A stretch of DNA of 34,885 nucleotides from Lachnospiraceae bacterium (GTDB lineage Bacteria; Bacillota; Clostridia; Lachnospirales; Lachnospiraceae), in contig JAJQGP010000069.1 in assembly GCA_021200475.1 (NCBI GenBank), forward strand, positions 1 through 34,885, read 5' to 3'. Below the pieces are notes generated by a model. That model saw nothing but the letters and a program-made list of their open reading frames with translations, made no database searches and had not been told where the DNA came from. Shown one piece after another: positions 1 to 34,885 of the stretch. The first letter of the stretch is position 1. Each line of letters opens with the position of its first letter. Made by a program: the position numbers and the translations under genes.

Positions 1-70
1 ATGCATTTCTGGTGGTCTCCGCCACTACGATTCCTACAGTAGATTTACGCCGTCACAGATTGACGAACCC

Positions 71-99
71 TTGCAATATTCGTTATTTTTGTGTATACT
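71..99 (+). promoter_or_regulatory. sigma-A promoter of the exonuclease gene
   Basis: TTGCAA at 71-76 and TATACT at 94-99 are separated by 17 bp. Transcription would start near 106, leaving a leader of about 87 nt before the start codon at 193. Confidence 0.6.
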
Positions 100-192
100 G
101 GTTCAGCGAAGCTCTGGTCAAACCGGGCACGATGTGCGCAGCAGCACTATGTCTGCGTAATAACCTGCGGGAAAATAACTGAGGGAGAAGAG

Positions 193-1176
193 ATGAATTA
201 TATTGTACTTGATCTGGAGTGGAATCAATGTCCAACCGGAAAAGCGCACGAGATAAAAGCGCTTCCATTTGAAATCATAGAAATTGGTGCGGTCCGGGTA
301 AACGAGGCGCATCAGGTCACAGGACAGTTCCGTGAGATTGTCAAGCCTCAGGTATACACCTCCCTGCATTTTCGGACCCGGGAGATCGTCGCTCTGCGCG
401 CCATCGACTTTGCGGGTGCCCGATGCTTTCCGGAAGTAGCCGCAGACTTTTTCGCCTGGTGCCGCGGCGATGAAACATCCGAAGCTGCTCCTGGCGAACC
501 GGAATTCTGCACCTGGGGACCTGCGGACCTGACTGAATTTCAGCGGAATCTTTCTTATTATAACATAAAATCGCCTTTTCCCTTTCCGCTGATTTATTTT
601 GACATTCAGAAAGTTTTCAGTATTGTATACGAGGATCGAAGATCGCGGAGATCTCTGGAATACGCAATTGATTTTCTGGAAATACAGAAAACAGTTGCAT
701 TCCACAGTGCTCTAAGCGATGCGATCTACACATCGCTTATTATGCAGTGGCTGGAGGATTCACAGATTCGTGATAACTCTTCTGTCGACTATTTTCGTAC
801 ACCCGTTTCCCGCAAAGAGGAAATTTATCTGCATTATAGCACTTACGACAAATTTATCTCCAAACTCTTCGTGTCAAGAAACCAGGCCATGAAGGATCCG
901 ATTGTTACATCCACACGCTGCCCGCTCTGCCAAAAAGCAGCGCAGAAAAAAATACGCTGGTTTTCCGCCGGCGGGCATAATCAGTTTTGTCTTGCCTGGT
1001 GTCCTCACCATGGTTATATAAAGGGAAAAATTCGTCTTCGTCTCAATGCAGACAATATGACCTATGCGGTTAAGACACTAAAGCCAATCCTGGAGGAAGA
1101 GGCAAATCAGATATATGAGAAAAAGCAGGCCGTCAAGGTAAAGCGGCAAAACCATCGAAATACAGAAACCGGTTAA
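193..1176 (+). CDS. DEDD-family 3'-5' exonuclease with C-terminal zinc-ribbon-like cysteines
   Basis: Predicted nuclease of the RNase T / DNA polymerase III epsilon superfamily, 327 aa, cytoplasmic. Visible motifs are Exo I D7-L-E9, a probable Exo II aspartate at D112 (after TWG), and Exo III H171-SALS-D176, so the DEDDh acid set looks complete. The C-terminal part has a C243-x2-C246 pair and C266-x3-C270, a possible metal site beyond the exonuclease fold. The start at 193 is preferred to the upstream in-frame codon at 91 because GAGGGAGAAG lies directly upstream and the earlier codons overlap the promoter. The gene stands alone and converges on the recombinase gene across a shared terminator. 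Substrate (RNA or DNA) cannot be read from the sequence. The family call is firm. Confidence 0.85.
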   Translation: MNYIVLDLEWNQCPTGKAHEIKALPFEIIEIGAVRVNEAHQVTGQFREIVKPQVYTSLHFRTREIVALRAIDFAGARCFPEVAADFFAWCRGDETSEAAPGEPEFCTWGPADLTEFQRNLSYYNIKSPFPFPLIYFDIQKVFSIVYEDRRSRRSLEYAIDFLEIQKTVAFHSALSDAIYTSLIMQWLEDSQIRDNSSVDYFRTPVSRKEEIYLHYSTYDKFISKLFVSRNQAMKDPIVTSTRCPLCQKAAQKKIRWFSAGGHNQFCLAWCPHHGYIKGKIRLRLNADNMTYAVKTLKPILEEEANQIYEKKQAVKVKRQNHRNTETG

Positions 1177-1204
1177 CCAAATGCCTCTCGCAGCTCTTAG
1201 CAAT

Positions 1205-1286
1205 CGGATAGGTGGAGACCTCTCACCCTATCCGCTGCGCCAGGCGGGTGCGGCGCAAGCCGCTAATTTCCACACACGCCTGTGTG
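1205..1286. repeat. Intergenic palindromic element, copy 1
   Basis: Three hairpins in tandem. The first is CGGATAGG...CCTATCCG at 1205-1234, the same stem as at 19718-19748. The second is GCGGC-GCAA-GCCGC at 1250-1263, with a GNRA-type loop. The third is CACACA-CGCC-TGTGTG at 1271-1286. The last two match the layout of the two-hairpin module at 12051, 16537 and 27226. It lies between the exonuclease stop and the terminator. Confidence 0.6.
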
Positions 1287-1290
1287 CATA

Positions 1291-1335
1291 AAAGCCCGAA
1301 CAGAAAACCTTTTCTCCTGTCCGGGCTTTTTTTAT
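1291..1335. terminator. Bidirectional intrinsic terminator
   Basis: AAAGCCCG at 1291-1298 pairs with CGGGCTTT at 1322-1329, extended by ACAG/CTGT, and is followed by a T run on the + strand. It separates the exonuclease gene from the convergent recombinase gene. Confidence 0.8.
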
Positions 1336-1379
1336 TTATCGCAATTGTGGTGAACCAGAAAACTCTCTCGTCTTTCTCC

Positions 1380-2117
1380 TTATCTGGTCTGTTTAAAATT
1401 CTCTACCAGATCCTCCATCTCTTTGAGAAGGCAATCCACCTTTCCATAGTATGCATCATTATTCAGAGGATTGTCCATTTCCTCTCCGATCTCCGCCAGC
1501 AATGCCTGCAGCGCTTCGATCCTCTTCTTGCCATTATTATCCTTATAAAGAAGGTAGCGGCTGCGCTCATTCTCTTCCGGAGTCATCTTACGCAGATAAA
1601 CCTCCACATTTGGCTTTTCTCCGATATATCGATAGGTAATGGATGGCGATGCATGATTCAGGAGGTTCTGCAGATAGTAGATATCTCCTGTTGATTTATA
1701 ATAACGCCACGCAAAAGTCTTACGCATCGTCTGCGCTCCAATGGATGACAGACCCATGCTCTTGCCGGCGCTTTTGAGCGCACGATACGCCTGTTCTCTG
1801 GAGAGTGGCTGCGGAGAACTGGCATGTCCCAGAATCAGATATGCATCCGGATCCTTGCCTTCTGTGAATTTCATAATCGTCTCCTGCAGATCCTTCGGAA
1901 TCTGGAACGTACGCTTAATATTCTTTGTCCCGATACTGGCTTCAATACTTTCCTTCCCACGGAGATCCTTATTTTTAAACTTCAGAATTTCCTGCAGCTG
2001 AAGTCCTGTGCCCACGCCGATTTCAAACATGATATAGTATTTATCGTCCATCTCGCGCAGCTTTTCTTTAAATTTTTCCAGCGTTTCTTCGTCTTTAATT
2101 GGTGCAACCCAGTTCAT
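1380..2117 (-). CDS. Degenerate tyrosine recombinase/integrase-like protein
   Basis: A 245-aa protein matching the catalytic half of tyrosine recombinases (phage integrase fold). The Arg I position of the usual TGLR motif is Q40 (TGLQ), and the His of the H-x2-R box is Q129, while R132, H155 and the nucleophile Y164 (TYRYIG) remain. The N-terminal DNA-binding domain of full integrases is absent or very short. About 80 residues beyond the tyrosine form a charged, helical tail. Losing Arg I usually abolishes strand cleavage, so it may act as a DNA-binding or accessory protein; that is inference. A GAAGGGA ribosome site lies 10 nt before the ATG. It starts 39 bp after the carboxypeptidase stop on the same strand, suggesting co-transcription. 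No attachment site or other phage gene is visible nearby. Confidence 0.7.
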   Translation of the reverse strand: MNWVAPIKDEETLEKFKEKLREMDDKYYIMFEIGVGTGLQLQEILKFKNKDLRGKESIEASIGTKNIKRTFQIPKDLQETIMKFTEGKDPDAYLILGHASSPQPLSREQAYRALKSAGKSMGLSSIGAQTMRKTFAWRYYKSTGDIYYLQNLLNHASPSITYRYIGEKPNVEVYLRKMTPEENERSRYLLYKDNNGKKRIEALQALLAEIGEEMDNPLNNDAYYGKVDCLLKEMEDLVENFKQTR

Positions 2118-2156
2118 CCTTTATCCATCCCTTCTTAATAATAATCATTTATACCC

Positions 2157-3887
2157 TCATACGTTTTTTTCGGAAATACGAGCCTGCCGCTCCTGCTCCA
2201 GCTCCTCAATCAGGCGCTCTGTCTCGTGCGCTTTCCACTCCATTTCCTCAGCTTCCCGGGCGGCCCTTTCCGCCTCAGCTGCAGCAAGCTCCTCCTGCTC
2301 TTTCCGGAGTCGCTCCTGTTCCATGACTTTCCTTAATTCTGCCTCTATCTCGGCAGTCGTCATTTTTTCAATCTCTTCTTCTCTCTTTTTCCGTTCCTCA
2401 TCCTCCAATCTTCTGCGACGCCTGATTCGCGCATCGGCTGTAGCCCGGAAAATCAATACAATTATCAATACAGCGAAAACAATCAACAGCACGGCTCCAC
2501 CGGCCAATACGATCATCAAATGATTCTCTGCATAGTCTGAAATAATCTGGTAACCCTCTTCTAAGAAACCGGCAGCCTGATCCAGTACTTCATCCAGTCC
2601 TTCAAACTGAATGCTCCCCTCTGAAGATACCTCCTCTGTCGAAGAAATGTCCGTGTTCAGTGTGTATTTCGTCCGAACCGGGACAAATAATGTATTTAAT
2701 TTACCTGTTGCCATCCCAACCGGCTGTCCATTATATTCATATGAAAAAGCCTTCGTGCTGCCATTCGCTTCCGTAACCGTGATGGTGAGATCTTCGATCG
2801 ACGCAGTATTTGGAAGCGTTATTTTCACACTGCAATTTTCAAGCGTAACTCTCTGCCACACAGGCGAGAGAAAGTTCGAGGCAGTGCCGACATACGTCAA
2901 GTTCATTATATCATAAAAAGTGGCTTTTGAACTAACATTATCATAATTTTTTGTATAAAAATTTTCGAAACCATATTCGAGGATTTCTGTGGATTCTGCA
3001 TAAGCCTTGTCTGCCCCATTGACTCTGAGAATCACGGATACCAGATTCATCCCGTCCTTGCTTCCATAGGTCACCAGTGTATTCAGGCACTGAGAAGTAT
3101 ATCCCGTCTTACCGCCGGTACACCATTCCTGATAGTATTCCGAATCGGACTGCAGCATTTTGTGATGGTTTAAAAAAGAACGTTCTTCCCCCGACAGATT
3201 CGTCTCCGGAATAATATATTCCGTTGTACCCACGATCTCACGGAAGGTTTCATTCTCATAGGCCGCTTTTGCAATCAATGCCATATCATATGCGCATGTG
3301 TAATGGTCGTCACTGTACAATCCGTGCGGATTAGAGAAATGAGTATTCACACAGCCAAGTTCCTCTGCTTTTTCATTCATCATGTCAGCGAAAGCACTGA
3401 CGCTCCCGGCAATATATTCCGCTACCCCATTGGCAATATCGTTCGCTGACGCAAGCATAATACCGTACGCGCAGTCGCGCAGCGTCATCTCTTCTCCTGG
3501 CTGAATGCCAAGATGGGTACTCCCGGATTCAATATCGTAAACAACCTCTGTAAAAGTGATTGTATCGTCCAGATCACAGTTCTCAATCAAAAGCAGTGTC
3601 GTCATGATTTTTGTAATACTGGCAGGGTACTGCTTCTCTGTCGCCTGCTTGCTGTAAAGAACTGTGCCCGTGTCTATATCCATGACAATCGCAGATGCTG
3701 CTTCAATCTGCGGCCCTTCTGGCCAGCCTTCAATCTCATTTGATTCAATTGTATAATACCAGGATTCCGGAATTTCTTCTTCTGTCTCTTCCTCCAGCAC
3801 TTCCTCCGCCAGGATATACACGGACGGTGCCGCAAGCAGCAGACAAAATACCAGCAAACCTGAAAGCACCGATTTCCATCTCTTCAT
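2157..3887 (-). CDS. Serine-type D-Ala-D-Ala carboxypeptidase (PBP5/DacF class, S11) with cytoplasmic coiled-coil tail
   Basis: Trims the terminal D-alanine from peptidoglycan stem peptides at the outer face of the membrane. The 576-aa protein has a signal peptide (about 5-28), the active-site motifs S90-I-T-K93, S147-A-N149 and K260-T-G262, and a beta-rich C-terminal region typical of PBP5. Unlike the usual end in an amphipathic anchor helix, it has a full membrane span at about 457-481. An Arg-rich stop-transfer and a Glu/Arg/Lys-rich helix of about 95 residues follow, likely a cytoplasmic coiled coil. The start at 3887 has GGAGGCAAG directly upstream, so the longer in-frame reading is not used. 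The promoter is at 4020-4048. Catalytic assignment is firm; the role of the tail is unknown. Confidence 0.9.
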   Translation of the reverse strand: MKRWKSVLSGLLVFCLLLAAPSVYILAEEVLEEETEEEIPESWYYTIESNEIEGWPEGPQIEAASAIVMDIDTGTVLYSKQATEKQYPASITKIMTTLLLIENCDLDDTITFTEVVYDIESGSTHLGIQPGEEMTLRDCAYGIMLASANDIANGVAEYIAGSVSAFADMMNEKAEELGCVNTHFSNPHGLYSDDHYTCAYDMALIAKAAYENETFREIVGTTEYIIPETNLSGEERSFLNHHKMLQSDSEYYQEWCTGGKTGYTSQCLNTLVTYGSKDGMNLVSVILRVNGADKAYAESTEILEYGFENFYTKNYDNVSSKATFYDIMNLTYVGTASNFLSPVWQRVTLENCSVKITLPNTASIEDLTITVTEANGSTKAFSYEYNGQPVGMATGKLNTLFVPVRTKYTLNTDISSTEEVSSEGSIQFEGLDEVLDQAAGFLEEGYQIISDYAENHLMIVLAGGAVLLIVFAVLIIVLIFRATADARIRRRRRLEDEERKKREEEIEKMTTAEIEAELRKVMEQERLRKEQEELAAAEAERAAREAEEMEWKAHETERLIEELEQERQARISEKNV

Positions 3888-4019
3888 CTTGCCTCCTTCA
3901 TATGTCTGCCCTTCCAATCTGCTTTCGAACAGATACAAAGTTCAGACCAATCGTTAATTTTCTTTGTCTGACAAACCGGGATCAAAAATGATGTCACTCA
4001 AAATTTCTGCTATTACATT

Positions 4020-4048
4020 AGTATAGGGGAAAGCTTCCAAAAAAGCAA
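4020..4048 (-). promoter_or_regulatory. sigma-A promoter of the carboxypeptidase gene
   Basis: Read on the minus strand, TTGCTT (4043-4048) and TATACT (4020-4025) are separated by 17 bp. The leader is about 125 nt. It shows that the carboxypeptidase/recombinase pair is transcribed separately from the exporter operon upstream. Confidence 0.6.
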
Positions 4049-4119
4049 GTCCCCTAAAAAAAGATTTATTGTAATTATGTTTTTTTCTGATAACTGTGAA
4101 AATACTGAGCCGTCACGTT

Positions 4120-4794
4120 TTATTCTTCATGCAGTTCTCCATCAACAATCCGCACAATCCGTTTCGCGTTCTCCGCCACACCAAGGTCATGCGTGATCAT
4201 GACGATTGTATTTCCCATCTCATTCAGACGACGAAACAGCTTTAGCACTTCTTTGCCGCTGGCCTGATCCAGCGCACCGGTCGGCTCATCCGCCAGAAGG
4301 ATTGCCGGCTCTCCGACGAGCGCCCGTGCAATCGCAACACGCTGCTGCTGCCCGCCGGAAAGCTCGCGAGGTTTATGATGGACGCGTTCTGTCAGCCCAA
4401 GCATATGAATAATATCCTCACTCTCCTCCTCGGCCTCGTCCAAGGTCATCCCGCGCATCAGCAAAGGCATGACAATATTCTGAACCACATTATAAGTCGG
4501 AATGAGGTGATATTTCTGAAAAATAAATCCGATTTTTTCATTCCGTATCTGTGTCAGCTGCTTTTCTTTCGCTTTGTGTACTTCTATTCCATCCAGGACG
4601 TAAGTCCCGCCATCCGCGTGATCCATACAGCCGATGATATTCATCAGTGTACTTTTTCCAGAACCGGACGGACCTAAAATAGCCAGAAACTCCCCTTCCT
4701 CCACGTCCAGTGAAACCTCTTTCAGCGCATGGAGCTGCGAACTGCCGACCTGGTAATATTTTTCAATGTCACGCATTTCAATGATATGCTTCAT
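4120..4794 (-). CDS. ABC transporter ATP-binding protein, MacB/LolD type
   Basis: ATPase subunit of an exporter whose permease is encoded at 5927-7714. The 224 aa are the normal length for this family. It has Walker [10 protein letters not shown] at 41-49, Q-loop Q93, signature LSGGQ at 145-149, Walker B ILLADE at 165-170 and switch H202. All catalytic residues are present. GAGGC lies just before the start. It is the last gene of the operon, separated from the lipoprotein by 148 bp that hold a palindromic element. In Gram-negative MacB the ATPase is fused to the permease; here it is a separate protein, as is common in Firmicutes. Confidence 0.93.
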
Positions 4795-4854
4795 ACTTTT
4801 GCCTCACATTTGCTTTTTTATTTGCGCTTGCGCTGCCACTACGTTTTCAACCTT

Positions 4855-4919
4855 CGCCGGGTGGCGTCCCCCACTTCGGGTGGGATAAGCCCTGACCATG
4901 CAGCAAGTGTATGGTCGGG
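4855..4919. repeat. Palindromic element inside the exporter operon
   Basis: Three hairpins: CGCC/GGCG at 4855-4866, CCCAC/GTGGG at 4870-4884, and a longer arm at 4891-4919. The minus strand of the last is related to the hairpin at 14735-14763, with 23 of 29 positions identical. It fills the gap between the lipoprotein and ATPase genes and could lower ATPase expression or stabilise the upstream mRNA; that is inference. Confidence 0.55.
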
Positions 4920-4942
4920 TTGTGCCCAGTAACGCTCTGCAC

Positions 4943-5884
4943 TCAGCCTGTACTCACAATCCACATCTTCGTAATGACCTCATTTCCATCTGCGTCTGTT
5001 TCAAAGAGGACTTCTGCTTCATCCCCTGCCTGTAAAATAGAAAATGTCTTTTCCTTTCCTGTCGTCGTGTAAACCACCACGCCAACCTGCAGATACACGG
5101 TAACCGATTGATCTTCCGTCTCGCCGGTCAATTCAGGAAGCGCCGCATCACCATTCACAACATCCGCAATGTCGCTCAGGTTGATATCGCCGCTGCTCAT
5201 TGCGTCCGCAATGCTGCTCAGATCAATATCGCTGCTGCTCATTGCATCCGCGACATCACTCAGATCGATATCGCCACCGCTGAAGGCTTCCGCGAGACCG
5301 CTCATGTCCATACTGCCCATATCGGAATTAGTCATGTCCGAGTCAGCTGTTTCCGAACTGTTTCCGTCCGCGTCCCCCGTACCAAAGCTGCCCATATCCG
5401 AACGACCTGTATCCGAACTGTCTGTGCCCGAGTCTTCCATATTCATGCCGCCCTTCTGACCGCCCTGCATATTGCCGCCTCTGCCCGAACTACTGTCCGC
5501 AGATGCAGACTCCTCCGATTCTTTTTCTGTATCCGACTCCATCCCGTCCTCGCTCTCCGGCTCTGTCCCATTTTCGCTCTCCGGCTCTGTCCCATTTTCG
5601 CTCTCCGTCTCTGTCTCCGTCTCTTCCTCGGTCTCCTCGATATAAGTCAGCTCATTTCCTGTAATTGATACAATCTGAATGGTCGCTTTTCGCTGGCCTT
5701 CCGCCATTTCTGTTTCCGTCTCTGTGGAAAGGCCCAGCGCTTCACTCACGGAACTAGTCAGATTCCCAGCTGCCTCGCTGACCGTACCGGTCACGGTATC
5801 TGCCACTTCACTGACACTCTCACAGCCTGTCAGTAAGACTGTCAGCAGTGCCACAGACAGGAGCCCTACATATCTTCTTTTCAT
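4943..5884 (-). CDS. Acidic low-complexity lipoprotein of the exporter operon
   Basis: A 313-aa surface lipoprotein. The signal peptide ends in the lipobox LLTGC, giving lipidated C21. The middle is Glu/Thr/Ser-rich, with GTEPESEN repeats, then Gly/Met/Asp-rich. Residues about 204-246 hold three 14-residue repeats of the form GDIDLSDVADAMSS. The last 70 residues look like a small beta-rich domain. The same repeat occurs in the extracellular loop of the neighbouring permease, so the two proteins may meet outside the membrane. I do not recognise a named family. It has a GGAGGG ribosome site and starts 42 bp after the permease stop. Confidence 0.8.
   Translation of the reverse strand: MKRRYVGLLSVALLTVLLTGCESVSEVADTVTGTVSEAAGNLTSSVSEALGLSTETETEMAEGQRKATIQIVSITGNELTYIEETEEETETETESENGTEPESENGTEPESEDGMESDTEKESEESASADSSSGRGGNMQGGQKGGMNMEDSGTDSSDTGRSDMGSFGTGDADGNSSETADSDMTNSDMGSMDMSGLAEAFSGGDIDLSDVADAMSSSDIDLSSIADAMSSGDINLSDIADVVNGDAALPELTGETEDQSVTVYLQVGVVVYTTTGKEKTFSILQAGDEAEVLFETDADGNEVITKMWIVSTG
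5165..5305 (-). repeat. 42-bp tandem repeat encoding the DIDLSDIADAM motif
   Basis: Three degenerate in-frame copies of a 14-codon unit in the lipoprotein gene. Two related units are in the permease gene at about 7121-7204 (residues 171-198). Confidence 0.6.
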
Positions 5885-5926
5885 AATTACAGTCCCTCCT
5901 CTCTAAAACCCCATACATTGCCCGGC

Positions 5927-7714
5927 TTAATCAGAATTCAGCGCCTCCACCGGCACCAGTTTGGATGCCTGCCATGCCGGGTAAAAACCAAAAATCGTAC
6001 CGGTCAGTATCGAAAATGCCAGAGCCGCCGCCCAGGCGTTCACATTCGCTTCTACACGGATCCCATTGTATTCCACCAGCGGCGTCACCAGAAAACTCGC
6101 GCCAACGCCGAGAATCCCGCCGATCAAGCTGATCGTGGCCGATTCAAACAAAAATTCAAACAGGATGTTGCTCCGGGACGCGCCCAGCGATTTCAGAATG
6201 CCGATCTCCTCGGTCCGCTCTTTGACCGAAACAAACAGAACGTTCATAATCCCGATTCCGCCGACGATAAAAACAATAACTGCCATCGCCGACAAAAGCA
6301 TCGTCAAAATTTCATTTGACGATTCTGCCGCCTCCAGCTTACTGCTCGCGTCAGAGAAAGTAAATTCTGCTGTACTGTAATTTTCCTCCAGCACTGTCTC
6401 CACTTTTTCCTTTACGGAATCAACCAGATCAACGTCGTTGCAGATCACAGTAATCACCGGACTGATGTCCGTTCCGGTGATATATTTGATCCCCGTCTCA
6501 TACGGGACGAAAATTGATTCGTCCGGCGTAATATTCGCGGATACCGTTGATGAAGAAGCGAGCACTCCCACGACCTCATAGGCGCGGTCATCCAGGTAAA
6601 GCGTTTCTCCGTATGCTTCTTCGGCACTTCCAAACAGTTCTTTCGCCACTGTGCTTCCCAGAACACAGACTCGCGTGCTGCTGTCGCTCTCCTCGTCTGT
6701 AATGAACTCGCCCTCTGCCATTGACAGATTGCTGACCGTATAATAACTGTAATATACGCCCGCTACCGTGTAGGTCTCGGCACTGGTCAGATCGTCGCCT
6801 TCCACAGAAGTCCGCGAAGTATAGGAGATCGTCGCGCCGTCCAGCTCTGTTACAAATGTTTCAATATCCTCTACATCATCTATGGTGAGAATAATATTTT
6901 CCTGATTCAGGCGGCTGTCCGTCAGATCAGTCTCCGACTCCGTCTCCTCCTCTTCGTCCGCGGATATTGCCGCGGCTTCCTCACTTGCGCCCTCTTCCGA
7001 ATCGCTTTCCGTTCCCTCGGCACCTTCCTCGTTTTCTCCATCAGCGGATCCCGTATTCTCGCCGAAATCCGCCGCATCGGCGTTATCTTCCCCGCCGCCC
7101 TCTGTGTTTTCTCCGGCAACGTCCCCGGAAAACATGGAAGCAATATCGCTCATATCCATATCACCATTTGAAATTGCATCCGCGATATCGCTCAGATCAC
7201 TGTCCGAAAAATCACTCATCCCACCCATATCCGACCTGCCGCCGGAAGCATCATCCGAAGAAGTATCATTCCCCATACTTCTTCCGCCCCCGGGCAAGCT
7301 GTCACTGTCCGAATCAGAACCACCGCCCATCGTCATCCCGCCGGCACTCGACATACCACTTCCGGAATCGGATGAATTCCGGTCTCCTCTGGAACTGGCA
7401 GAATCGCTTCCGCCGCCCATGTTGAAGAAACTGCTGACGTTACTCATAAGAGAGCTTCCAAGATCACTGATGGAAAAGCTTCCGCTGGCGCTGGTAGTCG
7501 TCTCTTCTCCCTCATAGTCATACGTAATGTCAATGGATCCGGCATTCAAACTTGCAAACTGCTCTGCGACATCCATCTTTCCACCGCGTCCGATCGCAAT
7601 GACCATCACAATTGTCGCGGCACCGACGATAATTCCGATGGATGTCATGACAGTCTTGAACTTGTTCTGGTTAATATTCAGCCAGACAAGTCTCAACAGC
7701 TCCGAAAGTCTCAT
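5927..7714 (-). CDS. MacB-like ABC exporter permease (FtsX fold) with long acidic insert
   Basis: Membrane subunit of the exporter, 595 aa. Membrane helix 1 is at about 20-42 and three C-terminal helices are at about 475-497, 525-547 and 560-580, the MacB/FtsX pattern. The extracellular domain between them has MacB core sequence from about 275 to 470. Before it lies a low-complexity insert of about 190 residues (75-265), rich in Ser, Asp, Gly and Met, then Glu. The insert holds two copies of the DxDLSDIADA repeat at 171-198 and a GGMTM motif echoed in the lipoprotein. The start codon overlaps the upstream adaptor stop as ATGA, so translation is probably coupled. Family members move peptides, lipids or drugs; the substrate here is unknown. 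Confidence 0.9.
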   Translation of the reverse strand: MRLSELLRLVWLNINQNKFKTVMTSIGIIVGAATIVMVIAIGRGGKMDVAEQFASLNAGSIDITYDYEGEETTTSASGSFSISDLGSSLMSNVSSFFNMGGGSDSASSRGDRNSSDSGSGMSSAGGMTMGGGSDSDSDSLPGGGRSMGNDTSSDDASGGRSDMGGMSDFSDSDLSDIADAISNGDMDMSDIASMFSGDVAGENTEGGGEDNADAADFGENTGSADGENEEGAEGTESDSEEGASEEAAAISADEEEETESETDLTDSRLNQENIILTIDDVEDIETFVTELDGATISYTSRTSVEGDDLTSAETYTVAGVYYSYYTVSNLSMAEGEFITDEESDSSTRVCVLGSTVAKELFGSAEEAYGETLYLDDRAYEVVGVLASSSTVSANITPDESIFVPYETGIKYITGTDISPVITVICNDVDLVDSVKEKVETVLEENYSTAEFTFSDASSKLEAAESSNEILTMLLSAMAVIVFIVGGIGIMNVLFVSVKERTEEIGILKSLGASRSNILFEFLFESATISLIGGILGVGASFLVTPLVEYNGIRVEANVNAWAAALAFSILTGTIFGFYPAWQASKLVPVEALNSD

Positions 7715-9195
7715 TCTGTCACCTGGCTTTCTATCAACACAATCTGTCCTTCTGTGAGCCCGGAGGTGACCGCCACAGTTGTACCATTCGAATATCCGGT
7801 CGTGATGGTCACTTCCTCAATCGTTCCGTCATCCTGAAGTACTTTTACATAGGAAGTCGCTCCATCTGTCTGTACCGCGCGGTTCGAAATATAAAGCGTA
7901 TCTGCTTCCTCCCTTGTGATAAAGGTCACTTCACCGGTCATGCCGGAATATACCTTTGTAATATCACCGGTAAAGTTTACTGTCACCTCATAATTTACCG
8001 TTGAGGAACCCGTCATCGCCGTCGTGGATATCGCTGTCACTTCCCCCTCAAAGGTCTCATCCTCATAAGCGTCCAGCTCAATCGAAACGGTATCTCCAGT
8101 CGAAATATCTGAAATATCGCTCTGAGAAACCGCCACTGTCATTGTCACATCATCTGAGTCCGAAAAAGTCACCACCGTAGAATCACTGGTCAGAGAATCA
8201 CCCGCACTGTAGGAAATTGACATGATCGTCCCGGAATATTCCGCATAGATCACACCATCGCCGATCTGCTCCTCAAACTCAGCCAGAGCTTCCTCCGCAT
8301 CCTCAAGTGCATCCTGCGCATCCTCCAGGTCATCTGTCAGGCCGTCAGTATCTATCTCATAGAGCTGATCTGCATATTCATAATTAGTCATTGCGTTTTC
8401 ATATGTCTGCTTTGCCTCAATCGACTGCGTTGTCAGATTGTTTTTCGCAATTTCCAGATTTGCTTCGATCGTCTCGTAATTCAGCTGTGCCTCCTCCAGG
8501 TCATCCTCCACGTCTTCCCCATCATCGTATTCCGACTGCAGCTCTTCCACCTCTTCCGCGGCCTCTGCCAGCTCTTCTTCCAGCTCTGTCACCGTATTCT
8601 CCAGGCTTGTGATTGTCGCATTATAGGTAGCCTCGGCAGTCTCGCCTTTCGCAATATACATTGCGTACGTATAGTCTGCCTCCGCCTGCTTCGTCTCTAC
8701 ATTAATCTCTTCCTGCTTCACGGTCAGCTCGGCACTCGTAACCGCGGCCTCCAGTTCTTCCCGATACGCCTCGATGCTCTCCTCCGTAATTTTCAAAAGC
8801 GCGTCGCCTTCCGCCACCACCTGGCCAACCGCTACATAAATCTCCTCGACTTCCAGAGAAGTCGAACTGGTACTGGAAGAAGAACTATCCAAACTCATGG
8901 ACATACCTGATCCGCCTGAGGAGCTGCCTGAACTGGAGGAAGATGTCACCTCCGCCACCTCGAAAGTCTGATCCGCTGTCCCATAGGTTACCGTCCCACT
9001 CTCTGTAATACCGGTGATCACCGAACCATATTTTACCGTCTCCTGCCGATAAGAGGTCGTATCCTCCGTGTCTGATTCCTGCTGATCCTGATAAACCACC
9101 CAGGCACCCGCGCCTGCCGCCACAACAATCACCAGAAGAAGAAAATTCCTGAGAAAATGATGTTTTTTCTTCCTCTTTTTCACGTCTCTGCTCAT
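7711..9195 (-). CDS. MacA/HlyD-type membrane fusion protein, adaptor 2 of the exporter
   Basis: A 494-aa adaptor with a basic N-terminus and one membrane helix at about 14-34. The lipoyl half-motif is interrupted by a Ser/Gly-rich insert at about 83-112. A helical hairpin follows (about 135-300, heavily Glu/Ala), then the returning lipoyl half (GTIMSISYSAGD) and beta-barrel and membrane-proximal domains. This is the classic MacA/HlyD order. It has a GAGGGG ribosome site, begins 17 bp after adaptor 1, and its stop overlaps the permease start. In a cell with a single membrane it would extend into the wall rather than meet a TolC-type channel. Confidence 0.9.
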   Translation of the reverse strand: MSRDVKKRKKKHHFLRNFLLLVIVVAAGAGAWVVYQDQQESDTEDTTSYRQETVKYGSVITGITESGTVTYGTADQTFEVAEVTSSSSSGSSSGGSGMSMSLDSSSSSTSSTSLEVEEIYVAVGQVVAEGDALLKITEESIEAYREELEAAVTSAELTVKQEEINVETKQAEADYTYAMYIAKGETAEATYNATITSLENTVTELEEELAEAAEEVEELQSEYDDGEDVEDDLEEAQLNYETIEANLEIAKNNLTTQSIEAKQTYENAMTNYEYADQLYEIDTDGLTDDLEDAQDALEDAEEALAEFEEQIGDGVIYAEYSGTIMSISYSAGDSLTSDSTVVTFSDSDDVTMTVAVSQSDISDISTGDTVSIELDAYEDETFEGEVTAISTTAMTGSSTVNYEVTVNFTGDITKVYSGMTGEVTFITREEADTLYISNRAVQTDGATSYVKVLQDDGTIEEVTITTGYSNGTTVAVTSGLTEGQIVLIESQVTE

Positions 9196-9212
9196 GATAT
9201 CCCCTCATCTCC

Positions 9213-11849
9213 TTACTCTGCTGTCTCACTGGCTGTAACGGTAACCGTCGCCCCGGTTCCTGAACTCAGCCTCCCTCTGCTGTTGTCAACAGAAACCACC
9301 ACATCATAAATGACTGTTGTACGTGATGTTCCGTCTACCGGCTCGGTGTCTTTTTCGGAAATTGTCCCTTCCACAGTACCAGAGCCGGAAAGAGTGACAC
9401 TCACTGTATCACCGACTGCCATTTTTGCGATCTCCTCCTGAGAGACTTCAATCGTAATTGTTACTACATCCGTGTCATAAATACTGTAAAGCGCAGTCGC
9501 AGAGCTTAAAGTATCATCCGCAGAATAATTGACAGCGGAAAGTGTCCCTGCGGCCGCTGCTGTCACCGTGCCATCCTCCAGGCTCTCCAGCAGTTCCAGT
9601 GCTTCCTCCAGCTCCGTCAGCGCGTCTTCATAAGACTGAAGGGTTTCCTCCAGAGACTCAACCGTCTGCTGATAAGTAATCTCCGCCAGCTCCGCTTCGA
9701 GCATGGTCGTATCATATTCGTACTGAATGTCCAGCTCCGTCGGCGTCTTCACCCGCATCAGCTCCTCATACTGAAGCTGTACATCCTCCAGAACCTCATA
9801 AAGCTGCTCCAGAACCTCCTCCGCCTCATCTGAATCCGTTGCCGTAAGCTCCAGCGCACTCTCCGCTTCCGAGAGATCATACGAATTTCCAAACAAACTG
9901 CTGCTGCTTCCGCCGGAACTGCCAGAGGAACCCATAGAGCTTCCCGACGAAGAACCAGTCGCAGCCGTGCCCAAGGAAGAAGACGTTGTCTCACTGCTCC
10001 CGGAGGAAGAGAACATGCTCACCGAGGAAGAGGCCGTTCCAGAAGAGCTTCCCGAGGAAGAGGAATGACTGGACGATCCCGAGGAGCTTCCGGAGGCAGA
10101 AGATGCCAAAGCCGCTATCGCTGACGACAAATCCAAAGAATCACTGGCTGTCGAATCATCACTCTGTGCCAATCCATCCGTATTCGTTGCGTCTTCATTG
10201 CCTGTAGAAGCTTCCGCATTTTCACTGCCGTCAGTATCTGTCGTATCACTCCCACCTGCTGTAGCATCCGTACCTGTCATACCACCCACAGAGCTATCCG
10301 TGTCTGACATTCCGTCCGTCCCGCCATTTGAGGACGATGTCAGCTGTTCCAATTGCTGTGTAAGTGTCTCGATCTGCTCTTCCAGCTTTTCTTCCGCATG
10401 AATCGTCTCATAGTATTGGTTATACAGGTCCTGCCGCGTTTCCTCCAACGCATATAGATCCGCAAGCAGTGCCTCCAACGTCTTTTCTTCTGTCTCGGAC
10501 TCTGTCTCGCTTTCCGATTCTGTCTCAGAATCCGAATCCCCCGTTGTATCCGAAGAACCTGTATCTTCCACCGCGCCTGTTTCTGTCGTAATATCTTCTA
10601 TAATCAAATCACCCACGGTTGCTGTCTGTGCTTCCGTAGCAGCCGTCGTATCTGCTTCTGTTTCCCCGTTTTCGGTTGCCTGCGTTCCCGCAGTTTCTTC
10701 CGTCTGAGAACCTGTCTGTGTTTCCGATGCCGTTTCGGCCGCACTGGTCTGCACTTCTGTGACAGCCTCGGCCGCACTGGTCTGCACTTCCGTCGAAGTT
10801 TCGGCTGCACTGGTCTGTGCTTCTGTCGATGTCTCGGAATCTACCGCTGTCTCCTGCGGCAGATCCTCATTCGAGGAATTCGTCATCTGAGAAATCTTTT
10901 CCACCAGATTCGCACTGGTCTCCCTGTTCGTCTCTGACTCAGACTCCGTCTCTTCTTCCGTGTCAAGCACAAGATGCGCTGCCCCGGCCAGAACCGAAGT
11001 ATCATAACCAGCCAGCGTGTACATCTTTTCCAGAATTTCGTTATAATCCTCATTTTTTTCTTTTATTTCTGATTCCAGCTCAACCTCTGTCTGAGAGAGA
11101 ATCGCCGCCTCACGCTCCAGTGCTGCAAGCTCTGATTCCAGCACTGCCGCCGGATCTTCTGTTTCTGTTTCCGTCTCAGTCTCTGTTTCTGTCTCCGATT
11201 CGCTCTCCATCTCAGATTCCTCTTCTGATGAAGAAGAGGAGGAAGAACTGCCTGACGAACTGCCTGACGAACTGCTTGATGATGAATCATCCTCGTCATA
11301 TTCCCCATTTTCCAGAGCTTCGATCCGTTCCTCCAGCTCGGTCAGCATCTCTTCGTGCTCCTCGATTGTATCCTCCAGCTCCGCTTCCGACTGTGACCGC
11401 ACAAATTCTGCCTGATCTGCCTCTGCCTGTGCCAGCTCCAGTGTGTATTCCGCCGACTGCATCCCCTGTGTATAGGTCAGCATTTCATTCGTCAGATTAT
11501 TTTCCGCTCGGATGATCGCCGCATTATAATAGGAAATTGCACTCTGATAGCTGTCATCTGTAATCTTTAAAATGCTGGTACCTTCCTGCACATAAGAACC
11601 GGAAGATACATAAACCTCTTCCACGATGAGTTCCACCGCAGTCGTGTCAAATTCCGCGTAATAGTCCGTGGAAGAAATCTGTGTCGTCCCCTCATACTCC
11701 AGTTCTTCCGTATCCGCCAGAACCACCGCGCAATCTGCAGCCTGCACATACAAAACAGCCAGCGATAAAAAGCAACTCAGCGCTGCTTTTTTCCCTGGCC
11801 GTCTGATCTTTCGTCTGCCCTTTTTGTCTCTTATCCAACTGCCTGCCAT
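9213..11849 (-). CDS. Giant Ser/Thr/Glu-rich HlyD-like adaptor, adaptor 1 of the exporter
   Basis: An 878-aa secreted or membrane-held adaptor. A signal peptide or anchor lies at about residues 22-45. The first lipoyl half contains VEEVYVSSGSYVQEGTSILK, followed by a coiled coil. A low-complexity stretch of several hundred residues (poly-Ser, ESETET, TSAAETSTEVQ repeats) separates it from a second coiled-coil arm. The returning lipoyl half (GTLSAVNYSADD) and a beta-barrel domain end the protein. The start at 11849 is chosen because GGGAGGGGATACT precedes it. The open frame continues to 12092 only because it runs through an intergenic palindrome. Most family members have 350-500 residues. It is the first gene of the operon. 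I found no convincing promoter between 11850 and 12000 on this strand. Confidence 0.85.
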   Translation of the reverse strand: MAGSWIRDKKGRRKIRRPGKKAALSCFLSLAVLYVQAADCAVVLADTEELEYEGTTQISSTDYYAEFDTTAVELIVEEVYVSSGSYVQEGTSILKITDDSYQSAISYYNAAIIRAENNLTNEMLTYTQGMQSAEYTLELAQAEADQAEFVRSQSEAELEDTIEEHEEMLTELEERIEALENGEYDEDDSSSSSSSGSSSGSSSSSSSSEEESEMESESETETETETETETEDPAAVLESELAALEREAAILSQTEVELESEIKEKNEDYNEILEKMYTLAGYDTSVLAGAAHLVLDTEEETESESETNRETSANLVEKISQMTNSSNEDLPQETAVDSETSTEAQTSAAETSTEVQTSAAEAVTEVQTSAAETASETQTGSQTEETAGTQATENGETEADTTAATEAQTATVGDLIIEDITTETGAVEDTGSSDTTGDSDSETESESETESETEEKTLEALLADLYALEETRQDLYNQYYETIHAEEKLEEQIETLTQQLEQLTSSSNGGTDGMSDTDSSVGGMTGTDATAGGSDTTDTDGSENAEASTGNEDATNTDGLAQSDDSTASDSLDLSSAIAALASSASGSSSGSSSHSSSSGSSSGTASSSVSMFSSSGSSETTSSSLGTAATGSSSGSSMGSSGSSGGSSSSLFGNSYDLSEAESALELTATDSDEAEEVLEQLYEVLEDVQLQYEELMRVKTPTELDIQYEYDTTMLEAELAEITYQQTVESLEETLQSYEDALTELEEALELLESLEDGTVTAAAAGTLSAVNYSADDTLSSATALYSIYDTDVVTITIEVSQEEIAKMAVGDTVSVTLSGSGTVEGTISEKDTEPVDGTSRTTVIYDVVVSVDNSRGRLSSGTGATVTVTASETAE
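10741..10839 (-). repeat. 33-bp tandem repeat, three units
   Basis: Units begin at 10741, 10774 and 10807 and encode TSAAETSTEVQ-like 11-residue repeats inside adaptor 1. Such arrays often change copy number by replication slippage. Confidence 0.7.
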
Positions 11850-11956
11850 AGTATCCCCTCCCGCATGAAACAAATCTGCCAGAATATTACTTTTTTGGCA
11901 ACAGCATATCGTCTTTGTGTGTTCATTTATGGGGGAAAAAATGAAATAATTGTGAA

Positions 11957-11986
11957 TTGACAGGCGTTCGGTTGATTTTTTATACC
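11957..11986 (+). promoter_or_regulatory. Possible + strand promoter facing the ftsH terminator
   Basis: TTGACA at 11957-11962 and TATACC at 11981-11986 with an 18-bp spacer. No + strand gene follows before the terminator at 12100-12142, so any product would be a non-coding RNA of about 150 nt containing the palindromic element. Confidence 0.35.
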
Positions 11987-12003
11987 TTGCGCGGCCGTGC
12001 AAT

Positions 12004-12092
12004 CGAGCAGGAGGCGGCTTGCCGAATCCTACACGTCTGCGCCGACCGCGTCTGGCGTTAGCCAGAAATATTCCCTGCGCGGCCGTGCGCAT
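12004..12092. repeat. Composite intergenic palindrome, copy 3
   Basis: A 32-nt imperfect palindrome at 12004-12035 matches that at 34478-34509 (28 of 32). It is followed by the two-hairpin module: TCTGGC-GTTA-GCCAGA at 12051-12066, spacer AATATTCCC, and TGCGC-GGCCGT-GCGCA at 12076-12091. The segment from 12033 is about 90 percent identical to 16519-16577. Read on the minus strand it encodes RVGFGKP and falsely extends adaptor 1. The rest of the 334-bp gap has only the putative promoter at 11957 and the ftsH terminator. Confidence 0.7.
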
Positions 12093-12142
12093 AAAAAAAC
12101 AGCATCTGCCATTTACAGCTATATGGCCAGATGCTGCTCTCT
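12093..12142. terminator. Bidirectional terminator after ftsH
   Basis: CAGCATCTG (12100-12108) pairs with CAGATGCTG (12128-12136), extended inward by CCAT/ATGG. On the minus strand a run of seven T follows; on the + strand CTCTCTTTTTT follows. Confidence 0.8.
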
Positions 12143-12183
12143 TTTTTCACTATAATCACGCAGGCAACGGGGTTATCCGTTTC

Positions 12184-14334
12184 CTACTCATCTGCTTCTG
12201 TTGCCTTGTCAGACTGCTCTGTCGGTACCTGACCTCCGGACTGCTCCGCTCCCGGTGCCTGTGCTTCCGGCTGCTGCTCCACAGATGTCTGATTCTGCTC
12301 CTGTGACGATACGACAGATGAATCATTCGAACCATCACCAGCGACATCCGAACCGGTACCCGCATCTTCTGCCGTCTGATCGGTCAGTGTTTCCACCGGC
12401 CGGTCCGCAATGCGCGCACCCATCTTCTCGGTATTGTTTCCCTCACCTTCGCACTGGTGCAGAATATCCATAAATTCCTTGCCCGTAATGGTCTCTTTCT
12501 CGATCAGAAACTCTGCAATCTTATCCATCGTCCTGCGGTGTTCGGTCAGAATACGCTTCGCCTCATCATAAGAGTCCTTCAGAATCTGCATAACCTCTTT
12601 ATCGACCTCTGCAGCAGTCACGTCCGAGCAGTTCATCACCGGACGATTATCCAGATACTGCGACGCAGTCACCTCGAGTCCCATCAGACCGAATTTCTTC
12701 GACATACCATACTGCGTCACCATCGCACGGGCTATGCGTGTCGCCTTCTCGATGTCATTCGCCGCGCCGGTGGTCACTGTGTCAAAGACGATTTCTTCCG
12801 CCGCGCGTCCCGCTACAAACTCAACCAGCATCGCACGGATCTCTTTCTCCGTGTTAAGGTATTTCTCCTCCTCCGGCACATTCATCACGTAGCCAAGCGC
12901 CCCCATCGTGCGCGGCACGATCGTAATCTTCTGCACCGGCTCTGAATCCTTTTGCAGTGCACTCACCAATGCATGTCCGACCTCGTGGTAGGAGACAATG
13001 CGCCGCTCTTCTTTACTGAGTACACGGTTCTTCTTCTCCTGACCGACCAGAACTACCTCCACGGCCTCAAACAGATCCTGCTGAGATACTGCCTTACGTC
13101 CTTTCTTGACTGCCAGGATCGCGGCTTCATTGATCATATTTGCCAGATCGGAACCCACGGCACCCGAAGTCGCCAAAGCAATCGTATCCAGGTCAACGGT
13201 CTCATCCATACTGACATTCTTGGAATGTACCTTCAGTGTCTCCACACGACCCTTCAGGTCTGGCTTATCTACCACAACCCGTCGGTCAAAACGGCCTGGC
13301 CGCAGCAACGCCTGATCCAATACCTCCGGACGGTTCGTCGCCGCCAGCACGATCAGCCCCTTGGAAGGCTCGAAGCCATCCATCTCCGCGAGCAGCTGAT
13401 TCAGTGTCTGCTCCCGCTCATCATTTCCGCCGCCGAAGCGGGTATCACGACTCTTCGCCACCGCGTCAATCTCATCGATAAAAATAATGCACGGCGCATT
13501 CTTCTTTGCCTCTTCGAACAGGTCACGAACACGGGAGGCGCCGACACCGACGAACATCTCCACAAAGTCTGAACCCGACAGAGAGAAGAACGGGCATTTT
13601 GCCTCGCCGGCAATCGCTCTCGCGAGAAGCGTCTTACCAGTGCCCGGAGGACCGACAAGCAAAGCACCCTTCGGCAGCTTCGCACCGATCTCTGTATACT
13701 TCTGCGGATTCTCCAGGAAGTCTACCACTTCCTGAAGGGACTCCTTTGCTTCATCCTGTCCTGCTACGTCCTTAAAGGTCACGCCAGTCTCTTTCTGAAT
13801 GTAGACCTTCGCTTTACTCTTGCCGACGCCCATGACGCCCCCGCTGCTATTTGTCATTCGACGCATTGCAAATGCGAAAATCACCCAGATAATGATCAGC
13901 GGCGCAAAGCTGATGATCATACTCCAGATCAGGCTTGAGGTCGTATCCGGTATATTCTGAGTAAACTCCACTCCAGCCTGATCCAGACGTGCTACCAGAT
14001 TGGGGTCATCCGGGTTCCCTGTATAATAAGTCACACTCCCCGAGGAAGTGCCTAAATAGTCCGAAAGTGCGTCGCTCTTCAGCGTAATCTCCAGTTCGTC
14101 ATCATAAATAACAACGGAACTCACCTTCCCCTCGTCAAGCAATTCGAGGAACTCATTATAAGTAATTTCCACGGAGGACGTACTGCTGCTCAGGCTATTG
14201 TTCAGCAAAGCCATAACCAGCAGGGTAACCAGAGTGACCGCCAGAAAAATTATAAAAGTATTACTGTTTCTGCCGGGACGATTTGGTCCCTGGTCTCCGC
14301 CATTGCGGCGGTTATCATTTTGATTGTTATCCAT
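12184..14334 (-). CDS. ftsH: ATP-dependent zinc metalloprotease FtsH
   Basis: Membrane-anchored AAA+ protease that degrades misfolded membrane and regulatory proteins as a hexamer. The 716 aa show membrane helices at about 26-44 and 136-157 around a small extracytoplasmic domain. Also present are Walker A GPPGTGKT (228-235), Walker B FIDEID (285-290), the second region of homology (about 334-352) and the zinc site HEVGH (450-454, Ala of the usual HEAGH replaced by Val). A non-conserved, Gln/Glu/Ser-rich tail of about 80 residues ends the protein. The start at 14334 has AGGAGG upstream, so 14 extra in-frame residues are left out. The promoter is at 14545-14573, divergent from pyrG. Confidence 0.97.
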
Positions 14335-14544
14335 TCGTGTGCCTCCTGATTTTGTCGTATATAGAAAGTCACGCATCCTGGTGCAGTGAGTGACTCAAAG
14401 CAGAAATCGATCTGTGACACACGGTCTGGCGAAGACGATGGCAGATCCTTCCTGGCCTGACCTTTTTCCCTGTATCACTGCTTATAGAAGAAATTCTGCA
14501 GGTTACAAAATATCATAATCTATAAACGATTTCCGGTTCCCTCC

Positions 14545-14573
14545 ATTATAATTGGCTATCCATTATAAATCAA
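14545..14573 (-). promoter_or_regulatory. sigma-A promoter of ftsH
   Basis: On the minus strand TTGATT (14568-14573) and TATAAT (14545-14550) are separated by 17 bp, giving a leader of about 200 nt. A second, weaker candidate is TTGTAA-16-TATAAG closer to the gene. Confidence 0.65.
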
Positions 14574-14713
14574 TACCGCGATTCTAAACATTTTGTGAAA
14601 AAATTGTTTGAAATGACGAAATCACAGGATATCTCTCCCCGGAAAATCCAGGTATCCGAATCGAATTCATTGAAAAAAGAATAGCTTTTCCTGAGTGGAG
14701 GATGTATAATGGG

Positions 14714-14786
14714 TATCGGCAGTTACTGGTCACACCTGACTACGCACTTACTGCGTGGTCAGGTGTGATCTATAGCTATCGGCAGT
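14714..14786. repeat. Hairpin element flanked by a 10-bp direct repeat upstream of pyrG
   Basis: The hairpin at 14728-14770 has about 19 paired positions and the loop CTTAC. TATCGGCAGT occurs on both sides, at 14714-14723 and 14777-14786, as if the 53 bp between them had been inserted with target duplication. The core matches the minus strand of the element at 4891-4919. Confidence 0.6.
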
Positions 14787-14873
14787 CAGAGCTGTCATCT
14801 GCTATAACGAATATAATCACGCAAACAGACAGGGGAGATGATCTCCTGTCCAATTATTTATCAGGAGGACACC

Positions 14874-16496
14874 ATGTCAGTAAAATACGTTTTCGTCACA
14901 GGCGGCGTCGTTTCCGGACTTGGAAAAGGCATTACCGCGGCGTCCCTCGGCCGGCTTTTAAAAGCCAGAGGCTACAAGGTCACCATGCAGAAGCTAGATC
15001 CCTATATTAATATCGACCCAGGCACGATGAACCCGATCCAGCACGGGGAAGTATTTGTCACGGATGATGGTGCGGAGACAGACCTCGATCTGGGACATTA
15101 TGAGCGCTTTATCGATGAGAGCCTGAATAAAAATTCCAATGTGACGACCGGAAAAATTTACTGGACCGTCCTTCAGAAAGAACGCCGCGGAGACTACGGC
15201 GGCGGCACTGTCCAGGTGATCCCGCATATTACAAATGAGATCAAAAGCCGCTTTTTCCGGGATTTCACGACTGATGAAACACAGATCGCAATCATTGAGG
15301 TCGGCGGCACGGTCGGCGACATCGAAAGCCAGCCGTTCCTGGAGGCAATCCGCCAGTTCCAGCACGAGATCGGCCATGAAAACGCTATCCTGATCCATGT
15401 GACCCTGATTCCTTATCTGCGCGCTTCCGGTGAAATGAAGACCAAGCCGACGCAGGCCAGCGTCAAAGAGCTGCAGGGCATGGGCATCTGGCCGGATATC
15501 ATCGTCTGCCGGTCGGAACACCCGCTGGACAAGCAGATCAAGGACAAGATCGCTCTGTTCTGCAATGTGCCAAGCTCTCATGTACTTCAGAACCTGGATG
15601 TAGAGTACCTCTATGAGGCACCGCTCGCGATGGAGGAAGAAAATCTGGCTCAGGTGGCCTGTGAATGCCTGCATCTTACCTGCCCGGAACCAAATCTGAC
15701 CGACTGGAAAGAGATGGTAAATGCGCTGCGCACTCCTACACACAAGGTTGAGATCGCACTCGTTGGCAAATACATTCAGCTTCATGACGCATATATCAGT
15801 GTAGTAGAAGCACTCAAACACGGCGGCATCGCTACCCGCGCAATTGTCAATATCCGCTGGATCAATTCCGAGGACGTCACACGGGAAAACGCTTCTGAGC
15901 TGCTTGCCGATGTGGACGGCATCCTGGTGCCTGGCGGCTTCGGCGATCGCGGCATTGAAGGAAAAATCGAAGCCATCCGCTATGCCCGCATGAACAACAT
16001 CCCATACTTAGGTCTCTGCCTCGGCCTCCAGCTTGCCATTGTAGAATATGCGCGCAATGTCATCGGCCTGGAAGGCGCACACAGCATCGAGCTGGATCCG
16101 CAGACCAAATATCCGGTCATCGCACTGATGCCGGATCAGAACGGCGTTGAGGACATCGGCGGCACCCTGCGCCTTGGCTCCTATCCCTGTGTACTGGATC
16201 AGACGACAAAAGCCTATGAGCTCTACGGCAAAAGCGAAATCCATGAACGCCACCGTCACCGCTACGAGGTCAATAACGACTTCCGTCAGATTCTTGAGCA
16301 GAACGGCATGACGCTCTCCGGACTCTCCCCGGACCGCCGCATCGTTGAGATGATCGAGTTGAAAAATCACCCGTTCTTCCTCGCAACCCAGGCACACCCG
16401 GAGTTCAAATCCCGTCCGAACCGGCCGCATCCGCTGTTCCGCGGATTCGTGGAAGCGGCAAGCGAGTACCGCGGAAGGAAAACCGAAATCAAGTAG
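14874..16496 (+). CDS. pyrG: CTP synthase
   Basis: Makes CTP from UTP, ATP and glutamine, the last step of pyrimidine nucleotide synthesis, in the cytosol. The 540 aa are full length. The N-terminal synthetase domain has the P-loop GVVSGLGKG at 11-19. The C-terminal class I glutamine amidotransferase domain has the nucleophile C382 (LGLCLGL) and the H508-P-E510 pair of its catalytic triad. The start at 14874 follows AGGAGGACACC; the open frame extends 12 residues upstream without a better site. It is a single gene, ended by a palindrome and a terminator. Confidence 0.97.
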
Positions 16497-16518
16497 AAGG
16501 CGGCCTTCTGCCTCCTGC

Positions 16519-16577
16519 CCGTCTGCGCCAGCCGCGTCTGGCATTAGCCGGAAATATTCCCTGTGCGGCCGTGCACA
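16519..16577. repeat. Two-hairpin intergenic element, copy 5
   Basis: 53 of 59 bases match 12033-12091. Hairpin 1 is TCTGGC-ATTA-GCCGGA (16537-16552) and hairpin 2 is TGTGC-GGCCGT-GCACA (16562-16577). In hairpin 2 a C-G pair of copy 3 has become T-A, a compensating change that keeps the stem. It lies between the pyrG stop and its terminator. Confidence 0.7.
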
Positions 16578-16589
16578 TCAATCCGACAG

Positions 16590-16615
16590 AAAAAGCAGCC
16601 TTACGGCTGCTTTTT
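16590..16615. terminator. Bidirectional terminator between pyrG and the hydrolase gene
   Basis: AAAAAGCAGCC and GGCTGCTTTTT form a perfect stem with the loop TTAC, giving a T run in both directions for the two convergent genes. Confidence 0.88.
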
Positions 16616-16627
16616 CCTATCATTTTT

Positions 16628-17503
16628 TCAAATAATAATCCTTTTCAAAAATTCCCGTATAACAGCGCGCACCTCCTGGCTCCAGAAATTTCCCTCATGC
16701 TCGCCGCCTTCGATCTGATAGGCTTCCACGGAAGCACCGCAATCCAGCAGACAATGGTACAGCTTTACCATTTCTGAAAAATTCACTACCGGATCTGCGT
16801 CCCCATGAAGGAGCAAAAATGGCGGATAAGTCCTGTCCTTCTGTACATGGCAGATGGGACTCATCTCACAGATTCTCTCCTGCCATTTTTCCTGATCCGG
16901 CCCGTACAGTCCGCCAAGCATTGCCGGCATAGTCGGGTCTTCGCTGTACTCATTTATAATATCCCGCATATCGGTCGGCCCAAAACAGCTCACAACCGCG
17001 CTGACTGCGTCGGAATAATCCGCATACTCCATTGTCTCATAACGCGGATCCCCCGCAGTAAGTCCCACCAGAAGCGCGGTATTTCCTCCGGAAGAAGTAC
17101 CCCAGATCACGACACGCCCCGGATCAATACAATACTGATCCGCATTTTTTCGAAGATAGCGAATCGCACATTTCACATCCTGCAGATAAGCCGGGAACGG
17201 ATGCCCCTCCTGATAATTGCGATGCCCGACGGTAGCGACCGCAAAACCTTCCCTTGCGTATGCGGAAAGCTGCGGTATCTCATTTTCCCGATCCGGCGTC
17301 GTCCAGACGCTGCCCTGAACAAACACAAGCAACGGATATCGCCCCGATGTAAGTTCCGGCTCCCTCGCGCTCCACGGAAGCAGAAGATCCAGTGTCTGCT
17401 CCTCTCCGGATTCCTTAGAATAGACGATGCCGCTTTTTAAAAAAGCCATTCCTTCTAAGGAAGGGTTGTTTTTCAGATGATGTATTTCCGGATAATTATT
17501 CAT
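16628..17503 (-). CDS. Alpha/beta hydrolase, esterase of the HSL / BD-FAE-like group
   Basis: A cytoplasmic serine hydrolase of 291 aa that probably removes acyl groups from small or carbohydrate esters. The nucleophile elbow is G135-T-S137-S-G139, the acid is probably D237 (HGDADPV) and the base H269 (GGEHEG). The usual HGG oxyanion motif is replaced by VQGSVW near residue 62-67. No signal peptide is seen. AAGGAGG lies before the start at 17503, so the 16 upstream in-frame residues are omitted. It stands between a convergent terminator and the HEPN gene. Substrate is not evident. Confidence 0.85.
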   Translation of the reverse strand: MNNYPEIHHLKNNPSLEGMAFLKSGIVYSKESGEEQTLDLLLPWSAREPELTSGRYPLLVFVQGSVWTTPDRENEIPQLSAYAREGFAVATVGHRNYQEGHPFPAYLQDVKCAIRYLRKNADQYCIDPGRVVIWGTSSGGNTALLVGLTAGDPRYETMEYADYSDAVSAVVSCFGPTDMRDIINEYSEDPTMPAMLGGLYGPDQEKWQERICEMSPICHVQKDRTYPPFLLLHGDADPVVNFSEMVKLYHCLLDCGASVEAYQIEGGEHEGNFWSQEVRAVIREFLKRIII

Positions 17504-17642
17504 GTTGTTTTTCCTCCTTAATAACCTGCAGCCGTTCAAAACAACGGCCATATCCCTGTGATTCGTTTCGGTTCGCGCGAAACGTCTTCCTTATCAATCC
17601 AATCCGTTTTGAATATATGCTGCCGGCTCTTCGCTTCAAAAG

Positions 17643-18155
17643 CTATAGTTTTTTCTTAAACATGATATAGTAACAATTCAATTCAAATTCTGTGCATTCT
17701 CTTTTATTTTCAGGAAGACACTGCAATAGCTTCGTCTTTACCTCCGGATCTTTTAAATCTTCCCTTAAAGAGTCCTGTATTCCATTTACTTCCATAAACC
17801 TTCTGACCTCAGTCATTGCCCGGTCAAGCTTTCTCTTCTCGACAAGAAAATCCATATTATAACGTGTTTCCGTTTCCCATTCACTCAGCATTTCCGCGTG
17901 ATCATCCAGCCATTCTGTTATGGTAAGATTCGCGCCATTATTCGAAACCATAGAAATCAATTTACTGATTTTATGAGAATATGGTACTGTCACACCCACA
18001 CATTCCAGAGCACCCTTTAAGATCTTTTCCACCGCCTGCTGCAAATGGTACGCGGCATTATTTAAAATCATCTCATCATTCATCTGCGCCCGCCATACCA
18101 TCTCCGCCGTTCGATAATCCATCCTCGCACTCCGGAATAACCGGATATCACACAT
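17643..18155 (-). CDS. HEPN domain protein, partner of a nucleotidyltransferase
   Basis: A 170-aa, mostly helical protein of the HEPN family. Typical features are the AAYHLQQAVEKILKGAL helix, PYSHKISKL and an ETETRYNMDF segment. The R-x4-6-H motif that defines RNase-active HEPN toxins is not visible: RYNMDF lacks the His. It may therefore bind nucleotide or RNA rather than cut RNA. GGAGGTGA lies 4 nt before the ATG. It begins 26 bp after the nucleotidyltransferase stop, the usual MNT-HEPN order in which the two form a complex. Toxin-antitoxin function is possible but not shown. Confidence 0.75.
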   Translation of the reverse strand: MCDIRLFRSARMDYRTAEMVWRAQMNDEMILNNAAYHLQQAVEKILKGALECVGVTVPYSHKISKLISMVSNNGANLTITEWLDDHAEMLSEWETETRYNMDFLVEKRKLDRAMTEVRRFMEVNGIQDSLREDLKDPEVKTKLLQCLPENKRECTEFELNCYYIMFKKKL

Positions 18156-18181
18156 AAAATCACCTCCAATCAAATAACCTT

Positions 18182-18550
18182 TTATGAAACAGGCAGCTTA
18201 CCATTCTGCCTTTCAAATAATAATAATCCGGTTCTGTCAATTTCCTGATACAGTCTGGAATCCGGAGACAGATTTGTAATCACGTCCACTTCACAGTCTA
18301 ATTCCGGAAAATTTTCTATCTTCTTATCTTTGTCATATTTTTCAATATAAAGATCAATATCACTATAGCTGTCGCACCGAAATTCCAGTGAGCTTCCAAA
18401 TAATACCAGTTTACGAATATTATCATCTTTTTTCAAAGCGGAAATAAGCACATCGACCCTTTTTTGCATAAGTGGATGAACACGGTTTGCATTAAAAAAA
18501 GAGACTCCATCCGTTACCGGAAAATCCCACATATTGTTATAATTATTCAT
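18182..18550 (-). CDS. Minimal nucleotidyltransferase (MNT), partner of HEPN
   Basis: A 122-aa protein with the polymerase-beta-fold signature G-S-x10-D-x-D (GSS...SDIDLY) and a third acidic strand in DCEVDVI, so the metal-binding set looks intact. In known MNT-HEPN pairs the MNT protein neutralises the HEPN partner by adding AMP or nucleotides. The start at 18550 is the first ATG and has AAGGAGG 11 nt upstream; a TTG at 18577 could add nine residues. An inverted repeat at 18599-18627 overlaps its likely promoter. Confidence 0.8.
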   Translation of the reverse strand: MNNYNNMWDFPVTDGVSFFNANRVHPLMQKRVDVLISALKKDDNIRKLVLFGSSLEFRCDSYSDIDLYIEKYDKDKKIENFPELDCEVDVITNLSPDSRLYQEIDRTGLLLFERQNGKLPVS

Positions 18551-18582
18551 CCTGATACTGACCTCCTTATGTGCCAACCAAG

Positions 18583-18672
18583 TGTATATTTGAACAAACG
18601 TAACTGTTCAGTACCTTCACAGTTACGGGAAAAAGTCCATTTAAAATCGCTGCGCGATGGGGCTTTTCCACG
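18583..18672. promoter_or_regulatory. Promoter with inverted repeats upstream of the MNT-HEPN pair
   Basis: CGTAACTGT (18599-18607) and ACAGTTACG (18619-18627) form a perfect 9-bp inverted repeat around an 11-nt centre. On the minus strand a weak promoter TGAACA-16-TATACA overlaps it. Just upstream, GGAAAA...TTTTCC encloses ATCGC-TGC-GCGAT (about 18628-18672), a nested hairpin. It could be an operator, an RNA structure or a dispersed repeat. Confidence 0.45.
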
Positions 18673-18727
18673 CATATTTTAGCATACTTCCTTCCACATG
18701 AACAGCTCGTTTATTTCTTCTATATCT

Positions 18728-19387
18728 TCACATCGTATCATATAATGGTCGTATCCGCTCATAAATCTGTGCGAAGTCCACCTCACATTCTCCCTGATAA
18801 ATCCCTAAAGGCACTTTATCCTCAAATCCATAAATTCTGGGAAAATCACTCTTTTCAAACTCATAAACAAAAACTCTCTTTTTGTCCGGATCTACGATCC
18901 AGTATTCGCGCACTCCTGCGTTTCTGTATTTTACCAGCTTCAGTCTGCGGTCTTTGGAAGATGTCGATTTTGATAAAACCTCTGCCACCATATCCGGAGC
19001 TCCAAACACACGTCCTTTCCGGAATTTTGATCGTTCACAGACAATCATCACGTCTGGCTGCACGACTGTCCTGTTATCACAATCCAATTGGACATCCACC
19101 GGAGCAATAAATATAAAACAGGGTCCTTTCTTTTTATCTATATAGTCTAAAAAATAGCTGCCAATCCGCTGGGAAACCGCCTGATGAATATAAGTCGGTG
19201 CCGCCATATCGTAAATCACACCATCAATCAGCTCCACGCGCTGGTCATCCGGCAGCGCCAGGTAATCCTCCAGCGTGTATTCGCCCTGCCGCTTTGCTTT
19301 CGCATATTCTGCCAGCGCTTCTGAGACAAAACAAAGCTCACTTTCCTCGAAGGAGTACTCCTTTACGCCGTTCTTCTTATCCGTCAT
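18728..19387 (-). CDS. Uma2 family (DUF820) PD-(D/E)xK nuclease-like protein
   Basis: A 219-aa protein whose core from about residue 38 matches Uma2. Visible family features are RVELIDGVIYDM, VVQPDVMIV (D112), DMVAEVLSKSTSSKDRRLK (E136, K150) and YRNAGVREYWIVDPDK. The PD-(D/E)xK catalytic residues appear intact. The first 37 residues are an extra helical segment rich in Glu, Lys and Ala. Uma2 genes are abundant in cyanobacteria and often travel with transposons; cellular role is poorly known. The promoter is at 19483-19511 on the minus strand. Its closeness to the MNT-HEPN pair makes this a small accessory block. Confidence 0.82.
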   Translation of the reverse strand: MTDKKNGVKEYSFEESELCFVSEALAEYAKAKRQGEYTLEDYLALPDDQRVELIDGVIYDMAAPTYIHQAVSQRIGSYFLDYIDKKKGPCFIFIAPVDVQLDCDNRTVVQPDVMIVCERSKFRKGRVFGAPDMVAEVLSKSTSSKDRRLKLVKYRNAGVREYWIVDPDKKRVFVYEFEKSDFPRIYGFEDKVPLGIYQGECEVDFAQIYERIRPLYDTM

Positions 19388-19482
19388 ACAAAATCCTCTT
19401 CTTTCCGTTTTTCATACTCTGCATCTGCGTTTTCAAAATCTGCGCCCCCAGTTGTAAAAATTTCTTCCATAGAATTTTATTT

Positions 19483-19511
19483 ATCATACCATTTTCATCT
19501 CATTTTTTCAA
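19483..19511 (-). promoter_or_regulatory. sigma-A promoter of the Uma2 gene
   Basis: On the minus strand TTGAAA (19506-19511) and TATGAT (19483-19488) are separated by 17 bp; the leader is about 90 nt. Confidence 0.6.
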
Positions 19512-19562
19512 CTATTTCCTCTTATTATTTATGTTGTATTCGCAAATATATTCAAAAACCAG

Positions 19563-19592
19563 TTGACGATTCGAACCTTTTCGTTGTATGAT
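19563..19592 (+). promoter_or_regulatory. sigma-A promoter of the ATP-grasp cluster
   Basis: TTGACG (19563-19568) and TATGAT (19587-19592) with an 18-bp spacer. Transcription would begin near 19599 and reach the first start codon after about 259 nt. That leader holds a terminator-like hairpin and a palindromic element. Confidence 0.6.
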
Positions 19593-19607
19593 AAGAAAAG
19601 ATCAAAC

Positions 19608-19642
19608 AAAGGCGTTTTGCATACTTGCATTGCGCCTTTTTT
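19608..19642 (+). terminator. Leader terminator or attenuator of the ATP-grasp cluster
   Basis: AAAGGCG (19608-19614) pairs with CGCCTTT (19633-19639), with an inner TGCA-TACT-TGCA stem, then six T. It sits only about 10-40 nt after the predicted transcription start, so most transcripts might stop here unless it is opened. Confidence 0.5.
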
Positions 19643-19699
19643 GCGCACTGCCGTATAAAGAGAGTTTTCTGCAAAGCATGCAACCCTTTCGAATGACCG

Positions 19700-19793
19700 G
19701 GCGGATTTCCGCCTGATCGGATAGGAGAACTGCTCTTTCCCCTATCCGCGCTGCGCCAGGAGGGTGTGGCGTTTATCCTGTCCGAAAGACAGG
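19700..19793. repeat. Palindromic element, copy 6
   Basis: Hairpins are GGCGGA/TCCGCC (19700-19713), CGGATAGG...CCTATCCG (19718-19748) and CCTGTC-CGAAA-GACAGG (19777-19793). The second hairpin and the following CTGCGCCAGG match the element at 1205-1245. With the promoter and the terminator this accounts for the 470-bp gap before the ATP-grasp gene. Confidence 0.55.
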
Positions 19794-19857
19794 GATGCTA
19801 CGCAGCGGGCGCGAGCGAAAAAACACAGCAAGTATTTCAGGAAAGAGAGGGGTTTTT

Positions 19858-21177
19858 ATGCAGGAGATGGATCTCTACCGCCATACAGATACGGTCAATG
19901 AGCTGCTGGCGCGGTACGGCGTAAAATTCGGTATTTACAAAAACAACGAATTCAAGGAACAGCTGTTTCCGTTTGACGCGATCCCGCGCGTGATCGAAGC
20001 AGAGGAATTCACGTATCTGGAAAAAGGCTTAAAGCAGCGTGTCATGGCGCTGAATCTGTTCATCAAGGATATTTACAGTGAGAAAAAAATCATCCGGGAC
20101 AAGATCGTGCCGGAAGAGTTTATCTATGCGTCAAGCGGGTATCTGGCGCAATGTGAAGGTGTCATGCCTCCGAAAGGCGTGTACGCGCATATTGCCGGGA
20201 TTGACCTGGTACAGGGCAAGGATAAAGAATGGTACATACTCGAAGACAACCTGCGCGTGCCGTCAGGCGCTTCTTATCCGATGATCGCGCGGGAGCTCTG
20301 CCGCAGGAGCAGCCCGCTGACCTTCCAGCAGACGCACATCGCGGACAACCGCAATTACGCGGAGCTGCTGCGCCGCACGATGGACTATGTCAATACCGGC
20401 GACCACACCGTCATCCTGACACCGGGCCGCTACAATTCGGCATACTTTGAGCACTCCTATCTGGCGGAGAAGACAGGGGCGCACCTTGTCACCGGCAGTG
20501 AACTGCTGGTGGAAAATGATCATCTGTATTTCATCGATTACTCCGGACGCAAGGAGCCGGTCGGCGCGGTATACCGCCGCATCTCAGACGAATACCTGGA
20601 TCCGATGAATTTCTACGAGGGGTCTCTGATCGGCATCCCGCACCTGTATGATATTTTCCGCAAGGGCAATGTCGCGCTGCTGAACGCACCGGGCAACGGC
20701 GTGGCAGATGACAAGGGCATTTACTACTTCGTGCCGAAGATGATCAAATACTACCTCGGCGAAGAGCCGATCCTGCACAACGCCCCGACCTATCTGCCTT
20801 TATATAAGGAAGATATGGATTATGTGCTGGAGCACTTTGACGACCTGGTACTCAAAGATGTCGCGGAAGCCGGCGGTTATGGCGTCCAGTTCGGCAACAA
20901 GATGACAAAGCAGGAAAAGGAAGACTTCATCGCGCTTCTGAAACGGGAGCCGCGGCGCTTTATCGCGCAGGAGGTCATCGACTTCCTTGATATTGATATT
21001 TTTGAAAACGGAGAATGCGTACCGCGCAAAGCGGATCTGCGTGCATTCGTGCTGATGGCGGATGAACCGCTGGTATGGAAGAGCGGACTGACCCGCTTCT
21101 CCCGCAACCCGGATTCGTTCATCGTCAACTCATCTCAGGGAGGAGGATTTAAAGACACATGGGTATTATCTCAGTAG
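19858..21177 (+). CDS. Circularly permuted ATP-grasp protein (DUF404/DUF407 type)
   Basis: A 439-aa predicted carboxylate-amine ligase with the permuted ATP-grasp fold, which in this family joins acids and amines using ATP. Recognisable blocks are the N-terminal VPRVIEAEEF-like region (about 43-54), YLAQCEGVMPPKG, YILEDNLRVPSGASY (the acidic ATP/metal region), LKDVAEAGGYGVQFG (the lysine and glycine loop) and the C-terminal KADLRAFVLM...TRFSR block. The full order is present. The start at 19858 has GAGAGGGG just upstream; 21 in-frame codons before it lie in repeat DNA. The stop overlaps the alpha-E gene by 19 nt. With alpha-E and transglutaminase neighbours this matches a conserved bacterial set thought to make or attach short peptides; product unknown. 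Confidence 0.88.
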   Translation: MQEMDLYRHTDTVNELLARYGVKFGIYKNNEFKEQLFPFDAIPRVIEAEEFTYLEKGLKQRVMALNLFIKDIYSEKKIIRDKIVPEEFIYASSGYLAQCEGVMPPKGVYAHIAGIDLVQGKDKEWYILEDNLRVPSGASYPMIARELCRRSSPLTFQQTHIADNRNYAELLRRTMDYVNTGDHTVILTPGRYNSAYFEHSYLAEKTGAHLVTGSELLVENDHLYFIDYSGRKEPVGAVYRRISDEYLDPMNFYEGSLIGIPHLYDIFRKGNVALLNAPGNGVADDKGIYYFVPKMIKYYLGEEPILHNAPTYLPLYKEDMDYVLEHFDDLVLKDVAEAGGYGVQFGNKMTKQEKEDFIALLKREPRRFIAQEVIDFLDIDIFENGECVPRKADLRAFVLMADEPLVWKSGLTRFSRNPDSFIVNSSQGGGFKDTWVLSQ

Positions 21178-21833
21178 AAAACACAGACCGCCTGTTCTGG
21201 CTCGGGCGGTACAGCGAGCGCGTTTATACCACCATTAAGCTGTTCGCGGAAAGCTTCGACACCATGATTGACATCGATGAAATGGGCAGTCTGGACGGTT
21301 TTTGTAAAAAACTGGAAATTCCAAACATTTACAAATCCGGAGAGGATTTTGTCGGCCGTTATTGCTTCGACCCGGAGGATCCGAACTCGATCTATTCCAA
21401 CCTGACCCGCGCCTACGACAACTGCATCGTACTGCGCGAGGAAATTGGCAGCGACACCATTTCCTACATCCAGCTTGCGATGTACGAGATGAATAAAGCT
21501 CGACTTTCCCCCTCACCGCTGATAGAGCTGCAGCACGTGCTCGACGACATTCTCGCGTTCTGGGGCATCGTAGACGACGAGATTGACAGCGAAAACGTCC
21601 GCAATATCATCAAGGTCGGCAAGCGTGTGGAGCGCCTCGATCTGTATGCCCGCCTGCATATGTCCCGCGAGGAACTCAAGTGCGAGGTAGACCGGCTTTC
21701 CGGCCGAATCTGGCGTACCTGCCTGAAATATCGGCAGTCCACCCTTGATGAATTGAGCCGGCTCGTCAACGCGCCGCGGATCGACTACATCACAATCGTT
21801 CAGAAGACGGAATCACTTCTGGAGGATTCCTGA
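21159..21833 (+). CDS. Alpha-E domain protein (DUF403)
   Basis: A 224-aa all-helical protein starting with the family hallmark ISVENTDRLFWLGRYSERV and containing LTRAYDNCIVLREEI and KVGKRVERLDLYARL, rich in helix-forming Glu, Leu and Arg. The alpha-E domain nearly always accompanies the permuted ATP-grasp protein, sometimes fused to it, and is presumed to be its partner; no reaction is known. GGAGGAGG lies inside the end of the ATP-grasp gene and the two coding regions overlap by 19 nt, so translation is likely coupled. About 120 bp separate it from the next gene, filled by a strong hairpin. Confidence 0.88.
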   Translation: MGIISVENTDRLFWLGRYSERVYTTIKLFAESFDTMIDIDEMGSLDGFCKKLEIPNIYKSGEDFVGRYCFDPEDPNSIYSNLTRAYDNCIVLREEIGSDTISYIQLAMYEMNKARLSPSPLIELQHVLDDILAFWGIVDDEIDSENVRNIIKVGKRVERLDLYARLHMSREELKCEVDRLSGRIWRTCLKYRQSTLDELSRLVNAPRIDYITIVQKTESLLEDS

Positions 21834-21867
21834 TTTCTTATGACTCTGGCTACCAGACACACCGCCT

Positions 21868-21915
21868 CGGGAAGTCAGATACCCCCATGCTGGCATCAGG
21901 GTATCTGACTTCCCG
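21868..21915. repeat. 17-bp perfect hairpin inside the ATP-grasp cluster
   Basis: The arm at 21868-21884 (CGGGAAGTCAGATACCC) and its exact complement at 21899-21915 enclose an inner ATGC/GCAT stem. No T run follows, so it is not a typical terminator. It may be an RNA processing or stability element, or an inserted palindrome. Confidence 0.75.
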
Positions 21916-21952
21916 GGAATAAAAACATAAACAGACTCCGGAGGATTCACGC

Positions 21953-22816
21953 ATGAAAGATCTGCTCTTTGAGTACGACATGCACCTGGATTTTGCACCG
22001 CCGGTCGAAGAACACCGCTTTACCCTGAAATGCATCCCTTTGACAGATGAACGACAATTGATTAACCGACTCGACGTGGAGATTTACCCGAAGGAGTTTT
22101 TGTCTACCGATAAAGACTCCTTTGGCAATTACAGCATTTACGGCTATACAAAGGGACAACACGACCGGTTTTTTGCCCGTGTCCGCGGGCAGGCGCGCAC
22201 CGGACTCGCGCCATACCTGACTGCCAAAGAAGAGCATCAGGTCGGACTGTTTAAATATCAGACCGACTACACCAGACCCGGACCTGCGATTTTGAAATTC
22301 GCGGAACAATTTGAAAGCGCTGCGGAAAAATACCGGAAATCGGGTGACGAAAATCAAACCCGCTTCCCTGAACGGGAAATTATTTCTACAGGCAGTGCGA
22401 CAGCCATATTCGATTTTGCCATCACACTCATGCATGGCCTTTACGAGAATTTTTCCTATGTGCAGGGTGTTACGGACGTCCGTACCACCGCGGAGGAGGC
22501 GATGGCGCTCGGCAAAGGCGTCTGTCAGGATTATTCCCACATCCTGCTCTCCCTGTGCCGGATCTGGAAGATTCCCTGCCGCTATGTGGTCGGCATGCTG
22601 ATCGGCGAAGGCCTGAGTCACGCCTGGGTCGAGGTCTGCAGCGGCGGCCGTTGGTACGCGCTCGACCCGACAAATAACCTGATCGTTGACGACCAGCACA
22701 TCAAAATCTCCGCCGGCCGCGATTATCACGACTGTATCGTCAGTCAGGGCGTCTTTGTGGGCCGCACCACACAGACACAGACGGTCGCGGTGCGGGTGAA
22801 GGAAATGAACCCGTAA
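21953..22816 (+). CDS. Transglutaminase-like cysteine protease/transpeptidase
   Basis: A 287-aa cytoplasmic protein with an N-terminal beta-rich domain (about 1-100) and a transglutaminase-like catalytic core. The triad is C191 (GKGVCQDYSH), H223 (LSHAWVEV) and D238 (ALDPTN), all present. In this family the domain cleaves or exchanges amide bonds. Beside the permuted ATP-grasp and alpha-E genes it could process the peptide product of the ligase. GGAGG lies 12 nt upstream of the start. No signal peptide was seen, unlike secreted members. Confidence 0.88.
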   Translation: MKDLLFEYDMHLDFAPPVEEHRFTLKCIPLTDERQLINRLDVEIYPKEFLSTDKDSFGNYSIYGYTKGQHDRFFARVRGQARTGLAPYLTAKEEHQVGLFKYQTDYTRPGPAILKFAEQFESAAEKYRKSGDENQTRFPEREIISTGSATAIFDFAITLMHGLYENFSYVQGVTDVRTTAEEAMALGKGVCQDYSHILLSLCRIWKIPCRYVVGMLIGEGLSHAWVEVCSGGRWYALDPTNNLIVDDQHIKISAGRDYHDCIVSQGVFVGRTTQTQTVAVRVKEMNP

Positions 22817-22818
22817 TT

Positions 22819-22833
22819 ATATTATCATAATAT
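22819..22833. promoter_or_regulatory. AT-rich palindrome between the transglutaminase and first M14 genes
   Basis: ATATTAT-C-ATAATAT is a perfect 15-nt palindrome 68 bp before the first M14 start. It could be an operator for a separate promoter here, but no good -10/-35 pair was found. Confidence 0.3.
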
Positions 22834-22900
22834 CCCAAATAGACCGTTATGTAAGCATAGTTTATAAAGAATATACCATTGACACAAGAAAGGGTATCCT

Positions 22901-23833
22901 ATGATACAGACAATCGCAAAAACCAATATGCCGGTGGATGAGGTGCTGCGCATCCGCAAGAATCACATCCAGCCGGAAAACATCTCTTCCTCAAAGCGCA
23001 TCAGCATTGTCACCGGCATCCACGGCGATGAGCTGGAGGGACAGTATGTCTGCTATGAAATTGCACGTAGAATAGAAGAACATCCGGAATGTCTGAAGGG
23101 GACGGTCGATATCTACCCTGCCCTAAATCCGTTCGGCATTGATTCCGTGACACGGGGCATCCCGGCCTTTGACCTTGATATGAACCGCATTTTTCCGGGA
23201 AATACAGACGGAGACATGAACGAATACCTTGCCGCAGAGATCATCCGCGATCTTCAGGGCTCCGATCTCTGTCTGGATATCCACGCGAGCAATATTTACC
23301 TGACGGAAATTCCGCAAATCCGTATCAATGAGCTGCACACGGAAACTCTGCTGCCCTGGGCAAAGCTCGCCAACGTTGACTTTATCTGGGTACACGGCAC
23401 GAGCACGGTATTGGAATCTACGCTTGCGTTCAGCCTGAACAGCCGGAATGTTCCGACCCTGGTGGTTGAAATGGGCGTCGGCATGCGCATCACAAAAGAA
23501 TATGGCGACCAGCTCACAGACGGCATCTTCCGCCTGATGAAAGAAATGGGCATCTGGACGGGTTCTGCACCGGAAGTGCGCACTCCCATCATCTCTGAAA
23601 ATCCTGACGACGTCGCCTTCCTGAACGCGCCCGTTTCCGGCATTTTTATCAAAACACGTTCTCATGGAAGCATGCTGAAAACAGGCGATGAGATCGGGCG
23701 GATCGTAGACCCGCTGCGCGGCACCCTGCTTGGCGTCATCACTGCCCCGGTCGACGGATGGCTGTTTACCGTACGGGAATATCCGGTCGTAGATGAAGGA
23801 TCTCTGCTTGCAAGGATTTTGCAGAATGTATAG
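22901..23833 (+). CDS. M14-family zinc hydrolase, AstE/AspA-like, active form
   Basis: A 310-aa metallohydrolase related to succinylglutamate desuccinylase and aspartoacylase, which cut an acyl or peptide amide bond. Zinc ligands are H41 and E44 (GIHGDE) and H128 (LDIHAS), with the catalytic glutamate probably E190 (VVEMGVG). The DMNRIFPG substrate-binding motif is at 93-100. The C-terminal 80 residues form a small beta domain (VSGIFIKTRSHGSML). AAAGGG lies 7 nt before the start. It follows the transglutaminase gene by 84 bp and the paralog follows 14 bp after its stop. It could trim the product of the ATP-grasp ligase; that is inference. Confidence 0.85.
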   Translation: MIQTIAKTNMPVDEVLRIRKNHIQPENISSSKRISIVTGIHGDELEGQYVCYEIARRIEEHPECLKGTVDIYPALNPFGIDSVTRGIPAFDLDMNRIFPGNTDGDMNEYLAAEIIRDLQGSDLCLDIHASNIYLTEIPQIRINELHTETLLPWAKLANVDFIWVHGTSTVLESTLAFSLNSRNVPTLVVEMGVGMRITKEYGDQLTDGIFRLMKEMGIWTGSAPEVRTPIISENPDDVAFLNAPVSGIFIKTRSHGSMLKTGDEIGRIVDPLRGTLLGVITAPVDGWLFTVREYPVVDEGSLLARILQNV

Positions 23834-23847
23834 AGGGGAGAATTGTT

Positions 23848-24783
23848 ATGAAACAATCCGTTTTATTTGAGATAAAAGCACTTTACCGCGACAACTTCCG
23901 CGTCACCGGTTTCACCTTCGGTGAAGGTGAGGAATCCATCTGTATCGTCGGAAGCATGCGCGGCAACGAAAACCAGCAGCTCTACGCCTGTTCCCGCCTG
24001 ATCCGCAAGCTGACTGAATTAGAAGAACGCGGGCGCATTCTGCCCGGAAAACAGATTCTTGTCATTCCCTGCGTAAATCCCTACTCCATGAACATCAAAA
24101 AACGATTCTGGACGATTGACAACACGGACATCAACCGCATGTTCCCCGGCTACGACCAGGGCGAGACCACACAGCGCATCGCAGCCGGCGTATTCCATGC
24201 CATCCAGAACTATAAATTTGGCGTCCAGTTTGCTTCCTTTTATATGCCGGGAGCTTTTGTACCCCATGTTCGTATGATGAAAACCGGATTCGAAAGTGTC
24301 GATCTGGCACAGCAGTTCGGACTTCCCTACATCGTCCTGCACGACCCGCGCCCCTTCGACACTACGACGCTGAATTACAACTGGCAGATCTGGGAGACAA
24401 ACGCATTTTCCATCTATACCACCAACACGCAGCGCATCGACCGGGAAAGCGCAAAGCAGGCCGAGGAAGCCATCCTGAACTTCATGGAAAAACAGGGCAT
24501 CATCCGCTACCGCGGCTACAGCGGCTACCATTCCCGCGTCATCGAAAGCCGCGATTTCATTCCTGTCCGCGCGGAGGATTCCGGCTTCTTCGAAGCTCTG
24601 GTACACCCGGGTGAGGAAGTCGACGAAGGGCAGCTGCTCGCCCGGATTTACGACCCGTATCTCGGTACCGTCCGCTGCACCCTGCATGCGCCCGCCCACA
24701 GCACCATCGCTTTTGTCCACGACGAAGCCATGACCTACCAGAGTACCGCAGTGCTCAAACTCATTCGGGAAGAAGATTATTAA
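23848..24783 (+). CDS. M14/AstE-like paralog with lost zinc ligands, probable pseudoenzyme
   Basis: A 311-aa protein of the same layout as the preceding one, with a comparable C-terminal domain (GFFEALVHPGEEVDEG) and a DINRMFPG motif at 94-101. The first zinc histidine of HGDE is R38 (SMRGNE) and the second is F128 (VQFAS aligned with DIHAS), while E41 and possibly E183 remain. Two of three zinc ligands are therefore missing and ordinary catalysis is unlikely. Immediate adjacency suggests a heterodimer or a binding/regulatory partner. GAGGGGAG precedes the ATG. It ends the cluster, before a terminator. Confidence 0.82.
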   Translation: MKQSVLFEIKALYRDNFRVTGFTFGEGEESICIVGSMRGNENQQLYACSRLIRKLTELEERGRILPGKQILVIPCVNPYSMNIKKRFWTIDNTDINRMFPGYDQGETTQRIAAGVFHAIQNYKFGVQFASFYMPGAFVPHVRMMKTGFESVDLAQQFGLPYIVLHDPRPFDTTTLNYNWQIWETNAFSIYTTNTQRIDRESAKQAEEAILNFMEKQGIIRYRGYSGYHSRVIESRDFIPVRAEDSGFFEALVHPGEEVDEGQLLARIYDPYLGTVRCTLHAPAHSTIAFVHDEAMTYQSTAVLKLIREEDY

Positions 24784-24794
24784 ATAAAAATGAG

Positions 24795-24840
24795 AAAAAG
24801 TGCTCCGGCCATAATACACAAAGACCGGAGCATTTCTATA
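24795..24840. terminator. Terminator between the M14 pair and the beta-galactosidase
   Basis: TGCTCCGG (24801-24808) pairs with CCGGAGCA (24825-24832). On the minus strand CTTTTTCTC follows, a good terminator for the galactosidase gene; on the + strand only TTTCT follows. Confidence 0.7.
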
Positions 24841-25029
24841 ACTCTTATTTATATACTACCACATACTGTTCTTTCAAGAATTGCACAAGTGCCTGCAGTT
24901 TCCACATCTTTTACCCAAGATGAAACGAATTAGACCAGATATTGTTCCATCAGCGATGACCCTGTAAACAAAATTTCTCCTTTCCTGTTCAGGCGGTCTG
25001 ATTTTCATCCTGCCTCAATTAAATCTCCT

Positions 25030-27144
25030 TTAAGAACCCATGGGGCAAAACACCTCCGTCTCATATGGCGCAAGAATAACATCCCCTGCCGCTTCACACT
25101 CCCCAAAAATTCGTTTCATCGGCTGTTTCAGAACAATCGTTTGCGGCATAGATTGAAAATTCAACGCAAACATCCACATCTGACTGCCCTTCCGGCGCTG
25201 CACGAGTTCCACTCCTTCCGGCGCTTCGATCAGTTCATCAAAAGGCGACAGCACACCGGTGTATTCTAACAGGAGTTTTACATTCTCTCTGGAAAATGCA
25301 CTTCCCAGATGAAGTGTACGCCCATTTCCGGTTTTCTTTTCGATCAGCGCCGCTTTCCCGGCGTAGTAGCTGTTAGAATAACAGGCAAGAATTCGCATAT
25401 TATTATCCGAATCATTTTGCAAATCATACTTTCCGGAATCACCCAGAGAAGAATTCTCTGCCAATTCCATAATATCATTGAATACTGGCATTTCCATCTT
25501 ATGCCCATCCCAGTCAGCATAAACCGGCGGTTCCGCAGGGCTTGCAAAGGTAAAATCGCGCACATCCGATCCCGTCAACTCGACAAGCAGCCCTGGCTGA
25601 GGTAGCATTACACATTTTCCATTCTCCTGCTTGTATCCGCTTCGGCAGCCCAGAATCAATGTCCCCCCATGCTCCACATACTGCTTCAGGATGTGAAGCC
25701 GTCCCCTTGTCATAATGACCGGATGCGGATAAAACAGCACCGGATACCCTGACAGCTCATCCACAGTTGTCGTTTCCCGTATATATACAGAATCATACGG
25801 CGTGTGGGTAAGCTCCGATACCTCAAAGATTGCCTCTTCGCTTACATCTGCCACACGTCGGTGCCAGGCATCCACATTTGTGTCCCATTCATTATCATAA
25901 TCCTTCAGAAGCCCGAAAGCAGCAGTAAAGTCTGCGCCGCAGAGATCATCAAGCTTTCTGAATTTCCGATAAAAGTCCTTCACCTCCCCCAGCTTTCGAT
26001 TATCACGATTGTCATAGTCCAGTATCCCATGCCAGTAAATTTCAGTCCCAAACGTACAGGTACGCCAGCGGAAAAAAGAAATATAATCTGCCCCCTGCGC
26101 GACACTCTGCATTGCCCAAAGGGTAAGCTGCCCCGGTCTGGGAGCCGGTCCCTCCATCCGTGTCGTCCAGCCATTCGCGCCAGACTGCTGCTCCATAATC
26201 CCAAAATGCGGACAGACGGAACGTACCTCTGTCAGATTCTTTGTCCAGTGACGATCATTCAAATCCGTCGCATGCAAGGGATCACGGTCAAGCCCAAATG
26301 CAAAGCTTGGATAGGAATCATAGGTATAGACATCCAGGCACTCATCCTCCATACGGTGGTTGTCCATATTCCAGAACAGACCATTTGTCGTGATAAAATC
26401 GCCGTCCTTTTTATATTTGCGGAGAATCTCCGCCTGCATCCGGCAAAAAGATACCGCGCTCTCGGAAATAAACCGATAATAATCCAGATGCAGATGCGGA
26501 TTATACCCATGGTTCAACAACGGACGCGGCACATACACCTGATTCCAGTCTGTATACGTCTGGTTCCAGAACACCGTCCCCCATGCTTCATTCAGCGCTT
26601 CCAACGTACCATAACGGTTTATCAGAAACTTGCGGAAAGCATCCGAATCTGCTTCTGAATGGAATTCGTTGGTTTCACAGTTAATCTCATTGTCAATCTG
26701 CCAGCCCACAACCGCCGGATGCCTCCCATAATGTTCACCGATTCGCTCCACAATCCGGGATACCAGCTCGCGGTACTTCAAAGAATTGTAATTGTAATGC
26801 CGTCTTCCGCCATGGCGGTATGGCACGCCTGCTTCATTGCAGTTAAGCGTCTCCGGGTATTTTTCCGTCAGCCATGCAGGAGGCGTTGCCGATGGTGTGC
26901 CAAGGATGACTCCCATCCCTTTTTTCTGGCACAAATCGAGGAAGGTGTCAAAAAAATCATATGTAACAACGCCTTCTTCCGGTTCCACCTTATTCCAGGC
27001 AAATTCAGCGATACGCACAGTCGAAATGCCCGTCTCCAGCATACGGTCCAGATCCTGCGGCCAAAGCTTCTGCGGCCAGTGCTCCGGGTAATAGCAAACG
27101 CCCATTGTCATTTTTTTCCACTGGAAATTTTGATTTTTTCTCAT
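25030..27144 (-). CDS. Beta-galactosidase, glycoside hydrolase family 42
   Basis: A cytoplasmic enzyme hydrolysing terminal beta-galactosides, probably from imported oligosaccharides. The 704 aa cover the GH42 domains: a TIM barrel (about 10-385) with MGVCYYPEHWP at the start, acid/base E153 (GWQIDNEIN) and nucleophile E318 (FGIMEQQSG). A trimerisation domain (about 395-600) and a small C-terminal beta domain follow. No signal peptide. The start at 27144 follows GGAGAAAAAGT; the open frame has six more codons without a ribosome site. The promoter is at 27354-27382. No transporter is adjacent. Confidence 0.93.
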   Translation of the reverse strand: MRKNQNFQWKKMTMGVCYYPEHWPQKLWPQDLDRMLETGISTVRIAEFAWNKVEPEEGVVTYDFFDTFLDLCQKKGMGVILGTPSATPPAWLTEKYPETLNCNEAGVPYRHGGRRHYNYNSLKYRELVSRIVERIGEHYGRHPAVVGWQIDNEINCETNEFHSEADSDAFRKFLINRYGTLEALNEAWGTVFWNQTYTDWNQVYVPRPLLNHGYNPHLHLDYYRFISESAVSFCRMQAEILRKYKKDGDFITTNGLFWNMDNHRMEDECLDVYTYDSYPSFAFGLDRDPLHATDLNDRHWTKNLTEVRSVCPHFGIMEQQSGANGWTTRMEGPAPRPGQLTLWAMQSVAQGADYISFFRWRTCTFGTEIYWHGILDYDNRDNRKLGEVKDFYRKFRKLDDLCGADFTAAFGLLKDYDNEWDTNVDAWHRRVADVSEEAIFEVSELTHTPYDSVYIRETTTVDELSGYPVLFYPHPVIMTRGRLHILKQYVEHGGTLILGCRSGYKQENGKCVMLPQPGLLVELTGSDVRDFTFASPAEPPVYADWDGHKMEMPVFNDIMELAENSSLGDSGKYDLQNDSDNNMRILACYSNSYYAGKAALIEKKTGNGRTLHLGSAFSRENVKLLLEYTGVLSPFDELIEAPEGVELVQRRKGSQMWMFALNFQSMPQTIVLKQPMKRIFGECEAAGDVILAPYETEVFCPMGS

Positions 27145-27189
27145 ACTTTTTCTCCAACCCATCTTATAATCTAATCTACGCGATAAAAT

Positions 27190-27325
27190 AGAATCCCGCT
27201 TTGCGGGATTCTCGCGCTGCCACGCGTCTGCGTAAGCAGACAGTTCCCTCTAGCGCGGCATGTGCATCCCCCGGAGGATTTTTGTCCAATAGAGAAGTTC
27301 GGAGAACTTTTCTATTGGATAAAAA
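27190..27325. repeat. Cluster of palindromes in the galactosidase leader
   Basis: Hairpin AGAATCCCGC-TTT-GCGGGATTCT is at 27190-27212. The two-hairpin module follows: GTCTGC-GTAA-GCAGAC (27226-27241) and GCGC-GGCAT-GTGC (27253-27265). A long hairpin at 27285-27319 has a 16-bp stem (one wobble) and the loop GGA, extended by T/A runs to 27279-27325. The whole cluster lies between the promoter and the start codon of the GH42 gene, so it is transcribed as leader RNA. Confidence 0.65.
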
Positions 27326-27353
27326 ATAAATCCGGCACTTCTTTTATGTCAAA

Positions 27354-27382
27354 ATTATACCCTGCAAGGGCGATTACTCAAA
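27354..27382 (-). promoter_or_regulatory. sigma-A promoter of the GH42 gene
   Basis: On the minus strand TTTGAG (27377-27382) and TATAAT (27354-27359) are separated by 17 bp; the leader is about 200 nt. Confidence 0.6.
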
Positions 27383-27557
27383 GTGTAAAATCATTTGTTT
27401 TCAGGTAATTTTATTTATACCCTGGTTCCACAATCTTTCCGACTTTCGTAAAATAAACCGCAGCTGTGTCAAAAAACAGTATCAAGCATTTTTTGAGTTC
27501 CGAAACCATTCTGGATCGTTTTACAGCTAATAAAATCAATCAAAATCAACCCTGATT

Positions 27558-27627
27558 CTTAGCTGAATCTTAGCTGAGCTAAGAAAGGTGTCGCATTTAC
27601 TGGCGAACGTACTACTTTCTTAGCCAG
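27558..27627. repeat. Cluster of TTAGC motifs, site A
   Basis: CTTAGCTG occurs at 27558-27565 and 27569-27576. The second copy forms the perfect palindrome CTTAGCTGAGCTAAG (27569-27583), and CTTAGCCAG follows at 27619. AGCTAAGAAAGG here (27577-27588) recurs at 34668-34679. It lies just beyond the 3' end of the AlbA_2 gene. The remaining bases of the gap (27383-27557) show nothing recognisable. Confidence 0.6.
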
Positions 27628-27647
27628 CGGGTAAAAACAAATCTTTG

Positions 27648-29120
27648 TTATCTGTCAGCCGTCACATACTTCTGCTTCGGACTACGCGGAGTATCCGGTT
27701 TCGTCATGAGAATGGCTCCAGCCTCAATTAACGGATCAAGATAACGCCGAAGCGCATATTGACCAGATGAAATTCCAAGATATCCAATAATCTCAGCGCG
27801 GCTTCGAGGAGTGCGGCAAAACTCAAGTAAGCCTCTTTCGTCCTGTACATTAGCGAATGATTCTTCCGAAGGAGCCGACATTTTTTTCTGTATCATTTCC
27901 GGTTTATGATATAAAACAACCTTAAAATCGCCCCGGGAATCCACAAAGACGGGGTCTGGCAAAGACTGTTTTTTCATAGCGTATCGTATGGTAGGTATTC
28001 CGGAATAACGATTCTCAGCCTTGCCCAGAGTTTCCATCGCCGTAACCAAAACCGGATTTCGTGTATCTGGCTGAGCCTGGCCAAGCTGGTCAACAGTAAG
28101 CCGCCCATATAAACCACCCGGATTGATAATTTCCATCCTGTCCGAATACATGACCAATTGTATTGGCATTCCCTCCGTATGAAAGCTATAGTCGCGGTGA
28201 ATAAGAGCATTCAGGACTGCTTCCCGAACAGCATCCATCGGATACTGTGGTAAATCCATTCTGATTCCTGTCTCTTTGTCTATTTTTGTAGCAGTACGCA
28301 TATTCTTTCGGACAAATGACAACGCATCATCCAGCATATCTGAAAGTGTTCCCTCGATGCGTTTTGTATCCGTAAACCGATTTCCGGTCAAATCAACATC
28401 TCCCATTTCGAGACCAGGTACACAGGTCGCAATGATGCTTAGCTGAGGGAAAAAAGCCTGTGGATATATTCCGAATAACAGCAGTGCAGCCAGCGTAACC
28501 TGATTATCTCTGGTAATTCCGGTAAGTTCATATTGTTGTTCCAAAGATAAAAGTGCCAGGTTTGGTCTGTCATTTCTTTTTCTGGAAAGATACTCATTCA
28601 CTTTATCAGTATCCAGAGCATTTAGGGTTACTTCTGCGACATTCCGGATATCATCACGATATTTTTTTCGAAACGCTTCGTAACTATATACCTCATACTC
28701 GGTCATGGGCTTGTCTTCGTCTCCGACCCTGACATAAGAGCCGCGCAATCGACCTTTCGCAGTTTTGAAACATGGTCTGTCGGCAATGTCAACAGGCGGA
28801 ATCTCTGCCGAGACAAAAACCAGACCATCTTCGTCACACACTGTAAATACTGGCCGCACCACCGGTGTCATCTGCTCACAATACTCCATAACCTTTTTCT
28901 GAAGATCCTGCGCATCATATACACCGACTTTGGAAAAGCCGCTCTTTTCATCCAATCCAAATATAAATGTCCCACCGCTGTTTTGGTTGGAAAAGGAAGA
29001 AATGGTATCATATAGTTTTTCAGGACAACCGCAATGAGCCGCCTTAACTTCTGTTGTCTGTTCTTCACATCCACGTAATTGAATTAACCGGATATAATCA
29101 TGAAGTTCTTTTTCAACCAT
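27648..29120 (-). CDS. AlbA_2 (Schlafen-type) domain / GHKL ATPase transcriptional regulator-like protein
   Basis: A 490-aa protein with an N-terminal AlbA_2 domain (about 10-130: EVKAAHCGCPEKLYDTISSF, SGGTFIFGLDE). A RecG-like C-terminal ATPase region (HATPase_c_4) follows at about 300-410, with AVREAVLNALIHRDY and INPGGL. A probable winged-helix segment is near the end (RSRAEIIGYLGISSGQYALRRYLDPLI). Members are usually described as DNA-binding regulators, and some work in phage defence; function here is unknown. GGAGGTGAGAAC precedes the ATG. Five repeated half-sites lie directly upstream, which suggests self-regulation. Confidence 0.85.
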   Translation of the reverse strand: MVEKELHDYIRLIQLRGCEEQTTEVKAAHCGCPEKLYDTISSFSNQNSGGTFIFGLDEKSGFSKVGVYDAQDLQKKVMEYCEQMTPVVRPVFTVCDEDGLVFVSAEIPPVDIADRPCFKTAKGRLRGSYVRVGDEDKPMTEYEVYSYEAFRKKYRDDIRNVAEVTLNALDTDKVNEYLSRKRNDRPNLALLSLEQQYELTGITRDNQVTLAALLLFGIYPQAFFPQLSIIATCVPGLEMGDVDLTGNRFTDTKRIEGTLSDMLDDALSFVRKNMRTATKIDKETGIRMDLPQYPMDAVREAVLNALIHRDYSFHTEGMPIQLVMYSDRMEIINPGGLYGRLTVDQLGQAQPDTRNPVLVTAMETLGKAENRYSGIPTIRYAMKKQSLPDPVFVDSRGDFKVVLYHKPEMIQKKMSAPSEESFANVQDERGLLEFCRTPRSRAEIIGYLGISSGQYALRRYLDPLIEAGAILMTKPDTPRSPKQKYVTADR

Positions 29121-29138
29121 GTTCTCACCTCCCTACTG

Positions 29139-29227
29139 TTCTTATGTTATCACGCAAAACATAAGAAGTAAAGAAAGAACATAAGAAAATTATCGACAAA
29201 TTCTTATGTTCTTCAGAAACATAACAA
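29139..29227. promoter_or_regulatory. Operator array of TTCTTATGTT half-sites
   Basis: TTCTTATGTT at 29139-29148 and 29201-29210, and its complement AACATAAGAA at 29158-29167 and 29178-29187, are exact copies. AACATAACAA at 29218 is a partial fifth. Starts are 19, 20, 23 and 17 bp apart, close to two helical turns. The array begins 19 bp before the AlbA_2 start codon. No clear promoter hexamers could be assigned within it. Confidence 0.75.
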
Positions 29228-29379
29228 CACTGCCATGAATATACTGCCCTTCTTACAATATAAATTGATCAGTGTTAACTTCCCGAAATTTTACGCCTAA
29301 AATCCGCTATACGCATTTTTATATGCTTTATTACAGTCCATCGCGTATCCATTGACAGCAGCGATGGACTATACTTTTC

Positions 29380-29607
29380 TTATTCCTCCGTCTCTGCTTC
29401 TGTCAAAAATTGAATGATCTCAGCATAACTTCTGTTACTGTTTGCAACTGCCTTTATAATCTCCTGTTCCTCCAGCGCCGTCTTTTTATCAAGCAGCTCC
29501 TGCAAGTCATTTACTGCCTCGTCATAAGCTGCCTTCGTGCGAATCACACGCTCCTGTGCTTTCTCTATCTTCTGTTCCAATGCTTCCATCCCGACTGTCC
29601 TTGCCAT
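29380..29607 (-). CDS. Small coiled-coil protein carried by the IS element
   Basis: A 75-aa protein, almost entirely helical and charged (EQKIEKAQERVIRTKAAYDEA, a DLQELLDKKTALEEQE block), resembling the short DUF4315-like proteins of mobile elements, though the match is by eye only. A strong ribosome site AGGAGG lies inside the end of the transposase gene, and the ATG comes 4 bp after its stop, so the two are translated together. Both fall inside the inverted repeats. Function unknown. Confidence 0.6.
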   Translation of the reverse strand: MARTVGMEALEQKIEKAQERVIRTKAAYDEAVNDLQELLDKKTALEEQEIIKAVANSNRSYAEIIQFLTEAETEE

Positions 29608-29611
29608 TTTT

Positions 29612-30259
29612 TCACTCCTCCTGCTTCCTTTGTTGCTCTGCTAATTTTTCGCTTATTTTAGCAGCCTGGTATTTTATTTGTGCCGCATCCATCCCAAATG
29701 CTTTTAAGATGGTCTTTTGTGTCTTCGTGACTGTATGATCCATCCGGTATACGTTGTCCGTCAGGCGTACCATTTCGATCTTCTCCAGTTCCTTTAACGC
29801 TGCAGGAACCGTCATATAATTCGGCTTCGTTTCCATTTCTTTCATTTCATCATTTAGATATGTATAGATACGGTTCCGCACGATCAACGCTACGAACTCA
29901 ATGAAGATTTTGCCGCCGGCTGATTCGTCTGTATAAACCCGGAGACTGTTGTTTCCAAGGTAACTCTTATCTCCGCGGAATAGCTTTTCAGATGCATCCC
30001 TGCTTTTGTATTTAACCAATGCTTCCTTTGCAGTCATCTTTTCTGATGAGATGATGCAATAATACCCTGCCAGTTTCGATTCTTTCTCTATTGCACTGAC
30101 ACGCTCCTCTGTGAACTGAAACTGCCCGGTTTTTTCGTTGTAGTGGAGAATAAAATACTGTTCAAAACCACTGCCGAATTCCTTGACTTCGTTTGTATGC
30201 TTCTTCATGCATAAATCCCGGTATTCTGCAAGCAAAAAGTCGCAGAAAACCGGGATTTT
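29612..30259 (-). pseudogene. C-terminal fragment of an IS1634-type DDE transposase
   Basis: The open frame gives about 215 aa of what is normally a protein of 500-600 aa. The IS4-superfamily signature Y-x2-R-x3-E-x6-K is intact (YKSRDASEKLFRGDK), carrying the final catalytic Glu. KIFIEFVALIVRNRIYTYL is also typical. The first two catalytic aspartates and the N-terminus are missing: the frame opens only after a stop at 30260-30262, and no transposase sequence is found between there and the right inverted repeat. A TTG at 30235 is the only possible start, without a ribosome site. It cannot act alone. Confidence 0.8.
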
Positions 30260-30261
30260 TC
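30213..30261 (+). terminator. Hairpin with T run at the broken end of the transposase
   Basis: AAATCCCGGTATTCTGC (30213-30229) pairs with GCAGAAAACCGGGATTT (30241-30257), 16 of 17, followed by TTTT on the + strand. It could stop outside transcripts entering the element, and it coincides with the deletion point. Confidence 0.5.
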
Positions 30262-30614
30262 AGCATCTCAGGCCACTTTCTTCTCTTTAGGTGTAAAATC
30301 TTACGGGAAGTTCACATATATCACGTGATGGACTGTATTTTATGAATGGTTGACAAGGCGTGTCAATTGGAACCATCAAACTTTTTTCAATATCAGTTCT
30401 TCAAATGCGAATAAATTTTTTGTCCGAGGGATCATATACGTATCCCCGATAATCAAAATCGTCATATGGCTTCGCAGCTTTCAAAACACAAAACCGCCAT
30501 AATCTGTTTACGATTTTTCCACAAGTCAATCATTTTTTCTTCACAGAGGCGTAGTATTCTTTTTACCAGAAGCAAACAACAAGTGCTTAAAATAAATCTT
30601 TCTTTTTCATACTC

Positions 30615-30652
30615 GCCGAGGTCACAGGACATGACCTCGGCCCTCCTTTTTT
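30615..30652 (+). terminator. Orphan strong terminator
   Basis: GCCGAGGTCA (30615-30624) and TGACCTCGGC (30632-30641) form a perfect 10-bp stem followed by CCTCCTTTTTT. No gene upstream on the + strand explains it; it may end a small RNA or mark the end of a lost gene. Confidence 0.7.
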
Positions 30653-30730
30653 ATCCCGGAATTTTAGATATGAATCCCCTGTCAATTACCAGTTTTTCAT
30701 AATCTCCAGTATCTCAGTCTCATAATCTCC

Positions 30731-30756
30731 AAAAGAAAAAGCTCCCTTCCGGGAGC
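30731..30756 (-). terminator. Terminator of the TetR transcription unit
   Basis: GCTCCC-TTCC-GGGAGC at 30741-30756; on the minus strand it is followed by TTTTTCTTTT. Confidence 0.8.
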
Positions 30757-30768
30757 CTGAAACAGGTT

Positions 30769-30870
30769 TTAAATGTAGGTTATACGACCTTTAGGCTGAA
30801 TATAGGTCTTCACCAGTTCCCTGTCCCGGTCATCCATGGCGTCCCAGTTATCCAGCCCGTATTTTTTCAT
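30769..30870 (-). CDS. Possible small ORF after the TetR gene
   Basis: Encodes 33 aa beginning MKKYGLDNWDAMDDRDRELV and ending GRITYI, just before the terminator. The frame stays open upstream (TKAKYEQENYFRYI) to overlap the end of the TetR gene, with coding-like composition but no ATG and no ribosome site. It may be a real small protein with an unusual start or the tail of a broken gene. Not recognised. Confidence 0.35.
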   Translation of the reverse strand: MKKYGLDNWDAMDDRDRELVKTYIQPKGRITYI

Positions 30871-30929
30871 GATGTATCGGAAATAATTTTCCTGTTCGTA
30901 TTTTGCTTTAGTTGGTATCCGCTGATATT

Positions 30930-31538
30930 CTATTCCTTTCCGATCGGATTTTTGTATGCATCGTCCGCAGCATACAGTTTCCCTATCAGAATGCTCATAT
31001 TTTCTACAATCTCATCCCTTTTTGCTTTAGTCGGATGTTCGACAAGGTATCTGGCTGACTGTGTCATGGCGCCGGTCAGAAATCGGGCAGCATAAACAGG
31101 GTGAACAGAAAGGACGTACCCTGCGGCAGCATCTCCCCTGAAATGCTCCTCCAGTTTGTCAGATATTGCGTCAGATGTAGAAAACAGCATTACGACTGTC
31201 ATTGAGCTGCTGGTAAGCGGACCAAAAGATTCCGTATTTTCTTCCACGAATTGCAGGAATGCCTTAAAAAAGGCAACATAATAGGAACGCGGATCAGGCG
31301 AGTTGCTTTCTTCCTCAGCTTTCTCAATGTATTGATTCAGCATCTCGTTAAGCACGAAGGAAAGGAAGGCGTATTTATCCGCGAAATGCTTGTAGAAGGT
31401 TCCACGCCCAACCAGAGCCCTGTCACATAGCTCATTGACAGTGATTTCCTCAAAACTTTTTTCTTTCAAAAGCTCCAGCAATGCATTCATGAGACACATA
31501 TATGTCTTTCTGATGCGCAAATCCAGATTCTTATCCAT
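30930..31538 (-). CDS. TetR/AcrR family transcriptional repressor
   Basis: A 202-aa regulator with the TetR helix-turn-helix at about 10-55 (ITVNELCDRALVGRGTFYKHFADKYAFL). The divergent C-terminal ligand-binding domain is typical of repressors of efflux pumps. It is divergent from the MATE exporter gene, so it most likely controls that gene and itself. A strong promoter is at 31642-31670 and the palindrome at 31585-31602 lies between promoter and start. GGAG is 10 nt before the ATG. The inducing compound is unknown. Confidence 0.9.
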   Translation of the reverse strand: MDKNLDLRIRKTYMCLMNALLELLKEKSFEEITVNELCDRALVGRGTFYKHFADKYAFLSFVLNEMLNQYIEKAEEESNSPDPRSYYVAFFKAFLQFVEENTESFGPLTSSSMTVVMLFSTSDAISDKLEEHFRGDAAAGYVLSVHPVYAARFLTGAMTQSARYLVEHPTKAKRDEIVENMSILIGKLYAADDAYKNPIGKE

Positions 31539-31584
31539 AGCAGATCTTCTCCACAGGAAAATTTACGAAGCATTTTTGCCGCTT

Positions 31585-31602
31585 TTGTGCATTATCGCAC
31601 AA
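31585..31602. promoter_or_regulatory. Likely TetR operator
   Basis: TTGTGC-ATTATC-GCACAA is a perfect 18-bp palindrome 47 bp before the TetR start and about 40 bp downstream of its promoter -10. Placement and size fit a TetR-dimer site. Confidence 0.5.
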
Positions 31603-31641
31603 GGCTCAAAATAATGTTCCTTGCACATTTCATTTCAAAAC

Positions 31642-31670
31642 AGTATAATGCCAAACGAGACAAATGTCAA
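31642..31670 (-). promoter_or_regulatory. Strong sigma-A promoter of the TetR gene
   Basis: On the minus strand TTGACA (31665-31670) and TATACT (31642-31647), spacer 17 bp: near-consensus. Confidence 0.75.
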
Positions 31671-32144
31671 ATATCATCTAAATGTGCAAAAACGCCAAAT
31701 GTCGTCATCAGCAAAGCGCGGCAGATTGGGATGGGGGAATGTCAAATGTGAAAATCTCTGTTCAGCAGATGGTGTGACCAGGCATGGCTGTATGTCGTAT
31801 ATCTGATTGCTGTCATTATGGCGGGATGCCTGCTCTGGAATTGGAGATGTGGGAGATTTCGCAGAAACTGGCCTGCGCGCTTGCAATCATCGTACCATGC
31901 CATATTTTTGAGGAAAACACTTTATCGGCCGGGTTTTATTATATGAACAATGTTGGATTCGGATCGAAAGAACCGCTGGTGTATCCCCAGGAACCGCTGC
32001 GCAAACATGGTTACCAATCTGGGGGCGGAAATCGTTATTGTCCTGCTGACATTTTCCGGCTCAGGAATATTGAGGCAAGCACTGTCACCCTTGAGACGAC
32101 ACACTGGCTAATTTGGAAATTATATTGAAAAAGGAGACAGAATT

Positions 32145-33506
32145 ATGGAAGACAAAAATGCAGAACTGATTTTAAAAGCACCTGTACACAGGGCCGTTCT
32201 CACAAATATTATTCCGTCCATTGTCAGCATGATCATGATGATGATCTACAATCTGGCAGATACGTTTTTCATAGGACAGACGCACGATCCTCTGATGGTA
32301 GCTGCAGTCTCGCTGGCAATGCCCATGTTTATACTTAATATGGGCTTCGGCAGTCTTTTCGGCGTTGGCGGAACTTCTCTGATTTCCCGCACGCTGGGAG
32401 CTGGCGATCATCAGAAAGTAAAGCACATTTCTGCGTTCTGCTTCTGGAACTGTGTGGGACTCGGCGTGATTCTTGCTGTAATTGTGATCTTCTTTGTCAA
32501 TCCGATATCCAGAATCCTTGGAGCCAGTGACGACACCCTTGAATATACCGCGCAGTATTTGAGAATCCTCGCCATCGGATACCCGTTCCAGATCACCAGC
32601 GGCTGCTTCAGCAATATCTTTCGTGCAGATGGGAAACCCAGGATTGCCATGACCGGCACGGTCTGTGGAAACATTATTAATATCATTCTGGACCCGATCC
32701 TGATTTTAGTTCTCGGATGGGGTATGGCCGGCGCCGCATTAGCGACAGTGATCGGAAATGTTTTCGCGTCTTGCTTTTATGCCGGAAATCTGCTGTTCCG
32801 AAAGACCTTCCTTTCCATGAACCCCAGAAATTATCGTGTGGGCGACGGGATTGCAACAGGGGTGTTTGCTATCGGTGTTCCGGCTTTCTGCAACAGCCTG
32901 ATGTCGAGTATTGCCTCCACTTGTGTCAATAATGTGATGGTTTCTTATGGAGATCTGTATGTGGCCGGACTGGGCGTAGCCATAAAAGTCGATTCGATCG
33001 CCACGCAGCTGGTCATGGGTTTAGGGGTCGGAGTCCAGCCGCTCTTCGGATACTGCTTCGGCGCGGGTGCGAAAAAGCGCTTTATGGAGATTCTGCGTTT
33101 CTCCCTGATTCTGGCCTTTATCGTGAGCGTTGTCATGACGATCGTTTGTTTCACCTTCGCAAAGCCGCTGGTTGGAGCTTTCCTGAGTGACCCGGAAGCC
33201 AAATCCTACGGGATTACCTTTTCAAGAATCTACCTCGCGTCCGCGCCGTTCATGGGGATTGCCTTTGTAATGACGAACGCAATCCAGGGTGCCGGCGCTG
33301 CAGTTCCCGCTCTCATCCTGTCCCTTTCCCGTCAGGGACTCTTCTTCATTCCAATCCTGCTCATCATGAATGCGATTTTCCATTCGCCGATTATGATAGG
33401 TGCGGCGCAGCCAACAGCGAATATCCTGACATGTATCCTGTCCATCATTCTGTTTATTGTGACTTATAAAGTCTACTTCAAGCGGATGGAGCCGTTACAA
33501 CCGTAA
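32145..33506 (+). CDS. MATE family multidrug/cation efflux transporter
   Basis: A 453-aa inner-membrane antiporter of the MepA/NorM superfamily that expels organic cations using an ion gradient. Twelve hydrophobic segments in two similar halves are apparent, beginning with IIPSIVSMIMMMIYNLADTF. Gly/Pro-rich loops such as MGFGSLFGVGGTSLISRTLG (about 66-85) are typical. AAGGAG lies 8 nt upstream of the ATG. The divergent TetR gene is the likely regulator. The gene is intact; substrate cannot be predicted. Confidence 0.93.
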   Translation: MEDKNAELILKAPVHRAVLTNIIPSIVSMIMMMIYNLADTFFIGQTHDPLMVAAVSLAMPMFILNMGFGSLFGVGGTSLISRTLGAGDHQKVKHISAFCFWNCVGLGVILAVIVIFFVNPISRILGASDDTLEYTAQYLRILAIGYPFQITSGCFSNIFRADGKPRIAMTGTVCGNIINIILDPILILVLGWGMAGAALATVIGNVFASCFYAGNLLFRKTFLSMNPRNYRVGDGIATGVFAIGVPAFCNSLMSSIASTCVNNVMVSYGDLYVAGLGVAIKVDSIATQLVMGLGVGVQPLFGYCFGAGAKKRFMEILRFSLILAFIVSVVMTIVCFTFAKPLVGAFLSDPEAKSYGITFSRIYLASAPFMGIAFVMTNAIQGAGAAVPALILSLSRQGLFFIPILLIMNAIFHSPIMIGAAQPTANILTCILSIILFIVTYKVYFKRMEPLQP

Positions 33507-33896
33507 GAGCCGGATACATACAAAAAAGTATCCGGGGAGAATGCTCAAAATTTAGTGTCATGTCCTTTTCCCCGAAAGTATTTCAAAGAGAAGGCAGATG
33601 CTGTTTCCGCCGGAATTGAAAATGTTTTTCCGTTTGCCTTCTGAGAAGCGATATTCAGTAGGAACTCATAAATGAATCGAAAATGAAAAAGGGAGTCAAT
33701 ATGGCTCCTTTTTTTGTCCTCATGCAGAAAAATGCGCCGGGAAGAATTCTCTCGGAAATCTTCTGCCCCTTCTCACTTTTGATTAACCTGCTATGACGCT
33801 TTTGAACGATAAATGTATATAACTTGAAGTACAGGTGAATATATACGGAAAGTGCGGGACTCCGTATATCCCATATAAACTGGATATTGCCGCTCC
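33507..33896. other. Region after the MATE gene
   Basis: Contains hairpin CCGGATAC...GTATCCGG (33510-33535) without a T run, a 7-bp inverted repeat GAAGGCA...TGCCTTC at about 33590-33645, and the terminator at 33685-33716. From 33717 to 33896 nothing recognisable was seen. Confidence 0.4.
33685..33716. terminator. Terminator downstream of the MATE gene
   Basis: AAAAAGG-G-AGTC and GGCT-CCTTTTTTT form a stem with the loop AATAT, with a long T run on the + strand and A run before it. Confidence 0.65.
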
Positions 33897-34124
33897 TTAC
33901 ATTTGATGGTGTATCTTAGCACAAAAATATTCATACAGGCAGTCCACCAGCGCCCGGTCACTTTTCTTTGTGCTGTTCGCCAGCTTTACAATCTGCGGAT
34001 GCGCCAGATAACTTACCTCCGTATGTCTGGAAAGCAGATACAAAACATGCTGTGACTGAATATCAGCATAATTTACCAGGCTCTTCTTCTTACGTTCTGC
34101 ATATCCTGCCGCATATAGCACCAT
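33897..34124 (-). CDS. Small protein of unknown function, possibly frame-disrupted at its 5' end
   Basis: 75 aa, coding-like (AERKKKSLVNYADIQSQHVLYLL, STKKSDRALVDCLYEYFC). The ATG at 34124 lacks a ribosome site. A better start, ATG at 34159 overlapping the previous gene stop as ATGA and preceded by GAGGGCGGAACAG, opens a different frame (MSRNEKKNDNGEWCYMRQ) that stops after 28 codons. One extra base near 34105 would join that start to this protein. It may be a frameshifted gene of a mobile element. No named family recognised. Confidence 0.5.
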   Translation of the reverse strand: MVLYAAGYAERKKKSLVNYADIQSQHVLYLLSRHTEVSYLAHPQIVKLANSTKKSDRALVDCLYEYFCAKIHHQM

Positions 34125-34155
34125 TCGCCGTTATCATTCTTTTTCTCATTCCTGC

Positions 34156-34421
34156 TCATCTGTTCCGCCCTCTTGCCATTGCATCCAGATCCTTATAGCA
34201 GGATACCGTCACACAGGGACGGCCTTTCGCATAGGGACAGCCATCGCATTTTGTTTTTTTGGGAGTCTCTGCCAGATAGTAGCAGTTGTTTTCTCCGAAA
34301 CACATCCGACCCTTTTGTTTTTTCCAGAAATAGCAGCCCTTACAGGAAGATGGACAGTCTGCATAGTACCGGACGCCTTCAATTACAATCGTTTTTTCCG
34401 TCTTTTCTGACTCTGGGACAT
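34156..34421 (-). pseudogene. Cys-rich small protein gene with a frameshift in an A6 tract
   Basis: The frame encodes a compact Cys-rich protein (DCPSSCKGCYFWKKQ, CFGENNCYYL, KCDGCPYAKGRPC; nine Cys), probably zinc-binding. Its frame has no start of its own and runs upstream into palindromic DNA (RVGFGKP), which is not credible. GGAGG at 34430-34434 and an ATG at 34421, spaced 8 nt, begin the neighbouring frame MSQSQKRRKKRL, which stops after 12 codons. Adding one A to the run at 34392-34397 fuses the two as MSQSQKRRKKTIVIEGVRYY. Either a recent mutation, slippage, or a base-calling error. Function unknown. Confidence 0.55.
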
Positions 34422-34477
34422 AAAAAATACCTCCATGAATTTTGATTTTGTTTTCGGATGCTCGCCACCCGAAAAAT

Positions 34478-34618
34478 CGAGTAGGAAACGGCTTGCCGAA
34501 TCCTACTCGCCCGCGCGGCGCTGGATGTCCAGTGGACATCCGTTTAGCGCCGACCGAAGCGGAGCAGAGACCCGGGTACGGCTTCAGCCGCAAAAATCCC
34601 TGCCCGCTCTGCGCAAAA
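34478..34618. repeat. Composite intergenic palindrome, copy 9
   Basis: A 32-nt palindrome at 34478-34509 (CGAGTAGGA ... CGGC-TT-GCCG ... TCCTACTCG) is 28 of 32 identical to 12004-12035. A nested hairpin follows: CGGCGCT at 34516-34522 pairs with AGCGCCG at 34546-34552 and encloses GGATGTCC-AGT-GGACATCC. CGGCT/AGCCG near 34578 begins a region like the two-hairpin module. Confidence 0.65.
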
Positions 34619-34666
34619 ATAGCCCGCCTGTGTGCTGCTTTTAAGCAGAAACAGACGGACTATGTA

Positions 34667-34834
34667 CAGCTAAGAAAGGATTGTGTTCTGTTAGCAAAAT
34701 GGAATTTTTCTTAGCTGGAAGCCCTTTTTTCTTAGCTGCCCGGCTAAGAAATTCTCAAAATCTTAGCTGGGACTGAACCTGACGACTTTCGTTAGCCAAT
34801 AAAAAAAGCGGAACCTGTTTTCGTGTCAGCTAAC
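34667..34834. repeat. Cluster of TTAGC motifs, site B
   Basis: Eight TTAGC cores on either strand in 168 bp: 34667, 34690, 34710, 34731, 34743, 34762, 34791 and 34829, several as CTTAGCTG. Two form the hairpin CTTAGC-TGCCCG-GCTAAG (34731-34748). AGCTAAGAAAGG is shared with site A. The rest of the window to 34885 shows nothing else. Confidence 0.6.
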
Positions 34835-34885
34835 TAATACTTCCCACATGAAAAATCGCCAAAGTGCCTTATTTTGAGCGGATTT

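Follow-up and report, generated by a model that had tools for sequence, protein, structure and literature searches.

A conserved five-gene cluster in Lachnospiraceae resembles the Anbu operon and carries a pair of M14 proteins in the Anbu slot

There are five genes on the forward strand between positions 19858 and 24783 of the window, which is the whole stretch of 34,885 nucleotides of Lachnospiraceae DNA that was analysed. The initial annotation had placed an ATP-grasp gene, an alpha-E gene, a transglutaminase gene and two M14 genes here, and this is confirmed, with all five frames on the same strand and free of internal stops. The Pfam matches of all five proteins exceed the curated cut-offs. 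The features are as follows.

19858..21177, + strand: CP ATP-grasp amidoligase, 439 amino acids (PF14403, 448.6 bits; PF04174, 409.5 bits)
21159..21833, + strand: alpha-E protein, short form, 224 amino acids (PF04168, 77.4 bits)
21159..21177, + strand: overlap of the ATP-grasp and alpha-E reading frames, 19 nucleotides (of 71 complete relatives, 62 have exactly 19, as judged from where the tblastn matches start)
21866..21917, + strand: hairpin of 19 pairs in the alpha-E/TG gap, without a T run (-46.1 kcal/mol for the whole 119-nucleotide gap)
21953..22816, + strand: TG, transglutaminase-like cysteine enzyme, 287 amino acids, Cys191-His223-Asp238 (PF01841, 67.2 bits; PF08379, 32.9 bits)
22901..23833, + strand: M14A, predicted AstE/ASPA/DoeB-type zinc amidohydrolase, 310 amino acids, His41-Glu44-His128, base Glu190, Asn95-Arg96 (PF24827, 81.8 bits)
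23848..24783, + strand: M14B, putative zinc-less AstE-like pseudoenzyme, 311 amino acids, with Arg38, Ala129 and Tyr190 in place of the zinc ligands and base (PF24827, 50.7 bits)

The overlap of the first two genes, which had also been described, is real. The open frame of the first gene extends to an alternative start at 19795; the start at 19858 has a purine-rich stretch upstream, and many relatives match from residue 1 or nearby. The alpha-E and TG genes are 119 nucleotides apart, and the TG and M14A genes 84. Judging from the sequence, the five genes are likely to share a single transcript. Promoter-like sites, which are consensus matches only, exceed chance (12 observed, 5.4 expected), and terminator-like sites are at chance level (6 observed, 6.4 expected). 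The folding of the alpha-E/TG gap has a z of -6.1. Its hairpin is no general part of the operon, as most of 8 near relatives do not have it; one locus has a similar layout (L074; loci are denoted L, genomes G and families f), and three have a 3-nucleotide gap instead (L075, L078 and L080). An Rfam search of positions 18500 to 25500 gave nothing up to E 1, and in seven relatives the same search matched just twice, each time in L094 and at a distance of about 5 kb or more from the cluster there.

The complete five-gene set is found, in order, in 71 of 80 loci, the 80 best matches out of at least 580, a selection that is biased to near relatives. Five further loci start at a contig end (L072, L112, L133, L136 and L151), and two contigs each contributed two loci (L034 and L112; L036 and L148). 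Most of the relatives’ loci are on contigs of metagenome-assembled genomes, and odd labels (Treponema, Spirochaetaceae and Gastranaerophilales) may be binning errors. Open reading frames were called greedily by length and antisense frames hide some genes, and therefore gene presence was scored by tblastn or HMM. Among 150 genomes of the same family, alpha-E is present in 18, and M14B in every one of these (Fisher P 6e-14, ignoring relatedness). Thus, the expectation that the M14 genes accompany the first three genes (hereafter the trio) in related genomes is borne out. Full-length ATP-grasp is likewise always accompanied by M14B in this sample (16 of 16 genomes), with the two on different contigs in G114. 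In a phylum-wide sample, ATP-grasp occurs in nine of 348 genomes; six have an adjacent M14 pair, and in the other three (L157, where alpha-E is fused to TG, L158 and L159) the trio is accompanied by no M14 gene and no Anbu gene. In families f7, f9, f37 and f58 the M14 pair is likewise found at this point of the cluster. The five genes are therefore a real conserved unit.

There are also M14 pairs that lack the trio, and they make up 20 of the 40 M14B loci in the family sample, which additionally includes one lone M14B. Trio-bearing and trio-less loci occur together in five genomes. The pair is therefore not strictly tied to the trio, and the proposal that all five genes form one pathway holds in so far as the set is conserved but is too strong in its strict form.

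The purine biosynthesis gene purL lies within the fetched flank of 15 of the 21 trio-less loci. The idea that the M14 pair is connected with purines was considered and rejected; the cluster identity behind it comes from one scanned member, and purL also lies downstream of the full five genes in L042 and beside a remnant in L163, where an ATP-grasp fragment is directly followed by an M14B fragment. Because the full set and the remnant both adjoin it, purL appears to be an old address and not a partner. In the tree, which is unrooted, omits rows of 250 amino acids or fewer and has long branches between M14A and M14B, most trio-less loci fall in one clade that also includes L042 and L046. Support for this clade (94/99 for M14B, 94/95 for M14A) is under the starred level, and the tree does not fix the direction of change. 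L042, L163 and the tree would agree with an ancestor that had all five genes and a later loss of the trio.

Residue conservation was assessed in loci with a single match over more than 85% of the query, plus the window, and the 80 loci provided 66 rows for ATP-grasp, 67 for alpha-E, 71 for TG, 78 for M14A and 80 for M14B. Residues 15-438 of the ATP-grasp protein align with PDB 3n6x, a ‘putative glutathionylspermidine synthase’ (E 2e-109), and K333, D393, R395, N424, Q427 and K432 are kept in all 67 rows. The alpha-E protein is a short form that covers positions 7-187 of the 294 in profile PF04168; its R17, E20, R21, R148, E158 and R159 are kept in 68 of 68 rows, and phmmer found no PDB sequence for it at E up to 1. 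The TG protein combines Transglut_core (PF01841) with Bact_transglu_N (PF08379), matches PDB 3isr (E 1e-14) and keeps its Cys-His-Asp triad in all 72 rows. None of the five proteins has hydrophobic stretches by simple hydropathy, and this agrees with a product that is an internal metabolite.

Enzymes of the AstE, ASPA and DoeB type act on small N-acyl amino acids. M14A resembles them in its HxxE...H motif, its N-R pair and its base Glu, and the triad, the pair and the base are intact in 79 of 79 rows. Its nearest solved entries are 3cdx, 2qj8 and DoeB (6twm/6twl). M14A differs in lying far under the equivalog cut-off for DoeB, the N-acetyl-diaminobutanoate deacetylase (402.7 bits, against 55.8 for M14A and 39.6 for the other score), and in being paired with M14B in 38 of the 40 M14B loci of the family. 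The two M14 proteins are only 21% identical and are not equivalent. M14A looks like an active zinc amidase, whereas M14B lacks the zinc triad and base Glu that define AstE/ASPA-type zinc amidohydrolases. Arg38 is present in 81 of 81 M14B rows, position 129 is Ala, Ser or Thr and never His, and Tyr190 is present in 79 of 81. Despite this invariant loss of the zinc site, comparison with L075 places M14B under strong purifying selection (dN/dS 0.033, against 0.059 for M14A). A protein in family f58 bears the zinc triad and shares the stretch TDINRMFPGY..GETTQRIA with the M14B clade. On the basis of this stretch and its operon position, it is likely the M14B-clade counterpart in distant relatives.

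The ATP-grasp/alpha-E/TG gene set is reportedly covered by a 2009 amidoligase survey, which is the reference cited for it. Two plasmid loci, L166 and L169, have ATP-grasp, alpha-E and TG genes followed by a PF00227 protein (Anbu); their first three genes match those of the window in kind, order and shared strand. The ATP-grasp protein is about 40-44% identical to most of 15 listed proteobacterial plasmid copies. In contrast to the Anbu operon, the present cluster has no Anbu, has M14A and M14B in the Anbu slot, has an alpha-E protein covering only the first two thirds of its profile, and has the 19-nucleotide gene overlap. PF00227 was found in none of 17 searched cluster genomes of the family, some of them incomplete (G000 and 16 others, excluding G037), and the Anbu proteins of L166 and L169 gave no tblastn match in the other 138 sequences (L032 onward, including the window). 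Since the table of plasmid genes describes itself as incomplete, L165 and L167 were checked by tblastn, which found no Anbu. Of the components that mark an Anbu operon, the ATP-grasp, the alpha-E and the TG with Bact_transglu_N are present, and the proteasome-like subunit is missing. By sequence, the cluster thus ranks as an Anbu-operon variant, and not as a full member; it occurs in Lachnospiraceae and in some further lineages of the phylum. The open-licence PMC literature yielded no paper in which this trio is accompanied by a pair of M14 or AstE proteins.

Some published observations bear on what Anbu operons do. Table 2 of PMC8050072 lists induction in Pseudomonas putida on nitrate relative to ammonium for Anbu (PP_2685, log2 4.44) and for ATP-grasp (PP_2688, log2 3.99), and passages of PMC5491218 describe I35_5080-83 of Burkholderia cenocepacia as NtrC/sigma54-dependent. 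Nitrogen starvation is thereby reported to induce some Anbu operons, but not every one. Passages of PMC5666114 describe Anbu-operon expression as constitutive and unchanged under various conditions. The Anbu-operon ATP-grasp frees phosphate from ATP, according to parts of PMC6376114.

The initial annotation’s statement that there is no transporter holds for the five-gene locus here but not for all relatives, as an Asp/Glu-like ABC importer lies near a minority of them. An SBP with a permease is found near 13 of the 80 loci (about 2 SBPs expected, P 3e-7) and a PuuD-like hydrolase near seven (0.25 expected, P 1e-8), with P values that treat the loci as independent, which they are not. Both are absent from the 20 loci of a trio-less control set (Fisher test P 0.04, one contig counted twice); the groups counted omit L047, L053, L070, L071 and the window. 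The PuuD-like gene is beside none of the 16 group I loci of the family, and neither gene is beside the window’s own copy. The L117 SBP has an aspartate/glutamate-binding protein as its best model (183.2 bits, against an equivalog cut-off of 373) and 2v25 as its best PDB match. Of the seven PuuD-like proteins, the three that were scanned match Peptidase_C26 at 195-211 bits; their best model is the gamma-glutamyl-GABA hydrolase PuuD, at 100.7 (L090), 91.4 (L095) and 105.1 bits (L109) against a cut-off of 266. Since the scores are well below the NCBIfam equivalog cut-offs, the substrates of both proteins are guesses. The recurrence of these neighbours in some relatives suggests a conjugate containing glutamate or aspartate.

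Sequence comparison places the three core enzymes in Anbu order with conserved motifs and puts M14A and M14B in the Anbu slot. We tentatively propose, as a reading that is quite possible if short of probable, that this Anbu variant is a cytosolic ligase/hydrolase module for amides of acidic amino acids, perhaps used under nitrogen limitation. The ATP-grasp enzyme would activate a carboxylate as an acyl phosphate in the cytosol and couple it to an amine, with the alpha-E protein presenting or positioning a partner. The TG-like cysteine enzyme would exchange or hydrolyse the amide of the product, and M14A would hydrolyse an amide to free an acidic amino acid. M14A would probably form a heteromer with M14B, which would provide substrate contacts or regulation by analogy with the zinc-less subunit of the mitochondrial processing peptidase. 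Passages of PMC11266112 describe that enzyme as one zinc subunit and one homologue without zinc ligands, as in M14A and M14B. It differs in having another fold and a protein substrate, and the M14A/M14B complex is a putative one. A role in nitrogen limitation may be possible by comparison with the Pseudomonas and Burkholderia operons, which belong to other phyla. Because half of the M14B loci in the family have the pair without the trio, the substrate of the pair need not be the product of the trio.

The trio and the pair might instead be neighbours by history, with the pair an independent amidase system (salvage of gut N-acyl or gamma-glutamyl compounds) whose substrates are unrelated to those of the trio. 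Pairs without the trio, the lone M14B and their purL flanks speak for this, as do the sharing of five genomes by both kinds of locus and the trio standing alone in three of nine phylum-sample genomes. However, this is rather unlikely given that the 16 genomes with full-length ATP-grasp all have M14B (even if apart in G114), that the pair keeps its position in four families, and that L042 and L163 fit loss of the trio from a five-gene ancestor, as does the tree at its sub-threshold support.

Peptide tagging of proteins by the trio, with M14A and M14B removing the tag as proposed for Anbu, appears improbable. For the Anbu operon itself, passages of PMC6376114 and PMC5666114 summarise such a proposal, with a short peptide as the tag and Anbu as deconjugase, although passages of the former report no specific interaction of Anbu with other operon proteins detected. 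An amidase that replaces Anbu would suit a deconjugase, but the neighbouring genes indicate small acidic amino acids, and AstE-type enzymes act on substrates of that size. A decidedly unlikely reading of M14B is that, instead of being a pseudoenzyme, it catalyses without zinc or serves as a binding protein for a ligand of its own, by means of a separate set of invariant residues. Thirteen residues (R38, N40, E41, Q43, Q44, D94, Q127, S130, R142, D171, N176, W179 and Q180) are indeed invariant in 46 aligned rows, and the dN/dS is below that of M14A; yet two zinc ligands and the base were lost together, and Tyr also occupies the base position in three M14 pseudo-carboxypeptidases (Table 2 of PMC11266112).

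A further idea, about which we are rather doubtful, is that the M14 pair stands in for Anbu functionally, with a metalloamidase and a pseudo-amidase doing the job of a proteasome-like particle. We know of no confirmed substrate for the Anbu operon. If the substitution is real, Anbu itself may act as an amidase on a small glutamyl or aspartyl conjugate that is made when nitrogen is limiting, instead of degrading proteins, and this would account for the lack of detected peptidase activity. A branch of the Anbu operon in gut bacteria in which Anbu is exchanged for a well-understood enzyme family would narrow the search for the substrate to a small, testable set, and the acidic-amino-acid-like importer and the PuuD-like hydrolase beside some relatives would help to narrow it further. 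In addition, M14A and M14B, together with the likely counterpart of M14B, complete with zinc triad, that distant relatives carry, would make a compact case of pseudoenzyme evolution.

All five genes of the cluster (19858-24783, forward strand) are free of internal stop codons, and each scores above the curated Pfam cut-off for its own family. The initial annotation was right to place here genes for a circularly permuted ATP-grasp protein, an alpha-E protein, a transglutaminase-like protein (TG) and two M14 proteins (M14A and M14B). There is a single circularly permuted ATP-grasp match in the 3.2-Mb assembly, of which the window is one entire contig (C17). Judged by hydropathy only, none of the five proteins carries a strongly hydrophobic stretch, and therefore their chemistry is probably cytosolic. 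Three further features lie beside or within the cluster:

17643-18577, reverse strand, neighbouring HEPN (PF05168) and Polbeta nucleotidyltransferase (PF18765) genes (Pfam)
18728-19387, reverse strand, Uma2-family putative restriction endonuclease gene (PF05685, Pfam), upstream of the cluster on the opposite strand
21866-21917, long perfect hairpin between the alpha-E and TG genes

The first of these looks like a HEPN/MNT toxin-antitoxin pair, and a relative of the Uma2-family gene is located near the operon in another locus, L042. A hairpin with a similar loop and a different stem is found at the same alpha-E/TG spot in locus L074, and the two may represent a small mobile hairpin element.

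There are at least 580 relatives of M14B in a scan of public genomes, and among the best 80, which were retained, 71 have the complete five-gene set, collinear and on a single strand. Another five loci (L072, L112, L133, L136 and L151) start at a contig end, and L083, L096, L105 and L149 are disturbed or miss genes within the sequence examined. Among the 71 complete relatives in this best 80, the ATP-grasp and alpha-E genes overlap by exactly 19 nt in 62, and the median spacing between M14A and M14B is -4 nt (+14 nt in the window), which suggests that these two genes are translationally coupled.

The predicted association of the M14 genes with the first three (the trio) was also borne out in 150 Lachnospiraceae genomes, each representing a different genus. 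Of these, 35 carry M14B and 18 carry alpha-E, and M14B is present in every one of the 18 (Fisher P 6e-14). Matches to the ATP-grasp family are found in 25 genomes (22 over the cut-off); M14B is present in all 16 where the match is nearly full length, and the rest represent incomplete or relic genes or low-scoring matches. There are 40 M14B loci, with two in each of five genomes, and M14A directly adjoins M14B at 38; the exceptions are a lone M14B (G061) and a decayed locus (G124). The trio adjoins the pair on the same contig at 17 loci, sits at the end of a separate contig in G114 and persists as a fused remnant in G124, while 21 loci (20 pairs and the lone M14B) lack it. The five-gene set is a conserved unit.

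The initial annotation described both M14 proteins as AstE-like and suggested a zinc amidase activity. M14A has the site for this, keeping His41, Glu44, His128, Glu190 and Asn95-Arg96 in 79/79 aligned rows; M14B lacks it and is a probable pseudoenzyme, with Arg38 in 81/81 rows, Ala, Ser or Thr at position 129, and Tyr190 in 79/81. Relative to L075, dN/dS is 0.033 for M14B, 0.059 for M14A and 0.012 for ATP-grasp (dS is saturated in other comparisons). M14B is thus constrained at least as strongly as M14A, and is in use rather than decaying. The second M14 of a distant family (f58) retains an intact zinc triad and lacks the base Glu; loss of the zinc site is therefore probably a later event within the B lineage. 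Among Lachnospiraceae M14A rows, the first His is replaced in 3/38 and Arg96 in 6/38, all at trio-less loci, which hints at relaxed constraint there.

Across the phylum, ATP-grasp occurs in 9 of 348 genomes, with an adjoining M14 pair in six (the window's genome, G443, G486, G397, G452 and G474, where TG was detected by tblastn and is absent from the ORF list). The other three (G171, G368 and G318) have neither M14 nor Anbu beside the trio, and in G318 a single long ORF holds alpha-E and TG. At L152 6669-8204 (G443), the M14B reading frame continues without a break into a methyltransferase domain (PF08241, 79 bits) at the C-terminal end.

In Paracoccus and Limimaricola, plasmid-borne loci have the order ATP-grasp, alpha-E, TG, 'peptidase', and these peptidases score 35.9 and 24.9 bits against the Proteasome family model (PF00227; cut-off 22.4). 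This is the Anbu operon as described in PMC5666114 and PMC6376114. The five-gene set departs from it precisely at the Anbu gene. PF00227 was found in none of 17 Lachnospiraceae alpha-E genomes searched (of 18), and tblastn of 140 sequences with the two plasmid Anbu proteins matched solely their own sources (L166 and L169). In other families seven PF00227 matches exceed the cut-off; all are distant from the cluster, and HslV is their probable identity. Anbu was likewise not found in the examined stretches of Sinorhizobium (L167) and Caballeronia (L165). Since the trio order is kept and Anbu is absent where searched, the M14 pair takes up the Anbu position. The trio is already known; searches of open-licence PMC papers did not turn up the M14 pair in this slot, the zinc-less partner or the Glu/Asp-side neighbours.

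An ABC importer for polar amino acids, with its binding protein and permease, flanks 13 of the best 80 loci on one side or the other, and a cytidylate-kinase-like gene often accompanies it. The importer also flanks 4 of 16 Lachnospiraceae group I loci and none of 20 trio-less control loci. With 77 SBP_bac_3 matches in 48.1 Mb (16 genomes) as background, about 2 are expected in the 80 loci (P 3e-7) and 0.35 in the 16 (P 4e-4); set directly against the controls, the enrichment is weaker (Fisher P 0.04). PuuD-like genes flank 7 of the 80, where a background of 12 full matches in 21 genomes predicts 0.25 (P 1e-8), and none of the 16. The P values take no account of relatedness between loci, and L034 and L112 are a single contig that enters the counts twice. 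A PuuD-like gene is also present at L152. The one binding protein examined most resembles Asp/Glu binders and three PuuD-like proteins most resemble PuuD, all below equivalog cut-offs. Separately, a protein of about 329 amino acids with a RelA/SpoT region (scanned in L137) adjoins the operon in five of the 80 (L091, L102, L134, L137 and L138), and by eye the start of an L153 ORF resembles it.

The purL gene (FGAM synthase; scanned in L050) is in the flank of 15 of the 21 trio-less Lachnospiraceae loci (L045, L050-L052, L054, L056, L058-L060, L062, L064-L066, L068 and L071), and we read it as an old address. In L042 purL lies downstream of a complete five-gene set, and in L163 (G025) a short ATP-grasp fragment runs into an M14B fragment adjoining purL. 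Trio loss is therefore the likelier origin of the trio-less pairs; the tree agrees, leaving direction unproven. Other operon remnants are L070 (G124), where ATP-grasp runs into M14B after a deletion, and ATP-grasp fragments at L161 (G019, with TG), L162 (G083) and L164 (G094). An M14A/M14B pair also occurs at L170 11906-13760 in a human faecal sequence record labelled 'Bacteriophage sp.' and marked as unverified (MT835471.1), with no trio or purL matches in the 25-kb stretch examined; it is either a true phage gene or mislabelled chromosome.

Nitrogen might control the operon, as P. putida and B. cenocepacia data in PMC8050072 and PMC5491218 would suggest, but PMC5666114 reports Anbu-operon expression unchanged under various conditions. 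The most economical reading is that ATP-grasp and alpha-E would carry out ATP-driven amide synthesis, TG would catalyse amide exchange or hydrolysis, and M14A, aided by M14B and perhaps in complex with it, would hydrolyse a conjugate bearing Glu or Asp. Because the pair lacks the trio at 20 of 40 Lachnospiraceae loci, M14A must also have a trio-independent use. Either the trio and M14 systems are merely loosely linked, or the conjugate is also supplied from elsewhere, by diet or neighbours.
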